From Ferrimicrobium sp. (GTDB lineage: Bacteria; Actinomycetota; Acidimicrobiia; Acidimicrobiales; Acidimicrobiaceae): DNA of 64,000 bases. Below, piece by piece: positions 1-64,000 of the stretch; position 1 is the first letter of the stretch; each line of letters begins with the position of its first letter. Position numbers and translations under genes: made by a program. A model generated the notes under the pieces. It had not been told where the DNA came from and ran no database searches. It saw only the letters and a program-made list of their open reading frames with translations. The stretch is taken from contig JALCZJ010000001.1 in assembly GCA_022690815.1 (NCBI GenBank), positions 1 through 64,000 of the forward strand, read 5' to 3'.

Positions 1-76
1 CTTCGATGTTGGTAACATCGATGTTCTCGTGGGTATCTACCGATTCGAGATGACGTCGACTCTTAAGATTTGTCAT
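1..76 (-). CDS. Partial small protein N-terminus (hypothetical)
   Basis: A minus-strand reading frame begins with ATG at 76 and runs off the left edge after 25 codons (starts MTNLKSRRHLESVDTHEN). A good Shine-Dalgarno sequence (GGGAAAGGA) lies about six bases upstream of that ATG. A second in-frame ATG at 82 sits too close to the Shine-Dalgarno to be used. The visible peptide is hydrophilic and matches no family I recognise. The open frame and the well placed ribosome site are the only evidence. Confidence 0.5.
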   Translation of the reverse strand, partial: MTNLKSRRHLESVDTHENIDVTNIE

Positions 77-120
77 GATCATTCCTTTCCCATCAGATGC
101 TTGCAATAAGGCACGTACAC

Positions 121-141
121 CCAGGCACTCATAATGCCTGG
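121..141. other. Short hairpin in the intergenic region upstream of the left-edge gene
   Basis: CCAGGCA (121-127) and TGCCTGG (135-141) form a perfect 7-bp inverted repeat around a 7-base loop. It lies in the 230-bp gap between the left-edge gene (start at 76) and the 3' end of the methyltransferase gene. No T-run follows on either strand. It could be a terminator for the methyltransferase transcript or an operator for the left-edge gene. Confidence 0.35.
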
Positions 142-305
142 AGCAAGCGCTCATTGGAGAGCTACCTTTTGGTCTAGGAAGACGAAGGCGATCGACCAAG
201 TGGCAAAGGGAGGGAACACGGAGGGACCAAGGGCCCGGGGGGTATCGGCGGGGCTAAGGGGCACTGCGGCGGTGTCACCGCAAGCGCGAGATGAGGCTGG
301 GTTGG

Positions 306-893
306 CTAGTGAGGACGATCGAGGATGGCGACCAGTGACGGGGCAGCATGTCCATGGTCGGCCACGTCGGAGACCTTTTTGAGTGTCACAACACGATATT
401 GCCCAAAGGCTCGCTGGATCTCATCCTCGTCGATGAGAAGGTCCTTGTTAGGAGGTCCTGCAACACCAAAGGAATCGACATGATGGCCGATCAAATACAG
501 CCTCCCACCAGGAGCGACGACGTCTTGTATGGATCGGTAGAGGGCCAGCCGACGATCTCTGGGAGGATGAATGTTGGCGAGCACGACGAAGTCAAACTGG
601 TGTGGAGACTCCAGGAAGGTGAACATATCCTCACAGACCGTCTCGATCGAGAGCTCTTCGCTGCGAGCAACGTTTCGGAGTCGTTCAAGCGCTACGTCGG
701 CAAAATCCACAGCTGTCACGTGAAAACCAGCTCGGGCAAGGTAGAGGGCGTTGCGACCCTCACCACAACCAAGGTCCAACGCGTTTGTTGGCTCAATGCC
801 GATGATTGCCTCTTTCAAACTGGGGTCGGCGTCCGGGATCCAGAGCCGGTCACTTTGGCTATAACGTTCGTTCCAGGCTTGCGCTTCAGTCAC
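306..893 (-). CDS. Class I SAM-dependent methyltransferase
   Basis: A 195-residue protein with the glycine-rich SAM motif I DLGCGEGRNALYLA near residues 40-53, an acidic residue at the end of strand 2 (VTAVDFAD) and a motif-IV-like stretch FDFVVLANIHPP. The small size and TehB-like spacing suggest a small-molecule or thiol/oxyanion methyltransferase, but the substrate cannot be read from sequence. The start is GTG at 893, supported by AAAGGAGAT just upstream. That site lies inside the end of the preceding FAD oxidase gene, which it overlaps by 8 bp, so the two are probably co-transcribed and translationally coupled. Confidence 0.85.
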   Translation of the reverse strand: MTEAQAWNERYSQSDRLWIPDADPSLKEAIIGIEPTNALDLGCGEGRNALYLARAGFHVTAVDFADVALERLRNVARSEELSIETVCEDMFTFLESPHQFDFVVLANIHPPRDRRLALYRSIQDVVAPGGRLYLIGHHVDSFGVAGPPNKDLLIDEDEIQRAFGQYRVVTLKKVSDVADHGHAAPSLVAILDRPH

Positions 894-2232
894 AGATATC
901 TCCTTTGTTGGTGTTGAGCATAATGTTCGGGTTGACGAGGCGGCCAGGGTTGAAAGTTTCGATTATGGTTGCGAGCCTTGCAAGCTCGCTTGGGGAGCGC
1001 ATGAGCTGGAGCGCCTCCTTTTTCAGGGTCCCGATCCCGTGCTCGGCGCTTACTGATCCCTCAAGCTGGACCACCGCTGCATAGAGGCCCTTGGCTGCGC
1101 GTCCGAGCAGGAGGTCGTCACCGATCAGGTTGACGTGGAGATTCCCGTCGCCAAGGTGACCAAAGCAGTAGCACGCGACCCCGGCATCATCGGCTAACGC
1201 ATGGGCCCTTCGATAGAGCTCGCCTACGCGTTTGATCGGCACCGAGAGGTCAAGTTTCAGTGGCTCGCCGATTTTGGACACCCATTCCGGAATACTTTCG
1301 CGCCAGTACCACAATTCCTTGGTCCGCCATGACTCCTCGGCGAGGATCCATCCTTGCTCGGTGTCAAGGCTCTCAAGCTGGTCGGCGAGGCTTGACGCAT
1401 CCATGAGCGCTTCGACCAGGAGTGCACCTCCTGATGTGACGTTCCAGGGTGGATCGATCGGGGCAAGCCTGATGGATTCGGGGCCGAGGTACTCGATCGC
1501 ATCGATCTCAGGAAGGAGTCTCCGTAGCTTGCTGGCAAGCTCCACCCCTTCGTTGATTGAGGCCAGCGAGGTGAGAGCTACGACCCGCTGTCGCGGTGAG
1601 GCAAAAAGTCGAAGTGTGATCGAGGTGATGACACCGAAGATACCTTCCGACCCGACGAGGAGACGCGTCAGTGATGGTCCAGTGGCATCCTTGACGAGTG
1701 GCGAGTGAGGATCAATCGTCGATCCGTCCCCGAAGGCGCAGGTAAGCCCTACGATGTTATCGGCCATTGGTCCATAACGTAGCACGTGAATGCCACCTGC
1801 ATTGGTCGCAGTCATGCCACCGAGCGTTGCTGATCCTCGCGATGCGATGTCGACGCCAAAGGAGAGCCCGAAGCGGGCGATTTCGGCTTGGAGTTGAGCT
1901 AGTGTTACGCCGGCTCCTGCAGTAGCAGTCATGGTGTCAGGCTCGACCACGAGTTGGGTCAGCCGTTGAGTCGTGAGGAGAATCTCGCCATCAAGTGGTA
2001 CCGACCCTCCAGCCAACGACGTGTTGCCACCTTGTACCTGTACGTGCATGTGTTGTCTCTTGATCTGGTCAAGCAGTTGAACGACCTCGGAGTGCGTGCG
2101 AGGTCGCACGAGAAGATCGGTCGTCCCGCGAACACGACCAGTCCAGTCGCGACAATAGGGTCCAATGATGTCTGGATCGCTCACGCAGATGTCAGCCGCG
2201 ATAGAGTCGGGCAGGTCAAGATTGCGGGCCAC
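886..2232 (-). CDS. FAD-binding 2-hydroxyacid oxidase/dehydrogenase (GlcD / D-lactate dehydrogenase type)
   Basis: A 448-residue VAO-type flavoprotein. The N-terminal FAD-binding half carries the diphosphate-binding stretch QGGNTSLAGGS (about residues 67-77) and an ATLGGMTATNAGG loop. The C-terminal half has the FAD-oxidase_C signatures GHLGDGNLHVNL and SAEHGIGTLKKE. Relatives oxidise glycolate, D-lactate or D-2-hydroxyglutarate to the 2-oxoacid, passing electrons to quinone or an ETF-like acceptor. The exact substrate is not decidable here. No neighbouring glcE/glcF-like Fe-S subunit is present. The start is GTG at 2232 behind AAGGTGG. It lies upstream of, and overlaps, the methyltransferase gene. 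Confidence 0.88.
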   Translation of the reverse strand: MARNLDLPDSIAADICVSDPDIIGPYCRDWTGRVRGTTDLLVRPRTHSEVVQLLDQIKRQHMHVQVQGGNTSLAGGSVPLDGEILLTTQRLTQLVVEPDTMTATAGAGVTLAQLQAEIARFGLSFGVDIASRGSATLGGMTATNAGGIHVLRYGPMADNIVGLTCAFGDGSTIDPHSPLVKDATGPSLTRLLVGSEGIFGVITSITLRLFASPRQRVVALTSLASINEGVELASKLRRLLPEIDAIEYLGPESIRLAPIDPPWNVTSGGALLVEALMDASSLADQLESLDTEQGWILAEESWRTKELWYWRESIPEWVSKIGEPLKLDLSVPIKRVGELYRRAHALADDAGVACYCFGHLGDGNLHVNLIGDDLLLGRAAKGLYAAVVQLEGSVSAEHGIGTLKKEALQLMRSPSELARLATIIETFNPGRLVNPNIMLNTNKGDICD

Positions 2233-2837
2233 AAACCCACCTTAGTGGCACGTCGTGGGCGTGAGATCGTACCTGCGGTGCACGAGCGTTCACCTCGCGA
2301 CATCACAACATCGAACGCACGGCGCTCGTGGGGGCCGCGTAACCAACGTGGATGGTGATCATCGCCTAGGCTGTGGCTTTTATTTGGCAAGTCTAGGACT
2401 AAAGGACCTCCTTGTCACGCATCGATGCGAACACACACGGTGTTCTTCGCACAGCGATGTTGCTCACGCAGCGGCGTTGTTGACGCAGCGATGATCTCGT
2501 GGTGAACGATGAACCGGATGGCGCCATGAAGGCAACGAACGGTAGTAACTTGGCCGCTTCGGGCCTCTCATTTTCTTGGCTCAGTTGGCCCTCTCGACGT
2601 CGGTCGAGTCGCTCCTTGGTGGCTGTGATGTCGTGGCACCCCAGCCAGCGAGTGTAGGCCGATGATCGACTGTCGGCTTCGGTGAGCCGTTGTGGTGGTC
2701 ATGATTGGCCTTGCGTCCGGTCGATTCCGGGATTGGTCCCGTGCGCGGAAAGGTGACCGGGTTAAGAAACCCTAGGAGCATCGCATTGTCGGGCGTGATA
2801 TCGCAAGTAGCAATTGCTTTATGCTAGTATTGGTGGC
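2233..2837. other. 605-bp intergenic region between divergent genes, with a structured stretch near 2717-2772
   Basis: I find no convincing gene here. A perfect 12-bp palindrome CGCATCGATGCG sits at 2418-2429. Just upstream of the tungstate/molybdate transporter operon several short stems can form: CCGGTC (2717-2722) with GACCGG (2755-2760), enclosing CGGGA/TCCCG (2728-2741), followed by GGGTT/AACCC (2759-2772). The last stem shares two Gs with the first, so they could be alternatives. This may be an mRNA leader, but I could not match it to the Moco riboswitch or any other known class. Confidence 0.4.
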
Positions 2838-3824
2838 ATGTTTCGACACGTGATGCTAGTCCTCTCGATCGCATTGGTCGCAGCGCTTGCGCTGGCGGCC
2901 TGTGGCTCGACGAGTTCGCCTGCCAGCTCCTCCCAAACTTCCGCGAAGCACGAAGTCGCAAATGTCGCCTATGCAGGTTCGTTGCAGCTGCTCAATGATC
3001 AGACGATCGGTCCGGACTTTTCTAAAGCCAGCGGCTATGGATATGTTGGCCGAGGTGCGGGCTCCTTTGGGCTGTCAAAGGAGATCGCCGCCGGTGAGAT
3101 TACCCCTAACGTCTTTGAAAGCATCGGAGCCGCCCCTATCACCCAGTTGGAGCCCTCGAAGACCAGTTGGTACGTCTCGTTTGCGTCCTCCCCGATTGTG
3201 ATTGCCTACAATCCGACGACTTCCTACGCGCCGACACTTAAATTGATCAGCCAAGGCAAGCTCCCACTGGCACGAGTCTTTGCGCTGCTCGGCTCTCGGG
3301 GCTTCCTTTTGGGTCGCACGAACCCCAACACCGATCCTCAGGGGCAGGCGTTCTATGAGATGATCGAGCTCGCGGTCAAGCGCTATCATCTCCCGACAAG
3401 CCAGGTAGCGAAGATTCTTGGGCAGCCAGACAACCCAGCGCAGGTCTTCTCAGAGACCTCCTTGGAGGCGAGGCTGGGCGCAGGACAGCTTGATGCGGCG
3501 AGCGCGTTTGAGTCGCAGGCCATTCAACTACACCTTCCCTACATCAAGTTGCCAGCCAGCATCAACTTTGGCGACCCACGTCTCGCGCGGGTCTACGCGA
3601 GCGCCAGCCTGAAACTCGCCAATGGCTCGGTCGTGCACGGGGTCCCGCTGGTGGTGGATGCCACCATTATTGGCCACCACGATTTGCGAGCGAGTGTCGC
3701 CTTTCTTCGGTATCAGCTTGACACGGCTGGCCGACGAGCCTTCACTAATGCCGGGTACACCGTTTTTCGCCCTATCTTTGTTGGATCCGACATTCCAGCC
3801 TCGGTCAAGCAGCAGGCTGAGTAG
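2838..3824 (+). CDS. Tungstate/molybdate-type ABC transporter substrate-binding lipoprotein
   Basis: The 328-residue protein begins MFRHVMLVLS and carries a lipoprotein signal peptide with lipobox LAAC near residue 22, followed by a Ser/Thr-rich linker. The mature part resembles WtpA/ModA-family binding proteins: a YAGSL strand at the start, GRTNPNTDPQGQAFY near the middle and KLPASINFGDP in the second lobe. It would capture tungstate or molybdate outside the membrane for the permease and ATPase encoded next. I chose ATG at 2838 because the signal peptide starts there; an upstream TTG at 2814 would add eight residues. The permease gene follows six bases later, so this is the first gene of an operon. 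Confidence 0.82.
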   Translation: MFRHVMLVLSIALVAALALAACGSTSSPASSSQTSAKHEVANVAYAGSLQLLNDQTIGPDFSKASGYGYVGRGAGSFGLSKEIAAGEITPNVFESIGAAPITQLEPSKTSWYVSFASSPIVIAYNPTTSYAPTLKLISQGKLPLARVFALLGSRGFLLGRTNPNTDPQGQAFYEMIELAVKRYHLPTSQVAKILGQPDNPAQVFSETSLEARLGAGQLDAASAFESQAIQLHLPYIKLPASINFGDPRLARVYASASLKLANGSVVHGVPLVVDATIIGHHDLRASVAFLRYQLDTAGRRAFTNAGYTVFRPIFVGSDIPASVKQQAE

Positions 3825-3830
3825 CGAATC

Positions 3831-4613
3831 TTGGCGTATCGGCGGTCGCTCTCGGTCTGGGCTTCGCTGGCGGGCACTATCGTCATTTGGTTGGTGTTGG
3901 TCGGTCCTTTGATCACCCTCGTCGCAAAAATCCAGCCGAGCCAAATCATCAGTGCCTTGCGCGCACCAGGGGCGTTCACTCCACTTGGTGTCTCAGTGGG
4001 ATCGGCGATCATCGCATTGGGGTTCCTCGTTCTGGTCGGTACGCCACTTGGCTACGTACTGGCACGTTCATCGTGGCGTGGTGTTCGCTTGCTTGAGGCA
4101 GGGATGTTATTGCTGTTGTTGATGCCCCCGTTGGTGATCGGATTGTTGCTGGTGTTCATGTTGGGGCCATTGACGCCACTGGGGCTGGCGTTGGGCAGCA
4201 TTCATCTCTCGGCGACAAACACCTTCTTTGCACTCGTGGTGGCCGAGGTCTACGAGGCGGCCCCCTATTACGTCCTTGGTGCACAATCGGCGTTTGTTGG
4301 CCTCGATCAAGGCATACTCGATCAGGCGTCGTTGTTAGGGGATACGCCGCGGCAGCGGTTTTTCCGGCTTTCGCTTCCGCTCGCGCGCCCTCAGCTGACC
4401 TCGAGCCTCGCGATCGCCTGGGCCCGGGCGATTGGGGCCTTTGGAGCAGTGATCATTATCGCGTATCACCCCTACGGGCTGCCGATGCAGGTCTGGACGA
4501 CGCTCAACGAGGTCGGACTGGCGCGTGCTCTCCCTTTCGCCCTTGTGTTGCTGGTCGTCTCGCTTCCTCTGCCACTTTTTGCTTATACGTGGAGTCGACG
4601 TGCTCGAGGCTGA
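3831..4613 (+). CDS. Tungstate/molybdate-type ABC transporter permease
   Basis: A 260-residue membrane protein with about six hydrophobic segments. The EAA-like cytoplasmic loop that docks the ATPase is visible as DQASLLGDTPRQRFFRLSLP (about residues 162-181). This fits the ModB/WtpB/CysU permease family, which forms a homodimeric channel. The start is TTG at 3831, seven bases after the binding-protein stop codon; no other start fits as well. Its 3' end overlaps the ATPase gene by 14 bp. Sulfate is an alternative substrate for this fold, but the binding-protein partner favours tungstate or molybdate. Confidence 0.85.
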   Translation: MAYRRSLSVWASLAGTIVIWLVLVGPLITLVAKIQPSQIISALRAPGAFTPLGVSVGSAIIALGFLVLVGTPLGYVLARSSWRGVRLLEAGMLLLLLMPPLVIGLLLVFMLGPLTPLGLALGSIHLSATNTFFALVVAEVYEAAPYYVLGAQSAFVGLDQGILDQASLLGDTPRQRFFRLSLPLARPQLTSSLAIAWARAIGAFGAVIIIAYHPYGLPMQVWTTLNEVGLARALPFALVLLVVSLPLPLFAYTWSRRARG

Positions 4614-5619
4614 ATTCCTTGTAAGGCGACCTGCGAGCCGGGTGGCGTTGTCGCTGTCGGTCGAGCCCGGGCGTCGCCTGGGTATCTTTGGCCCATCCGG
4701 TGCTGGAAAGACAACGGCACTTGAGGTGCTGGCTGGTTTGGTGGTGCCGACATCAGGGAGCGTGAGGCTTGGGGATGTGCTGCTGAGCGATGTTGGGTCC
4801 CATGCCCCAGCTACATTTGTCCCACCCAATGAGCGCTGTATTGGTCTTATCGCGCAGCGTCCCCAGCTGTTTCCTCATCTCAATGTTCGCCGCAATGTCC
4901 TCTATGGCAAGAATGTTCTGCCGATGGAGCAGGTGGATGCTCTCATTGAGCGTTTGGAGCTGGGTTCGCTCCTCGACGAGCGGCCGAGCCGACTTTCAGG
5001 GGGACAGGCTCAACGAGTGGCGATCGCTCGCACCTTGGCTCGTGTCAACAAGGCGCTGTTGCTTGATGAGCCGTTTCAAGGACTCGATGAGCGCCTCCGC
5101 CGTGAGCTTCTCGACCTACTTGATGAGCTGTTAGCCCCATTGATGATACCGGTGGTGATGGTCGCACACGAGTTGGAGTTGGTGGCACTCTTCGCTGATG
5201 ATCTCGTCGTCATCGCCGACGGCCAAGCAGTCGGGGCAGGATCGGTCCAGACGTTGCTGAGGGAGCCTCCGACGATCTCGGTGGCCAGCTATGTAGGGTA
5301 TACGAACTTTTTTGCACTCGATCGAGCGACGCTGATCGGGGTGCGTCCGGATCGGATCGTCCCGGAGGCCCTCCCTCGAGCCGGCTATGTTGCCTCTGTC
5401 TCAATCCGTGCCATGCGCGATGTCGGTACCGGCGTGCGATTCCGTCTGCAGCTTCACGATCAGGAGGTCACTGTTACCTTCCCGGATGATCGGCTCGCCA
5501 CCCAGGCCGACCCCCAAGTTACCCTGCTCGACCCACCGGTCTTTACCAGTGATGGCGTATTTGTGCGCAGATGGATAGGATCGGTCATCGGTCGAGATGA
5601 TGGGAGGCAAGGGCGTTGA
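4600..5619 (+). CDS. Tungstate/molybdate-type ABC transporter ATP-binding protein
   Basis: A 339-residue ATPase with Walker A GPSGAGKTTAL, signature LSGGQAQRVAIARTL and Walker B ALLLDEPFQGLD. A C-terminal TOBE-like segment (from about GVRPDRIVPEAL) is typical of ModC/WtpC proteins and may bind oxyanion. The open frame extends further upstream, but GTG at 4600 is the sensible start: it gives a normal ModC N-terminus (VLEAEFLVRR) and a 14-bp overlap with the permease. The last four bases overlap the regulator start (TTGA), so all four genes are coupled. Confidence 0.88.
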   Translation: MLEAEFLVRRPASRVALSLSVEPGRRLGIFGPSGAGKTTALEVLAGLVVPTSGSVRLGDVLLSDVGSHAPATFVPPNERCIGLIAQRPQLFPHLNVRRNVLYGKNVLPMEQVDALIERLELGSLLDERPSRLSGGQAQRVAIARTLARVNKALLLDEPFQGLDERLRRELLDLLDELLAPLMIPVVMVAHELELVALFADDLVVIADGQAVGAGSVQTLLREPPTISVASYVGYTNFFALDRATLIGVRPDRIVPEALPRAGYVASVSIRAMRDVGTGVRFRLQLHDQEVTVTFPDDRLATQADPQVTLLDPPVFTSDGVFVRRWIGSVIGRDDGRQGR

Positions 5620-6662
5620 CAGGAGATCGGGTTCGCCTTGCCAGAATTGGGTTGGGGCTCTCACAACAACAGCTCGCTGCCCACGTCGGCGTCTCTCGAC
5701 AGGCGATCGCAGCGATCGAGGCAGGGTCCTTTGATCCCTCACTCAAGGTTGCAATCGCCCTTGCGAGAGCGTTGGGGTCCGGTGTTGAAGAGCTGTTTTC
5801 GCCAGTGGTGGAGTACCCAGAAGTTATGGCAACTTCCATTGCGCCCGATCTCGATGCACCGAGAGCTCAGTTTGGTGATGTCGGTGGCCAGACGGTCGCA
5901 TTGCCTCTTGCAGGGGACCACAGTCTGACGGTGGGCTTTGGAGCTGCTGACGCGAACGTGCGTAACGGTGGCCATCAGGGCGTGAGGCTTATCCCCAACC
6001 GAGAGGCTGCCTCTGCACTCATCGTCGCTGGCTGTGATCCGGCCTTGGCGTTGCTCTCGAGTATCATCGCCCATCTTGACCCACATCTGGAGTTTGTCTG
6101 GTGGCCGTCATCGAATGCTGAGGCGTTGGCCCTGCTGGCGGGTGGACTCGTCCATGTCGCTGGGTTTCATGTCGCTGATGGTGCGCCAGTTCCTGCTGTG
6201 AATGCCGAGTTGTTTCGGTTTGCTCGTTGGCGTGAAGGGGTGGCTTTTCGTGATGTGTGGCCGACTGCCGTCACCGTGCGGAAGGGACTACGGTTGGCGA
6301 ATCGGCAGCCAGGTTCTGAGGCTCGGCGCATGGTTGATGAACTTATCGTGGATCTCGGACTGACCAACGATGAGGTTACGGGATACCCATCCTCGGTGAG
6401 TGCTCACGCGTTGGTCGGCAGCGCGCTTGCTGCGGGGCTGGCGGATTTCGGGGTGACGACCGAACCGGTTGCCCTGACGTTTGGGCTCGACTTTCACACT
6501 CGAGCTCTCGAGAATTTCTTGCTCGCCATCCCTGCCGCGTTCGTGGCTACCCCGGCGGTTAGGGTGCTGTTTCGAGCCTTGACGGGCCAGGAGTTCCGGT
6601 CGCAGCTGTCGGCGATCCGAGGGTATCTCGAGGTCGAACGGAGCGGGGAACCGATCGTGTAG
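5616..6662 (+). CDS. XRE-type HTH regulator fused to a periplasmic-binding-protein-like ligand domain
   Basis: A 348-residue protein. Residues 1-60 are a helix-turn-helix of the Cro/XRE family (LGLSQQQLAAHVGVSRQAIA). The remainder has no signal peptide and resembles the cytoplasmic PBP-like domain found behind HTH domains in molybdate/molybdopterin-linked regulators: a NREAASALIVAGCDPAL strand-helix unit, and a lobe containing VGSALAAGLADFGVTTEPVAL. It probably senses the oxyanion or its cofactor and controls this operon. The start is TTG at 5616, overlapping the ATPase stop codon by four bases. Ligand identity is inferred from context only. Confidence 0.78.
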   Translation: MTGDRVRLARIGLGLSQQQLAAHVGVSRQAIAAIEAGSFDPSLKVAIALARALGSGVEELFSPVVEYPEVMATSIAPDLDAPRAQFGDVGGQTVALPLAGDHSLTVGFGAADANVRNGGHQGVRLIPNREAASALIVAGCDPALALLSSIIAHLDPHLEFVWWPSSNAEALALLAGGLVHVAGFHVADGAPVPAVNAELFRFARWREGVAFRDVWPTAVTVRKGLRLANRQPGSEARRMVDELIVDLGLTNDEVTGYPSSVSAHALVGSALAAGLADFGVTTEPVALTFGLDFHTRALENFLLAIPAAFVATPAVRVLFRALTGQEFRSQLSAIRGYLEVERSGEPIV

Positions 6663-6755
6663 ATTCCACCAGCGCGGGTGGGTATGCCTTGGTTTCTGTG
6701 AAAGCTTGGGTCGTTCCAGCTTTGTGTGCTGAGGCTCAACCGATAGGATGGATAC

Positions 6756-7211
6756 ATGGATGAGGCTCTAGTGCCAGAACAGTCGATCGTTGCAGGACAA
6801 CAATCGGTGTCGAAACAGCAATGCATTATCAACCAGCCGGTTTCTGGATCTCGTTACGATGCCCTTGCCCGCAAGGTGCTTAGGATACCGGAGGTCCAAC
6901 CCACGGTACGAAGAGAGGAGGCTGCGGAGCGGCTCTTTAGCGTCGCGATGGTGATCTCAGGTCTTCGTTGTACGCTGAGCTATGTCATTGTCCCGTTTAT
7001 TTTGCCGGCCCTTGGCATTGGTTTCTTAGCCGGTGTTGGTCCAGAGATCGGCATCCCGATCGGTGTCGCTGCGCTCTTCTTTGATATCAAGGGAATCCGG
7101 CGCTTCTGGGTGGCAAACCACAAGTGGCGATGGCAGATGAGCGGCATCTACCTCGCCGTCATTGGGCTCGTTCTCTACCTGGTGATCGCCGATATTATTC
7201 AGCTTCTCTGA
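6756..7211 (+). CDS. Small conserved-looking membrane protein, function unknown
   Basis: A 151-residue protein starting at ATG 6756. Residues 1-60 are hydrophilic. They are followed by hydrophobic segments around 65-85, 88-105 and 128-148, with a basic loop (FDIKGIRRFWVANHKWRW) between the second and third. The layout, ending in a hydrophobic helix IYLAVIGLVLYLVIADII, suggests two or three membrane passes with a cytosolic N-terminus. I do not recognise a named family. It stands alone, 93 bp after the regulator gene and convergent with the rhodanese gene. Confidence 0.7.
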   Translation: MDEALVPEQSIVAGQQSVSKQQCIINQPVSGSRYDALARKVLRIPEVQPTVRREEAAERLFSVAMVISGLRCTLSYVIVPFILPALGIGFLAGVGPEIGIPIGVAALFFDIKGIRRFWVANHKWRWQMSGIYLAVIGLVLYLVIADIIQLL

Positions 7212-7364
7212 GGCGGCCTCGCTGTTGGTTGCGGTGGATCGACGTCGATGACGCGTACACTTCGACGATGGGGCTTGGGGTTTCGCGCGACGAGGTCCAG
7301 TAAAGAGGGCGGCCAGCGTAGGCCAGCTCAATGTACGCTCGTGAGATCGGTGGCGCTAGCGGCG

Positions 7365-8201
7365 TCAGTCGATATTGTGGCCGCAGTCGACCCGACAGAT
7401 GGGGTGTGCAGGGTCGCTTGACCACCCTGAGTACGAGGGTGGATAGAGCTTCACGTCTCGACCGAGAGTTCGAAAGGCGAGAATGAGGGTGCAGGCGGTT
7501 ACGCCTGACCCACAATAGGCGACTGGAACGCGATCGTTAGCGAGAATGTCTTGAAGAAGCGGGCTTGATTGCCACCGCTCGCTAGCGAGCAGGTCGAGCA
7601 TCTCCGACCAGGGCAGCGACGTTGCGCCGGGTATATGGCCCCCGACCCGGTCGATTGGCTCCTCATCACCGAGGTAGCGCGGCCTAGCCCGAGCGTCAAG
7701 CAGGAGAAAACGTGATGGGTCCGATTCGAGCTCGTTGGTCGTCACGATGCTGTGCTCAGGCCACGTGTCCCTTGGTGAGGGCCAAGGTGAGACGGGGGTC
7801 GAGTCGCACGGCGCCTTGCACAGCACAACGTCGTTGAGGCTGTCGAGCCCTTCCCCAAGGACGTATGCCTCGATTCCCAGAGCGTCGAGCATCCACCAGA
7901 TTCTGGCGGCAACGGAGCCGCGTACATCGTCCATGACGATGACTTGACGCCGTGGTTCCACGCCAAGTGTAGCGATCGCCTGGACGAAGCGTTCGGTAGA
8001 GGGTAAGGGGTGACGCCCCGCAGCTGGTCCGTCAGCAGCGGTAGCGACGAGATCGAGATTGACGAAGACGGCGCCGGGGTAGTGGCCGTTGAGATAGCTT
8101 TGATAGCCGTCACGGCCATCGAGGTACCAGCGAACGTCGAGAATCAGTGGTTGTGTGAAGTCGGCCAGTTGATGAGCATAAAGTAGTGGTCCGCGATCCA
8201 T
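7365..8201 (-). CDS. Two-domain rhodanese-family sulfurtransferase
   Basis: The 278-residue protein has two rhodanese domains. The N-terminal one starts with LILDVRWYLDGRDG and is probably inactive. The C-terminal one carries the active-site loop YCGSGVTA with the sulfur-carrying cysteine, followed by the usual LAFRTLG helix. The CGSGVTA loop is typical of 3-mercaptopyruvate sulfurtransferases, whereas classic thiosulfate sulfurtransferases have CRKGVTA. It transfers sulfur to cyanide, thiols or acceptor proteins in the cytosol. The start is ATG at 8201. The gene is monocistronic, convergent with the small membrane protein gene. Confidence 0.88.
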   Translation of the reverse strand: MDRGPLLYAHQLADFTQPLILDVRWYLDGRDGYQSYLNGHYPGAVFVNLDLVATAADGPAAGRHPLPSTERFVQAIATLGVEPRRQVIVMDDVRGSVAARIWWMLDALGIEAYVLGEGLDSLNDVVLCKAPCDSTPVSPWPSPRDTWPEHSIVTTNELESDPSRFLLLDARARPRYLGDEEPIDRVGGHIPGATSLPWSEMLDLLASERWQSSPLLQDILANDRVPVAYCGSGVTACTLILAFRTLGRDVKLYPPSYSGWSSDPAHPICRVDCGHNID

Positions 8202-8353
8202 AAGATCACCTTAGGGCAAGACGCCAACGCCTTCTCACGTCGTCACGTTCGCTGGACCTCACCCTGGTGTGTATGGGTCCGACCACCACCAGAGGTACCA
8301 ACTGGCCCGATTGACTGCCTTGTGAGCTCGGTGGTGTCAAAGATCTGCCGCGG

Positions 8354-9265
8354 TCACGTCAATACAAGGATGGCGACGCCGATGCAGACGACGAGTGCAG
8401 CAACGGCCCGTCGTCTGCCAAGCCCCTCTTTGAGTAGATAGCCACCCATCAGTGCTGCGAAGATCACGCTGGTTTCACGCAGAGCAGAGACGACTCCCAG
8501 CGGTGCTCGTTGTTGAGCCCACAGGACCGCCGCATAGGCGAGATAGGAAAGGAGCCCCGCGACAATGCCGAGTGGGAGCTTTGTGGTGATGATTGGTCGT
8601 TGCTGGCGAAGGCGCATCCAAGAGATGCCGAGACCAAGGGTGCCTCCCTCAAGGAGAAACAACAGCCCGGCGTAGGCAAAGGGGGAGTCAGAATGTCGCA
8701 CGCCGAGACCGTCGATCAGACTGTAGGCGCCAATGGCGACGCCCGTCGCGATCGAGAGCCACAGTGCCTTGCTCGCGCGAAACTGCGCGATCGAAGCGAG
8801 CGCCCCTGCGATGATGATGATGCCAACAATTTCACCAGCGCTAAGGTGCTCGCCTGCGAACAGGAAGGCTCCGAGCGTCACCAGGATCGGAGCCAGGCCG
8901 CGCGCGAGTGGGTAGACCTGGGATAGGTCGCCAAATCGATAGGAGTTCAACAGGAAGACGTTGTAGGCGATGTGGATCGCAAAAGAGACCAACAGGAACG
9001 GGAGAGCTGCGCTGTTAGGGAGGCCGACGACCGCGAGGAACGCCACGCCAACGACCGCAACCGTCAGGTTGATCCACGCAAAGGCTAGGCTTGCGTTGTC
9101 GATGTACTTCGCGAGTGCATTCCAGCTGGCGTGGGCGAAGGAAGCCATGAGTACGATGGCCAATACGTCAATCGTTATCGTGACGAGCCTCCTTATCGGC
9201 TCCTTGGCGGTGTCGACCGTTTGTTGTAGGTAAACAGAAGGTAAACGTAAGTCTAACATAGACAC
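8354..9265 (-). CDS. EamA/DMT-superfamily permease
   Basis: About 303 residues with ten hydrophobic segments arranged as two EamA repeats, the usual layout of drug/metabolite transporters (LVTLGAFLFAGEHLSAGEI ends repeat 1; VSALRETSVIFAALMGGYLL is in repeat 2). The substrate is unknown. The annotated start (GTG 9265) adds a hydrophilic leader before the first helix. ATG at 9259 or a TTG near 9163 (LAIVLMASFAHASWN) are alternatives, the last giving a more typical N-terminus. It is divergently transcribed from the dioxygenase gene, sharing a short promoter region. Confidence 0.85.
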   Translation of the reverse strand: MSMLDLRLPSVYLQQTVDTAKEPIRRLVTITIDVLAIVLMASFAHASWNALAKYIDNASLAFAWINLTVAVVGVAFLAVVGLPNSAALPFLLVSFAIHIAYNVFLLNSYRFGDLSQVYPLARGLAPILVTLGAFLFAGEHLSAGEIVGIIIIAGALASIAQFRASKALWLSIATGVAIGAYSLIDGLGVRHSDSPFAYAGLLFLLEGGTLGLGISWMRLRQQRPIITTKLPLGIVAGLLSYLAYAAVLWAQQRAPLGVVSALRETSVIFAALMGGYLLKEGLGRRRAVAALVVCIGVAILVLT

Positions 9266-9327
9266 CAGCCAGCGTTAGGGCGATCGCAGTGTTTCCTTGC
9301 GAACGACCAAGTATGTGCATCTGCAAC

Positions 9328-9333
9328 TATACT
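9328..9333 (+). promoter_or_regulatory. -10 element placing the dioxygenase gene on a leaderless transcript
   Basis: TATACT at 9328-9333 matches the sigma-70-type -10 consensus well and ends only six bases before the ATG at 9340. Transcription would then start at or next to the A of the start codon. No Shine-Dalgarno sequence is visible. Leaderless messages are common in actinobacteria. Confidence 0.5.
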
Positions 9334-9339
9334 GATTGC

Positions 9340-10128
9340 ATGTCAACCAGCATGCCAGCTCTCTACCTCAGCCACGGTGCCCCACCGCTGCTCGACGATT
9401 CGCTATGGGTTGCCGAGCTCAAGGCGTGGCGCGAGCGGTTGCCAGTCCCTGAGGCGATCTTGATTATCTCTGCACACTGGGAGTCGAGGCCAATCAGCCT
9501 CAGCTCCTCGGGGAAGGCGCCGCTGGTCTACGACTTCTGGGGCTTTGAGGACCGTTTTTACGAACTCCAGTATCCGGCTTCGGGGTCTGCGACCCTAGCG
9601 GGTGCGGTTGATCGGCTGCTCCACCAGGCCAAGCTCTCGGTCGATCACGACGAAGGGCGTGGCCTCGATCACGGCGCCTGGGTGCCGCTCATGGTCATGT
9701 ATCCGGAGGCGACGATACCGGTCATGCAGCTATCGCTGCCGACCCTTGATCCCAGGGAACTTTTCCAACTGGGGGCGATGCTCGCTCCATTGCGTGACGA
9801 AGGCGTGATGATTATTGGCAGTGGATTCTTTACCCACAACCTCCGAGCCCTTCGTTGGGAGCTGGGGTCCAGCACCGAGCCACCTTCCTGGTCGCGAGAG
9901 TTCGATGAGTGGGGCGCCGAGGCGTTGGCCGCGGGCGAGATTGACACCTTGCTGGATTTTGCACGTTTGGCGCCTGCCCCAACACTTGCCCATCCCCGTA
10001 CCGAACACTTCGCGCCGCTGTTTGTGACCCTCGGTGCTGGTGGCACAGACCAGATCATTAGCGAGATCGAGGGGTTCTGGTATGGTCTGGCAAAGCGATC
10101 GCTTTCTGTCGGGGTCCAAACAGATTGA
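9340..10128 (+). CDS. Class III extradiol ring-cleavage dioxygenase (4,5-DOPA dioxygenase / YgiD type)
   Basis: A 262-residue LigB-superfamily enzyme. The family hallmarks are present: YLSHGAPP near the N-terminus with a metal-binding histidine, IISAHWES, GLDHGAWVPL, and GSGFFTHNLRAL near the middle. These supply the two metal-binding histidines and the catalytic histidine of this Zn/Fe enzyme group. Relatives cleave catechol-type rings; the physiological substrate in bacteria is usually unknown. I prefer ATG at 9340 to the longer frame from 9289 because the -10 element TATACT lies directly upstream. Confidence 0.85.
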   Translation: MSTSMPALYLSHGAPPLLDDSLWVAELKAWRERLPVPEAILIISAHWESRPISLSSSGKAPLVYDFWGFEDRFYELQYPASGSATLAGAVDRLLHQAKLSVDHDEGRGLDHGAWVPLMVMYPEATIPVMQLSLPTLDPRELFQLGAMLAPLRDEGVMIIGSGFFTHNLRALRWELGSSTEPPSWSREFDEWGAEALAAGEIDTLLDFARLAPAPTLAHPRTEHFAPLFVTLGAGGTDQIISEIEGFWYGLAKRSLSVGVQTD

Positions 10129-10160
10129 GGCCCAGACGGGAATAAAAATGATTCCCTAAG

Positions 10161-10183
10161 TAGTTGCAGGATGCAAGCAACTA
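10161..10183. repeat. Inverted repeat downstream of the dioxygenase gene, sharing a motif with its promoter
   Basis: TAGTTGC (10161-10167) and GCAACTA (10177-10183) form an inverted repeat with a 9-base spacer. The same 8-mer TGCAACTA also occurs at 9322-9329, overlapping the dioxygenase -10 element. A shared operator for one regulator is possible, acting on both the dioxygenase and the downstream exporter gene. A simple hairpin terminator without a T-run is the alternative. Confidence 0.35.
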
Positions 10184-10420
10184 ACAACTAAGCTGTGGTT
10201 GCAAAACGGAGAGCGCTCAGGCTGTTAGGGGGTCTGGGGTTCGCCGGTGATCGTTCCAGCGGAGGTTTCCGGTGGTCGATGTGGTTCGTTTGGTGGGTTT
10301 TTCTCCGATAACGAGTGCATCTGGTCGGTGGTTGTGACGTAGACATTAAGAGTGTTAGTGAGTGGCGATAGCTTTTCGACAATAACACGTGGTTGATGAC
10401 GACAAAAAAAGGAGTACATT

Positions 10421-12283
10421 ATGGCGACAGCAGTGGAGGGGAAACCCTCGTTTCGGCAGCGAAGCGCTGCGATGAGAGATCACCCACGGTATAAGTGGCT
10501 CGTTCTCTCCAATACCACCCTCGGGGTGCTGATGGTGATGATCGACTCGTCGATCGCGCTGATCTCGCTTCCTGAAATTTTTAATGGTATCCATCTCAAC
10601 CCGTTGGCACCTGGGAACACCTCCTATTTCCTCTGGGTGCTGATGGGATACCTCGTGGTGACCGCCGTGATGGTGGTCAACTTCGGTCGGCTCGGTGACA
10701 TGTTTGGCCGCTCTCGCATGTACAACATGGGTTTTGCCATCTTCACCTTCTTCTCGATCATGCTCTCGATCACCTGGATGCATGGAAGTGCCGGTGCGCT
10801 TTGGTTGATCGCAATGCGTATTTTCCAGGGCCTCGGCGGTGCCTTGCTGTTTGCGAACTCAGCAGCCCTCTTGACCGACGTGTTCCCGGCGAACCAACGC
10901 GGTTTGGCACTGGGGATCAACAACGTGACGGCGATCGCTGGCTCGTTCATCGGTCTGATTCTCGGTGGGGTCTTGGCTCCGATCTCGTGGCGATTGATCT
11001 TCCTCGTTTCGGTGCCTGTTGGTATCGCTGGGACCATCTGGGCGTATATGGTGCTCCATGACACTGGTATCAGGATCAAGGCCAAGATTGACTGGCTTGG
11101 TAACTTCCTGTTTGCCGCTGGGCTCATCTCGGTCCTCGTTGGCATCACTTACGGCATTCAGCCCTACGGCAACCAGACGATGGGTTGGACCAACCCGGGT
11201 GTCATCGCTGCGATTGTCGGTGGTTTCGCGACTCTTGGTGTCTTTATCTGGTTGGAGTTGCGACTCGATGAACCGATGATCAACGTCAGGCTCTTTAAGA
11301 TTCGTGCCTTCACCGCAGGTAACCTCGCCAGCCTCCTTGCTGCGCTGGGTCGAGGTGGAATGATGTTTATCCTGATCATCTGGTTGCAGGGTATCTGGTT
11401 GCCACGCCATGGATTTAGCTACTCTCAAACCCCGTTGTGGGCCGGTATCTATCTTGTCCCGTTGACGATTGGCTTCCTGGTGGCTGGTCCGGTGTCTGGA
11501 TTTCTATCCGACCGGTTTGGTGCCCGTCCGTTCGCGACTGGTGGCATGATCATCGCAGCTGGCTCCTTCATTGGCCTCATCTTCTTACCGGTTAACTTCT
11601 CGTACTTCGATTTCGCTGCACTGTTGGCCATCAACGGGCTCGCGATGGGGTTGTTTGCCTCACCGAACCGCGCTGGGATCATGAACAGTCTGCCGGCGAA
11701 CCAGCGGGGTGTCGGTTCAGGCATGAGCGCCACCTTCATGAACTCCGCGATGGTGCTATCGATTGGTGTGTTCTTTAGCCTTATGATCTTTGGGCTGCGA
11801 TCTCATCTTTCGAGCGCGTTACTCTCGGGTTTGACAAAGCAACATGTACCGGTGGCGTTGGCCAAACAGGTGGCCTCTCTGCCCCCAGTGAGCACGTTGT
11901 TCGCAGCGTTCCTTGGGTACAATCCAATGTCGAAGCTTTTGGGTTCCAAGGTGTTGAACACGCTCCCAGCGGCGAACGCCCATTACCTGATCGGGCGATC
12001 GTTTTTCCCTAGCCTGATCTCCCCGGCGTTTGGTCACGGGCTCGCGGAGGCCTTCACCTTTGCGGCGATTGCCTGCCTCATCGCTGCGGTCGCCTCGTGG
12101 CTGCGTGGTGGTAAGTACAACGCAACCGATGCCGAAAACGCTATGGAGCATCTCCATGCCGAGCATGCCGCTAAGCATGCAGCATCCCACGAGCGCGGTG
12201 TCGAGGACAAGGTTGTCGAGCCGGTCGCCGGTGCTGATGAGTCTGTCGCTCCAGCGGAGTTCGATTCGACACTCTCTGACTGA
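10421..12283 (+). CDS. Major facilitator drug exporter, 14-TM DHA2 (EmrB/QacA) family
   Basis: A 620-residue membrane protein with about fourteen hydrophobic segments. The DHA2 signatures are visible: DSSIALISLPEIF in TM1, GRLGDMFGRSRMYNMGF in the loop 2-3 motif A, and a motif-C-like GSFIGLILGGVLA in TM5. It would use proton-motive force to expel drugs or toxic organics. There is a 60-residue hydrophilic tail rich in His, Ala and Glu after the last helix, which is longer than usual. The ATG start follows AAAAAAAGGAG. A strong terminator follows, so the gene is transcribed alone or from the 10.1-10.4 kb intergenic region. Confidence 0.88.
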   Translation: MATAVEGKPSFRQRSAAMRDHPRYKWLVLSNTTLGVLMVMIDSSIALISLPEIFNGIHLNPLAPGNTSYFLWVLMGYLVVTAVMVVNFGRLGDMFGRSRMYNMGFAIFTFFSIMLSITWMHGSAGALWLIAMRIFQGLGGALLFANSAALLTDVFPANQRGLALGINNVTAIAGSFIGLILGGVLAPISWRLIFLVSVPVGIAGTIWAYMVLHDTGIRIKAKIDWLGNFLFAAGLISVLVGITYGIQPYGNQTMGWTNPGVIAAIVGGFATLGVFIWLELRLDEPMINVRLFKIRAFTAGNLASLLAALGRGGMMFILIIWLQGIWLPRHGFSYSQTPLWAGIYLVPLTIGFLVAGPVSGFLSDRFGARPFATGGMIIAAGSFIGLIFLPVNFSYFDFAALLAINGLAMGLFASPNRAGIMNSLPANQRGVGSGMSATFMNSAMVLSIGVFFSLMIFGLRSHLSSALLSGLTKQHVPVALAKQVASLPPVSTLFAAFLGYNPMSKLLGSKVLNTLPAANAHYLIGRSFFPSLISPAFGHGLAEAFTFAAIACLIAAVASWLRGGKYNATDAENAMEHLHAEHAAKHAASHERGVEDKVVEPVAGADESVAPAEFDSTLSD

Positions 12284-12300
12284 CGCGTTGATCACGATAG

Positions 12301-12338
12301 GAAGAAGGGCCCCGAGCCGGGGTCCTTCTTCTATTTTT
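12301..12338 (+). terminator. Rho-independent terminator after the DHA2 exporter
   Basis: A 14-bp stem GAAGAAGGGCCCCG / CGGGGTCCTTCTTC (one G-U pair) with the tight loop AGC is followed by TATTTTTG. It begins about 17 bases after the exporter stop codon. This is the clearest intrinsic terminator in the window. Confidence 0.9.
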
Positions 12339-13146
12339 GCCGGCTTGCGACCAACGAGCATTGTGGTCGTCGGCTTTCACGATACCTGCGCATCGTTGGT
12401 GTTGACCCGCACCGTCTGGGCTGTGCCGCTGTCCGCGTCAGGCGAGATGGTCGTGACGAAGAAGTCACTGGCCCTCGCCGTGGCCAACCGGATTGGTGCA
12501 CATGTACCTTTCGCTCTGTACCGCCCTGATCGTTGGCTACAACCTGCACGCTCACGCACACCGACACGAGACGGTGGTGCCCACGGGTTGGATGCGGATA
12601 AGGCATGGCTCTAAGGAGTCGAGAACCTGTATGGGACTCAGTAACAGCCATATCCTTTTTCGGCGCTTCCTGCCCCTCGCCTTTGGGAACATAGCACGCG
12701 AGCTCACGTGTCTTGGTCGGAACTGCTGTCAATGAGCTTGGCGTTGACCCTGGTGGCCTGCGGCGATGGGAACAAGAGGGTAAGGCCGACCTGTCTACGA
12801 CAACGCCCGGTTGAGATCGTAGCTACGATGTTGCAAAGTGAGGGCACCTAACTGCCAACAGAGCCGTGTCAACTGAGGTGACTATTGCCTAGGTTAAAGT
12901 ATCGAGCGAAGTACCACACGATTGGGCCGTTGCGTCGTGATGGTGGCGAGCGAGCCGGGTCAGATAATCTATCGAACGTCGTCAACCACGTTGTGGCCAC
13001 TGGTGCCATTCCAGCGTTCGCCGTCCTTGCGGAGTTCGATGCAACACGTATCGAGAGACATCTCTTGAGGGCGACCTCAAACGACCACCTGAGCACTATG
13101 TTCTGTGATCGACCGTCGTCGATCAGCAGCGATGTTGTCGGCTGCC
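12339..13146. other. About 800-bp intergenic region with no confident gene
   Basis: Several short open frames are present but none has a good start, ribosome site or recognisable family. One frame around 12380-12440 reads IVGVDPHRLGCAAV, faintly like the start of an IS110-type transposase; it is far too short and degenerate to call. The stretch looks like decayed DNA plus the upstream control region of the ABC exporter operon. Confidence 0.45.
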
Positions 13147-13160
13147 ATGACAATTGTCAT
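13147..13160. promoter_or_regulatory. Perfect 14-bp palindrome upstream of the ABC exporter operon (probable operator)
   Basis: ATGACAATTGTCAT is a perfect 14-bp palindrome, 59 bases upstream of the ABC ATPase start at 13220. Such TGACA-(N2)-TGTCA sites are typical of dimeric repressor or response-regulator targets. The operon encodes its own response regulator, which is the obvious candidate binder. No strong -35/-10 pair could be fixed around it. Confidence 0.5.
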
Positions 13161-13219
13161 TGAATGTTCATGCATATTCGCACCGTGTACGAAACCTACT
13201 GTCGACTAACGTAAGTGGA

Positions 13220-14125
13220 ATGATCACAACACAGCAGTCACCGTCCATCTCCCTTCAAGGGGTCGTCAAGGGTTATGGCACTATCCAGGCTGTGAAGGGA
13301 GTCGACCTGGTCATTGAACCGGGTGAGACGATCGCCTTACTCGGCCCAAACGGCGCTGGCAAGACGACCACGCTTGACGTGGCACTGGGCCTGGTTCGAC
13401 CGGACGCAGGCTCGGTGGAGCTCTTTGGGGTACCTCCAGCAAAGGCGATCGCGAAGGGTTTGGTCGGTGGAATGCTTCAGACCGGTGTCCCGCTCGATTA
13501 TCTCCGGGTCCGCGAGTTGGTCGAGGTCATGGCATCGCTCTATCCCAAGCCACGACCGGTGGACGATGTCTTGGAGTTGACCGGATGCGACGCCTTCCAA
13601 AACCAGATGACAACCGGACTTTCAGGCGGTCAGGCCCAGCGCGTTCGCTTTGCTGCTGCACTTGTGGGCAATCCGGAACTCTTGGTCCTCGATGAACCAA
13701 CGGCTGCCATTGATGTTGAGGGTCGGAGGGAGTTTTGGCGGGCGATGCGCGCAGTCGTCGAGGAGCACAAGACGGTTGTATTCGCAACGCATTACCTGGA
13801 AGAGGCTGACAGCTACGCCGATCGAGTGGTCCTCATGGCCAATGGGGCGATCGTCGCTGATGGAACCCCGAGCCAAATCAAATCCAAGGTGGGCACGAAG
13901 ACGATTCGAGCAACACTTCCGGACGGTGATCTCGCTGAGTTGCTAGGGCTTGTAGGTGTGTTGGGGGCTGAACGGCATGGGCCGACCATCGTTCTTAGCT
14001 GTTCAGACTCGGATCGTGCCCTTTACCAGCTGCTCAACCGTTTCCCTGGGCTCACAGATATCGAGGTCACGGGGAGCAGTCTTGAGGAGGCGTTTGTGGA
14101 GCTGACGAGCGAGGAGGGTGTCTGA
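13220..14125 (+). CDS. ABC exporter ATP-binding protein (DrrA/CcmA-like)
   Basis: A 301-residue ATPase with Walker A GPNGAGKTTTL, signature LSGGQAQRVRFAAAL, Walker B LLVLDEPTAAID and switch histidine FATHYLEEAD. The roughly 80-residue C-terminal extension is typical of exporter ATPases of the drug/natamycin group. It pairs with the ABC-2 permease encoded next. The frame could begin at 13154, but ATG at 13220 has AAGTGGA just upstream and gives the normal N-terminus. The stop codon overlaps the permease ATG by one base (TGATG). Substrate unknown. Confidence 0.87.
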   Translation: MITTQQSPSISLQGVVKGYGTIQAVKGVDLVIEPGETIALLGPNGAGKTTTLDVALGLVRPDAGSVELFGVPPAKAIAKGLVGGMLQTGVPLDYLRVRELVEVMASLYPKPRPVDDVLELTGCDAFQNQMTTGLSGGQAQRVRFAAALVGNPELLVLDEPTAAIDVEGRREFWRAMRAVVEEHKTVVFATHYLEEADSYADRVVLMANGAIVADGTPSQIKSKVGTKTIRATLPDGDLAELLGLVGVLGAERHGPTIVLSCSDSDRALYQLLNRFPGLTDIEVTGSSLEEAFVELTSEEGV

Positions 14126-14850
14126 TGGGTGGTCGCTATATTCGGGCGGAGTTGCAGCGTACGCTGCGTAACCGCCGGTTCGTGATTTTCTCCTTTATCT
14201 TTCCGTTGATTCTCTACATTGCCTTCACCTCACCAGATCGTCATGACAAAATCGGTGGTGTTCCTTTCCCGCTCTATTACATGATTGCGATGGCGAGCTT
14301 TGGTGCATTGATCGCTGCTGTCTCGATTGGACCACGGATCTCAGCGGAGCGACAACGGGGCTGGACGCGTCAGATGCGACTTACCCCCATGCCGACCTGG
14401 TACTATTTCGTAGCCAAAATCTTGGCTGGCTATATGATTGCATGTCTGACCTTGGTGGTGCTTTACCTGACGGGTTTGGCTTATGGTGTCGAACTCTCTG
14501 GGTCGCACTGGATTATCATGACCGGACTCTTTCTCGTCGGGTTGTTTCCTTTCACGCTCATCGGTGTGATGATTGGTCACCTCTTGAAGCCTGACACTCT
14601 AGGCCCGGTCACCGGTGGACTTGCCACCGTGTTTATCTTGATCGGCGGAGGTTTTGGGAATCTTGGGGGTACTGGATTTGTCCACAAACTCTTTGAGCTC
14701 GTGCCCTCGTACTGGTTGATCCGAGCCGGCGCCGTCTCCTTGGGCGGCTCGCCTTGGACTCTCGAGGGATGGGTCGTTGTTGTGGTGTGGTCACTCGCCT
14801 TTGCCATGTTGGCGAGGGTGATCTATCGCCGTGATACGGCGCGGCTGTGA
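14125..14850 (+). CDS. ABC-2 type exporter permease
   Basis: A 241-residue protein with six hydrophobic segments and the ABC-2 layout: an amphipathic start (ELQRTLRNRRFVIFSFIFP), a cytosolic ERQRGWTRQMRLTPMP segment between helices 2 and 3 that contacts the ATPase, and a late GGFGNLGGTGFVHKL loop. It forms the transmembrane half of the exporter. It is coupled to the ATPase gene by a TGATG overlap and to the histidine kinase by a GTGA overlap. Confidence 0.87.
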   Translation: MGGRYIRAELQRTLRNRRFVIFSFIFPLILYIAFTSPDRHDKIGGVPFPLYYMIAMASFGALIAAVSIGPRISAERQRGWTRQMRLTPMPTWYYFVAKILAGYMIACLTLVVLYLTGLAYGVELSGSHWIIMTGLFLVGLFPFTLIGVMIGHLLKPDTLGPVTGGLATVFILIGGGFGNLGGTGFVHKLFELVPSYWLIRAGAVSLGGSPWTLEGWVVVVVWSLAFAMLARVIYRRDTARL

Positions 14851-16100
14851 AGTCATTGATGCGTCGATCCACGGAGGTTACTCGAGATGCGAAGGTGTCC
14901 TGGGTGGGTAGCCATGTGGCCGACCCGGCCATTGCGACCCTTAGTGAAGGCGATGCCGATCGTAGCGCAGCTGCCAATCGTGCTGGTGAAACCGACTCCC
15001 GATCTGATCCATTGCGGCGTTCGTTCTTTACCAGTCGATGGTGGCGCCGGGTGCTTTTGCCACTGCTGATGGTGATCTATGCCTATGAGGTGCTGCCGGG
15101 TCCGAAGGATCACGTTCGTGGAGGGCGGTTCCTGGTCGCGGTGGCGATTCTGGTTGTCTTTTGTCTGCTCTATTTGGTGGCGATGTTCCAAGTGGGCGGT
15201 GGTCGCCGATCGGTCGTGTGGGTCATCGAAGCGGTGATGGTTGCCTGCAGTGTCGCAGAGCTGACTCTCATTGGTGGGAATGCCATGTTCATGTGGATGT
15301 TGCTCGTGGCGCCGCTGATCATCAGGTACAAACTACGTTCTGGTCCCATCATTGCCGGCATTGTGCTGCTGTCGTATCTTTTGCCCTTCGTAGAGCCGAG
15401 CTGGAGGATGGCTGGAGACCTGTCGATACCCGTCCAGATCCTTGCTGTGAGCTTGTTGGTGCTCACGTTTGGGCAACTGGTGTGTGTGATCGACGCATTG
15501 GAGAGGGCACAGGAGGCGCTCGAACGAATGAGTCGAGCGAGTGAACGCCTCCAGATCGCACGAGATCTGCACGATGTGCTCGGTCATACGTTGGTCTCGA
15601 TCGCCATCAAGGCCGAGTTAGCTGGGAAACTTATTGATCGAGATGTTGATCGTGCGCAGGTGGAGATCGGGCAAGTTGAAGCGTTGGCGCGTCAGTCGCT
15701 GGCCGATGTACGGGCGACCGTGGCAGGGTACCGGGGTCGCTCGCTCGAGACCGAACTGGTGACAGCGAGCGAACTCTTGGCTGCGGCGGGGGTTGAGGTG
15801 GTGATCGATGTGGTCAGCGAACCGACATCACCAGGAACTCGCGAGCTATTTGCCTGGGTGATTCGTGAGTCGGTGACCAATGTCGTCAGGCATGCCAGGG
15901 CGACAACGTGCACGATAGTGATCGCGAGATCGTCACTGTGTGTTCGCGACGATGGTCTTGGCATATCGACGCCATATGGAGACGGCCTTAGGGGCCTACA
16001 AGAGCGTGTCTGGCGTACTGGGGGTCGGTTTGAGGCCGGGCCTATCGAGCCCCGCGGTTGGCAGGTGAAGCTCTCATCGGCCGAGACTGGGTTGCCGTGA
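14847..16100 (+). CDS. Sensor histidine kinase of the DesK / HisKA_3 family
   Basis: A 417-residue membrane kinase. Residues 1-65 are hydrophilic and unusual for this family. Five or six membrane helices follow, from about residue 70 to 210. The dimerisation/phosphorylation box IARDLHDVLGHTLVSIAIKA carries the phosphorylated histidine near residue 243. The ATPase domain has an N-box (RESVTNVVRHA) and a G1-like DDGLGI. It probably senses membrane state or the exported compound and phosphorylates the regulator encoded next. The start is GTG at 14847 in a GTGA overlap; ATG at 14859 is possible. Confidence 0.87.
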   Translation: MKSLMRRSTEVTRDAKVSWVGSHVADPAIATLSEGDADRSAAANRAGETDSRSDPLRRSFFTSRWWRRVLLPLLMVIYAYEVLPGPKDHVRGGRFLVAVAILVVFCLLYLVAMFQVGGGRRSVVWVIEAVMVACSVAELTLIGGNAMFMWMLLVAPLIIRYKLRSGPIIAGIVLLSYLLPFVEPSWRMAGDLSIPVQILAVSLLVLTFGQLVCVIDALERAQEALERMSRASERLQIARDLHDVLGHTLVSIAIKAELAGKLIDRDVDRAQVEIGQVEALARQSLADVRATVAGYRGRSLETELVTASELLAAAGVEVVIDVVSEPTSPGTRELFAWVIRESVTNVVRHARATTCTIVIARSSLCVRDDGLGISTPYGDGLRGLQERVWRTGGRFEAGPIEPRGWQVKLSSAETGLP

Positions 16101-16702
16101 TTCGGATCCTTCTTGCGGAGGATCAAGAATTGGTGTGCACTGCGCTAGCGGCGCTCTTGGATCTTGAGGACGACTTTGTGGTGGTTGCAACCGTCGGTCG
16201 CGGTGACGAGGTCATCCCCGCAGTTGAGGCGCTTCAACCCACGGTGGCACTCGTCGATATCGAGATGCCTGGGTTAGACGGTCTCAGTGTGGCGGCCACA
16301 TTGCGTGATCTGCATCCTGCTTGTAAGGTCATCATACTCACGACTTTTGGCCGACCTGGTTACCTGCGACGTGCGCTGGAGGCAGGGGCTTCAGGTTTTG
16401 TCGTCAAAGATGCGCCAGCAGCGACGCTGGGCACGGCGATCCGCTCGGTCGCCAATGGCGAGGTGGTGGTCGATCCAGCGCTCGCAGGCTTAGCCCTTGC
16501 CGTTGGAACGTCGCCACTGACGCCTCGCGAGACCGAAGTGCTCGCCGCCGCTCGCGGGGGAACTCCAGTTGGAGTGATCGCGGACAGGTTGTATCTGTCC
16601 GAGGGTACGGTGCGTAATTACCTTTCGTCGGCCATCGCAAAGACAGGTGCGCGCAACAGTGCAGGCGCCGTGGACCGAGCTGAGGATCTCGGGTGGATCT
16701 GA
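16097..16702 (+). CDS. NarL/DesR-family response regulator
   Basis: A 201-residue regulator. The receiver domain has the acidic pair in LLAEDQELV, the phosphoacceptor aspartate in ALVDIEMPG (about residue 54) and lysine in GFVVKDAPAA. The C-terminal LuxR-type HTH reads TPRETEVLAAARGG then IADRLYLSEGTVRNYLSSA. It likely controls its own operon, perhaps through the palindrome at 13147-13160. The start is GTG at 16097, overlapping the kinase stop codon as GTGA; an upstream in-frame start at 16058 would give a non-family N-terminus. Confidence 0.88.
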   Translation: MIRILLAEDQELVCTALAALLDLEDDFVVVATVGRGDEVIPAVEALQPTVALVDIEMPGLDGLSVAATLRDLHPACKVIILTTFGRPGYLRRALEAGASGFVVKDAPAATLGTAIRSVANGEVVVDPALAGLALAVGTSPLTPRETEVLAAARGGTPVGVIADRLYLSEGTVRNYLSSAIAKTGARNSAGAVDRAEDLGWI

Positions 16703-16844
16703 CCGATGGTTCGTTATCGGTATTTGCCGACCACCCGGGCCACGTGTCTTGACCCCGACGCTGCTGGCCGCTGGCCAATTCGGTTGTACGCTCGGTATTC
16801 GTAACACGTGTCGCTGACTCAAGTAAGCGGCTGAGCCAGGTCCT

Positions 16845-18968
16845 TTATCCAATGGTGGCGGCGGTAATGGCCATCGACGCTGGCCCCGTTGCACTCATCG
16901 CTGTCGTCGGGTATGTTGGAGCTCCGCCGAAGGGGTAGACCACCCCGTTCGATGCAAATAGCCAGTAGCCAGCCCCATAGGGCGTCGCGGCGATGCCAAC
17001 GATATTTGCTGGAGGTCCCGGAGGCACTGGCATGCCTGGATGGGCCGGGTTCATGGCCGGGAGCTGTCCATAGAACTTGGCGCTACCAAAGTTATAGACC
17101 TTACCGCTCGCTGAGGTCAGCCAATACCCATGACCATTCGGCGTCGCGGCGATGCCAACGATGTTGGCTAAGGGTCCCGGAGGTACTGGCATGCCTGGAT
17201 GGGCCGGGTTCATGGCCGGGAGCTGTCCATAGAACTTGGCGCTACCAAGGGCGGAAACCTTACCAGTGGCACTGACCAGCCAATAACCATTGCCAGCTGG
17301 GGTGGATGCGATGCCAACAATCGGCCCATCTGCGGCGCTGCTGTCGAGCGATCCGCGAGGAGGCGATTCATGATAGCTGAGCGTGCCGGAGGCCGTGACG
17401 ACGGTATAGCCCTGACGATAGGGACGGAGCAATTGGCCAGGATGGTAGGCGACGAAGGCTGGAGGGTCTGGCTCAAGAGTGGAGGTGCTCGATAGCGGAT
17501 CTGTGGGGCTGTACGTGGTGACTGAGACGTCCTCGGCTTGCGGGACCTGGGCGACGATGGCATCAGCGACTTTGTTGAGATTGGCTGGAGTCGGATCCCA
17601 TATACCTGTGTGGATGCGGGCGCTCACCGTGTCGATTCCGGCCACGAGTTCAGCGGGGTTGAATTCGCAGTGACCGGCGGTGTCGACGAAGACCTGCGCG
17701 AGGTTGTTGCCGTTGCCGGCAGCGTCAAGAGCGTCCTTATAGGCGGTTTCGTTCTGAGGAGAGACCAGTCCATCTCCAATGGTGTGCATAGTAAGAATCG
17801 GGATGTCACCGGTCTCGCCATTGATGTCAATCGCGCTCTGGAGATAGGTCACGGCTGACGGATCCGCGGTGATCTGGGGTGCCTTCTGCAGAGTCGCGAG
17901 GTCACCCTTCAAACTCACCCCAGCAGATGTCCCCAGCGTCGCATAGAGCGCCTCGACCTCGTTTGCGTCGATGGACTGCTTGAGTAGGGAGGCGTACTGG
18001 ATGCCGGTCGTCCAGCTCGGGTTGCCGCCCGCCTTGGCCTCAAGGTCCTCACGTCCAAGGAACGAGAAGGGAAGATCGGTGGTCTCAAGCCACTCGATCT
18101 GGTCCGTGATCTCTGTTGCAACGTCCGTCGCCGCTGGTTGTGTGGTGATGGAGCCATTCCAGAACCAGCCGGGGATATCTCCAAGGGCCGCCACCAGGCT
18201 GAGTCGCGCCCGACCCACCGGTGTCGCAGCAGCCGCAGCAGTCGCCTCGATCGCCTGAGCCAGCTGGGCATCGGCTACAGCCGTTGACGGGAGGTTGACG
18301 ATGTGTAGGTTCGGGTCGATCAGTTGCTTGAAGGCAAAGAGGGCGGTGAGTTGTTGGTTCCAGATGGGAACGGCTCCACCATCGACACCACAGGCGAGCA
18401 TCGCGCCAGAAAAGGTGCCGATGTTTTGTTGTAGGAGTCCGGCAGTGACATCGCCACCCATCGAAACCCCCCAGGGAATCACCGACGACACTGGGGTCGT
18501 GGTGTGTTTGGCAATGTAGCGCTTTGCAACATCGAGGGTAGCAATTTGATCCTTGAGGGCGGCCTTGACCGCCCAACCCTGCTGAGAATAGCTTGAGCCC
18601 GCCAGCGCATACCCCTGTTGGAGGAGAATCGCCTGACTGACCGGATCGGAGGCATCAATCGGCGTCGGATCTGGAGCTTCGTCAAAGACATAACCATGCG
18701 AATAGAGAAGGACGGTGCCGTTGAAGTTCTGTGGAACCTGCACTTCATAGGCTGCACCATCGACGGTCCCTGTCTTGGTGATGGTGCTATCGGTCGACGA
18801 TAACGCGGCATTCGTCAGTCTCGCGCTTGGCATAGCGATACCTGAGCCAGCGGTGGTGGTGGCGGGTAGTGATGCACCCACGCCGACTGCGGTCAGCGCG
18901 GTTACCCCGGCGAGGCTGAGGGCGACAGCAATTGAACTCCGGAGCGGGCGGTGGGTCGCGGTCCTCAT
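16845..18968 (-). CDS. Secreted alpha/beta-hydrolase with C-terminal GYW-type 53-residue repeats
   Basis: A 707-residue exported protein. Residues 1-40 form a Sec signal peptide (SSIAVALSLAGVTALTAVGV). The central region is an alpha/beta-hydrolase: nucleophile elbow WGVSMGGDV, a probable acid in TIGDGLVSP, and histidine in DTAGHCEFNP. The C-terminal 160 residues carry three repeats of the form IVGIA.TP.G.GYWL..A.GKV...G.AKFYG, a pattern seen on surface proteins of Acidimicrobiia and relatives. The substrate is unknown; esterase or peptidase are both possible. I chose ATG at 18968 because GAAAGGA lies upstream; 19010 would place residues before the signal peptide. Confidence 0.82.
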   Translation of the reverse strand: MRTATHRPLRSSIAVALSLAGVTALTAVGVGASLPATTTAGSGIAMPSARLTNAALSSTDSTITKTGTVDGAAYEVQVPQNFNGTVLLYSHGYVFDEAPDPTPIDASDPVSQAILLQQGYALAGSSYSQQGWAVKAALKDQIATLDVAKRYIAKHTTTPVSSVIPWGVSMGGDVTAGLLQQNIGTFSGAMLACGVDGGAVPIWNQQLTALFAFKQLIDPNLHIVNLPSTAVADAQLAQAIEATAAAAATPVGRARLSLVAALGDIPGWFWNGSITTQPAATDVATEITDQIEWLETTDLPFSFLGREDLEAKAGGNPSWTTGIQYASLLKQSIDANEVEALYATLGTSAGVSLKGDLATLQKAPQITADPSAVTYLQSAIDINGETGDIPILTMHTIGDGLVSPQNETAYKDALDAAGNGNNLAQVFVDTAGHCEFNPAELVAGIDTVSARIHTGIWDPTPANLNKVADAIVAQVPQAEDVSVTTYSPTDPLSSTSTLEPDPPAFVAYHPGQLLRPYRQGYTVVTASGTLSYHESPPRGSLDSSAADGPIVGIASTPAGNGYWLVSATGKVSALGSAKFYGQLPAMNPAHPGMPVPPGPLANIVGIAATPNGHGYWLTSASGKVYNFGSAKFYGQLPAMNPAHPGMPVPPGPPANIVGIAATPYGAGYWLFASNGVVYPFGGAPTYPTTAMSATGPASMAITAATIG
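16860..17325 (-). repeat. Three 159-bp tandem repeats inside the hydrolase gene
   Basis: The shared string beginning gatgccaac recurs at 16992, 17151 and 17310, exactly 159 bp (53 codons) apart. The stretch at about 17022-17090 is nearly identical in DNA to 17181-17249, which indicates recent duplication or gene conversion. The third unit, encoding the C-terminus, has diverged most. Confidence 0.85.
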
Positions 18969-19232
18969 CTCGTTCGTCCTTTCAACGTTAGATGAGACAA
19001 CGGTAGCCATTGCGGCGTGGCTTCGCCAGGCAGAACGTCAAGTTTTTTCACGCGGCATCAGCTGTTTTTTGGTCGACGACCGATTGTGGCTGCACCACAG
19101 CGGATAGCGCTCAATGACGGTTCGCTGGGTGATCGGTCGGTCTGAATATGTGATGTTGACGCTGCTGGCTTTTCAGCGGGTTACGATCGCATTAAGGGTT
19201 TGGACAACGGAATGCGTCGATAGCGACGATAG

Positions 19233-19835
19233 ATGGAGAGATTTTTGCAACGCTTCGGAGTTTTAGGCGAACAATGTCTGTGCCTTGTGGTACATGTAGG
19301 CAGCCTCGAGCCAGGCGTGACCGGCACTGTGTTGTTGTTGCTAGAAGAGGAGCGAGTGATCGTCATCGATCCCGGCATGGTTGCGTCCAGGGATGAAATC
19401 CTTGGACCGATGGCGAGCATTGGGATCGGTCCCGAGAAGGTGACCGATGTGGTGCTGAGTCATCATCATTTGGACCATACCTTCCATGTCGGTTTGTTCG
19501 AACGCGCCCGGGTGCATGACTATCACGCCATCTACCGAGGTGATCAGTGGACAAGTCGCCCGGCAGAGGGGTATCGGGTTGCTCCCCATGTTCTCCTCCT
19601 TGAGACGCCTGGCCATACTCGCGAGGATATGAGCGTGGCGGTCTCGACCAGCGATGGTCTTTGCGTGTACACCCATCTGTGGTGGACCGAGGATGGGCCA
19701 CTAGAAGATCCCTATGCGCCCAGTGCTGATCAGTTGCTCCAATCGCGTCGTCGGGTCCTCGAGCTGGCTCCGGATTGGATTATCCCAGGGCATGGGAGGC
19801 CGTTTCGATTGAGCTCCAAGGAGCCGGTCCTCTAG
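19233..19835 (+). CDS. Metallo-beta-lactamase-fold hydrolase
   Basis: A 200-residue MBL-fold protein with the metal motif SHHHLDH (about residues 80-86), a second ligand in the TPGHTRED loop and a late IIPGHGRPF histidine. It resembles the MBLAC1-like subgroup of glyoxalase-II-fold hydrolases. The substrate cannot be told from sequence. The start at ATG 19233 has no clear Shine-Dalgarno. A GTG around codon 19 is an alternative; the frame is secure from codon 20 on. Confidence 0.8.
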   Translation: MERFLQRFGVLGEQCLCLVVHVGSLEPGVTGTVLLLLEEERVIVIDPGMVASRDEILGPMASIGIGPEKVTDVVLSHHHLDHTFHVGLFERARVHDYHAIYRGDQWTSRPAEGYRVAPHVLLLETPGHTREDMSVAVSTSDGLCVYTHLWWTEDGPLEDPYAPSADQLLQSRRRVLELAPDWIIPGHGRPFRLSSKEPVL

Positions 19836-19952
19836 ACGTTGACGGTACATCGCCACCAGCATCAAAGATGGTTGTGAGTATGGAGACGGCCGCGTGGGCG
19901 CAAGACGATGGAGCTGTGGCCGGGAGGCCACCAAGCCGCTAGGGTCGAGGTC

Positions 19953-21359
19953 ATGGAGTCTTTACGCAACAGTCTTGAAGCGACGATTAAAGGAGACGTG
20001 GTCTCCCTGCTATCCGATTACGGTACGATCCCCTCATTGTCCCCAGCCTTTGATCATGAGTGGAGCGCGAGTGGGCACATCGAACGAGCGATGGCGCTCT
20101 ATCAGGACTGGATTGCGACGAAAGCAATCCCTGGTTTAACGACCCGGATTCAACGGATTGAAGGTAGAACTCCACTCCTCGTTGTGGAAGTTCCTGGCAC
20201 CCAGGATGCAGGCGATGGGGCCGTCCTGCTCTATGGGCATCTAGACAAACAGCCAGCCAATGATCCATGGTCGTCGGGGTTTGATCCGTTCCACCCTCGG
20301 TTGGTCGGTGACAATCTCTTCGGACGTGGGATGGTCGACGATGGTTACGCGGCTCCTCTGGTGATCACAGTGCTCGAGGAGTTGGCCAAGAGGGGTGCTA
20401 GCTATCCTCGTTGCGTCCTTGTGGTTGAGGCCTGTGAGGAGAGCGGCAGCCCTGACCTCGATGCTCACCTCGACGAGTTACTCCCTGGGGTCGGTGACAT
20501 CCGTCTGGTCGTGTGCTTGGACTCAGGGGGACTTGACTTTGGGCGCCTGTGGGTGACGTCATCGTTGCGAGGAAACCTCGTGATGGCGATCAAGGTCAGT
20601 GTCCTTAGTAATGGGGTTCACTCCGGAGAGGCTGGTGGTGTGGTACCCTCGTCTTTTCGCATTCTGCGCACCTTGCTATCTCGTATCGAGGACGCCGAGA
20701 CTGGTGTCGTGCAACCGGCTTTCCTCAACGGAGAGATTCCAGCGTTCCATCGCGACCAGGCTGAGAAACTCGCGCGCGAGTTAGGTGATCCGCTGCAGGA
20801 GCTTTTTCCGCTCGTTGGCTCCACGCAGCTCATGGGGACAGACGGAGCGGATCGAATCCTGAATCAGACCTGGCGTCCATCGTTGTCGTTCATCGGTATC
20901 GATGGAGTACCTTCGGTGAGCGATGGCGGCAACGTGTTGCGGCCACACACCACTGGCAAGATCTCATTGCGACTGCCACCGACGGTGGATGCCGTGTTGG
21001 CACAGCAGCAGCTGGTTGCGTTGCTAACGGCTGACGTGCCCTATCGTTGCGAGGTTGAGGTGGAGGTGGAGTCACCGGCGCAAGGGTGGGTGGCAAAGGA
21101 TCCAAGCCCATGGCTTGCACGAGCGCTCGATGAGGGGTCGAGGTTGGGTTTTGGGGCACCAGTAGCGTTCTGTGGTGAGGGCGGTTCGATTCCGTTCATG
21201 GCGACCTTGGGCGAGCGGTTCCCGAACGCCGATTTTGTCGCCACTGGTGCACTTGGACCCAAGAGCAATGCCCATGGGCCGGATGAGTCGCTGCATCTTC
21301 CCGCCGCCATCGGTGTCGCAACGAGCTTGGCCCATCTGTTAGCGTCGTTCCCAAGCTGA
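19953..21359 (+). CDS. M20-family metallopeptidase (dipeptidase / CNDP-like)
   Basis: A 468-residue cytosolic peptidase. Metal and catalytic motifs are visible: LLYGHLDKQP with the first metal histidine, GRGMVDDGYA with the bridging aspartate, and EACEESGSPD with the general base glutamate. A late GALGPKSNAHGPDESLHL supplies the last metal histidine. The longer form with the lid domain (NGVHSGEAGG) is typical of CNDP-like dipeptidases. I prefer ATG at 19953 because the family N-terminus starts there; an in-frame ATG at 19908 would add 15 residues. Confidence 0.86.
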   Translation: MESLRNSLEATIKGDVVSLLSDYGTIPSLSPAFDHEWSASGHIERAMALYQDWIATKAIPGLTTRIQRIEGRTPLLVVEVPGTQDAGDGAVLLYGHLDKQPANDPWSSGFDPFHPRLVGDNLFGRGMVDDGYAAPLVITVLEELAKRGASYPRCVLVVEACEESGSPDLDAHLDELLPGVGDIRLVVCLDSGGLDFGRLWVTSSLRGNLVMAIKVSVLSNGVHSGEAGGVVPSSFRILRTLLSRIEDAETGVVQPAFLNGEIPAFHRDQAEKLARELGDPLQELFPLVGSTQLMGTDGADRILNQTWRPSLSFIGIDGVPSVSDGGNVLRPHTTGKISLRLPPTVDAVLAQQQLVALLTADVPYRCEVEVEVESPAQGWVAKDPSPWLARALDEGSRLGFGAPVAFCGEGGSIPFMATLGERFPNADFVATGALGPKSNAHGPDESLHLPAAIGVATSLAHLLASFPS

Positions 21360-21573
21360 GCACGGTTTTCGCTGAGCTCGAACCTTGTCAGCATGGGCGC
21401 ACCGATGCGATGAGCCACCCCTTGTCTACGTGAGATCAGCAGGGGTTAGCTCGTTACGGTTTATTCAGTCAGGGCCTTGTCGTAGTAGTCTTATTAGTTG
21501 ATCCAGCCTTGCTCACTTGCTTTTGGCCCACTAACCTTGGATAGGCGATGGCGTTGTCGAATCGAGGTGCAAG

Positions 21574-22848
21574 ATGTCGGTAGACGGTTGGTTCGAACCA
21601 GTCGAGGAACTCGCAGCCCATGAAATCGATCTCTCCGATCTTGGTTTTTGGCAGCTGCCGCACGCACTACGCGAAGGAGCCTTCAGGACGCTTCGCAGAG
21701 AGCGGCCGGTGTCCGAATTCCCAATCCCTGAGTGGCTGCTCGCCGACGAGACCCAACAGGGCTCGTACTACGCTGTAATGCGCTATGGCGATGTGTTGTC
21801 GGCATCACGTGATCCGGAGACCTTCATGTCTGGCCGTGGTGCCGTTTCGATCATCGATCTGCCAGAGGAGTTCTTGGAGTTCTTTGGATCGTTGATCAAC
21901 ACCGATGATCCACGGCATGCCCACCTGAGGCGGGTCGTGTTGCGCGCGTTTACGCCGCGGCGCATTGAGCGCCTCGACGCCGAGATTGGTATCGTCGCCC
22001 AACGTCTCGTCCGTGAGGCCAAAGAACAGGGTACCTTTGACTTTGTGCGTGCGATCGCGGCTCCACTCCCGCTGCGCATTATCGGTGAGATTATGGGCAT
22101 TTCGCCAGACGATGACCAGTTTGTCCTCGAGCGATCCCAACGTATTCTCGGTGCACTTGACCCAGAGTTTCTGGCCCCAGAGATGAGCCCGGATGAGTCG
22201 ATCCTGACAGCTGCGTTGGAGCTGACTGAATTCATGGGTGACTTGGCTCGGACCAACCATGATCCGGATACCGTCATGAGCGCGCTCCTTGACGCCGACG
22301 TGGATGGCACCCATCTCTCACCCAGTGAACTGGCATCGTTCTTTATTCTCTTGCTCGTTGCGGGTAACGAGACGACACGCAACGCGCTGAGTGTCGGGAT
22401 GGTGGCGCTTTCGGCGTTTGCGGCTGAGCGTCGTGCGCTGATCGCGGATATGAGTGCCAGCAAGCTCAACAACGCCGCCGACGAGGTTGTCCGCCTGGCG
22501 TCCCCCGTGGTCTGGATGCGTCGGACGGTCGCACGCCCCACCGAGCTGTCAGGGATACCGTTGGCGACGGGCGATCGAGTGCTGTTGATGTATCCATCGG
22601 CGAACCGTGATGAGTCGGTCTTTGCTGATCCGTATCGGTTCCGCCTTGATCGTGAAGGTACCCGACATCTTGGTTTTGGCGGCTATGGGCCCCACTACTG
22701 TCTTGGTGCCCACCTTGCTCGTGCCGAGATCGTCGCCGTGCTTCGCGAAGTCCTGACGTCGATGCCCGATCATGAGCTCCTGGGTGAGCCTGAGATGCTG
22801 GTGTCGAACTTCATAGCCGGTGTCAAGCGGCTCCCGATGTGCGGGTAG
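21574..22848 (+). CDS. Cytochrome P450
   Basis: A 424-residue soluble bacterial P450. The I-helix AGNETTRNAL carries the acid-alcohol pair, K-helix EVVR is present, and the haem loop FGGYGPHYCLGAHLA holds the cysteine ligand. It has the length and style of actinobacterial CYP families acting on steroids, terpenes or fatty acids. The substrate is not deducible. No ferredoxin or reductase gene is adjacent, so electrons must come from partners elsewhere. The ATG start is at 21574 after CGAGGTGCAAG. The gene is convergent with rarA. Confidence 0.92.
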   Translation: MSVDGWFEPVEELAAHEIDLSDLGFWQLPHALREGAFRTLRRERPVSEFPIPEWLLADETQQGSYYAVMRYGDVLSASRDPETFMSGRGAVSIIDLPEEFLEFFGSLINTDDPRHAHLRRVVLRAFTPRRIERLDAEIGIVAQRLVREAKEQGTFDFVRAIAAPLPLRIIGEIMGISPDDDQFVLERSQRILGALDPEFLAPEMSPDESILTAALELTEFMGDLARTNHDPDTVMSALLDADVDGTHLSPSELASFFILLLVAGNETTRNALSVGMVALSAFAAERRALIADMSASKLNNAADEVVRLASPVVWMRRTVARPTELSGIPLATGDRVLLMYPSANRDESVFADPYRFRLDREGTRHLGFGGYGPHYCLGAHLARAEIVAVLREVLTSMPDHELLGEPEMLVSNFIAGVKRLPMCG

Positions 22849-22856
22849 CACAGATG

Positions 22857-23996
22857 TCAGACATCGCTTGATGGGCGAGACTGGTACCGCTCCTCGATAC
22901 CGGTGATGGACCCTCGAAGGTGTTGTGGCACCGGTTGGCTCTGCGATTTGGCCGCTCGGCCCATCGCCTCATCGATTGCATCAATGGCACGTCGCGACTT
23001 TGGTGCCTCGCACAGGCGCAGGACGGCCGCCGCCAGCACGATTCTGGCCTCGGGCATGCCGATCCGTTCAACGGTGGAGTAGGCGGCATCGCTGTAGTGC
23101 AGCGCATCGGGGTCATCTGGACCGATATCTTCTGCTGCGAAGATGACGAGTCGTCTGGCGATAAATCGCGGATCGTCGCCGGCGACCAGTAGGTGGGCGA
23201 GCCAATCGATCGCGCCAGCGGTGTCGGAGGCGCGCATCGATTTGATCAGTGCAGAGGTCATCTCGTAGTGTGACGACCGGTCGATGCCAACCGATTCTGG
23301 CAACGATTCCAACCGCTCGATCGTCGGTGTGCCCCCAGGGCGCTTCGGCGTGTAGATGATCGCCCGCTCCAGCATACGCAGTGCTGAACGAGCATCACCG
23401 TTAGCGTGATCGACGATCTGGCGGACAGCCGAGGTGTGGATGGCCATCCCCTCGGATTCGGCTGCGTTGCGAATGAGATCGCCAAGTACCTCGTCGGGAA
23501 GCGGTCCAAGACGAACGACGTCGATGCGTGAGAGCAGAGCAGGGCTGAGTGTGACATAGGGATTCTCGGTAGTGGCACCTACGAGCGAGAATGCGCCGTC
23601 CTCCACGGGGTGCAATAGCGCGTCCTGTTGGGTTCGTGTGAGACGATGAATCTCGTCGATGAAGCAGACGGGCTCAACGTCGCCGAGTTCTCGAAGCCGT
23701 TGACCAGACATAGCGAGATCTTTGATGTCTTTGACGCCGAGTGTCGTGGCCGAAAGAGGGACAAAGCGCGCCTTACGCTCACTGGCCAGCAAGGAGCTAA
23801 TGGTGGTCTTCCCGACTCCTGGTGGGCCGGTGAGCACGATAGCAAAGGGAGCCAATCCCGTGACACTACGCCGGAGGAGGCCATCGACGCCGGTGAGATC
23901 CTCGTGTCCACGAACGCTATCAAGCGATGTTGGACGAAGCCGCACCGCCAATGGAATCCGTTTGGGATCGAGTTCTTGGCGGAACAGCTCGTCCAT
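22857..23996 (-). CDS. rarA: Replication-associated recombination protein A (RarA/MgsA AAA+ ATPase)
   Basis: A 379-residue clamp-loader-like ATPase with Walker A GPPGVGKTTI, Walker B CFIDEIHRL, sensor-1 GATTENP and the RarA signature SALLSRIDVV-type loop (LSPALLSRIDVV). The C-terminal half holds the tetramerisation region (LIKSMRASDTAGAIDWLAHLL). RarA acts at stalled replication forks. It lies two bases downstream of aspS, so both are on one transcript; the aspS-rarA order is common in actinobacteria. The protein is shorter than the E. coli homologue (about 447 residues) because the C-terminal end is trimmed. Confidence 0.9.
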   Translation of the reverse strand: MDELFRQELDPKRIPLAVRLRPTSLDSVRGHEDLTGVDGLLRRSVTGLAPFAIVLTGPPGVGKTTISSLLASERKARFVPLSATTLGVKDIKDLAMSGQRLRELGDVEPVCFIDEIHRLTRTQQDALLHPVEDGAFSLVGATTENPYVTLSPALLSRIDVVRLGPLPDEVLGDLIRNAAESEGMAIHTSAVRQIVDHANGDARSALRMLERAIIYTPKRPGGTPTIERLESLPESVGIDRSSHYEMTSALIKSMRASDTAGAIDWLAHLLVAGDDPRFIARRLVIFAAEDIGPDDPDALHYSDAAYSTVERIGMPEARIVLAAAVLRLCEAPKSRRAIDAIDEAMGRAAKSQSQPVPQHLRGSITGIEERYQSRPSSDV

Positions 23997-23998
23997 GA

Positions 23999-25768
23999 TC
24001 AGTCCTTGGCGCGTGTGGTTGTTCGCAACCCGAGCTGTGTCAGCGTCTCGGTTGCGATTTGCTTGGGTGCGCCAGTCATGAGATCCGAACCACTTTGAGT
24101 CTTCGGGAAGGCGATGAGTTCGCGGATATTCTCCTCTCCAGCCAGCAGCGCACTGAGGCGATCGATGCCAAAAGCGAAGCCCCCATGTGGTGGGGCGCCA
24201 TACTTGAAGGCGTCGAGCAGGAAGCCAAAACGTGACCGCGCGGTCTCCTCGTCGATGCCAAGCACCTTGAAGATTCTCGACTGGATCGAGGAGTCGTGGA
24301 TACGGATGGATCCCGAGCCAAGCTCCCAGCCATTGAGCACCAGATCGTAGGACTGTGAGCGAACCGCGAGTGGGTCCGTGTCGAGGAGCGCGAAGTCCTC
24401 TTCGTTGGGCATCGTGAAGGGGTGGTGTGCCGAGACCGGTGAACCGGAGTCGTCGAGTCCTTCAAAGAGCGGGAAATCCACCACCCAAAAGAAGTCGAGG
24501 ACATCATCGCTTGCGAGTTGCCTGCCGAGGCCGAGTCGAATCTGCCCTAGGATCGTCACCGCACGCTCCCACTCGTCGGCTACCATCAAGATGGTGTCTC
24601 CTGCCTTGGCGTTCAGGGCGCCCGTGAGCTGGCCTTGTTCGGCGTCGGTTAAGAATTTTGATACCGGCGAGTTCAGCACCAGTCCAGCGTCCCCCTCCTC
24701 AACGCGAAGCCAGAGGAGCCCCTTGGCTCCTAGCGCCTTTGCGCGCTCCACCAGCTCGTCGAGGCGTGCTCGACTCAGTGCCAACGGTGCGATCATGGCC
24801 TGCACGCTTGGCGCACGCAAGGCGTTCACGCTGGTCGTGGCGAAGACGGCGGTTACATCGTGGAGCTCGGCGCCGAAACGACGATCAGGCTTGTCGGTGC
24901 CGTAACGGTTCATCGCCTCTCGCCAGGTGATTTTGTCGATGTCGACGGTCGTCTCAGGACTGACGGCGGCGACGACTGCTCGGATCGAGTGGGATATGAA
25001 GCTATGAATATCATCTTGGGTGACGAATGAGGCCTCAAGGTCGAGTTGGGTGAATTCGAACTGCCGATCGGCTCGCAGATCCTCGTCTCGCAGACAACGT
25101 GCAATCTGATAATAACGGTCAAAGCCAGCCACCATGAGCAGCTGTTTTGCGATCTGTGGAGATTGCGGTAACACGTAGAAGTTCTGGGGTTGCGTACGCG
25201 ATGGAACGAGAAATTCACGAGCTCCTTCAGGGGTAGGGGTCCAAAGCAGTGGCGTTTCAATTTCGACAAAGCCCTGCTCGTCCATCGATCTCCGAATGGC
25301 GCCGTTGACGACTGATCGTAGTCGAAGGTTGCGTTGCATGCGGGATCTGCGTAGGTCGACGTATCGATAGTGCAGTCGCGTTGCTTCATCGAGCTCGATC
25401 CGATCATCGAGAGAGAACGGCAGGGGGTCGGATTGCGCGAGAACCTTCACGCTGGGATCGCGTAATTCAATCCGACCCGATGCGATCTGGGTGTTCTCGG
25501 TGCCCTCTGGACGTCGGGTCACAGTGCCGGTGATCTGCACCACCCATTCAGGGTGGAGGTTTTCGGTCCTCGGGACGACGCATTGGATGATACCGGTGTA
25601 ATCGCGGACGTCGACGAACACGAGATGCTCGCCGTGTTCGCGGATGCGATTAACCCAGCCACAGACCTTAACTACCGCATCGATGTTGGACTCGTTGAGC
25701 GAACCGGCATAGGCTGTCCTAAGGCCGGCTGGCTCAGGCAGCTTGTCCTGATAGTCGAATGATAACAT
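23999..25768 (-). CDS. aspS: Aspartyl-tRNA synthetase (bacterial type)
   Basis: A 589-residue class IIb synthetase. The N-terminal OB-fold anticodon-binding domain (VCGWVNRIREHGEHLVFVDV) is followed by motif 2 with RDEDLRADRQFEFTQLD and motif 3 with GFAFGIDRLSALLAG. The GAD insertion domain is present between motifs 2 and 3, as in bacterial AspRS. Whether it also charges tRNA-Asn cannot be told. I chose ATG at 25768 (MLSFDYQDKL) because GGAAGGA lies about nine bases upstream; an ATG at 25795-area would place that site inside the gene. Confidence 0.93.
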   Translation of the reverse strand: MLSFDYQDKLPEPAGLRTAYAGSLNESNIDAVVKVCGWVNRIREHGEHLVFVDVRDYTGIIQCVVPRTENLHPEWVVQITGTVTRRPEGTENTQIASGRIELRDPSVKVLAQSDPLPFSLDDRIELDEATRLHYRYVDLRRSRMQRNLRLRSVVNGAIRRSMDEQGFVEIETPLLWTPTPEGAREFLVPSRTQPQNFYVLPQSPQIAKQLLMVAGFDRYYQIARCLRDEDLRADRQFEFTQLDLEASFVTQDDIHSFISHSIRAVVAAVSPETTVDIDKITWREAMNRYGTDKPDRRFGAELHDVTAVFATTSVNALRAPSVQAMIAPLALSRARLDELVERAKALGAKGLLWLRVEEGDAGLVLNSPVSKFLTDAEQGQLTGALNAKAGDTILMVADEWERAVTILGQIRLGLGRQLASDDVLDFFWVVDFPLFEGLDDSGSPVSAHHPFTMPNEEDFALLDTDPLAVRSQSYDLVLNGWELGSGSIRIHDSSIQSRIFKVLGIDEETARSRFGFLLDAFKYGAPPHGGFAFGIDRLSALLAGEENIRELIAFPKTQSGSDLMTGAPKQIATETLTQLGLRTTTRAKD

Positions 25769-26117
25769 GAGAAGAATTCCTTCCATAGGATGCAAGCGAA
25801 TCGACCTACCATCCTACGGGAGAATGCCAGCGATACGCCTGCTCCGGGGCGACCTTGCTCATTGCCCATCACCAACCAGTGCCAGAGTTCGGTCGCCATA
25901 TGCGATGCATCGGGCATCGTCGTGGTGGGTACTCCCAAGAGTTTTGATGCGATTGAATAAAAATAACACCGCCGATGAAGCCAATGGGGATCGCAGGTTG
26001 GTGGTCGCAAGTCGGCCGAATGGTTCGCGCGTTCAGCTTGTATCCCCGATTGGACGTTGGCGTTCGCCGCAAGTCGAACCTAGAGTGTGTTGTAGTCGAG
26101 AATGAGAGGGAAAGATC
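25769..26117. other. Divergent intergenic region between aspS and the OsmC gene
   Basis: About 350 bp with no credible gene. It must hold the aspS promoter on the minus strand and the OsmC promoter on the plus strand. An AT-rich block lies near 25955-25970. I see no clear operator palindrome or -35/-10 pair that I would defend. Confidence 0.45.
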
Positions 26118-26549
26118 ATGCCAATGCGAGAAGCCGAAACCGTCTGGAACGGAACGTTAGAGGAGGGTCGTGGTGTCGTCACGCTAACAAGCTCAGGGCT
26201 AGCGAGCTACGATGTCTCCTTTCCGACCCGGGCTCGTGATGTTGCTGGTGGGGTTACCAGCCCAGAGGAGCTCATTGCGGCAGCGCACACGTCGTGTTTT
26301 GCCATGCAGTTTTCTGCCCTACTCGGGGCTGCAGGTGGTACTGATATCCATCTCGAAATTGGTGCGAAGGTGCATCTTGGGCCGGATTCGGCCGGCGGGT
26401 TCGAGATTGGGCGCATCGAGTTATCTGTCGGTGGTCACGCGGATGGAGTCGACGAGACCCAGTTCCGCGATATTGCCGACGCTGCAAAAGACGGCTGCCC
26501 GGTGAGTAAGGCACTTGCAGGCACCACGATCGATTTGACGTTCCGCTAG
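26118..26549 (+). CDS. OsmC/Ohr-family peroxiredoxin
   Basis: A 143-residue protein with the two redox cysteines of this family: AAHTSCFAMQF near residue 55 and KDGCPVSKAL near residue 125. The loop between them has the usual GGFEIGRIELSV strand. These dimeric thiol peroxidases reduce organic hydroperoxides in the cytosol. The GCPVSKAL form is more like OsmC than Ohr. Start ATG at 26118 follows GAGAGGGAAAGATC. It is a single-gene unit and fits the oxidative-stress content of the window. Confidence 0.9.
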   Translation: MPMREAETVWNGTLEEGRGVVTLTSSGLASYDVSFPTRARDVAGGVTSPEELIAAAHTSCFAMQFSALLGAAGGTDIHLEIGAKVHLGPDSAGGFEIGRIELSVGGHADGVDETQFRDIADAAKDGCPVSKALAGTTIDLTFR

Positions 26550-26904
26550 ATCAACGTTTCGAAATAATCGCCATCAAGCACCCAGAGCGACCTGGTGTGC
26601 AGGGTCACCAAGCACGCAGAGTTATGTCGCGTGCGAAGTACTTCTGTTGTCGGCTACAAACCCTTGGGTTGATGACCACCCTCGACAACGGGTCCCCGTT
26701 GAACGTGGTGAGCCTGACCGACCTGGTACGGTCTAACCTGAGCTGACCGGCCCTGGGCTGTGGAGCTGTGCTAACAGCCACACGGCCTTCGATCGGTCAT
26801 AGGTTTGATTGGCTGTATTCAACAGGTGAGTACGATACCTTTGCTTACAACACCTTTGCTTACACCCGACCATTGCAGGTCGAAGGCGCTGATGGCAACG
26901 GATG
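26550..26904. other. Convergent intergenic region with a 15-bp tandem repeat
   Basis: About 355 bp between the OsmC gene and the serine hydrolase gene, both ending here. A tandem pair ACCTTTGCTTACA occurs at 26837-26849 and 26852-26864 (15-bp period). A weak inverted repeat GGCTGT/ACAGCC near 26755-26780 might help terminate. No gene is seen. Confidence 0.5.
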
Positions 26905-28404
26905 TTATCCTTGCTGTGGCTCCTCAGTGACCCGGAGGAACTGGAGTTTGTGGGGCTTGATGGGTCCAAGCATCGCCTCAACGGTGAACGTGCCGGCCTC
27001 GCACGGCATCGACCAGGATCCGCGTAACAGACCTGTTGCGACGAGGGGAGCAGGTGCGATGAGTGGTCCGTACCTGGCCCGGAGTGCAGCGAAGTTCGGT
27101 GGTCTGCGGTCGTCGTCACGATCAAGAAAATAGGTAGGCAGAGCCACGTCGTAGAGCGTTTGCGTCTGTTCTGGCTGTTCGTAGGTCATGATGATCGCAT
27201 CGTAGACCCGGTGTAAGTCGTCGGAGACGACGTGAGGCTCTGTGGAGACGAATCCCTTGTCGACAAGGTACGTCAATCCCTGTCGTACGACGTCGGTGAG
27301 GGGAGTGTAGGTGCGATTGGCTAAGGCGATAAGACCCACGCCATAGTCGGGAAGCCACTCCATCCGAGAACCAAACCCAGGGAGGCCACCGCTATGGCCC
27401 ACGATTCGTCCAAGCTGCTGATGATGGGCAATCATCAATCCGTAACCGTATCCTTGCGCCACAACACCTGGCTGCTCGTTTCTCGGGTGAGCCATGACGG
27501 TGTGAACGGTGGCCATTTCGCGAAGGGTTGATGCTTTGATGCCAAAAAGTTCGGAGGGGACGGCATGCGTCCCTACCGGCCATGCATTGAGATGCAGTGA
27601 GACCCATCGGGCAAGATCCTCGATGGTTGAGGCGAGTCCGCCCATGGCGCCGAATGCTCCGTCGTGGAGAAGCGGTTCTGGCAACCATTGATCGCTCTTG
27701 AGGCTGTAACCTTTGGCAAGGACTCTGGGATCAACCTCCGGTAGATTCCACGTGGTTGCCGACATTTGGAGCGGTCCAAGAATGTGTTCGGTCGCAAACG
27801 AACCAAGATCGTATCCGCTCGCCCTTTTGAGAATCGCTCCGAGCATGGCGTAGCCGAGGTTGGAATATTCGAACGCTGACGATGGAGCGAGGTCGAGACC
27901 GATTCCAGCGGCGAGTAGCTCCCCAAAGGAGTGCTCGGACATTGAGAGTTGCCGATCGGCCCAAGGGTCGTCCTCGACGAGGCCAGCTGCCATCGACAAG
28001 AGTTGGCGAATCGTGATAGGGCTGGAGTCGTCATCGAGACCTTCGCAGATTTGGAGTTCGGCGAGCCAATGTTGTGCCGGGTCGTCGAGGTGGAGCTTGT
28101 TTGCATCGCGTAGGCTTAGGACGCTCAGCGCAGTAAAGCTCTTCGTCATCGACGCAATCCGAAAAACATGATGCCCGCTGGCGCTGGCTTTGGCGGACAC
28201 GTCGGCATAGCCGTGGGCACCGGTGTGCACGAGCCCTGCTCGGTCGACGAGACCCCAGGCTAATCCTGGCGTCGGGTGGATCTCGAGAAAACGCAAGAAC
28301 AGGTCATCGATCGCCACAGCGCTGCTGGCGAGGAGGGGACCAACCGGTGAGGCAGCGAGGTCGTCGGCCCCACCGAAGGGATTCGGGTGTTGGAGTTCTG
28401 ACAT
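26905..28404 (-). CDS. Serine beta-lactamase-family hydrolase (class C / esterase type)
   Basis: A 499-residue penicillin-binding-fold hydrolase with no evident signal peptide. Catalytic motifs are SMTK in FRIASMTKSFTAL (serine and lysine), YSN in FEYSNLGYAML, and a third motif HSGG in IVGHSGGLPGF. A 100-residue C-terminal extension follows. Members include esterases, D-amino-acid peptidases and beta-lactamases; a role in antibiotic resistance should not be assumed. The ATG start at 28404 is in a fair context. It is separated from the helicase gene upstream by about 260 bp. Confidence 0.85.
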   Translation of the reverse strand: MSELQHPNPFGGADDLAASPVGPLLASSAVAIDDLFLRFLEIHPTPGLAWGLVDRAGLVHTGAHGYADVSAKASASGHHVFRIASMTKSFTALSVLSLRDANKLHLDDPAQHWLAELQICEGLDDDSSPITIRQLLSMAAGLVEDDPWADRQLSMSEHSFGELLAAGIGLDLAPSSAFEYSNLGYAMLGAILKRASGYDLGSFATEHILGPLQMSATTWNLPEVDPRVLAKGYSLKSDQWLPEPLLHDGAFGAMGGLASTIEDLARWVSLHLNAWPVGTHAVPSELFGIKASTLREMATVHTVMAHPRNEQPGVVAQGYGYGLMIAHHQQLGRIVGHSGGLPGFGSRMEWLPDYGVGLIALANRTYTPLTDVVRQGLTYLVDKGFVSTEPHVVSDDLHRVYDAIIMTYEQPEQTQTLYDVALPTYFLDRDDDRRPPNFAALRARYGPLIAPAPLVATGLLRGSWSMPCEAGTFTVEAMLGPIKPHKLQFLRVTEEPQQG

Positions 28405-28667
28405 AGTGGAACCCTACCTGATCGCGCGGGACAAACCATCGTTGGCACTCGCGAGATGTCCAAGATGGTGGGCGCCCAGAGATCGGCCACGCACTGGGGC
28501 TCGGTGGCGCGCAACAAAGGGACGCATCGAGTCTTGGTAAGGAGCCCCGCTGGCAAGTTCGCTTCGGCCAGCCGCGCCGCATTGGGCAGCTAACGTGCAA
28601 GTCTCTTGCTTTGCTCGCAATAGCTCCGTATCTTTGATTATGCTGTCGGCGATCAAAAAGGGAGCGG

Positions 28668-30242
28668 CTAGAAGAGCGAGTCCTGTGTTGGCGATGGCTC
28701 CAGGTGGTTCGTGATGATCGCGATAATGGCGTCGCCATACCGCTCTACCCTGGTAGCCCCCATTCCCTTGACGCGTCGGAGGTCAAAGGCGTTTCTCGGC
28801 AGGCGCATAGTGAGCTCGGCCAACATGATGTCATGGGCGATGACGTAGGCCGGTACACCCTCTCGCTGCGCTTGCTCTCGCCGCCATGCTTTGAGCCTTC
28901 CCAAGAGGTCCAGGTCCAGGTCAACCTGCAATGAGGGCACGGATGACTCGTGACTTGGCTTGGCATCGGCGACAAAGTCCTCGGTCGTTGCTTCGAGTTG
29001 CTTCGATCGTTGTTGGGCTTTGGCGTCAAAATCAAAGATCGCTGGGTGCAGTTTCAGGGCCATGGCATTGAGACCTTTGAGGTAGAGACCGTCGAGGCTC
29101 CGAAGGCGTGAAAGCGCCACATAGCCCATCCCCGGGGTGAATGACCGAGAGAGATCGATCTCTGCGGCGTCCAAGCTCATGCCCTGGCTCTTGTGGATCG
29201 TTATCGCCCAGGCTAAGCGCAGTGGTACCTGACGTATCTCGGCCCGATTGACTCCGTCTTCTTCGAGTACCCAGGCATGGGGCTCGACGGTGATCGTGCG
29301 CGAACTCGTCAACAATTCGATACTTGGCCATGTGCCGGATAGGTCGACGACTCGTCCAAGAGAACCGTTGGCATAGCGAAGGTTTTGGTCATTGGCCACA
29401 AACATCACCTCAGCGCCGACTTTGAGTACCAGCTCTTGCGGCGCAAGAATTCCACGTTGCATCGGTTCGGTCAGCGCCTTGGGGCCACGCACCTCCATTA
29501 CGTAGGTGCGTGCTGTGGCGTTAAGACTCGCAAGCCGGCGGGCGTTCATGGCATCAACATCGACGTTATGTGAGTACAGATGGGTGGGGTCGAAGTTGCC
29601 ACTTGGTCGAAGGCCGATGCGCTCGTTGAGGATCTCGCGATGGGATGGATCAAAACTCCCGTTCCGCATCGCCCCTAGCACGGTTGCGAGCTTGTCATCG
29701 ATGCTGTCTGACTGGCGGTGTTGTTCGGTTAGGTAGCAGGAAACGGGGTCAAGATCCCGCCACGCGGCGGATTGAAAGGCGAAGTCGCTCTCGCTCGACT
29801 CGCGATTGATCGGGGGCAACTGGAACATGTCGCCAACGAGAACCATTTGGATCCCCCCGAATGGCGCATCCATACCTCGCATGGCTCGAGCCAAGGTGTC
29901 CAGCATCGCCAAGAAGTTGCCGGCAAGCATCGAGACCTCGTCGATGATGAGGATATCGGTCGTAATGTAACGGTGTACCAAGCGATCCTTGGACACTAGA
30001 GTTTCGAGGTCGCGTTCGCTGAGTCGGTCGCGAATGCCGATTCCGGACCATGAGTGAATCGTCTGCCCACCGATCTGGGTTGCGGCAATCCCTGTCGACG
30101 CGGTCACGGCGACGACCTTGCCGCCACGGGCAGCCAAACCGACGAACTGGCGCAGGACATAGGATTTTCCAGATCCCGGTGCACCCGTGAGGAAGACAGA
30201 GTCGCCTGCCATGAGCCTCGTCATCGCTTGTGCCTGTCGCAT
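28668..30242 (-). CDS. Pif1-like helicase with C-terminal HRDC domain
   Basis: A 524-residue SF1 helicase. Walker A GAPGSGKSYVL lies at about residue 18-28 and Walker B LIIDEVSML near residue 100. Later motifs include GDMFQLPP (motif III) and the UvrD-like C-terminal AWAITIHKSQGMSLD. The last 70 residues (from about LKAWRREQAQREGVPAYVI) form an HRDC domain, a nucleic-acid-binding module seen on RecQ proteins. The open frame runs upstream to 30788, through the fur gene on the other strand, so I set the start at ATG 30242 (MRQAQAMTRL), directly before the ATPase core. It is divergent from furA. Confidence 0.88.
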   Translation of the reverse strand: MRQAQAMTRLMAGDSVFLTGAPGSGKSYVLRQFVGLAARGGKVVAVTASTGIAATQIGGQTIHSWSGIGIRDRLSERDLETLVSKDRLVHRYITTDILIIDEVSMLAGNFLAMLDTLARAMRGMDAPFGGIQMVLVGDMFQLPPINRESSESDFAFQSAAWRDLDPVSCYLTEQHRQSDSIDDKLATVLGAMRNGSFDPSHREILNERIGLRPSGNFDPTHLYSHNVDVDAMNARRLASLNATARTYVMEVRGPKALTEPMQRGILAPQELVLKVGAEVMFVANDQNLRYANGSLGRVVDLSGTWPSIELLTSSRTITVEPHAWVLEEDGVNRAEIRQVPLRLAWAITIHKSQGMSLDAAEIDLSRSFTPGMGYVALSRLRSLDGLYLKGLNAMALKLHPAIFDFDAKAQQRSKQLEATTEDFVADAKPSHESSVPSLQVDLDLDLLGRLKAWRREQAQREGVPAYVIAHDIMLAELTMRLPRNAFDLRRVKGMGATRVERYGDAIIAIITNHLEPSPTQDSLF

Positions 30243-30373
30243 CACAGAGACCCTACCAGGTCGAGCTGGCAAGTGGACATCGACGGCGATTTGACTGCTC
30301 GGGTGTCCCAACGCCTGAGATGCAGACCAGGATGGTAACAAAGGGCATGATCTCACAATGTGGTGCCCAGTGC

Positions 30374-30412
30374 TATAATGGAGTCGATCTAAGAAAGAAA
30401 TGGGTCTATACT
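30374..30412 (+). promoter_or_regulatory. Two candidate -10 elements upstream of furA
   Basis: TGCTATAAT (-10 TATAAT at 30374-30379, with an extended TGN) and TATACT at 30407-30412 lie upstream of furA at 30429. The -35 for the first is poor (TCTCAC at 30351-30356). The region between them is A-rich (AAGAAAGAAATG), as might suit a FurA operator, but I see no clean palindrome. Confidence 0.5.
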
Positions 30413-30428
30413 GATTGTTGGAGGGGAT

Positions 30429-30878
30429 GTGTCGAGCGATCGCGAACAGCTGATTCAATTGCTGCGTGCCAATGGCCTGAGGGTCACTGCGGTGCGCGTT
30501 GCGGTCTTGGTTGCCCTGGATTCGCATCCTCACGCGACCACCGAAGCTATCATCCATCAGGTCAGCATCGACCTTGGATCGGTCTCTCCGCAGGCGGTTT
30601 ACAATGCGTTGGGCGCGTTTGCCAGGGTTGGTGTAGTACGGCGCATCGAACCAGCCGGAAGTGTCCCGCTCTATGAGCTGCGCGTGCAAGACAACCACCA
30701 CCATGTGGTGTGTCGTGGCTGTGGCGTCATCCAAGACGTTGATTGTGCGGTGGGAGAGCGCCCGTGCCTCACTCCATCGCAGGCTCATGGGTTCATACTT
30801 GATGAAGCTGAGGTGACGTATTGGGGTGTCTGTCCTCGTTGCCAGGTCAGCATTGACCAGGTTAAGGCGCTCGGATGA
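30429..30878 (+). CDS. furA: FurA-type peroxide/iron-responsive repressor
   Basis: A 149-residue Fur-family regulator. The winged helix covers residues 1-80 (GLRVTAVRVAVLVAL, VSPQAVYNALGAF). The dimerisation part has the metal-binding HHHVVCRGCG, then the characteristic VDCAVG....CLTPS and DEAEVTYWGVCPRC with the second zinc cysteine pair. These features match mycobacterial FurA closely, and as in mycobacteria it is followed by katG. It should repress itself and katG until oxidised. The start is GTG at 30429 with GGAGGGG unusually close upstream. Confidence 0.9.
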   Translation: MSSDREQLIQLLRANGLRVTAVRVAVLVALDSHPHATTEAIIHQVSIDLGSVSPQAVYNALGAFARVGVVRRIEPAGSVPLYELRVQDNHHHVVCRGCGVIQDVDCAVGERPCLTPSQAHGFILDEAEVTYWGVCPRCQVSIDQVKALG

Positions 30879-30933
30879 GCTGGCATCGCTTCAATTTGGC
30901 CCAGGACCAGCTAGCAAACAAGGTCTCATTCAT

Positions 30934-30957
30934 GGTCAATCGGTCTATGTTGACCGA
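30934..30957. promoter_or_regulatory. Interlocking inverted repeats in the furA-katG spacer
   Basis: GGTCAA (30934-30939) pairs with TTGACC (30950-30955), and TCGGTC (30940-30945) pairs with GACCGA (30952-30957). Only one can form at a time because the right arms overlap. They lie between furA and the katG ribosome site and could be an RNA switch, a processing site or a dimeric operator. Confidence 0.45.
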
Positions 30958-30993
30958 TTTCGGAGAAGGAAGTACAAGAAAGGAAGGTAGAAG

Positions 30994-33204
30994 ATGTCCA
31001 TACAACAACCTCATGAAGAAGAAGGTACATGCCCGGTGTTGCACAGCCCGACGGCGCTCGGGAGTAGGTCAATTCGAGACTGGTGGCCCGATCAACTCAA
31101 TCTTCGGATACTTGCACAGCACGCGGCGCCAAAGGACCCATTCGATGATGGGTTTAACTACGCACGGGCGCTGCAGAGTCTCGACGTTGAGCAATTGCGC
31201 CGCGATATCGATGCGGTGATGCGTGATTCAAAGGAGTGGTGGCCGGCTGACTATGGTCATTACGGTCCCCTCTTCATTCGCATGGCATGGCACGACGCCG
31301 GCACCTACCGGATCGCTGATGGTCGTGGTGGAGCTGGTAACGGTGATCAGCGTTTTGCTCCGATCAATAGCTGGCCAGACAATGTCAGCCTTGACAAGGC
31401 GCGCCGACTCCTGTGGCCAGTGAAGCAAAAGTACGGCCGTAACCTCTCGTGGGCAGATTTGATCGTCTTTGCTGGAAACTGTGCGTTAGAGTCGATGGGG
31501 TTTAAGACCTTCGGTTTCGGCTTTGGCCGTGAGGACATCTGGGGTCCTGAAGAGGACGCCTATTGGGGTCCAGAGGATACTTGGCTTGGCGATGAACGCT
31601 ACAGCGGAGACCGAGAGTTGGCCAATCCTCTCGGCGCTGTGCAGATGGGACTCATTTACGTCAACCCGGAGGGGCCAAACGGCAACCCTGACCCCTTGGC
31701 TGCGGCTCGAGATATCAGGGAGACGTTTGCCAGGATGGCGATGAACGATGTTGAGACCGTCGCATTGATAGCTGGTGGTCATACCTTTGGGAAGACGCAT
31801 GGCGCTGTTCCTGATCCAGAGCGCTATATCGGGCCCGAACCTGAGGGTGCACCACTTGAGCAACAGGGGCTTGGATGGAAGAATCTGTATGGGACCGGCA
31901 AAGGAGGCGATGCCTGGACCAGCGGGCTCGAGGGTGCGTGGACCAATGATCCGATCCGCTGGGACAACGGATTCTTTGAGAACCTGTTCAGTTTCGACTG
32001 GGAGCTCACCACAAGCCCCTCCGGAGCCAAACAGTGGATACCCAAAGGCGGCGCTGCTCGCGACGCCGTTCCTGATGCTCACGATCCGTCAAGGCGCCAT
32101 GCACCGGTCATGTTAACGACGGATATTGCCTTGAAAGAGGACCCGATCTACGCTCCGATCGCTCGTCGTTTCTACGAGCACCCCGAGGAGTTGAGTCAAG
32201 AGTTCGCCAAGGCTTGGTTCAAACTGATCCATCGTGACATGGGTCCGATCACCCGCTATGTGGGGCCACTGGTACCGTCCGAGCCCCAGATATGGCAAGA
32301 CCCGGTGCCCAAAGTCGATCACAAACTGGTCGACGAGGTGGCGATTGCCACCGTCAAGCGTATGGTGTCAGAGTCCGAGCTATCGATCGCACAACTGGTG
32401 CGGACGGCTTGGGCGTCGGCCGTGACCTTCCGCGGCACCGATATGCGAGGCGGCGCCAACGGAGCACGGATCAGGTTGGAGCCCCAGCGCAGCTGGGAGG
32501 TCAACAATCCAGCGGAGTTGGCCAGGGTGCTTGAGGTCTTGGAGCGGTTGCGCCGTGAGTTCAACGCCTCGACCTCGGATGGCACACGAATCTCGTTGGC
32601 CGACATGATCGTCCTGGGCGGATGCGCGGGGGTTGAGCAGGCAGCTCGCAACGCCGGTCATCAAATCTCCGTTCCGTTCCGTCCTGGACGCACAGACGCT
32701 CTCGTCGAGCAGACCGATGCTGCCTCCTTTGCCGTCTTGGAGCCAACCGCGGATGGATTCCGTAACTATCGCCGAGCGGCCGAAAAGCTCCCGGCCGAAC
32801 ATTTGCTCGTCGAGCGGGCCGATCTCCTGACGCTTACGGCGGCCGAGATGACGGTGCTCGTTGGTGGTATGCGAGTCATCGGTGCCAACTATCAGGACTC
32901 GACACATGGAGTATTGACGGCGAGACCGGGAAACCTCACCAACGACTTCTTCGTCAATCTGCTCGATATGGGCACTGAGTGGCGGCCTGCTGTGGATGAT
33001 GACCAGGTGTTCGAGGGCTTTGATCGTGCCTCAGGCCAGCGCCGCTGGACAGCGACATCGGTCGATCTCGTGTTTGGTGCCAACTCGCAACTCCGAGCAC
33101 TCGGGGAGGTCTACGCTTACGACGATGCCCAAGCACGATTCGTTCACGACTTCGTCACAGCGTGGGACAAGGTCATGAACCTGGATCGATTCGATCTTGA
33201 TTGA
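30994..33204 (+). CDS. katG: Catalase-peroxidase KatG
   Basis: A 736-residue bifunctional haem enzyme of normal length. The distal site reads [11 protein letters not shown] near residue 95-105 and the proximal haem ligand is in [11 protein letters not shown] near residue 262. The residues of the family's covalent Trp-Tyr-Met adduct are all visible: Trp in MAWHD, Tyr in [11 protein letters not shown] and Met in [13 protein letters not shown] second, non-catalytic half-domain follows from about residue 430. It degrades hydrogen peroxide and can oxidise small aromatics. The ATG follows GGAAGGTAGAAG. It is probably co-transcribed with furA and ends at a strong hairpin. Confidence 0.97.
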
Positions 33205-33238
33205 TCGAACCGATCGACTGGCCATGTAGACGCACGTA

Positions 33239-33288
33239 GCTGATCGATTGGGCGGGCAGGTGACGTACTGCCCGCCCATTCGATCAGC
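33239..33288 (+). terminator. Large hairpin after katG
   Basis: Two 21-base arms (33239-33259 and 33268-33288), complementary except for one mismatch, enclose the 8-base loop GTGACGTA. The stem is GC-rich (core GGGCGGGCAG). There is no T-run, so it may stabilise the mRNA or work as a factor-assisted terminator rather than a classic intrinsic one. Confidence 0.7.
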
Positions 33289-33317
33289 CTTGTCAATGGA
33301 CAGCCTTGTCAATGGAC
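33286..33317. repeat. 16-bp tandem duplication after the katG hairpin
   Basis: AGCCTTGTCAATGGAC occurs twice head to tail (33286-33301 and 33302-33317). The first copy overlaps the end of the hairpin. It is probably a replication-slippage duplication. No gene is found in the 375-bp gap around it. Confidence 0.85.
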
Positions 33318-33578
33318 AAGCTGTGGCCGATGACTTGCCATTGTCGCGGTTGAACTGGACCAATGAGATGGTGGCTCACCTGGTGGAGCGTCTGTTGCAT
33401 CAATGGCGCTCGATGTCGGTTGGGTGGACCATAAGCGATAGGAGCTACGCGATTGCTGGCGTTGTCGGAGTGGGGTGCTCTCTGTACCTACGATCGTGAG
33501 ACGCCCATCCGGACTCATGGGATTGACATGGTCGGGAGTAATTGCCTCAGCGGTGGCTCAGCTGCTTGTTTGCTGGAG

Positions 33579-34568
33579 TTATTTGGCGAGAGGGGGTATC
33601 GGCACGCTTCGCAGGATAGTGGTAAAAACATCATCCATGAGATGGGTGCTGGGGTTGCCTGCGGTGCGCGACAGGATGAGCCGGTGTTTGATCACGAATG
33701 GGGCAAGTGCTACCACATCGTCTGGCACAACATACTGACGGGCATGCAACAACGCCCAGGCTTGCGAGGCTCGGTAGAGTGCTAACGATGCGCGTGGGCT
33801 CATTCCCAACTCAAGCAGCGGGGAAGTCCGAGTCGCATCCGCGAGTTTGGCGATGTAGCTGCGTAGCGTATCGGAAACATGCACCTCGCGTACGGCTTTC
33901 ATACGAGTCAACAGATCGTCGCGGCTGATGACTGATTCCACGGAGTCGATGGAGAGTTCATCGTCGGATTGGGCGAGGATGGATGACTCTTCGTCGACGG
34001 TTGGATAGCCGACTGAGAGCTTAAAGAGGAACCTGTCAAGCTGGCTCTCGGGTAACGAGAACGTCCCTTCGTATTCGATTGGATTTTGGGTGGCAACGAC
34101 CAAGAAGGGCGGCGCCAGGACGTGGGTGACCCCATCGACTGTTACCTGGCCCTCCTCCATGACCTCCAAAAGTGCGCTCTGGGTTCTGGGCGAGGTGCGA
34201 TTGATCTCGTCCGCAATGACCAGGTTTGCAAAGACTGGACCAGGGTGAAACTCGAACTGGCGGGTGCCAGGATGAAAGATCGTGACGCCGGTGATGTCGG
34301 TTGGCAGTAGGTCCGGTGTGCACTGGATGCGGCGATAGGTGAGATCAAGACTTCTCGCCAGCATGGTAGCCGCCGTTGTCTTGCCGACCCCTGGTACGTC
34401 ATCTAGGAGGACGTGACCCTCGGCCAGCACTGCGGTGACCATGAACTCCATCAGCGGGCGCTTGCCGATGATTTTGCGCTCCAGATTGTCGACGATCCCG
34501 CCGAGTTGAGGATCAAGTTGATCCAAAGTGTCTGAGATCATCGAACGATTCGCCAACGGGACCCCCAT
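33579..34568 (-). CDS. MoxR-family AAA+ ATPase
   Basis: A 329-residue ATPase with Walker A GVGKTTAATML, Walker B LVIADEINRTSP and the MoxR-specific ATQNPIEYEGTF sensor stretch. The C-terminal lid domain follows (GMSPRASLALYRAS). MoxR proteins act as chaperones, often for a VWA or DUF58 protein encoded nearby. The partner DUF58 gene is indeed close but lies beyond the transglutaminase gene. The start may be ATG 34568 or ATG 34541 (MISDTLDQL). Confidence 0.9.
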   Translation of the reverse strand: MGVPLANRSMISDTLDQLDPQLGGIVDNLERKIIGKRPLMEFMVTAVLAEGHVLLDDVPGVGKTTAATMLARSLDLTYRRIQCTPDLLPTDITGVTIFHPGTRQFEFHPGPVFANLVIADEINRTSPRTQSALLEVMEEGQVTVDGVTHVLAPPFLVVATQNPIEYEGTFSLPESQLDRFLFKLSVGYPTVDEESSILAQSDDELSIDSVESVISRDDLLTRMKAVREVHVSDTLRSYIAKLADATRTSPLLELGMSPRASLALYRASQAWALLHARQYVVPDDVVALAPFVIKHRLILSRTAGNPSTHLMDDVFTTILRSVPIPPLAK

Positions 34569-35059
34569 TTTTTAAGCTGGCTGGCACTGATTACAAATCC
34601 TACAGAGTTGTTGGGACAATCGGCAATCGTGGCTCGTGACGGCGAGCGGTTGCCAAGGTGGTTGGGAGTTTGTGTCTCTTAGCTCATGGTGTCGACCTGG
34701 GTTTATGGTTACTCGACTTCGACGATAGCAGTGACAACGAGCGATCAGCGTCTATCAGGCTCATGCCGGTCTTGGCGAGACTGTCGGGTCGGGGCGCAGA
34801 GCTCGGCCAAGAGGCCCGCGCTACGATGGCGCTAGGAAGATCACACGACATCACCACTGCGGTTCACTACCAGCACATGAACATCGGGTGATCATGTCGA
34901 GGAGGTATCTCGGTGCACGCCGCCAATGACTTCCCAACTCGGCGTGTGAACAACAATAGAGCGCGATCGATGATGTGGATAACCCTGTCATCTGGTGGCT
35001 AGCGCCAAGGCGACGGTGAGACGTGCTTGTTGCAATCACACACAAGGATGTAACAGCTC
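34569..35059. other. 490-bp gap between the MoxR and transglutaminase genes
   Basis: No gene has support here. A plus-strand frame at 34658-34891 ends in ALGRSHDITTAVHYQHM, which faintly recalls the C-terminal box of tyrosine recombinases, but nothing else in it fits. The gap separates two genes whose homologues are usually adjacent, so something may have been inserted and decayed. Confidence 0.45.
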
Positions 35060-37135
35060 TTACGTCGAGACCTTGTTGGAGCGATGGAGGCGGCGTGCCC
35101 GCCCTCGAAGAACGCGCCAGAGCTGCTTTGCCTCGGACTCCTCCTGTGCGGATAAGGGCTTTTTCGAGTAGAACGACTGTTCAAAAAGCCGCACCAATGG
35201 CCAGATCAACGTGCTATCGCTTGGAAAACGTCGGATCCAAACCCGCCCCCATTCTCGGGGACTGTCCGATTCCCATTCGGAGGCACCGAAACTACGACGG
35301 GATACGCGTTGAAGGTCGATCCATTGGCGCACCGTGTCATTGGCAGTGCGGTGTTGTCTCCACCCCCAAACGAGGGCACTTACCAACACGAGTAAGGCCA
35401 GGGCCCCAAGGACGTCGTCGCCGACGTTTGTTGAGGCGGGGTGATGAACGTTCCGGGGACCCAGGGGAGTCGAGACTTTGCGGAGATGGGCATCGGCGTT
35501 GAGAGAGGACGGCGGGGTGTAGGCGGCAGTCGGAGTCGCTGGTGTTCGTGTTGTGATCGTCGGTTTGGTGCCGCTGGTCGCCGAAGACCGAGAGTAGCTG
35601 GGGAAGTTGAAGCCTGGGGTTGGATCAAATGGCACCCAGCCTGCGCCGTTGATCCAAATCTCGGCCCACGAATGGGCATCGACTTGACGGATGAGGTAGC
35701 CCCCGCGGCTGCTGACGTAGGTGCCGGGATCGTATCCGACGACCCAACGCGCCGGAATTCCAAGCGATCGCATCATCATGATGAAAGATGTGGAAAATTG
35801 ATCACAATACCCTTGACGGTCCACGAACAGAAACTCATTGACGATGTCGTGGGCTGTTGGACCGACCTGGTAGGAGTAACGATCATGTGAGTCGAGGTAG
35901 CGTTTGATCGCCGTTGCGATGTTATAGGTTCCATGGAGTCCTTGAGCGACACGCTGGGCCAACTGCTTTACCTTCGGAGAAAGATTCGAAGGTACCTCGA
36001 GGTCGACGGCGAGGTCTTTAGGCGTCGATCCCCGGCGTTGGGCTCGCAGGCTAGCGGGGTTCTCGAGGGGTTCCAAGGCGGTCAATCGATAGCTTCGCAC
36101 CCCATTGACATCGATGCGCCCCGATCTTGCGTGGACAGTCGCGGTCACGGAAAACTTTAGTGGGTCGCCGGCATAAAAGAGGTTGGTGAGCGGGCGCGAG
36201 GAGGCATCTGAGATTGTGGTACTAACCTGGATGACATTGTTGCCCTCAAAGTAGGGGCTGAGTATTGGCACGTCGCTACCGCCTGCCAGTTGCTCGAAGG
36301 TGGAGGATCGGCCTTTGTTGGACCACCCCAGCCCGTTAAAGGTGTTGTAGGTGGCGGCCTGCCAATAGTAGGGCACCTCTGAGTGTGCCACGAAGACGGG
36401 TGCATTGCTCGGTACAAGGGAGTGGTCGATCACGGTGACGCCATTTCCGTATCCGGTCGTAGCCGAAGTGGTGCCAAAGGAGCTCAGGCGACCAGGAAAT
36501 AGGTTCGCCAGATCGACCGGTGGCCGTGCAGGGAGTTCGAACCCGATGGCGAGGGGAACGAGCACGACCACAGCGGCGAGCGTGTTGATGACTGGCCGAC
36601 GCGCGATATCGACGCCGGTTCCACCGGACTCAGAGTGATGGACGCTGATCAGGATGATCATGCCAACGATGAGATAGGCGGCGAGGGGGAACTCGGCCGG
36701 CAGGTCCCAAACAGCGTGGCCGAGGCCGATCAGAACGATACCCGCCACCAACAGTGTCAACACACTTGCATAGTTTTTGCAGGGTCGAAAGAGCAACCAA
36801 CCCAGCAAACAACCGATCAAGATGACGGGTGTCCCAAGGTGCGCACTGATGTGGGTCCACCGGCTCGGTGGAAGCGTAGCGAGCTTGTGGGTTACCTGAT
36901 GCAGGGCTGCTGCTATGTAGCGTATCGATGCCCAACGTCCCCAGGCGAGGCAAAGTTGGAGATAGAGGACTGCGCCCCAGTGGATCAGCCGCAGTACCCA
37001 ATGTCGCCAGTTTTCAGCGAGCTCGAGTAAGAGAGGTGTGAGGGCCAGCACCGATGCATCGGCGTAGCCTCCCGAGTGAACGAATGGCCACAGTAGCGCG
37101 GTTGCCCAGAGGCCGAGTAAAAGTGATCGATTCAT
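35060..37135 (-). CDS. Membrane-anchored transglutaminase-like protein (TgpA / DUF3488 type)
   Basis: A 691-residue membrane protein. The N-terminal 200 residues hold about six hydrophobic segments. An extracytoplasmic region follows, with a transglutaminase core: catalytic Cys in RQGYCDQFSTSF, His in VDAHSWAEIWI and Asp in WVPFDPTPG. A late helix (LGALALLVLVSALVWGW) and a basic cytosolic tail complete it. Such proteins travel with MoxR and DUF58 genes. The substrate is unknown. Its start (ATG 37135) overlaps the DUF58 stop by four bases, so the two are coupled. Confidence 0.88.
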   Translation of the reverse strand: MNRSLLLGLWATALLWPFVHSGGYADASVLALTPLLLELAENWRHWVLRLIHWGAVLYLQLCLAWGRWASIRYIAAALHQVTHKLATLPPSRWTHISAHLGTPVILIGCLLGWLLFRPCKNYASVLTLLVAGIVLIGLGHAVWDLPAEFPLAAYLIVGMIILISVHHSESGGTGVDIARRPVINTLAAVVVLVPLAIGFELPARPPVDLANLFPGRLSSFGTTSATTGYGNGVTVIDHSLVPSNAPVFVAHSEVPYYWQAATYNTFNGLGWSNKGRSSTFEQLAGGSDVPILSPYFEGNNVIQVSTTISDASSRPLTNLFYAGDPLKFSVTATVHARSGRIDVNGVRSYRLTALEPLENPASLRAQRRGSTPKDLAVDLEVPSNLSPKVKQLAQRVAQGLHGTYNIATAIKRYLDSHDRYSYQVGPTAHDIVNEFLFVDRQGYCDQFSTSFIMMMRSLGIPARWVVGYDPGTYVSSRGGYLIRQVDAHSWAEIWINGAGWVPFDPTPGFNFPSYSRSSATSGTKPTITTRTPATPTAAYTPPSSLNADAHLRKVSTPLGPRNVHHPASTNVGDDVLGALALLVLVSALVWGWRQHRTANDTVRQWIDLQRVSRRSFGASEWESDSPREWGRVWIRRFPSDSTLIWPLVRLFEQSFYSKKPLSAQEESEAKQLWRVLRGRARRLHRSNKVST

Positions 37136-38235
37136 CGCACAACGCTCGCACGCATCGGGGTTCGCGCGATGCTAGCTCGCCAGTCACCCAGACTGGTGGT
37201 ACCGCCGCTCCCGACGACGACAATTGAGTCAGCTAGTCCTCTCCAGGCCTCTCGTCGCTCTTGGGTAATGATGACCAACATGTGTTGGCCAAAGCGAGTT
37301 GGTTCAATTGCATCGGCCGTGCCGCTAGTGCGGTGGCCCAGATCGCTCAAGAAATCCATCGCCATGTTCAGTGTCTCAGGGCCGACGGCTGGTGGGGCCT
37401 GATGGATGGGTTGGTCGAGTGCCACAACACGCAACAGGAGTTGTGAACGACTTGCCCGAAGCACAAGCGAGGCCGCGATTGAAACGGCTAGTTCCCAGTC
37501 GTTTGCTGTGAAATGATGCGAGGCATCCAACAAGACGATGAACTCCGCCTTGTTCTCTGGCTCGAAATACTTGACCTTGAAGTCACCAGTGTGTGCTGTC
37601 GTCTTCCAGTGCACGTGGGAGAGGCGATCGCCTGGTACGTATTCACGAATGCCTTGGAGATGGGTGAGTTCTGCGCGCGTGCGACTCGAGTTGAGCTGGT
37701 CGCCATGCCAAAGATAGTTGTTGAGCTCGCTTTTGCTCAGCGCCTGCACTCTAGGCCAGACTCTTAGGTGAATCAACTCATCCTCAAGCGTGATCGATCG
37801 CTCGAAGAAGCCGAAGAAGTCGCTTGTCGCTACCGTTATCTGTCCAAATTCCAATGGGCCGCGTTGCAGGTCGGTGAGCCGATACTGAAGATTCTGACGT
37901 GTGCGCCCCACTGTGGTGAGGACGAATCGATGCTCTGACTCGTTGTTGGAGGATTTGATGGAATCGACCATTGTCAGATGCAGCCAGGGCCAGCGTGTCC
38001 CCGACACGGTGAGGGAGACGTCTAGCCAACTGCCTGCGTAGTAAGGGCCAGGCGCTAGTTGTCGAGTCACGACAACCGCCGAGAGGGGCCCTAGCTGGCT
38101 GTAGCCGACGATGACGAGGATAACTGCAAGAAAGCCAAACAAATGCCAAGCGAGTGCGCCGCCGGCTGCAAGTGCAACCAAGAGCGACACGAGGGTACCC
38201 GCAAGAACCACTACCCCCCGGAACCGAATGCTCAT
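37132..38235 (-). CDS. DUF58-domain membrane protein
   Basis: A 367-residue protein with two N-terminal hydrophobic segments (VVVLAGTLVSLLVALAAGG, HLFGFLAVILVIVGY). A beta-rich middle and the DUF58 signature REYVPGDRLSHVHWKTTAHTG follow near residue 210, and a VWA-like FIVLLDASHHF strand comes after that. It is the usual companion of MoxR ATPases and transglutaminase-like proteins. The open frame extends to 38556, but ATG at 38235 (MSIRFRGVV) fits the family; the extra upstream residues are non-membrane and unlike any homologue I know. Confidence 0.86.
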   Translation of the reverse strand: MSIRFRGVVVLAGTLVSLLVALAAGGALAWHLFGFLAVILVIVGYSQLGPLSAVVVTRQLAPGPYYAGSWLDVSLTVSGTRWPWLHLTMVDSIKSSNNESEHRFVLTTVGRTRQNLQYRLTDLQRGPLEFGQITVATSDFFGFFERSITLEDELIHLRVWPRVQALSKSELNNYLWHGDQLNSSRTRAELTHLQGIREYVPGDRLSHVHWKTTAHTGDFKVKYFEPENKAEFIVLLDASHHFTANDWELAVSIAASLVLRASRSQLLLRVVALDQPIHQAPPAVGPETLNMAMDFLSDLGHRTSGTADAIEPTRFGQHMLVIITQERREAWRGLADSIVVVGSGGTTSLGDWRASIARTPMRASVVR

Positions 38236-38787
38236 GAGCACTAAGGCTAGCAAAACTACGTTACAACATAATGATTGCCCTGCATGCAGGGCGAAGCCAA
38301 CGCTCACTGAGGTGCGAGTTGGGCCGGTGTGGCTTTGCAACGACGCGATGGTCAAACACGTTATTGGCAGGTGTTCGAGTGGGGGTGGGGGCAAATTTGA
38401 GCGGATTGACCTGCTGAGAAGCCCCTTCCTGACAACCGAAAGTAGACCCTCCAGGGGTGACAACGATCGCTCGCGGCTGGGATGCGTATGCGGTAAGCAA
38501 ACGCATCTCCAACGCGACGTCAACAGCTTCGGCATTGTTGACTTCGACCAGTGCAATTCTGCTTCCTACGCATTTTGGGGCAAGTTTGGGAGCACCAATT
38601 CGAGATGTCGGTCAATGGTTCGGCACCTGGGCATAGACTCAGTATCCTTCAACTACGTTTTCGCTTCTGGCTCAAGTGGGCCCAGGGGGCGGAGATGGAG
38701 AAAGGCCAAGGTGTAATATCCGGTGCACAACTCTGCCCAAACGAGGGCTCCTTGCATGCAGAATAACCTGTTGGCAGAGGTTAAACG
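38236..38787. other. 550-bp divergent intergenic region with a 16-bp palindrome
   Basis: No gene is supported. A perfect palindrome GCCCTGCATGCAGGGC lies at 38277-38292, just upstream of the DUF58 gene, and may be its operator. GTGCACAACTCTGCCC at about 38723-38738 shares CACAACTCTGC with the inverted repeat copy at 54305-54329, so it may be another insertion-sequence end. The hen1 control region occupies the right end. Confidence 0.45.
38764..38783 (+). promoter_or_regulatory. Hairpin that would cover the hen1 ribosome site
   Basis: TAACCT (38764-38769) can pair with AGGTTA (38778-38783) around an 8-base loop. The right arm includes the GAGG Shine-Dalgarno of hen1, whose GTG start is at 38788. 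If formed, it would limit translation of the RNA repair operon until the structure opens. Confidence 0.4.
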
Positions 38788-40233
38788 GTGCTGCTGACAA
38801 TCTCAACTACCTCACGACCAGCGACAGACCTGGGGTACCTACTGCACAAAAACCCGAGTTCTAACGTTGTGGTGGAGCTCTCCTGGGGCACTGCACACAT
38901 CGTGTACCCTGAGGCTCGTGATGATCGTTGTACCGTAGCGCTGATCGTGGACGTCGATCCCATCTCCCTTGTGCGATCACACCGGGGTTTAGGTGGTGAT
39001 GATTCGTTGCTTTCTCAGTACGTTAACGACCGCCCCTACACCACCTCATCGCTGATGTCGGTCGCATTGGTTAAGGCGTTCTCAACCGCCATGGCGGGTC
39101 GCAGCAAGGAAAGGCCGGATCTCGTTGATGTGCCTCTCAACCTCGACGTGCACCTGCCGACCACCTCGTGCCGCCGAGGGGGCCAGTTCATCCAAAGACT
39201 TTTTGAACCGCTGGGATACGAAGTGGAGATTGCCCCGATTCCGTTGGGTGAGCTCGTGTTGGAACCAGGAGACAGCGACTTGTACGACCTAACTCTGCGA
39301 GGTGAGGTGACGGTGAAGAGCCTTCTGTCACACCTTTATGTATTGTTGCCGGTTCTCGATGATGGTAAGCACTATTGGGTTGGGTCGGACGAGGTGGACA
39401 AGCTACTGCGGCAGGGGGACGCGTGGTTGGGTGATCACGCCGAGCGTGAGTTGATTGTCCGTAGTTACCTTCGCTACGACCGAGATCTCACCGATCAGGC
39501 GTTGACCCGTTTGATTGGTGACGAGCTCACCGATGCCCAGACCACCGATGCCCAGACCACCGATGCCCAGACCACCGATGCCCAGACCACAGAGCCACTT
39601 ACTAGCCCTGCGTCTGGCCCCAAGGTTGACTCGATGCAGCTGAGCGCACGGCGTCTACAGGCGGTGCGCGAGGTCTTGCACACGCGGGGTGCACGACGCA
39701 TTGTTGATCTTGGCTGCGGGGAGGGCCGACTGGTCGGGGAGCTCTTGGGTGAACGAGGGGTTGACTACGTCGTTGGGCTAGATGTCTCGAACCAAGCACT
39801 CAAACGAGCATCTGCTCACCTGCATCTCGATACCATGACCCCGCGTCAGCGCAGCAGGGTGGAACTGTTGCATGGTTCGATCACCTATCGGGATCGGCGG
39901 CTCTTGGGTTTTGATGCCGCGGTGGCCCTAGAGGTTGTGGAGCATCTGGAACCTTCGCGTCTCGGAGCCTTTGAACGGAACATTTTCGGCTTTGCCTGCC
40001 CTGGAACCGTCGTTGTGACGACACCGAATGCGGAGTACAACGTCCTTTACCCCCATCTTGGGGCCAACGAGTTTCGCCATCGGGATCACCGATTCGAGTG
40101 GACCAGAGATGAGTTCTCTCGTTGGTGCCAGCGCTTGGCACAGGAGTATGGCTACGGGCTCGCCATATCCGGCATCGGAGGCGAGGATCGTGAGCTCGGC
40201 GCTCCTACGCAGATGGGGGTCTTTTCGCGATGA
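38788..40233 (+). CDS. hen1: Bacterial Hen1: 3'-terminal RNA ribose 2'-O-methyltransferase
   Basis: A 481-residue protein. Residues 1-245 form the bacterial Hen1 N-terminal domain (DRPYTTSSLMSVALVKAFSTA; VPLNLDVHLPTTSCRRGG). A linker of TDAQT repeats follows. The C-terminal methyltransferase has motif I VDLGCGEGRLVGELL and the Hen1 metal motif EVVEHLEP with later HRDHRFEW histidines. Hen1 methylates the 3'-terminal ribose at the cut site so that an RNA repaired by Pnkp resists re-cleavage. The start is GTG at 38788. It overlaps pnkp by four bases (ATGA), as in other Hen1-Pnkp operons. Confidence 0.93.
   Translation: MLLTISTTSRPATDLGYLLHKNPSSNVVVELSWGTAHIVYPEARDDRCTVALIVDVDPISLVRSHRGLGGDDSLLSQYVNDRPYTTSSLMSVALVKAFSTAMAGRSKERPDLVDVPLNLDVHLPTTSCRRGGQFIQRLFEPLGYEVEIAPIPLGELVLEPGDSDLYDLTLRGEVTVKSLLSHLYVLLPVLDDGKHYWVGSDEVDKLLRQGDAWLGDHAERELIVRSYLRYDRDLTDQALTRLIGDELTDAQTTDAQTTDAQTTDAQTTEPLTSPASGPKVDSMQLSARRLQAVREVLHTRGARRIVDLGCGEGRLVGELLGERGVDYVVGLDVSNQALKRASAHLHLDTMTPRQRSRVELLHGSITYRDRRLLGFDAAVALEVVEHLEPSRLGAFERNIFGFACPGTVVVTTPNAEYNVLYPHLGANEFRHRDHRFEWTRDEFSRWCQRLAQEYGYGLAISGIGGEDRELGAPTQMGVFSR
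39529..39588 (+). repeat. 15-bp x4 coding minisatellite in hen1
   Basis: ACCGATGCCCAGACC is repeated four times without change (39529-39543, 39544-39558, 39559-39573, 39574-39588). It encodes TDAQT x4 at residues 248-267, in the linker between the two Hen1 domains. Perfect identity suggests recent slippage, and copy number probably varies between strains without shifting the frame. Confidence 0.95.
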
Positions 40234-42770
40234 GCACGCTGAAACTACCGGATCTTTGCTTGGTTGTCCTCGTTGGGGTCTCTGGATCAGGGAAGTCGAC
40301 GTTTGCGCAGCAACACTTCTTGCCCACTGAAGTGCTGTCCTCGGATTTTTGCCGTGCACTGGTGGCGGATGACGAGAATGATCAGTCCGCGACCAAAGCA
40401 GCCTTTGATGTGCTGGACTATATCGCCGAGCGCCGTCTAGAGCGTGGGAAACTTACCGTCGTCGACGCCACCAACGTGCAGTCCGAGGCCCGGCGCTCAC
40501 TCGTCGAGTTGGCCAAACGTAACCATGTTCTCGCTGTCGCGATCGTACTCGATATGCCCATAGAGCTCTGTGCCAGCCGGAACAGGGCTCGCAAGGACCG
40601 CCAGTTTGGAGCACATGTTCTCCATAACCAAAGCTCTCAGCTCAGCCGATCTCTCAAGAGATTGAGGCGTGAGGGATTTCATCGGGTGTATCATTTGACG
40701 CAGGTGGACGAGGTTGCCGAGGTCGTTATCGTGCGTGAACCCGTCTGGAATGACCGGCGAGTCGAACACGGACCCTTCGATATCGTCGGTGACGTCCATG
40801 GGTGTCACGACGAGCTTGTTGCGCTTCTCGAAACCCTGGGGTATCGTCGCGCCGGCGAAGGTCAGCCATATCGCCACCCGGAGGGTCGTCGTGCGATTTT
40901 TCTGGGTGATCTCGTTGATCGCGGGCCGGCAACTCCTGCGGTGCTGCGACTCGTGATGGAGATGGTTGCGACCGGTAGCGCTCTTTGCATTGTGGGCAAT
41001 CACGAGGCGAAACTCTTGCGGGCTTTGCGTGGCCAAAAAGTCGAGGCGCGTCATGGACTAGCGGAGAGCCTCGAACAACTGAGTCAGGAATCCCCTGAAT
41101 TCACCGCTGGCGTCGTGGAGTTTCTAGATGGGTTGATCAGCCACTTTGTCCTCGACGACGGCAACTTGGTGGTCGCCCATGCAGGTCTGCCGGAGAACAT
41201 GCACGGGAGAACCTCTGGGGCCGTAAGGGCCTTCGCGATGTACGGTGATACGTCTGGCGAGTCAGATGAGTTCGGTTTGCCAGTTCGCTATTCGTGGGCT
41301 CAGGATTATCGTGGAAGTGCAACCGTGGTCTATGGCCACACTCCCGTGATGGAGCCCCAGTGGCGCAACAGAACGATCTGCATCGATACTGGCTGTGTGT
41401 TTGGCGGGAACCTGACTGCTCTTCGTTACCCTGAGCGTGAGATCGTGTCGGTACCCGCGCAGCGCGTCCATTACGAGCCGGTAAGGCCGCTCAACCATGA
41501 AGCTGTGGGCACGGCAGGCCGCGGATCAGGAGATCTTGATATTGAAGATGTCATCGGTCGGCGTGTGATTGAGACGCGATATGCCCATTCGGTCACCATG
41601 CGGGAAGAGAACTCCCTTGCTGCCCTTGAGGTCATGAGCCGGTTTGCGATTGACCCGCGATGGCTTGTCTACCTTCCTGCAACCATGTCGCCACCAGCTA
41701 CGTCGGCCCGCAGTGACTTGCTCGAGCATCCAGACGAGGCATTCTCTTATTTCAAGCAAGCCGGCGTCGAACGAGCTGTCTGTGAAGAGAAGCACATGGG
41801 GTCACGAGCCGTGGTGGTCATCATGCGCGACCCCGACGTAGCGTGTCGTCGGTTTGGTTTTGACTCGCCGAGCGGCGGCGTGATCTACACGAGAACAGGA
41901 CGTTCCTTCTTCCCCGGAGGTGAGTTTGAGGCTAGATTCCTCGACAAGATACGTGAAGGGATTGAGGCGACTGATATCTGGGAGGAGTTGGCTACCGATT
42001 GGTTGGTTCTCGACGGTGAGATGCTCCCATGGTCCTTCAAGGCGCAGGATCTGCTGAGACAGCAATACGCCGCCGTGGGAGCCTCGGGCTGTCGCTCTCT
42101 CGCCGCGGAACGGATGATCTTTCAGGAGGTGGCTGCCCGAGGGATTGATGTTGGCAACACGTTAGCCCAACTAGATGTGCGCATCGCGGACATCGAGAGC
42201 TTTGCGAGCGCCTACCGCCGTTACGCCTGGCCGGTGGCGTCGATCGAAGACTTGAAATTTGCACCATTCCAGATTCTGGCTGGGGAAGGTTGTGTTCACG
42301 CCGTCAAGGGCCACGAGTGGCATCTCGACCTGCTGGCGCGTCTTGCGAGGGTCGATCCGATCACCTTCCGTGAGACGAAGTCGATAGTCGTCGACCTTGG
42401 GGATACCCTATCGCAGGAGCGAGGAACCCTATGGTGGGAGAATCTCACGCGAGATGGAGGCGAAGGAATGGTGGTCAAGCCCGCCGAGGTGATCCACTGT
42501 GGGGACAAGGGGTTGACACAGCCTGGAATCAAGGTGCGAGGGCGAGAGTACTTACGACTTGTCTACGGCCCTGAATATACCAGTCCTGAGAACCTTGTCC
42601 GGTTGCGTGACCGCTTCCTTGGTCGAAAGCGTTCTCTCGCGCTGCGCGAGTTTTCACTTGGTTTTGAGGCCTTGGAGCGCTTCGTGGCAAACGAACCGCT
42701 GTATCGGGTTCACGAGTGTGTCTTTGGTGTGCTCGCATTGGAGAGCGAAGCGGTGGACCCACGCCTTTGA
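40230..42770 (+). CDS. pnkp: Polynucleotide kinase-phosphatase-ligase Pnkp (bacterial RNA repair)
   Basis: An 846-residue three-domain enzyme. The 5'-kinase has P-loop GVSGSGKSTF near residue 14-24. The calcineurin-like phosphatase has GDVHGCHDE, GDLVDRGP and GNHEAK (about residues 190-260). The C-terminal ligase/adenylyltransferase carries the nucleotidyl lysine in EEKHMGSRAVVVI (about residue 520). It heals and seals RNA ends left by ribotoxins, with Hen1 adding the 2'-O-methyl mark. The length is normal and all catalytic motifs are intact. The ATG overlaps the hen1 stop codon. Confidence 0.95.
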   Translation: MSTLKLPDLCLVVLVGVSGSGKSTFAQQHFLPTEVLSSDFCRALVADDENDQSATKAAFDVLDYIAERRLERGKLTVVDATNVQSEARRSLVELAKRNHVLAVAIVLDMPIELCASRNRARKDRQFGAHVLHNQSSQLSRSLKRLRREGFHRVYHLTQVDEVAEVVIVREPVWNDRRVEHGPFDIVGDVHGCHDELVALLETLGYRRAGEGQPYRHPEGRRAIFLGDLVDRGPATPAVLRLVMEMVATGSALCIVGNHEAKLLRALRGQKVEARHGLAESLEQLSQESPEFTAGVVEFLDGLISHFVLDDGNLVVAHAGLPENMHGRTSGAVRAFAMYGDTSGESDEFGLPVRYSWAQDYRGSATVVYGHTPVMEPQWRNRTICIDTGCVFGGNLTALRYPEREIVSVPAQRVHYEPVRPLNHEAVGTAGRGSGDLDIEDVIGRRVIETRYAHSVTMREENSLAALEVMSRFAIDPRWLVYLPATMSPPATSARSDLLEHPDEAFSYFKQAGVERAVCEEKHMGSRAVVVIMRDPDVACRRFGFDSPSGGVIYTRTGRSFFPGGEFEARFLDKIREGIEATDIWEELATDWLVLDGEMLPWSFKAQDLLRQQYAAVGASGCRSLAAERMIFQEVAARGIDVGNTLAQLDVRIADIESFASAYRRYAWPVASIEDLKFAPFQILAGEGCVHAVKGHEWHLDLLARLARVDPITFRETKSIVVDLGDTLSQERGTLWWENLTRDGGEGMVVKPAEVIHCGDKGLTQPGIKVRGREYLRLVYGPEYTSPENLVRLRDRFLGRKRSLALREFSLGFEALERFVANEPLYRVHECVFGVLALESEAVDPRL

Positions 42771-43459
42771 TCGCAGAAATTGGACCCTCCAGAGCAGCTA
42801 ATAGTACCTGCGAGCTGCGATACTTGCCGTCCGAGGGTAGGATTCTCGTTTGGAGTAATCCAACTACGTAGTAAGGTCGCTGACCCAAAGAGCCTCGCAC
42901 ACGTTTGGTGAACAGAGACGACATCTAGATGCCGCCAAGATATCATTAACAGTAAAGTGTGAGTCTTCGGGCCCCATCGATTGCTGAACCTGTAAGACCT
43001 GACGGTCGTGATGAAATCGCATGGTGACAATGGCCTGGCTGAGTCAGCGACGCGTTTGCGCCCTTGGATTGCAAGGAGAAATTCAAAGCCAAGCAAGTTG
43101 CGCTTGGATGCTCCTGCGATCCCGAGCAACGCCCTCGACGTGGATACCAAACCGCTGCCTAAAACTAGTTCCTCATCGCTACCTCGCGCCACCTTGGTGT
43201 TGTTGGACGGCCTGTTCGAGCAACTGTGCCAGGTTTCACGCCCCGCTCTGAGGAGCACCACAAGAATAAACGGGTAAGCGCAACCACGAGTTCCGACCGG
43301 TATCGGGGGTCTCAACTACCAACGATTGTCGATGCATCGGACGCGGACGACCCAGGAGCGTAGCGCCCAACGCCGTGATGGCGTCGAGAGCTGCGCGCAA
43401 TGCGACGCTGAGGTAGACCGTGAGACTACTTGGAACCTCGACTGGGGCCTTGAGGCTAG
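42771..43459. other. 690-bp region without a supported gene
   Basis: Frames on both strands (for example a minus one at 42710-43315 and a plus one at 43008-43277) look unlike real proteins and have no recognisable family or ribosome site. The 10-mer GACCCTCCAG occurs here near 42784 and again near 38447, on the two sides of the hen1-pnkp operon, in the same orientation. It may be chance. Confidence 0.45.
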
Positions 43460-46030
43460 CTAGTCGCTGGGTTCATCTCTCGCAAGGAGCGCCGTAAGGA
43501 TCGGGGCAAATCTGTCTCTGGCGCGCAGGTTTGCGCGATATCGCTCGAGTGCGCGTCTCAATAACTGATCCTGTGCCGGTAGATGCCGTTGCCCGAAAAA
43601 CTCGAAGATTTCGGCCGCACGCCGAGAGGATTCTGGTCCAATGAGGAGAGCGAGAGATTCCAGCATCCTCGCGTGCGAGTTGTTGGGGAACTTCTCGAGA
43701 AGCTGCTGATAGTGCTCGAAGATGAAGTCCACAGCAACCGTCCCTGTTTTGCGGTTGGCGAGAACCCCGTTGATCAGGTAAGGGGCGTCTTGTGAGCGAA
43801 TCTCTTCCAGACAGGCATCGAGAACACGCCCTGCCAATGTCTTGTTGTTGAACTGGGCGAGGGCAAAGAGATGTCGATGCTCATCGTGGGGATCCTTGGC
43901 GTTGCGGTATCGGTCTAACACGAAGGCAAACTCGGATTCATCCCCTCGCGAAGCGATCGTGGCAAGGACGGGGCTCACGAGGTCGCCACTGGCCCCTCCG
44001 ACACCGCTCATATCTTCGCGGAACCACTGCGTGGCCATCTCGCGGACGGAAGAGTCCTCTCCGATTGTGCCGAGGGTCAAGAAAGCCACTGCACGAGACC
44101 GCCTGGTGTCCGACGTGTCCTCCTTGGTTGGCTCGAGACCGATACGTTCGATGACGGGACCAAAGGTAGAGCGCGTGAGGTTGGCGACAAGCTCGTGCTG
44201 CTGGTCATCGGCGATCTGATCAAGGAAACCTAGCGCCTCTGAGACTACCCCAAGCACTCTTGGATCATCCTCGTCTTGGCACCGTCGCATGAGATCAATT
44301 GCTCCTTCGAGGCTGCCCAAGTCGGCAATCGCGCTCCACCAGGTGTCGGCGACGAGATTGAAACGTTCCATCGGGGCGAGATCATGATAGATCTCCTGGA
44401 GCTGTGCAAAAAGGGGTTGAGTGTAGTGAGTACGGTAGACCCCGAGCCCGCCGGCATTGACAATCGCGGGTAGCGAGGCGACCTGCACCGTCTGCTCCTC
44501 CTGCGTCATGAGGACTCTGGACTCGATGCCTGCGTGATCCCTAACGACTACGGGCACGTGCCACAGTGAGCCAATTGCACCTCGTGGGTCTGACGTTTCG
44601 CCAAGAAGGCGAAATGCCGACTGCGTTAGGCGAACCCCGTCGGGGTGGGGTTCGACTGTAACGACAGGATGACCTCCCTGAAAGATCCAAGTGTCCATCA
44701 TCTCAGAGACGGCCTGACCACTGGCGTCATCGAGGGCATGCCAGAGATCCGATGTCTCGGTGTTGGCGTACCGGTGATCACTGAGGTATTTGCGTATGCC
44801 TCGCTGGAAGACCTCCTTGCCGAGATAGACCTCGGTCATCTTGAGGATTGAAGCTCCCTTTTCGTAGGTCAGTTCGTCAAACATGTTCTCGGCATCGCTT
44901 GGGGCAATGACATCATATTCGATCGCACGTGTCGAGGGAAGAGAGTCGGTAAGCAGCGAGCGAACACGTCCGACTCCAAACGAGGCCCAGCTATGCCATT
45001 GGGGAGCAAAGTCGTTACTGGCGGTGACCTCCATATAAGTGGCGAAGGCTTCATTGAGCCAGATTCCGTTCCACCATTTCATGGTGACAAGATCGCCAAA
45101 CCACATGTGGGCAATTTCATGAGAAACCACAGCACACACTCGTTCAAGTTCGGCCTCTGAGGCATCGTCTTCGGTCACCAGGAGGTCTGTCTCGCGAAAG
45201 GTTACCGCACCCAGGTTTTCCATGGCACCAGCTGCAAAGTCGGGTATGGCGATGAGGTCGAGCTTGGGCGCAGGATACGGTATTCCGAACCAATCTTCAA
45301 AGAACTCCAGTGCGTGAGCAGCGACCCTGAGTGCAAAGGCAGACATCGTCGACTTCCCAGGGGTCGCGACAAGACGCACCGGGATGCCGCGCACTTTCTG
45401 TTCCGGGGTACATTCAAGGTGGCCAACGACGAGCGCCAATAGATAGGTAGACATCTTCATCGTCTGTGCGAAGGTGACCCGACGCCACCCAGTCGTATCT
45501 GCGGGGCCTTGTGTCGTGATGGAGTAGTTCGAAACCGCTTGACATGAGTCCGGAATTTCGACGGTTAAGGCAAAGGTTGCCTTTGCATCGGGTTCGTCAA
45601 AGCAGGGGAAGGCACGCCTGGCATCTGTCGATTCGAACTGCGTGGTCGCCAAACGGCGGGTTTGTCTCTGTTCGTCTAGGTAGGTTGAAAGATAGAGGCC
45701 ACGTAGGTCCCTTCGAAGGGTGCCCCGAAACGAAACAACAAGTGTGAACGCGCCCAGCGGCAGGGGAGATGGGCACGTGATGGTCAGGATCTCTCTTTCG
45801 TTGTCAAGCGAGGCCTCAGCCTTCGTCAAAGTCGAACCGACCTTGATCGCAACGTCGTCGACCGCTAGATCGCAGGCGTTGATCTCAACCTGGGTTACCT
45901 CGGTCGTCGTAGTGCAGAGTATCTCGACTTTGCCTGAGTAGTCGTCTTTGTCGGGATCAATTCGTAGATCCAGGGCGTAATTTTCAGGGCGGACTGCCGG
46001 GTCGAGCCGGTATGGATTTCCATCTCTCAT
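43460..46030 (-). CDS. pepN: M1-family aminopeptidase (aminopeptidase N type)
   Basis: An 856-residue gluzincin. The substrate-anchoring GAMEN motif (AAGAMENLGA) and zinc site HEIAHMWFGD with the downstream NEAFATY glutamate are all present. A beta-sandwich and an ERAP1_C-like helical repeat domain follow, so the enzyme has the full four-domain layout of actinobacterial PepN. It removes N-terminal residues from peptides in the cytosol. The frame extends upstream to 46144, but ATG at 46030 (MRDGNPYRLDP) has GAGGCG upstream and starts where the family starts. Confidence 0.93.
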   Translation of the reverse strand: MRDGNPYRLDPAVRPENYALDLRIDPDKDDYSGKVEILCTTTTEVTQVEINACDLAVDDVAIKVGSTLTKAEASLDNEREILTITCPSPLPLGAFTLVVSFRGTLRRDLRGLYLSTYLDEQRQTRRLATTQFESTDARRAFPCFDEPDAKATFALTVEIPDSCQAVSNYSITTQGPADTTGWRRVTFAQTMKMSTYLLALVVGHLECTPEQKVRGIPVRLVATPGKSTMSAFALRVAAHALEFFEDWFGIPYPAPKLDLIAIPDFAAGAMENLGAVTFRETDLLVTEDDASEAELERVCAVVSHEIAHMWFGDLVTMKWWNGIWLNEAFATYMEVTASNDFAPQWHSWASFGVGRVRSLLTDSLPSTRAIEYDVIAPSDAENMFDELTYEKGASILKMTEVYLGKEVFQRGIRKYLSDHRYANTETSDLWHALDDASGQAVSEMMDTWIFQGGHPVVTVEPHPDGVRLTQSAFRLLGETSDPRGAIGSLWHVPVVVRDHAGIESRVLMTQEEQTVQVASLPAIVNAGGLGVYRTHYTQPLFAQLQEIYHDLAPMERFNLVADTWWSAIADLGSLEGAIDLMRRCQDEDDPRVLGVVSEALGFLDQIADDQQHELVANLTRSTFGPVIERIGLEPTKEDTSDTRRSRAVAFLTLGTIGEDSSVREMATQWFREDMSGVGGASGDLVSPVLATIASRGDESEFAFVLDRYRNAKDPHDEHRHLFALAQFNNKTLAGRVLDACLEEIRSQDAPYLINGVLANRKTGTVAVDFIFEHYQQLLEKFPNNSHARMLESLALLIGPESSRRAAEIFEFFGQRHLPAQDQLLRRALERYRANLRARDRFAPILTALLARDEPSD

Positions 46031-47091
46031 CGCCTCTACGCTAATCGAGCGTGAGGCTTGGAGCAAATACCAATCGAGCAAGGCCCGGCATGGCCTTGCG
46101 CGGCTCCTTTTCGTGGGCGGTTGAACCGCCGGTGATGCCCCCATCTCACGGCCAAGCTGATAGGACCGTTAGAGGGCAACGGAAAGCTCTCTTTAACGGG
46201 GGTGCGTCCTGTGCGTCGCATCACATTACATCAATTTTTGCAGATTGCCGAAGTCATCGCTGGCGTTGTTTTCGTTGACAGAGTGGGTAAAGGAGCCCGC
46301 AGCGCCGAAGCGCTGATGAAGGCCACAAGCTTCATCAGCTGGGCCCGACACTCGAACCATGGCTGTTGGTCCGAAACCCGTCAACTGCTCGCACTGCATT
46401 CTGGTGTCTCCTGCTAGCGCGCCTGTGGACGCTCTTGTCGGAATCATGCCCAATTAGTTAACTGGTTATCAACCGCACCCAAACTGGTTCCGGTCACGGT
46501 TTTGTCGGCTCCGTTGCGCAATATTCGTGTATGCCTCGAGTTTGGCGAACTGTTGATCCTAAGATCGGCGAAGTACTGGCCCTGAGATGTCACAGGAGCA
46601 GTGTGCCCAGGAGGAGCCAGTCTCGTGCGATTTCGGTGTCGGATATTCCGTTTGCTGTCACTCTCCCCTGATTGAGCAGGTACTGAGTTTTGCGACTCGG
46701 CGCGCCGGGACAAGCTCGTAGTGCTCTACCTTTCAGTGCTGAAAACAGAGTATTTGCTTGCAGCCCCTTGGCGGTCTGTGCAATACTAAGTGAACAAGGT
46801 TGTGTGCCCCGTACGGTCGGGACGCTGAAGGTGGACAAGTGTGGCTCGTTTAGATTCTGAGACCTGACTGCAGCTTTGCGGGATTCGTCTGAGTTCCTTG
46901 GTCTTCGGTTTTTGATTCTTTGGCTGTGGGACTGTCTCACGAACGCTGAGGGTACGAGTGGACTGGCCGTTTGAGAGCGTTCGCTGTGACGTTGAGTCCG
47001 GAAACAACTGCGGAACAAAGGTCTGCCTGCATGATCTTGGTCACTGCGGGGGCTTAGCGGGACACGAGGATGGAATGACGAAAACAGGGTG
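46031..47091. other. About 1.06-kb divergent region with no intact gene
   Basis: Only fragments are visible. A plus-strand frame near 46207-46260 reads RRITLHQFLQIAEVIAGV, similar to the start of Fic/DOC 'death on curing' toxins, and then loses resemblance. An imperfect hairpin CCGTTAGAG...CTCTTTAACGG lies near 46167-46200. The remainder carries the promoters of pepN and the S9 peptidase, which I could not place. Confidence 0.45.
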
Positions 47092-49044
47092 ATGACGTTG
47101 CGTAAGCGAGCTTTTGAGGTGAAGGACTTTTGGAGGATTAGGACTTTGGCCGATCCTGACCTCTCCTTCGACGGGACGCAGGTTGCCTATGTCGTTGGTA
47201 ACGCAGCCGAGGCAGATGATCGAGTAGAGACATCGATTTGGATCTCGGGGACTGATGGAGGCGGGAGCGCGCGCCAGGTGACCGTTGGTCCGAAAGACAC
47301 CGCTCCGCGTTGGTCTCCGGACGGTCGTTTTCTTGCATTTCTCTCTGACAGAGGCAAGGAGAAGCAGGTCTATCTGTTGCCAAGTGATGGTGGTGAGGCG
47401 CGCCAGCTGACCTCTATGGCTCACGGCGTGAGTGCATTTTCGTGGTCCCCAGACGGAACCGCGCTTGCGGTAAGCGCTAAAACAGGCGAGTGGAGATCGC
47501 TCGATGAACGGTCTGCTGTTGAGAAGTCAGCACCAACGGTCTGGACGAGTCTCTATAACCGATTTGACAATATTGGTCGCTTCGACGAGCGTCGTCAGCA
47601 TATCTTCGTGGTGGATGCTGATAGCGGACTGGACCGACAAGTTACCTTCGGGGACTGGGACGATGTAGACCCGAGCTGGTCGCCGAGTGGTGATAGCCTT
47701 GTATTCGCCTCAGATAGATCTCTGACGCGTAATACGGTGTTGCAACGTTCGATTTGGCTGCTAGCACTTGCTGGTGGGGAACCAATTGCAATCTCCGGTC
47801 CGGTAGCGACCTGTGGGTCTCCACGTTTCTCTCCGGGTGGCGGACAGGTCTGTTTTGTGGGTCACACCAATCAACCTGGCGACTCGAGCCGTAATTCACA
47901 TCTCTTTGTGGTGACTCTCGGCGCTGAGCGCCCTCCGCTATGTCTCACGACATCGTTAGATAGGCCGGTCTGGGGCCTCCTCCCAGCGCTCGGACGCCCA
48001 TTTGCTTGGCGTGACGAGAACGAGGCGGTGTTTCTCGTGGCTGATCAGGGGGCACAGAGCGTCTATTCAGTGCGCACCGATGGCGTGGAAGGAACCCCCC
48101 AATTTGTTGTTGGTGGAGATCGACAGATTGGAACAGTGGATGCCAAGGCTGGGGTCTTAGCCTACGTTGCAACCTGGCCGTCTCGATTTCCTGAACTGTT
48201 CTGCTCTGATGCGAGCGGTTCACACGAGAAAGAGGTGTCTCGTGTGAACTTGGACCTAGTTCAAGAGGTTGAGCTCGCTGAGCTGCGCCGCGTCTCTCAT
48301 CGTGCACACGATGGCATGGAGATCGCATCCTTTGTCCTCTACCCATCGAACCACACTCCAGGAAAGGCGTTGCCGCTAGTGTTGGAGATTCATGGTGGAC
48401 CTCATGGATGGCATCCCCAAGGCTCGATGATGGCGCTTTATCAGGCGCTCGCAAGCGCTGGTTACGCGGTACTGCTTCCAAATCCCCGCGGTAGTCAGAG
48501 CTTCGGAGAGGCCTTCGCCATGGCTTGCACCAAAGACTGGGGCGGCGAAGACTATCTCGACATTATGGGCGCTGTCGATGCTCTTGTGGAACAAGGCGAG
48601 GTAGATCCCGAGCACATGTACGTCGCAGGCTACTCCTACGGTGGTTTCATGACGGCCTGGGTAGTTGGCCACACTGAACGCTTTAAGGCAGCTTGCATCT
48701 CGGCCCCGGTCTCGAACCTTGTGAGTATGTACGGCACCACCGATATTCCTTATTTCAATGAGTTTGAGTCCGGTGGTTCGCCATGGGATGCCCCTCAATA
48801 TTACCGGGAGCGTTCCCCGATCACGTATCTTCCGAACGTGACCACTCCGGTGCAAGTCCTCCATTGGGAGGGTGACCTGCGCTGTCCGATTGGCCAAGGC
48901 GAGGAGATCTTTCAGGGACTGCTCAAGCTCGGTAAGGAAGCACAGATGGTGCGGTATCCCGGAGGATTCCACGTGGCGCGTACGCCATCTCAGATGTGCG
49001 ACTATATCGAGCGTCACCTTTCGTGGTTTTCAGCGCACCGCTGA
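47092..49044 (+). CDS. S9-family serine peptidase (acylaminoacyl-peptidase / prolyl oligopeptidase type)
   Basis: A 650-residue protein. The N-terminal half is a WD40/TolB-like beta-propeller with repeated APRWSPDGRFLAF and SAFSWSPDGTALAV blades. The C-terminal alpha/beta-hydrolase has the nucleophile in GYSYGGFMTA (about residue 515), the aspartate in HWEGDLRCP and the histidine in PGGFHVA. No signal peptide is seen, so it works in the cytosol on oligopeptides. ATG at 47092 is preferred to the adjacent GTG at 47089. Confidence 0.93.
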   Translation: MTLRKRAFEVKDFWRIRTLADPDLSFDGTQVAYVVGNAAEADDRVETSIWISGTDGGGSARQVTVGPKDTAPRWSPDGRFLAFLSDRGKEKQVYLLPSDGGEARQLTSMAHGVSAFSWSPDGTALAVSAKTGEWRSLDERSAVEKSAPTVWTSLYNRFDNIGRFDERRQHIFVVDADSGLDRQVTFGDWDDVDPSWSPSGDSLVFASDRSLTRNTVLQRSIWLLALAGGEPIAISGPVATCGSPRFSPGGGQVCFVGHTNQPGDSSRNSHLFVVTLGAERPPLCLTTSLDRPVWGLLPALGRPFAWRDENEAVFLVADQGAQSVYSVRTDGVEGTPQFVVGGDRQIGTVDAKAGVLAYVATWPSRFPELFCSDASGSHEKEVSRVNLDLVQEVELAELRRVSHRAHDGMEIASFVLYPSNHTPGKALPLVLEIHGGPHGWHPQGSMMALYQALASAGYAVLLPNPRGSQSFGEAFAMACTKDWGGEDYLDIMGAVDALVEQGEVDPEHMYVAGYSYGGFMTAWVVGHTERFKAACISAPVSNLVSMYGTTDIPYFNEFESGGSPWDAPQYYRERSPITYLPNVTTPVQVLHWEGDLRCPIGQGEEIFQGLLKLGKEAQMVRYPGGFHVARTPSQMCDYIERHLSWFSAHR

Positions 49045-49201
49045 GGGTGGATAGCTGAGCGTTAACGCAGTTCGTGCCCTGCTCTAAGGCAAACCAAGCT
49101 AAGGTCCCCAAGAGCATCGGCTGAACGATGAGCGTTTAACAAGCGACGCTGACGCGCGCTAAACGAACAGTGGGTGGAGAGAGAAAGAAGGATGAAGGCG
49201 T

Positions 49202-50446
49202 ATGAGTACCTTGGCGATTTTGGGAGCCGGAAGTGATCGGCCGATAGCACTTCGTAACGGAGTGATCGTTCCAATAGAAGGAGATCCAATTCACGGCGGC
49301 ACAATTGTCTTCGTTGATGGAGCTATCACGGCGGTAGGCGATAGTTCTGTTGCTGTGCCGGAGAACGCTAACGTCATTGATCTTGAGGGACGGTGGGTGG
49401 TTCCTGGATTTATTGATGCCCATACCCACGTCGGTGTTCACCAAGAAGCTGGTGGTTGGGCCGGTAATGACACGAACGAGATGACCGAGCCGGTGACTGC
49501 ACAGGTTCGGGCTCTCGACGCGATCAATCCTGACGATATAGGCTTTCGTGACGCAATCGAAGGCGGCGTGCTCGTCGTCAACGTGAATCCAGGATCTGGT
49601 AATCCTATTGGTGGACAGACCGTTGCATTACGGTGCTTTGGACGCGTTGTAGATGAAATGGTGCTTCGGGAGCCGAGTGGGATGAAGTCCGCTTTGGGAG
49701 AGAACCCAAAGCGCGTGTATGGAGATCGCAAGCAGATGCCGAGTACCAGACTCGGGACGGCGAGCGTCATTCGAGACGCACTGACAAAGGCCCAAAACTA
49801 CGAGCGGTCTAAGGAGCGAGCGACGCAGGGAGAAGACGATGCAAAAGCTCCCGACAGAGATCTCAAGCTTGAAGCTCTGGGAAGAGTTCTACGTCGCGAG
49901 ATACCATGGCGACAACACAGCCATCGTGCCGACGACATCATGACGGCAGTTCGGATTGCCGAAGAGTTTGGATATGATTTGGTGATCGACCACGGGACTG
50001 AAGCGTACCTCGTGGCTGATCGTCTCGCTGCCCGATCCATCCCGGTGATCATCGGTCCGCTCTTTACCTCGCGATCGAAGGCCGAGCTGATCAATCGATC
50101 GCTCCGTAACCCGGGCAGGCTGGCCAAGGCCGGGGTAACGATTGCCATAACTACCGATCATCCGGTTGTCCCCTTGCACTTCTTGGTCCATCAGGCGACC
50201 CTTGCAGTGAAGGAAGGCTTGGACCGCAGAACGGCTCTTGAGGCCATAACGATCAACCCGGCTCGGATCGTTGGCATTGCTGACAGAGTTGGCTCTTTGG
50301 CCGTTGGTAAAGATGCTGAACTCTGCGTCTGGTCAGGTGATCCTCTTGATGTCATGTCACGTGTTGAGCTAGCGTTTTCTCGTGGTCGTTGTGTGTATCG
50401 ATACGATCCCGAGCTCGGTTGTGGGGAATTTGTTGAAGCGATTTAG
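49202..50446 (+). CDS. Amidohydrolase (imidazolonepropionase-like)
   Basis: A 414-residue metal-dependent hydrolase. The metal motif FIDAHTHVG is in place (about residue 75), followed by further metal ligands near RADDIMTAVRIA and YDLVIDHGTEA, and the late aspartate in ITTDHPVVPLHF. It resembles the imidazolonepropionase-like group often found beside S9 peptidases; a role on cyclic amides or dipeptides is possible. It follows the S9 gene by 157 bp, so it may share its transcript. The substrate is unknown. Confidence 0.87.
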   Translation: MSTLAILGAGSDRPIALRNGVIVPIEGDPIHGGTIVFVDGAITAVGDSSVAVPENANVIDLEGRWVVPGFIDAHTHVGVHQEAGGWAGNDTNEMTEPVTAQVRALDAINPDDIGFRDAIEGGVLVVNVNPGSGNPIGGQTVALRCFGRVVDEMVLREPSGMKSALGENPKRVYGDRKQMPSTRLGTASVIRDALTKAQNYERSKERATQGEDDAKAPDRDLKLEALGRVLRREIPWRQHSHRADDIMTAVRIAEEFGYDLVIDHGTEAYLVADRLAARSIPVIIGPLFTSRSKAELINRSLRNPGRLAKAGVTIAITTDHPVVPLHFLVHQATLAVKEGLDRRTALEAITINPARIVGIADRVGSLAVGKDAELCVWSGDPLDVMSRVELAFSRGRCVYRYDPELGCGEFVEAI

Positions 50447-50698
50447 TCATCATGCGGTCGGTGGGTGTGGGCTCCTGATGGTGTTGTTGCGGTGTTGCCT
50501 GGGCGGTGCTTTCGAGAGCCCTCCGAGGACTTCGGGAGCACCGAACAGTGCGTGGGCCTTGGGTTCACCAATTCACGGAGTGCTGTAGCATCATGAGTCG
50601 ACGTGTGGTAGTGGACGCCGCTGTGTTCATGTCCCACACTGAGAAGGCGGCGGGATACCGCCAGTGGTGTGGGGGAAGAATTTGGAGTTCCGCATTAA

Positions 50699-50723
50699 AT
50701 GGGACACGCAACTCTGCTTAGCT
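50699..50723 (-). repeat. 25-bp repeat, inverted relative to the copy at 54305-54329
   Basis: On the plus strand it begins ATGGGACACGCAACTCTGC. It matches the reverse complement of 54305-54329 at 24 of 25 positions, and weaker similarity continues for about 15 bases beyond its 3' side. ACACAACTCTG is typical of the outer end of some IS256-family elements, so both copies may be insertion-sequence ends. Confidence 0.75.
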
Positions 50724-50806
50724 TTGCGGCTTCTACGGGCCGCGGAAGCGGGAAAACAGCGTGAGCCAGAGGACGGTTGCAGCGTGACCGAGACTAGCTT
50801 ACGAAG

Positions 50807-50834
50807 CCTCCACCTTCAGGTGGGGGTAGTTCAC
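50807..50834 (+). mobile_element. Orphan IS200/IS605 (TnpB-type) right-end hairpin
   Basis: GAAGCCTCCACCTTCAGG is followed by TGGGGGTAGTTCAC. CCTCCACC (50807-50814) pairs with GGTGGGGG (50819-50826) around the loop TTCA, and TAGTTCAC follows. This is the standard right end of IS605/IS1341 elements that carry tnpB, where it also forms the 3' part of the guide (omega) RNA. About 80 bases upstream have the GC-rich look of a tnpB tail, but no TnpB frame remains. The sequence after TTCAC would be the flanking target or guide. Confidence 0.6.
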
Positions 50835-51056
50835 TCGCAACGTTTGATCAGTCCCTGGCTGAAGTGCTGCCCAACGAGACCGAGCTGATTCACTAACGCT
50901 CACGTATCTATGACGGAAAACGGCTGCCAGGTGTCAATCATCCTGTTTATCCAAAACTCTAGAGGGACGAGCGATATCTGGACCGCCCCTTGGGCGCGGT
51001 CCACTTCGTTTGTGAGAAGACCACCCACGCTTTACCTGCCTCGCTCCTACGGGGTC

Positions 51057-51240
51057 CTAGATCCCAAGTAGTTCTCGCCCGTTGTGGCCTCGGGTTTGCG
51101 TGACGTGAGTGAGCACCATCAGTTGGGTCCTAATGTCTGGGGCCAAGAACTCGTAGGGACTGAGGTAGCCAAGAGAGCTATGCGCTTTGGGTCTGGTTGT
51201 AGTCGTGGCGATAGTTGTTAGTCAATAGTTGTGCTCACTC
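51057..51240 (-). pseudogene. C-terminal remnant of an IS3-type transposase
   Basis: On the minus strand one frame reads HSSLGYLSPYEFLAPD and continues to a stop at 51057-51059. HSxLGYLSPxEF is the classic end of IS3/IS150-type orfB integrases. Just upstream the preceding block, YRHDYNQTQ, is in a different frame, so a frameshift separates the two parts. Nothing upstream of about 51240 encodes the rest of the DDE domain. It is a truncated and frame-shifted relic. Confidence 0.7.
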
Positions 51241-51494
51241 GACATAAGGTGAACAGCTCACCGTTTCAAGAGTTCGTCTCGTAGACGGGAATTGAACGGC
51301 TGGCACTTTCCGCTCTTTCCAGAGTGAGTTAGCGTCGATTCCCACCACAGTCGCCGATTATCCGCAGACATGCCACCCATCGAGATTCAGCGTCCTTAGC
51401 CCAGGCGTGCGGTCCCATTCTGGCGCAAGACTTGGTCTACTAGAATGCGGGTAAATGCCAGATTGCAAGGGGTGCCAGCGACTTGAGTGGACAA

Positions 51495-52250
51495 ATGCAC
51501 ATCGACCTTAACTGCGACATGGGAGAGGGCTTTGGCCTCTACCATGTCGCCAAGGACGAAGAGCTCTTAGATTTCGTGACGAGTGCCAACATTGCGTGTG
51601 GCTTCCATGCTGGTGACCCCAGAACGATGGATGCCACCGTAGCGCTTGCCACAGCACACGGCGTGGCGATCGGGGCACACGTCTCGTACCCAGACCTCGT
51701 AGGCTTCGGTCGGCGCCACATCCAAGTCAGCCCGCTTGAGCTTATCACCGACGTGACTTTCCAGATTGGTGCCTTGCAGGCATTCTGTCAACGTCACGGA
51801 ACTCGACTTCGCTATATCAAAGCCCACGGTGCTCTCTACAACGATTTGGCCGTCGATGCAACCTTGGCAAAGGCGATGGCCACCGCGGTGTTGGAGTATG
51901 ACCCATCGCTACCCGTTCTCACCCTTGCTAAGAGTCCATCTGTTCAGGTATTTGGTGAAGCTGGTATCAGGACCATTTCAGAGGGATTTGCAGATCGAGC
52001 CTACACCTCGGAGGGTCGACTGGTATCGCGTACAACACCCGGGGCCGTCGTGACCGATCCAGAAGTCGTTGCTGCACGAGGACTAGCGCTCGCCTCTCAT
52101 CAACCAATTTACGATATCCACGGAGCTCCGGTCACCGTTGACTGTGAATCCATCTGTATTCATAGCGACAGCCCCGGGGCGCTAACTCTCGCAGCGGCGG
52201 TGCGCAAGACCCTGGAGGATGCGCAAGTGCTTGTCGCTTCCTTTGGATAG
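51495..52250 (+). CDS. pxpA: 5-oxoprolinase subunit A (LamB/YcsF family)
   Basis: A 251-residue LamB/YcsF protein with the family signature MHIDLNCDMGEGFG at the N-terminus, then ANIACGFHAGDP, IGAHVSYPDLVGFGRR and KAHGALYND. With PxpB and PxpC it forms the ATP-dependent prokaryotic enzyme that opens pyroglutamate (5-oxoproline) to glutamate. ATG at 51495 is the normal family start; a TTG at 51483 would add four residues. About 180 bp separate it from pxpB, more than in most pxp operons. Confidence 0.92.
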   Translation: MHIDLNCDMGEGFGLYHVAKDEELLDFVTSANIACGFHAGDPRTMDATVALATAHGVAIGAHVSYPDLVGFGRRHIQVSPLELITDVTFQIGALQAFCQRHGTRLRYIKAHGALYNDLAVDATLAKAMATAVLEYDPSLPVLTLAKSPSVQVFGEAGIRTISEGFADRAYTSEGRLVSRTTPGAVVTDPEVVAARGLALASHQPIYDIHGAPVTVDCESICIHSDSPGALTLAAAVRKTLEDAQVLVASFG

Positions 52251-52429
52251 CACAACGATGAACCTACACGAGCTGCGCCGACAAGGAGAAGACCATCCGC
52301 AACAGAATTGAGAGGAGGACTCATATTGGCCGAGAAGCTTATCAGCTCAAGTCATCACACAAATGCCGGGCTGGTATCTGTCGACACGAGGGTAATGAGA
52401 ACGATTGCCATCTTGTGTGAAGTGTTCTA

Positions 52430-53044
52430 ATGCTCCGCATCCTTCCATCAGGACCGAAGGCGTTTCTCGTCGAGGTAGAGGACGATTCACAGGTCATGGC
52501 TTTGCTTAACGAGGTGGCGAATCGTAACGACACCGGCTGGATCGCCCAAGTGGTCGATATTGTGCCCGGCGAACGCACGGTGCTCTTCGACGGCGTCACC
52601 GATCTTCATACTGCGAAGGCTGACGTGTGCTCGTGGCAACTTCAAGCTGGTGAAGTTCGGCCCACAACAACCGTGGAGATCGAATGTCGCTACGACGGCC
52701 CGGACCTTGACAGAGTCGGCGAACTTTGGGAGATGTCGAACGAAGATGTAGTGTACTACCACTCGCGACTTCCCCATCGAGTGGCATTCTGTGGGTTTGC
52801 GCCCGGGTTCGCATACATCCAAAGCCTGGACCAGGATCACTTGGTACCACGTCGAGCCTCCCCAAGGGGGAACGTTGGTGCCGGCAGTGTTGGACTTGCA
52901 CGTTCATACACTGGCATCTACCCCCGATCCTCTCCCGGGGGCTGGCAGTTGATCGGTCGTAGTGACACCAGTATCTGGGACGAGAACCGAGAACCTCCAG
53001 CGCTTCTCACCCCGGGCACTCGCGTCATCTTCGTACCGATCTGA
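52430..53044 (+). CDS. pxpB: 5-oxoprolinase subunit B (KipI / allophanate hydrolase subunit 1 family)
   Basis: A 204-residue protein. Signatures include CGFAPGFAYIQSLD, VPRRASPRGNVGAGSVGLA and YPRSSPGGWQLIGR, all typical of KipI/PxpB proteins. It pairs with PxpC to form the ATP-dependent catalytic part. ATG at 52430 gives the family N-terminus (MLRILPSGPKAFLVE), but there is no visible Shine-Dalgarno, so translation may depend on the unusual leader. In Bacillus KipI inhibits sporulation kinase; no such link is expected here. Confidence 0.92.
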   Translation: MLRILPSGPKAFLVEVEDDSQVMALLNEVANRNDTGWIAQVVDIVPGERTVLFDGVTDLHTAKADVCSWQLQAGEVRPTTTVEIECRYDGPDLDRVGELWEMSNEDVVYYHSRLPHRVAFCGFAPGFAYIQSLDQDHLVPRRASPRGNVGAGSVGLARSYTGIYPRSSPGGWQLIGRSDTSIWDENREPPALLTPGTRVIFVPI

Positions 53045-53057
53045 GACAGGGTGACTG

Positions 53058-53954
53058 ATGGAGCGCGAGCAAGACTTTGTCACTGTTGTACGCCCTGGGA
53101 TGCTCACGACCTTTCAAGATGCTGGACGACCAGGTTTCGCCCATCTTGGAGTACCTCGCTCCGGTGCCTTGGACCCCAAGAGCTACCATCTCGCAAACCG
53201 CCTGGTTGGCAACCAGGTGGGAGCCGCCGTTCTTGAAACCACCTTCGATGGCGTCTCACTCTCTTTTTCTTCGGGCGCCCTCGTTGCGGTGACCGGAGCT
53301 TTGGCTGACGTGAGTGTCAATGATCAAACGGTCAGCTGGAGCATGCCTGTGTACGTGCCGCCAGGGGGTCGCCTGAATGTTGGCACGGCAGCGGTCGGTT
53401 TGCGTAACTATGTCGCGGTAGCGGGTGGATTTCAAGTTACGCCGGTACTCTCCAGTCGCTCACGAGACCTGCTCTCTGGCCTTGGTCCACCTCCGTTGGT
53501 AGCCAATCAGTTGATTAAGATCGGCCCATGCCCACCGAGCATGCCGGCCGTCGACTTTGCACCCTACCTCCCTCTTGGCGACTACCTGAAAGTAGAGGTG
53601 CACCCTGGACCCCGTCGCGAATACCTGACAAGAGCGGCAGAGCACGCTCTCTTTGGCCAAACTTACCAGGTGCTACCGGAAAGTAATCGGATAGCTCTGC
53701 GCTTAAAGGGCAACCCAATCGATCGAGACTCGAACGAAGAGCTCGCTAGTGAGGCGGTGGTGTGGGGCGCGCTGGAGCTCTTACCAACTGGGGACATCGT
53801 GGTCTTTCTAGCTGACCATCCGACCACCGGGGGTTATCCGGTGATCGGTGTCGTCGACGAGGCCTCGGCGAGCCTCTGTGCTCAGCTTCGCTCCGGAGAC
53901 GAAGTCAATCTCGTGCGCGCGCGGTCATGGAGAACCCGAGAGGGCCAAATCTGA
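53058..53954 (+). CDS. pxpC: 5-oxoprolinase subunit C (KipA / allophanate hydrolase subunit 2 family)
   Basis: A 298-residue protein with VRPGMLTTFQDAGRPGFAHLG at its start, then AVAGGFQVTPVLSSRSRDLL and a late HPTTGGYPVIGVV. These are the conserved blocks of the KipA/PxpC carboxyltransferase-like fold. It lies 13 bp after pxpB, so the two are co-translated and probably form the working heterodimer that acts with PxpA. The set is complete and shows no lesion. Confidence 0.92.
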   Translation: MEREQDFVTVVRPGMLTTFQDAGRPGFAHLGVPRSGALDPKSYHLANRLVGNQVGAAVLETTFDGVSLSFSSGALVAVTGALADVSVNDQTVSWSMPVYVPPGGRLNVGTAAVGLRNYVAVAGGFQVTPVLSSRSRDLLSGLGPPPLVANQLIKIGPCPPSMPAVDFAPYLPLGDYLKVEVHPGPRREYLTRAAEHALFGQTYQVLPESNRIALRLKGNPIDRDSNEELASEAVVWGALELLPTGDIVVFLADHPTTGGYPVIGVVDEASASLCAQLRSGDEVNLVRARSWRTREGQI

Positions 53955-54072
53955 TTTGCGTTGGCCGGATCTCGCCGATTCGGGTTGGCCGACCAAGCCT
54001 ATGATAGGGCTGAGCCATTGAAGCTGGGTCGTTCACTGTTGCATGATGTGTTCGCTAACGACAACACGTGGC

Positions 54073-54299
54073 TCATTTCGTGAAGTACCAATCTTGGGCA
54101 TTCAGCTCCAGATATGGACTCTGCACGACGCCCTTAAGCTTGCTCGATATCATCGACAGCATGTACGGTGCCTTCGGTTGGTAGACAACGGGGAGTTGTA
54201 GGGCCGCGAAGTTCTGATAACTATCGAGAGCAGCCTGACCGTTAGCGCTGGAATGCGTGTCAGCGATCAGGGTATCCATAGAAATGCGGGAGTAAAGAC
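54073..54299 (-). pseudogene. C-terminal fragment of a peptide ABC transporter substrate-binding protein
   Basis: The minus-strand frame ending at 54073 reads PVVYQPKAPYMLSMISSKLK, VQSPYLELNAQDWYFTK at its end. That is the characteristic C-terminus of SBP_bac_5 (dipeptide/oligopeptide-binding) proteins, which are normally above 500 residues. The frame is open to about 54300 and then meets the 25-bp repeat. The remaining 400 or more residues and any permease genes are absent. It was probably truncated by an insertion or deletion. Confidence 0.65.
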
Positions 54300-54304
54300 C
54301 GCAT

Positions 54305-54329
54305 AGCTAAGCAGAGTTGTGTGTCCCAT
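54305..54329 (+). repeat. 25-bp repeat, inverted relative to the copy at 50699-50723
   Basis: It begins AGCTAAGCAGAGTTGTGTG and matches the reverse complement of 50699-50723 at 24 of 25 bases. It marks the point where the substrate-binding-protein fragment ends. The pair flanks about 3.6 kb including the pxpABC genes. The upstream ten bases also resemble the other copy with one gap. Confidence 0.75.
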
Positions 54330-54370
54330 CTGGTGAGGAGGTCCAATGGGGATATCACCTATCGCCGGTA

Positions 54371-54670
54371 CTAGATGGTCGCGGATTCGTCACTCGTAGC
54401 CCGCTTTTTTGTCGTGTGTGATCGTCCGTTGGTGCGAAGGTAGTTGATTAGGTGGCCCAGAAGTTGCTCTGCCGCCATAGACGAGGTAGTCGAGACTGGG
54501 GCATTTGCCTCCTGGTCCATCTGATTCAGGATCTTCTCGGCCCGACGTTTGGGTGCGTGAACTACCTTCGAGCGGTACGGTTCTTTGCCTGTAACTGGAT
54601 CTGTTCCGAGATAGACGCGAAGCCTCCAAACGTCTGGTTGACCCTTGTGAGGTGCGATACTGCCGCGCAT
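54371..54670 (-). pseudogene. N-terminal fragment of a tyrosine-family phage integrase
   Basis: A 99-residue frame begins MRGSI and reads RLRVYLGTDPVTGKEPYRSK, then PKRRAEKILNQMDQEA. That is the arm-binding domain of actinobacterial phage/ICE integrases. It then reaches the start of the core-binding domain at LINYLRTNGRSHTTKK. After that the frame shifts (GYE appears in the neighbouring frame) and ends. The catalytic domain with its R-H-R-Y residues is missing. It points away from tRNA-Lys and lies about 110 bp from it, as an integrase at an att site does. Confidence 0.75.
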
Positions 54671-54712
54671 CGGACAATTTTATTGCTTAGCTGGGGGTTC
54701 GCAAGTCTCGCC

Positions 54713-54754
54713 ATGTCACAACTCATGTCACATTAGCTTGCAACTCATGTCACA
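54713..54754. repeat. ATGTCACA repeats between integrase remnant and tRNA (probable att arm sites)
   Basis: ATGTCACA occurs three times (54713-54720, 54725-54732, 54747-54754), two of them inside a 14-bp direct repeat CAACTCATGTCACA (54719-54732 and 54741-54754). They lie between the integrase fragment and the tRNA 3' end. Short repeats there are typical integrase arm-binding sites. Confidence 0.6.
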
Positions 54755-54779
54755 AAGTCGATTATCCCTGGTCAAACGG

Positions 54780-54852
54780 TGGGCCGCCAGGGTCTCGAAC
54801 CCTGCACCTTGGGATTAAAAGTCCCCTGCTCTACCGGATGAGCTAGCGGCCC
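54780..54852 (-). tRNA. tRNA-Lys (anticodon UUU)
   Basis: A 73-base gene that folds as a full cloverleaf. The acceptor stem is GGGCCGC (5' end at 54852) with GCGGCCC. The D arm contains AGCTCATCCGGTAGAGC, the anticodon loop CTTTTAA gives UUU, and the T arm is CAGGGTTCGAGACCCTG. The discriminator is A and the CCA end is not encoded. An integrase remnant lies at its 3' side, so the tRNA 3' half was probably an attachment site. Confidence 0.95.
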
Positions 54853-54856
54853 GGCG

Positions 54857-54876
54857 GTGCCCGCTGGAGCGGGCAC
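54857..54876 (-). terminator. GC-rich hairpin between sodN and tRNA-Lys
   Basis: GTGCCCGC (54857-54864) and GCGGGCAC (54869-54876) form a perfect 8-bp stem with a 4-base loop. It lies just downstream of the sodN stop codon and upstream of the tRNA 5' end. There is no T-run. It may terminate or process the sodN message before the tRNA. Confidence 0.55.
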
Positions 54877-54890
54877 GGTCCCGGAAGATA

Positions 54891-55304
54891 CTACTTCTTG
54901 GTCTCCCAGAAAATGTCACTGATCTGCCCAATGCTGGCAAGAAGTTGATCAGCCACTGCGGTGTCATTGGTGCGCTTCACCTGGCTCGTCAGCTTCTTGG
55001 CATTCCAAAAGACCTCATGCAACTGCGGATACTTTTCGAGGTGGGCCGGCTGAAAGTACTGATACCAAAGGACGTCAAGATGACGATTGACCTCTGCGGC
55101 GCGCTCCTCTTTGATGAGCGTTGCCCGGTCGCGGAAGTATTGGTCATCAGACGCGTTATATTTCTCAACGATTGCCTTGATCGACTCGGCCTCAATCCTT
55201 GCTTGCGCTGGGTCGTAGACACCGCAGGGCAGATCGCAGTGCGCCGAGGCCTGTGCCGGGGCGCGTAGTGTATCTACCAACGTGAGCATTTTTGTGAGCA
55301 ACAT
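54891..55304 (-). CDS. sodN: Nickel superoxide dismutase (SodN)
   Basis: A 137-residue precursor. The nickel hook HCDLPCGVYDP begins at residue 22, so a 21-residue leader must be removed to free the His1 nitrogen that binds nickel, together with Cys2 and Cys6. The rest is the helical bundle typical of SodN (IKAIVEKYNASDDQYF; HLEKYPQLHEVFWNAKKLTSQ). It removes superoxide in the cytosol. The ATG at 55304 follows AAAGGACAACCT. The protease that cuts the leader is encoded divergently next door. Ni-SOD genes are usually regulated by Nur in actinobacteria; no operator was identified. Confidence 0.95.
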   Translation of the reverse strand: MLLTKMLTLVDTLRAPAQASAHCDLPCGVYDPAQARIEAESIKAIVEKYNASDDQYFRDRATLIKEERAAEVNRHLDVLWYQYFQPAHLEKYPQLHEVFWNAKKLTSQVKRTNDTAVADQLLASIGQISDIFWETKK

Positions 55305-55361
55305 AGGTTGTCCTTTCTCTTGTTATGCATGGACACCAGTATCTTACCAGGGGTGCGCCGC

Positions 55362-55778
55362 ATGAATCGGACCAGTGGCAGGTGCGACCCACGGGCTCGT
55401 CGGTCAAAAAGGCGGAATCGAGCTGTGCTGTCGTTAGCCACAATGGCGTTAGCCTCGACATTGTTTGCGATTAGCAGGTACGAGGTGAGCGGTCCATCGA
55501 TGGAACCTACGTTGTTGAACGGCGATCGGCTCTTGGTGGTGAAGTTTCCTTGGCCACCAATTGGCAAGATCATCATCGTTCGGGATGCACGTTCCAGCGA
55601 TGACATGGTCAAACGGTTACGATTTCGTCGCCGCGCAAAGGTCTGGGTGCAGGGAGACAACGATAAATACTCGACGGATAGTCGCCAGTTAGGTTGGCTC
55701 CCGCGTGATAGCGTGATCGGATGGGCCGTTTACCGATATTATCCTCCGGAGAGAGTGGGAAGCCTGCTGGGTGGGTAG
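55362..55778 (+). CDS. sodX: SodX: nickel-SOD maturation signal-peptidase-like protease
   Basis: A 138-residue S26-family protease. One hydrophobic segment (RAVLSLATMALASTLFAI) is followed by the serine box GPSMEPTLLNGDRLLV and the lysine in DDMVKRLRF, then QGDNDKYSTDSRQLGWLP. That is the minimal form found beside sodN, where it trims the SodN leader. ATG at 55362 follows AGGGG; upstream ATG codons exist but are poorly placed. Divergent with sodN, 57 bp apart. Confidence 0.9.
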   Translation: MNRTSGRCDPRARRSKRRNRAVLSLATMALASTLFAISRYEVSGPSMEPTLLNGDRLLVVKFPWPPIGKIIIVRDARSSDDMVKRLRFRRRAKVWVQGDNDKYSTDSRQLGWLPRDSVIGWAVYRYYPPERVGSLLGG

Positions 55779-55807
55779 AGTAAGCTGGTAGTGACAAAGG
55801 GGTGAGC

Positions 55808-56305
55808 ATGGTGGACCTCCGGGTTCAGATCAATGAGTGGCTTCAGGAGGCAGACGAGCTCGAATTGAGCGCGGCTCCCGTTGAGACCCTCCGGTCGATG
55901 CGTGAAGCAGGCCGCAGACTTGAAAACTCGGTGTCGTATGCACGACGAGTCCTCCAGGCGCGACTCGATATCGCGACTGAACTCCATACTGCGGGGACAG
56001 GTGCCATCGTTTCTGTGGTAACGCCGCATTCGGATCCTGCGCCTTTGGCCGAGCGCCATGTGGAGGTTGAGATCCCAGAGGACGATATGGTCAGCGCGGA
56101 GGCCTATTTGCGCCTGCTCGTTGGAGGTGATCGAACGCATTCGCTCGACCTTCTCGATGCATCTCAGCTTGTCAGCTATCAGGCACGTTTGCAAGAAGGT
56201 GAGCGAACGATTTCTGGGTTGCGAAGGCAGCTGCACCAGCGTCTAGACCTCCTTGGCAGCGAGCTTGTGAGGCGTTATCAACAGCATCCGGTCAGCGGCA
56301 CCTAG
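55808..56305 (+). CDS. RsiG-like anti-sigma homologue with c-di-GMP-binding motif
   Basis: A 165-residue helical protein. Helix 1 carries E39-x3-S43-x2-R46-x3-Q50-x3-D54, exactly the c-di-GMP-binding signature of the actinobacterial anti-sigma factor RsiG (older name AmfC-like). A second copy in the last helix has E132, S136, R139 and D147 but histidine 143 instead of glutamine. A variable middle part (about 60-110) is shorter in conserved residues. In Streptomyces RsiG holds sigma WhiG when bound to c-di-GMP; no WhiG gene is in view. ATG at 55808 is preceded by AAAGGGG. Confidence 0.7.
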   Translation: MVDLRVQINEWLQEADELELSAAPVETLRSMREAGRRLENSVSYARRVLQARLDIATELHTAGTGAIVSVVTPHSDPAPLAERHVEVEIPEDDMVSAEAYLRLLVGGDRTHSLDLLDASQLVSYQARLQEGERTISGLRRQLHQRLDLLGSELVRRYQQHPVSGT

Positions 56306-56391
56306 TCAGCCTCGCTGTTGTTTCGGAACAAGTGGCTTGGTCTGGCGGTTAGGCTAGCCATGATAGCTACTTGTGCCAGGGGTAAAGCATC

Positions 56392-57633
56392 TTGAGACTA
56401 GCAGTAATTAGCTACCACGCCTCTCCCGTGGCGGTGCCAGGGTCGGGAGTCAACGGTGGCATGAATGTTTACGTGAGGGCCCTTGCGACCCATCTTGCCC
56501 GCGCTGGTGTCGACTGTGACGTTTATTCGGCTAATGTCGGTACCGCTGATCAACAGTCATTCCGCCTCGAGTCTGGCCTCTGGCTGCACTCCTTGCCTGT
56601 TCGATCTGGCGAGGGCCAAGCTGCAGGGCCGGACTATCTGGGAATTCCCGAGTTTGCGGATCGTGTGATCGAACACATGCTTCGATCGTCAGTTCGTTAC
56701 GATGCCGTGCACGCGAACTACTGGCTCTCTGGAGTCGCTGCACATCGCGTCAAGCATGATCTCAACATTCCAATGATTACTACGTTTCACACGTTGGAAA
56801 AGGCCAAACGATCCGTTGGTGCATCGGTGGACGATCGATCGAGCCTACGTATTCACCAGGAGTCACGCATCTTGGGCTGCTCCGATGCGGTACTAGCATC
56901 TGGCCAGGATGAGGCGCGGTGGTTACTCGACATGTATCAGGCGCCTGAAGCCAAGATCGTCCATCTGCCACTTGGCATCGATCGCGCGTTTTTCTCACCT
57001 GGGTCATCTGGACCAGCGCGCGAAGCCATTGGTTTCAATGATGGTGTTCCGATTGTACTCTACGTTGGGCGCATTCAGTCATTAAAGGGTACTGCGCTCG
57101 CGGTGGAGACATTGGTTGCCATGCGTGCTCATCGCAATGCTCGGTTGCTGATCGTGGGTGGGCCGTCTGGTCACGATGGCGCGCAAGAGTTCGATCGCGT
57201 GCAAAGTCTGATTCATCGTTATCACCTTGAGGATTGGGTGACCGTGCTTGATCCGATGCCACATGAAATCCTCTCGACGTACTACCGGGCTGCTGATGTG
57301 GTGTTGGTGCCTTCGGTGAGCGAGTCTTTTGGGTTGGTTGCGCTCGAGGCGATGGGGTGTGGCACGCCGGTCGTTGCCACCGATGTCGGTGGACTCAGGA
57401 CAGTCGTAGATGACGGCAAGACCGGCATCTTGGTACAAGAACGTCGTGCCGGCGCATTTGCCGACGCCATTGAGCGGTTGCTATGCAACCCTGTGCAGTA
57501 TCGAGTGATGGCCAAGCGTGCTGCAACTCGGGCTGAGGAGTTTACCTGGGCTGCGAGTGCTGAGAGATTGACGGGCGTTGTCGAACGCGTCGTGCAACAA
57601 GGGGTGTTGGCCAGCTGCACGAGTTGTGCATAG
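56392..57633 (+). CDS. MshA-like family GT4 glycosyltransferase
   Basis: A 413-residue GT-B glycosyltransferase. The N-terminal donor/acceptor loop GSGVNGGMNVYVRALATHLA is the MshA-type signature, with later GRIQSLKGTALAVE and the donor-binding ESFGLVALEAMGCGTPVVAT. MshA joins N-acetylglucosamine to inositol-3-phosphate in the first step of mycothiol synthesis; sucrose-phosphate synthase-like relatives share the motif, so the call is probable. Start TTG at 56392 behind CAGGGGTAAAGCATC. The other msh genes are not in the window. Confidence 0.78.
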   Translation: MRLAVISYHASPVAVPGSGVNGGMNVYVRALATHLARAGVDCDVYSANVGTADQQSFRLESGLWLHSLPVRSGEGQAAGPDYLGIPEFADRVIEHMLRSSVRYDAVHANYWLSGVAAHRVKHDLNIPMITTFHTLEKAKRSVGASVDDRSSLRIHQESRILGCSDAVLASGQDEARWLLDMYQAPEAKIVHLPLGIDRAFFSPGSSGPAREAIGFNDGVPIVLYVGRIQSLKGTALAVETLVAMRAHRNARLLIVGGPSGHDGAQEFDRVQSLIHRYHLEDWVTVLDPMPHEILSTYYRAADVVLVPSVSESFGLVALEAMGCGTPVVATDVGGLRTVVDDGKTGILVQERRAGAFADAIERLLCNPVQYRVMAKRAATRAEEFTWAASAERLTGVVERVVQQGVLASCTSCA

Positions 57634-57716
57634 TTTGCAACTTCCCCGTACTGAGTAGCGCGACTACCCTTGGTCTTTAGTTGAGTTTCCTGGGATGAGA
57701 CAAGGAGGCAACAGCC

Positions 57717-58505
57717 GTGCACGATTTATTGGTGGTTGGCAGCGGAAACATGGGAGCTGCGTTAGCTATTGGCATGGGCATCGCTGGCGATGGTCTTGGA
57801 TCGATTGCCATCCTCGATCACACACTGAGCAAGGCACAGGCCGTCGCGTCGCGGGTTCCCCAAGGTATCGCCCTTACTGCACTTGAGGCTGCCGACGTCT
57901 ACCTCCTTGCCGTGAAGCCACACCACATCCGCGGAGTTTTGGAACAATTGCCGTCTGGCGCCAAGGTTATCTCGGTCGCTGCGGGCATTCGTCTCGATCA
58001 GTTGAACGCCTGGGCGCCTAAAGGGGCGCGAGTTGTGCGTGCGATGCCGAACACCGCGTGTGAAATCAGGGCGGGAGTGACCGCCATTTGTGCCCTAGAA
58101 GGTTCCGATGACCTGGTAATCCGCGCTAGCGAGTTGTTCGCGCTCGTCGGTGACGTGTTTGTAGTTGCTGAGCAACAATTCGATACGGTTGCTGCGTTGT
58201 CCGGGAGCGGACCCGCTTACGTCTTCTTGCTGTTAGAGGCCATGCAAGAGGCTGGCATTACGCTCGGTTTGCCTGCTGCACTGGCGCTCGACTTGTCGCG
58301 TGCCACGATTCGAGGTGCGGGACTCTTGGCGCAAACTCGGCAGGATGACCCGCGGGCGATGAGGCTTGCGGTCACCTCCCCGGGAGGGATGACTGCTGCA
58401 GCGATTGCGGTGTTTGAGGAGTTCGGATTGCGTCACCAGACGCTAGCGGCGGTGCGCGCAGCCACTGAGCAGGCGCGAGCACTCTCGGAGCGGGCTAAGG
58501 GATGA
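57717..58505 (+). CDS. proC: Pyrroline-5-carboxylate reductase
   Basis: A 262-residue NAD(P)H-dependent reductase, the last step of proline synthesis. The Rossmann motif VVGSGNMGAALA is at the start, then KPHHIRGVL, RAMPNTACEIRAGVTAI and the C-terminal GSGPAYVFLLLEAM of the dimer/decamer domain. A GTG start at 57717 follows a strong AAGGAGG. It precedes the haem genes by about 120 bp and is probably on a separate message. Confidence 0.93.
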   Translation: MHDLLVVGSGNMGAALAIGMGIAGDGLGSIAILDHTLSKAQAVASRVPQGIALTALEAADVYLLAVKPHHIRGVLEQLPSGAKVISVAAGIRLDQLNAWAPKGARVVRAMPNTACEIRAGVTAICALEGSDDLVIRASELFALVGDVFVVAEQQFDTVAALSGSGPAYVFLLLEAMQEAGITLGLPAALALDLSRATIRGAGLLAQTRQDDPRAMRLAVTSPGGMTAAAIAVFEEFGLRHQTLAAVRAATEQARALSERAKG

Positions 58506-58625
58506 CCGTTATGGGGTATCATTCGAACTCAGCTGAAGCTGATGCGCAGCTGGCGTTTCGGCTAGGGGTTGGTCGTGCGGTACACTTAAGACGTCAAAGG
58601 TTCTGTTTTGTAGCGGTGGTAATGC

Positions 58626-59876
58626 ATGTCTCTCATTCTCTTAAGTGTTAATGAGTCTGACCTTGGGTCGGACTTTGATCGTTTCGCTCTTACTCGGCCG
58701 CTTGAAGATGCATTGAGAGATGCACTGAGGGGTTTGATAGAGCGTGGGATAATCGAAGAGGCCCTGCTTCTCAGCACCTGTGCTCGGACGGAGCTCTACA
58801 TCATGGCGGGGCAGTTCCACTCCACAGTTGATGAGGTGGCGGATGTTTTTGCCCAGGTGCTGCAACTTCCGGTAGCGAGTGTGCAACCGGTCACTCGAGT
58901 TCTCTACGGCAAAGCCGCGATTCATCACCTCTTACGGGTGTCGGGTGGACTCGAGTCTGCGATCGTTGGCGAGAGCGAGATTCTCGCCCAAGTCAAGCAG
59001 TCGTTGCTTGCTGCCAGAGAGAGCATGACCGTCGTGGGTCCGCTCGGGCGCTATTTCGAGCGTGCGCTTGAAGTTGGCAAGCGGATACGTAACGAGACCA
59101 TGATTGGATCTGGGAATGTTTCGGTGACGTCAGCGGCGGCGCTACTGGCGATCTTGGAGGATGCCCCGCGACTGGAGAGCCCACGCGTTGGTGTGGTGGG
59201 CTCGGGCGCGATTGGTTCTGAAGTCGCCAGGGTGCTAGTTGACAAGGGAGCTTCAGTAACGATCATGTCATCGTCTCCTGAGCGCCGCGAACTTCTGGAG
59301 CGCCAACTTGTCGGGGTGAGCGTGGCGCCAACGAGCAACCTCTCTGATCAACTTGGCTCGCTCGACGCCCTCGTTATGGCGGGTTCAACCACTCCTTTGG
59401 TTCTCGATGCGACAGCATTAGAGGGGTTTGCGGGCTTGCGGATTATCGATCTCTGCCGTCCTCGGACGGTCGATCGAGTGACGGCAGAGGTGGCTGGCGT
59501 GACCCTTCTCGACCTTGACGATGTTAATCGGTTCGTCTCTGACCAGCTTGCCGAGCGCATGGAAGCCGTCAACTCCGTCGAGTTGATTATCGAGGCTGAG
59601 TTGGCGGCGTTCGCAGAGTTGGTGTGGATCGAAGACATGGGTCCGATACTGCGCAAGCTATACGAACAGGCTGAGCAGGTTCGAATGAGCGAGCTGACAC
59701 GTACGCTCAAACGGTTGAATTACGATGATCCCAAGGTGGCGGCTGAGTTGGAGTTGCTGACCCATCGGATTGTCAATAAGTTGCTTCACCAGCCAGCGGC
59801 ATCCCTTCGAGAGCATGCTGGGTCGGAGGGGTTTGCGGAGTATCTTGAGACGTTCAAGATGATCTTTCAACTTTGA
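58626..59876 (+). CDS. hemA: Glutamyl-tRNA reductase
   Basis: A 416-residue enzyme, first committed step of the C5 haem pathway. The active-site cysteine is in LSTCARTELYI. Most family members have Asn after that Cys (STCNR); here it is Ala. The NADPH-binding domain shows VGVVGSGAIGSEVA, GESEILAQVK is typical of the family, and the dimerisation domain closes with LLHQPAASLREHA. The ATG at 58626 has only a weak ribosome site (GGTGG). First gene of the haem operon. Confidence 0.95.
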   Translation: MSLILLSVNESDLGSDFDRFALTRPLEDALRDALRGLIERGIIEEALLLSTCARTELYIMAGQFHSTVDEVADVFAQVLQLPVASVQPVTRVLYGKAAIHHLLRVSGGLESAIVGESEILAQVKQSLLAARESMTVVGPLGRYFERALEVGKRIRNETMIGSGNVSVTSAAALLAILEDAPRLESPRVGVVGSGAIGSEVARVLVDKGASVTIMSSSPERRELLERQLVGVSVAPTSNLSDQLGSLDALVMAGSTTPLVLDATALEGFAGLRIIDLCRPRTVDRVTAEVAGVTLLDLDDVNRFVSDQLAERMEAVNSVELIIEAELAAFAELVWIEDMGPILRKLYEQAEQVRMSELTRTLKRLNYDDPKVAAELELLTHRIVNKLLHQPAASLREHAGSEGFAEYLETFKMIFQL

Positions 59877-59889
59877 TGGGCTGCGCCCG

Positions 59890-60783
59890 ATGACCAGTGC
59901 AATCAAGCTCGCCACTCGAGGCTCAGAGTTGGCGCTTTGGCAGGCCGAATGGGTAGCATCGCTCCTGTCGGCACCCACGGAGATCGTCGTTGTGGAGACC
60001 CAAGGCGACCGTGACCAACAGCGAAGTCTCACTGAGATCGGTGGGCAGGGTGTTTTCGTCAAGGAGATTCAGCACCGCGTGCTCGGCGGAAGGGCTTCGG
60101 TGGCAGTCCACTCGGCAAAGGATCTCCCGAGCGCGCCCGTCGAAGGGCTGGTGATCGGCGCCTGGTTACCACGTGCGAATCCACTTGATGCTATCGTCGG
60201 ATCTACCTTAAATAGCCTTGTTCCTGGAGCCCGTGTCGGGACGTCGTCGCTGCGACGAGCCGCGCAACTCCTTGCGCTTCGACCAGACGTTGTGATTACT
60301 TCACTGCGCGGCAATATTCGAACACGGCTGTCCAAAGGACAAGATCTCGACGCAATTTTTGTAGCAGCAGCAGCACTCGATCGGCTTGGTCTGCAACCTG
60401 ACGTCATGGAGACGCTCTCTCCAGAGGTCATGCTTCCACAGGTCGGTCAGGGGGCGATCGCCCTTGAGTGTAGGGCCGACGATGTCGCGACGATTGCGAT
60501 CCTTGATGTCCTCAATGACGCTCGCACCGAGCAAGCCGTCAAGGCCGAGCGAAGCTTTTTGCGGGCCTTTGGCACTGGCTGTAGCCTGCCAATTGGGGCT
60601 TTCTGTGAACACAGGGATGGCATGCTCGAGCTTCACGCCATGGTTGCCGCACCCGATGGAACTAGGGTACTGCGTGGCAGTCTCGCTGGTGAGGATCCGG
60701 CCTCGCTTGGAGCTACGCTTGCCGAGACCATGATCCAGCGTGGGGCGCTTGACCTGCTGACGGCCTCGGAAGGTACAAGGTAA
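59890..60783 (+). CDS. hemC: Porphobilinogen deaminase (hydroxymethylbilane synthase)
   Basis: A 297-residue enzyme that links four porphobilinogens into hydroxymethylbilane. The family start IKLATRGSELALWQAEWV, the DLPSAPVEGLVI stretch and RGNIRTRL are present. The cysteine that holds the dipyrromethane cofactor is in FGTGCSLPIGAF near residue 238. It follows hemA by 13 bp and is followed within four bases by the cobA/hemD fusion. Confidence 0.96.
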   Translation: MTSAIKLATRGSELALWQAEWVASLLSAPTEIVVVETQGDRDQQRSLTEIGGQGVFVKEIQHRVLGGRASVAVHSAKDLPSAPVEGLVIGAWLPRANPLDAIVGSTLNSLVPGARVGTSSLRRAAQLLALRPDVVITSLRGNIRTRLSKGQDLDAIFVAAAALDRLGLQPDVMETLSPEVMLPQVGQGAIALECRADDVATIAILDVLNDARTEQAVKAERSFLRAFGTGCSLPIGAFCEHRDGMLELHAMVAAPDGTRVLRGSLAGEDPASLGATLAETMIQRGALDLLTASEGTR

Positions 60784-60786
60784 GCG

Positions 60787-62247
60787 TTGGTGTCACGCGT
60801 TGCCCTTGTCGGCGCCGGCCCGGGCGACCCTGGCCTGATCACGGTACGGGGTCTGGAGCTCCTGAACTCAGCGGAGGTCGTGGTCACAGATTTCCTGATA
60901 GACAGCCGGTTGAAACAGCGCATTGCGCCACATGTTAAAATTGTGGATGTTGGTAAGCGTCCGGGGCAAGCGTCATTCTCGCAGGAGGCAATCAATCAAG
61001 AGCTTGTCAGCCTTGCCAGGGAGCATGACCTTGTGGTTCGCCTCAAAGGTGGCGATCCGTTCCTCTTTGGAAGAGGTGGCGAGGAGGTCGATGCGCTGTT
61101 ACAGGCCGGTATCTCCGTAGAGGTAGTGCCTGGCGTCTCCTCGGCCATTGCTGGCCCAGCCTTTGCTGGGATCCCGGTGACCCATCGAGGGTTGGCAGAT
61201 GGCTTTCTGGTGATAACAGGACATCGACATGCCGACGCTCCTCTGGACTACGACTGGTCAGCGCTTGTCGCCTCGGGGTTGACGATCGTTGTTCTCATGG
61301 GTGTCGCCCATCGACGCTACATCGCGACGTCACTGATAAATGCGGGTATGGATCCCACAACCCCGGTCGCGGTGATCGAGTCGGTAACCTGGCCCCAGGA
61401 GCAATCATTGAGAACGACGTTGGCTCAGGTTGGTGATGTTGCTGTGAGTTCACCTGCAGTGATCATTGTTGGCAAGACTGCAGGACTGGAGTTGGCGTGG
61501 CGAGGATCGAGCCCGCTGGCTGGTCTCAGTGTTGCGCTGTTGCGACCCTTCGACCCTGGTGATGCCCTCGCGAGACGGCTACGAGACCTTGGGGCTATGG
61601 TCGTCGAGGCACCAGCGATCGAACTTCGTGAACCTTCTGACGGTGGCGCTGCACTGCGCACGGCGATGGAGCAGGTGGAACGTTACGATTGGTTGGTGTT
61701 TACCTCAAAAAATGGCGTCCAACGCACACTGAACCACTGTGGGGACCTACGCCGATTGGCTCGGGTGAAGATCGCCTGCATCGGTTCTGGCACCCAGGCA
61801 GCATTGGCTGGGTACCGAATTGGCTGCGACCTTGTGCCTCAAGAGTTTGTGGGGGAGTCGTTGGTGGCTGCGTTCCCGGCTGGCACGGGGAGAGTGCTTT
61901 TCCCGCGGGCCCGCGTCGCTCGTGATGTCGTCGTTGACGGCTTGCGCTCCAAAGGCTGGTCGGTGGACCTCGTCGAGGCGTACCAGGTGGCTATTCCCGA
62001 TCCGGTGATGACTCATGAACAGGCCAAAGGGATCGACATTGTGATTTTTACCTCAGCGTCAACTGTCGATGGGTTTAGCCAGCAGTATCCGGGGGTGCTA
62101 CCGCAACATGCCGTGGCGATCGGGCCAGTGACGGCCAAATGTTTGCAATCGATCGGTGTCACGCAACCACACGTGGCCCAAGAGTTCTCTGCACATGGCT
62201 TGCTTGAGCTTGTCATGAAGCTGGTCGCCCGTCGGGCGACCAGCTGA
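60787..62247 (+). CDS. cobA-hemD: Fused uroporphyrinogen-III C-methyltransferase and uroporphyrinogen-III synthase
   Basis: A 486-residue fusion. Residues 1-240 are the SUMT part: GAGPGDPGLITVRGLELL, RLKGGDPFLFGRGGEE and VVPGVSSAIAGPAFAGIPVT. Residues 260-486 are HemD, with FTSKNGVQRT and a late FTSASTVDGF. HemD closes the ring to uroporphyrinogen III, and the methyltransferase diverts some of it to sirohaem and cobalamin. Fused forms are common in actinobacteria and clostridia. TTG at 60787 or GTG at 60790 starts it. The 3' end of the coding region forms a strong hairpin. Confidence 0.93.
   Translation: MVSRVALVGAGPGDPGLITVRGLELLNSAEVVVTDFLIDSRLKQRIAPHVKIVDVGKRPGQASFSQEAINQELVSLAREHDLVVRLKGGDPFLFGRGGEEVDALLQAGISVEVVPGVSSAIAGPAFAGIPVTHRGLADGFLVITGHRHADAPLDYDWSALVASGLTIVVLMGVAHRRYIATSLINAGMDPTTPVAVIESVTWPQEQSLRTTLAQVGDVAVSSPAVIIVGKTAGLELAWRGSSPLAGLSVALLRPFDPGDALARRLRDLGAMVVEAPAIELREPSDGGAALRTAMEQVERYDWLVFTSKNGVQRTLNHCGDLRRLARVKIACIGSGTQAALAGYRIGCDLVPQEFVGESLVAAFPAGTGRVLFPRARVARDVVVDGLRSKGWSVDLVEAYQVAIPDPVMTHEQAKGIDIVIFTSASTVDGFSQQYPGVLPQHAVAIGPVTAKCLQSIGVTQPHVAQEFSAHGLLELVMKLVARRATS
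62220..62244 (+). other. Perfect hairpin at the end of cobA-hemD
   Basis: GCTGGTCGCCCG (62220-62231) and CGGGCGACCAGC (62233-62244) are perfectly complementary with one base between them. In practice this is a 10-11-bp stem with a small loop. It ends directly before the stop codon and 20 bases before hemB. It has no T-run, so it could slow transcription or protect the upstream mRNA and alter the hemB dose. Confidence 0.7.
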
Positions 62248-62264
62248 CTGGGTAGGCTGGTCAC

Positions 62265-63239
62265 ATGGAATCTTTTCGACGGCCGCGACGCCTGCGTGCT
62301 ACGTCTGTGGTCAGAGAGCTCGTCGCCGAAACCCACCTGCGCCGTACCCAACTCATCCTTCCTATGTTCATTCGAGACGGGATCGACCATCCGGTTCCAA
62401 TCGTCTCGATGCCTGGCGTGTTTCAACATTCGATTGCGAGTGCAAAGGAGGAGGCCGACAGGCTTCTGGAGGCTGGTGTCAGCAGTGTTCTGCTTTTTGG
62501 TGTGACCGACCGCAAGGACGAGGATGGAAGGTATGCCTGTCGAGGAGACTTTGTCCTCCAGCGTGGCATCGATGCGTTGAAGACCGCGTTTGGCGATGAC
62601 CTTTTCGTCATCAGCGATCTGTGTCTCGATGAGTACACGACGCATGGACATTGTGGTGTACTCGACGCAAAGGGCAGAGTCGACAATGATCGTACCCTTG
62701 TTCGCTACCAAGAGCTGGCCCAGTCCTTGGCACAGGCGGGTGTCGATATGGTCGCTCCGTCGGGGATGATGGATCACCAAGTCGCGGCGATCCGGGAGGC
62801 ACTTGATGCATGCGGTGCACCCGAGTGTGGCATCCTTGCTTATTCGGCAAAGTATGCCTCCGCGCTCTATGGTCCTTTTCGCGAGGCAGTGGACGTTGAG
62901 ATAGCCGATGGTGGCGACCGGCGGGCCTATCAGCAGGATTACCGCAACCAACGGGAGGCGCTCCTCGAGGTCGAGCTGGATCTCGCAGAAGGTGCGGACA
63001 TGGTGATGGTCAAACCCGCGTCGTTCTATCTCGATGTGATCGCGAAGGTCCGCCCAATCTGTCCAGTTCCACTGGTTGCCTACCAGGTCTCTGGTGAATA
63101 TTCCATGATTGTGGCCGCATCCGATGCGGGTTTTATCGATCGACGCCAGACCGTACTGGAATCGCTGACAGCGATCGCCCGCGCCGGCGCGGACAGCGTT
63201 CTGACCTATTTTGCGAAGGAGGTTGCCCCGTGGCTTTGA
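62265..63239 (+). CDS. hemB: Delta-aminolevulinic acid dehydratase (porphobilinogen synthase)
   Basis: A 324-residue enzyme that joins two 5-aminolevulinates. The two active-site lysines are in [15 protein letters not shown] and [13 protein letters not shown]. The metal site reads [16 protein letters not shown]: the first and third zinc ligands of the E. coli CxC...C site are Cys, but the middle one is Asp. This mixed site is usual in actinobacteria. ATG at 62265. It follows cobA/hemD by 17 bp. Confidence 0.96.
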
Positions 63240-63253
63240 AGAACGGAGAAGCG

Positions 63254-64000
63254 ATGACGAACGAGACAGCTTTTGCACGAGCCTGTGCTGCTCTGGTGGG
63301 AGGCGTCAACTCCCCGGTGCGCTCCTTTGGAGCGGTGGGAGGTGTCCCGTTCTTCGTCCATGATGGTCAAGGTTCGTACATCACTGACGTGGAGGGCCGC
63401 CGGTACTTGGATTACGTCCAGTCCTACGGCGCCATCATCCACGGGCATGCCCATCCTGGGATCCTCTCGTCGCTACTGGAGGCTGCCCACCGTGGGACGA
63501 CCTTCGGGGCTCCGACGCTTGGTGAGGTTGCACTCGCGGAGCTGATCAAGCAGAAGGTGGCCGGCGTAGATCTGGTTCGTTTGACCAGTTCTGGGACGGA
63601 GGCAACGATGACGGCCTTGCGTCTGGCGCGTGGGTTCACTGGCCGGTCCAAAATAATCAAGTTTGAAGGCTGCTACCATGGGCACTCTGACGCTTTGTTG
63701 GCGGCGAGTGGTTCAGGGGTGGCGTCGTTGGGGTTGCCGGCTTCAGTTGGTGTGACAACCGGAGCCGTGGCCGACACGATTGTGGTCCCCTATAACGAAG
63801 TTCCCGAGGTCGACGAGACGATCGCGGCCATCATTGTTGAACCGGTGGCGGCGAACATGGGACTGGTTCCCCCGAGTCCTGGCTTCCTTGCCGAGCTGCG
63901 CTCGCTGACCGAACAGGTGGGTGCTTTGTTGATATTTGATGAGGTGATCACCGGTTTTCGTGTTGCCGAAGGCGGAGCGTCTTCCCTGTTTGGCATCACG
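63254..64000 (+). CDS. hemL: Glutamate-1-semialdehyde 2,1-aminomutase (partial, runs off the window)
   Basis: The frame is open from ATG 63254 to the edge, 249 codons. It starts [20 protein letters not shown] and shows the GSA-aminomutase pattern: [43 protein letters not shown] and [11 protein letters not shown]. The PLP lysine lies beyond the window. It converts glutamate-1-semialdehyde to 5-aminolevulinate, the step after HemA. GGAG lies just upstream of 63254; an in-frame GTG at 63230 that overlaps hemB is the alternative. The gene is 14 bp after hemB and is the last haem gene visible. Confidence 0.95.

Follow-up and report, generated by a model that had tools for sequence, protein, structure and literature searches.

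The rsiG locus and its neighbours

We focus here on one gene within a window of 64 kb, the window being the whole stretch of DNA that was analysed. This gene, rsiG (55808..56305, + strand), encodes a product of 165 amino acids, which its Pfam family, its Foldseek matches and its conservation mark as a predicted twin-motif, c-di-GMP-dependent anti-sigma factor. The original prediction had proposed an RsiG homologue, and the profile search bears this out: the RsiG model PF22802, whose cut-off is 27 bits, matches the product at 67.1 bits (E 1.1e-18) in two stretches that take in both repeats. The motif residues listed in that prediction are also exact in the translation. The first putative c-di-GMP motif, E39 x3 S43 x2 R46 x3 Q50 x3 D54 (55922..55969, +), identified from the translation and by class comparison, lies in helix α1 (residues 25-62; 55880..55993, +), the first helix of a predicted antiparallel coiled coil, while the second, E132 x3 S136 x2 R139 x3 H143 x3 D147 (56201..56248, +), is of the His form and lies in the equivalent of helix α5 (residues 118-159; 56159..56284, +). 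Both helices were assigned from AlphaFold/DSSP and from their respective helix profiles, and both motifs conform to the spelling E(X)3S(X)2R(X)3[Q/H](X)3D (Q50; H143), a form with Q/H at the stacking position that is already written in PMC8325347. When all six frames of the 64-kb window are scanned, the pattern E...S..R...[QH]...D matches twice only, both times in rsiG, and judged from the sequence the motif match is not due to chance.

Comparison with relatives points the same way. The ORF is 82-85% identical in the three nearest public relatives, where the ATG at 55808 is kept; these three come from MAGs of Acidimicrobiaceae (class Acidimicrobiia), one of them labelled Ferrimicrobium sp. In an alignment of 23 RsiG sequences, the most conserved columns are the motif residues, with S43, R46, R47, D54, E132, S136 and R139 invariant and E39 and D147 conserved in at least 90%. 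In phmmer searches of the PDB, residues 17-159 align with S. venezuelae RsiG (6pfj_T) and residues 110-156 with that of R. radiotolerans, each match being weak singly (E 0.01-0.05).

The gene for an MshA-like GT4 glycosyltransferase (56392..57633, +) is a conserved neighbour, its adjacency to rsiG being kept across many families of the class; against the MshA equivalog TIGR03449 its product scores 319 bits, below the cut-off of 462. Just upstream of rsiG, at 54891-55304 (-) and 55308-55778 (+), lie divergent genes for a nickel superoxide dismutase (PF09055, 144 bits) and a small signal-peptidase-like protease, and in much of the family this pair and the GT4 gene remain neighbours of rsiG. A link of RsiG to the superoxide dismutase or the glycosyltransferase was considered and rejected: the synteny is conserved, and nothing ties either of them to the switch.

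Predicted fold and relation to known RsiG proteins

The AlphaFold model, built on four close sequences and with a mean pLDDT of 73.5, contains helices at residues 25-62 and 118-159 that are mostly of high pLDDT, with a poorly predicted linker (AlphaFold/DSSP). The predicted structure has the antiparallel coiled coil expected of an RsiG. As the original prediction would have it, the model resembles solved RsiG structures: its top three PDB matches in Foldseek are all S. venezuelae RsiG chains (6pfv/6pfj), with probabilities of 0.99-1.00, TM scores of 0.54-0.58 and E values of 0.008-0.18, and the matches below these three have far lower probabilities.

S. venezuelae RsiG (AmfC; PDB 6pfj, 6pfv) is among the closest known counterparts of the protein. 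The two share twin motifs, two antiparallel helices in the same order, a WhiG partner and a similar length (165 amino acids here, a 176-residue chain in S. venezuelae). They differ in that identity is 24% over the model match, that the stacking residues are Gln/Gln in S. venezuelae and Gln/His here, and that the linkers are unlike; the present host, moreover, has flagella, and nothing implies a part in sporulation for its RsiG. The R. radiotolerans protein (PDB 7lq2-7lq4) has the same motif and the same type of sigma partner, but its own form is a single-motif homodimer with type IV pili as output, and the two predicted helices with two motifs set the present protein apart from a single-motif homodimeric RsiG. 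The twin-motif RsiGs of Acidimicrobiales described in PMC8325347 come from the same taxonomic order and share the architecture, and the window RsiG is a further member; that paper gives the change from Gln to His for motif 1 only, whereas here and in most of the class it lies in motif 2. On the evidence of sequence and predicted fold, the window RsiG is a genuine two-motif member of a known family.

The partner sigma factor

The host genome (2.54 Mb, 60 contigs) was expected to hold a WhiG/FliA-type sigma factor and diguanylate cyclases, and candidates for both are found. In the whole genome, one protein of the FliA/WhiG family matches TIGR02479 above the curated cut-off; it scores 360 bits against the WhiG equivalog NF004935, whose cut-off is 343, and 321 bits against S. 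venezuelae WhiG (6pfj_A). Its gene, whiG, is flanked on one side by a xerC-like gene and on the other by an ORF whose translation looks like ribosomal protein S2 (rpsB-like). The genome also has 12 GGDEF matches, which are possible c-di-GMP enzymes.

The two partners travel together through the class. Across 296 genomes, both RsiG and WhiG are found in 176, RsiG only in 7, WhiG only in 12 and neither in 101, giving 19 mismatches in all; the co-occurrence has a Fisher p of 6e-56, a value that ignores shared ancestry, and the pattern spans dozens of families.

Flagellar genes and candidate promoters

The host has flagellar and chemotaxis genes, including those for FlhA, flagellin, FliD, FliS, FlgD, FlbD and CheA, with further flagellar ORFs around them, and the genome has a flagellar cluster. 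FlhA is present in 46 of the 296 class genomes, and RsiG is found in 43 of these 46 versus 140 of the 250 without FlhA. Three genomes of the class (G250, G256 and G261) have FlhA and flagellin and gave no RsiG or WhiG match at the thresholds used. A check of a few small ORFs in the flagellar loci gave no FlgM.

The strict sigma-28 pattern TAAA-N14-16-GCCGATAW has zero matches in the host genome; the candidate promoters are thus degenerate versions of it, and the pairing of sigma factor and promoter is indirect. First of all, a candidate site resembling TAAA-N16-GCCGATAA lies 64-65 nt before the flagellin start, reading TTAAGTTT-N12-GACGATGA in the host and TAAAGTTG-N12-ACCGATGC, TCAAGGTT-N12-CCCGATGC and similar at the same position in relatives. 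It is kept in the genus and in a family member of another genus, within otherwise diverged DNA. In a comparison over seven genomes, in which a few distant loci lacked a usable start, it ranked top of 600 combinations of position and spacing, with 8.14 matches out of 12 where the mean was 4.22 (sd 0.85). Second, a weight matrix was derived from nine flagellin sites and applied to 187 kb of host DNA, which took in the window as well as 60 kb from flagellar loci; flagellin apart, its best two hits are one 25 nt upstream of cheA and one 58 nt upstream of the probable start of flhA. Scores of at least 17.5 occur three times in the real 187 kb versus 0.35 expected from shuffles. The fourth-best match (16.9) overlaps the start of hemC and was not credible as a promoter. 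Third, the sites recur in relatives: that of cheA 24-26 nt before the start in all six genus members examined, with a weaker TCAAGCA form in three of them, and at 27 nt in the same family member of another genus; that of flhA 58-62 nt upstream in four of the family's genomes, though weakly in one. The proposed promoters of sigma-28/WhiG type, which in Acidimicrobiaceae keep their positions upstream of flagellin, cheA and flhA, are new; they and the sigma pairing are read from the DNA letters. Together with the flagellar cluster, they fit the original guess of a role in motility rather than sporulation.

These sites have to be weighed against a second set. A possible start of pilB is preceded at 13 nt by a WhiG-like site, and a diguanylate cyclase gene by another at 21 nt; the cyclase gene (L010:1429-2433, -) encodes a 334-aa GGDEF protein, and its site reads TTAAGGCT-N12-GCCGATGT. 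One gene cluster of the host encodes PilB, which has an MshEN domain, together with a T2SSF protein and a second T2SSE ATPase, and FlhA is missing from most RsiG-positive genomes of the class. It can thus be argued that the RsiG-WhiG switch works but mainly controls type IV pili and enzymes of c-di-GMP, the flagellar promoters being incidental or belonging to another factor, and the weaker pilB and cyclase sites do echo the Rubrobacter regulon, the precedent for such an output (PMC8325347). However, these two sites, seen in the host sequence, score 15-16, a level reached several times in 187 kb, whereas the flagellar sites (flagellin, cheA and flhA) score 17.6-18.8 and are conserved. We therefore regard an output mainly of pili as unlikely, though the most serious competitor to flagellar control. 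The site before the GGDEF gene would make a feedback loop possible, its score alone not being beyond chance. The PilB-type ATPase itself (L183:9142-11034, -) carries its MshEN domain as PF05157, a known c-di-GMP-binding domain, and pilus extension may thus be a second target of c-di-GMP in the same cell.

Is c-di-GMP still sensed?

In the account preferred here, the two motifs together would form a c-di-GMP site. The original prediction described the second motif as altered, with His143 in place of Gln, a description that the class does not support. The set compared comprises 100 RsiGs of Acidimicrobiia, made up of the better-scoring matches and most of the host family, so that low scorers are under-sampled. 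In this set 63 sequences have His as the stacking residue of motif 2, 25 have Phe and 9 have Gln, and H143 is thus ordinary. Taken as pairs of motif 1 and motif 2, the stacking residues are Gln/His in 50, Gln/Phe in 25, His/His in 13, His/Gln in 9 and Gln/Tyr in one, with two incomplete; the Gln/Gln pair occurs in none of the 100. His is able to stack in the way that Gln does, and the His-type RsiG of C. woesei binds c-di-GMP with a Kd of 25 uM, or 1.7 uM with its own WhiG (PMC8325347). In the available part of that paper, the change from Gln to His is reported for motif 1 only, and no mention of a Phe form of motif 2 was found. We infer from sequence and analogy that His143, standing in place of the guanine-stacking Gln, would not abolish the site.

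It could still be that the RsiG fold was kept while dependence on c-di-GMP was relaxed, leaving a constitutive or otherwise regulated anti-sigma factor of WhiG in the genus. In S. venezuelae, WhiG contacts c-di-GMP through K57, G61 and R62, which correspond to R36, S40 and R41 in the host, so that one is identical, one conservative and one a small-to-small change; K-G-R is found in 38 of 61 aligned WhiG rows, the host sequence being counted more than once, R-S-R is the state of the host genus, and the R62 equivalent is conserved in all WhiGs sampled. Most of the aligned sequences have a longer loop region after helix α1 than the host protein, and in some members of a neighbouring genus the motif-2 Asp is replaced by Lys or Asn. 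On the other hand, both motifs are complete at all five positions in every sampled member of the host genus, which under relaxed dependence would need a selective reason, and the genome holds the GGDEF matches noted above. A relaxed switch is thus improbable in our view. One genome of the Acidimicrobiaceae (G315) has two RsiG-like genes, L046 and G315:C138:6489-6653, and the aligned copy, L046, has Lys for the motif-2 Asp.

Origin of the two helices

Profiles for α1 and α5 were made from the RsiG helices of the class with the host genus left out. S. venezuelae α1 scores 61.7 bits with the class α1 profile versus 22.0 with α5, and its α5 scores 37.9 bits with the α5 profile versus 2.0 with α1. 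In the same way, the α1 of the window scores 50.9 versus 14.5 bits, and its α5 scores 51.6 bits with the α5 profile versus 18.9 with α1. The single motif of R. radiotolerans matches both profiles alike, at 39.3 and 39.4 bits, as expected of a form that predates the duplication. Helices 1 and 5 are thus orthologous one-to-one to their Streptomyces counterparts, and the protein post-dates the duplication. These sequence scores indicate that there is one shared, old duplication before the split of Acidimicrobiia and Streptomyces, which agrees with the published model. The suggestion in the original prediction of an intermediate between the single-motif homodimer and the twin-motif monomer, its second motif altered and in part lost, could draw on a position 143 that is not Gln and on a motif 2 that scores below motif 1 in the Pfam model (35.6 vs 40.9 bits), but it is contradicted here and very improbable given that His is the commonest residue there and Phe occurs too, that motif 2 retains its E, S, R and D, that each helix pairs with its own Streptomyces counterpart while the Rubrobacter motif matches both profiles alike, and that twin-motif RsiGs were already published for three of four Acidimicrobiales species (PMC8325347).

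A model for RsiG-WhiG control of swimming

We propose that helices α1 and α5 of a monomeric twin-motif RsiG pair as an antiparallel coiled coil, each helix carrying one E-x3-S-x2-R-x3-[Q/H]-x3-D motif, and that the two motifs together would hold a c-di-GMP dimer, by homology to the solved complexes. RsiG in this bound state would clamp regions 2 and 4 of WhiG and keep it away from RNA polymerase. Most likely, WhiG reads the sigma-28-type promoters of flagellin-fliD, cheA and flhA; if so, high c-di-GMP would shut the late flagellar and chemotaxis genes off. At low c-di-GMP, on the other hand, WhiG would be released, and the candidate promoters imply that its release would switch on the flagellin, chemotaxis and export genes. 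For the window RsiG, the binding of c-di-GMP, the binding of WhiG and the regulatory outcome are drawn by analogy with the known systems. The genes for swimming are thus probably turned off by the RsiG switch in the host, and the account as a whole, from a twin-motif RsiG with a c-di-GMP-dependent hold on WhiG to flagellar and chemotaxis genes that are off at high c-di-GMP, appears to us likely.

Such a role would parallel that of FlgM, the anti-sigma-28 factor of flagellated bacteria, in that the window RsiG too would act on a sigma-28-type factor controlling flagellin. FlgM has a fold unrelated to RsiG and senses completion of the hook by export, not c-di-GMP.

Implications

According to the available part of PMC8325347, c-di-GMP was in 2021 known to target a single sigma/anti-sigma pair, RsiG-WhiG, whose two known outputs did not include flagella, and Actinoplanes has flagella and WhiG without RsiG. 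That part of the paper was not found to propose an output for the Acidimicrobiales RsiG, and no paper tying RsiG to flagellar control was found in the literature at the level of titles and abstracts or in the available text of PMC8325347 and PMC13251363. The proposed flagellar output is the new and testable part. A smaller extension of the known family, on the sequences compared, is a wider signature, in which the guanine-stacking position of motif 2 may be His, Phe, Gln or Tyr in the class; with this position variable, searches that require Gln there miss most class members.

RsiG and WhiG are common in genomes without FlhA (140 of the 183 with RsiG), so that flagella cannot be the sole output class-wide, and in class members lacking FlhA the RsiG-WhiG switch must have another output. 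We give even chances to flagella being a third output of this switch, beside sporulation and type IV pili. WhiG belongs to the sigma-28 clade, whose function is swimming motility, and a flagellated lineage with RsiG, WhiG and WhiG-type candidate promoters would allow a direct test of whether the switch can run such motility.
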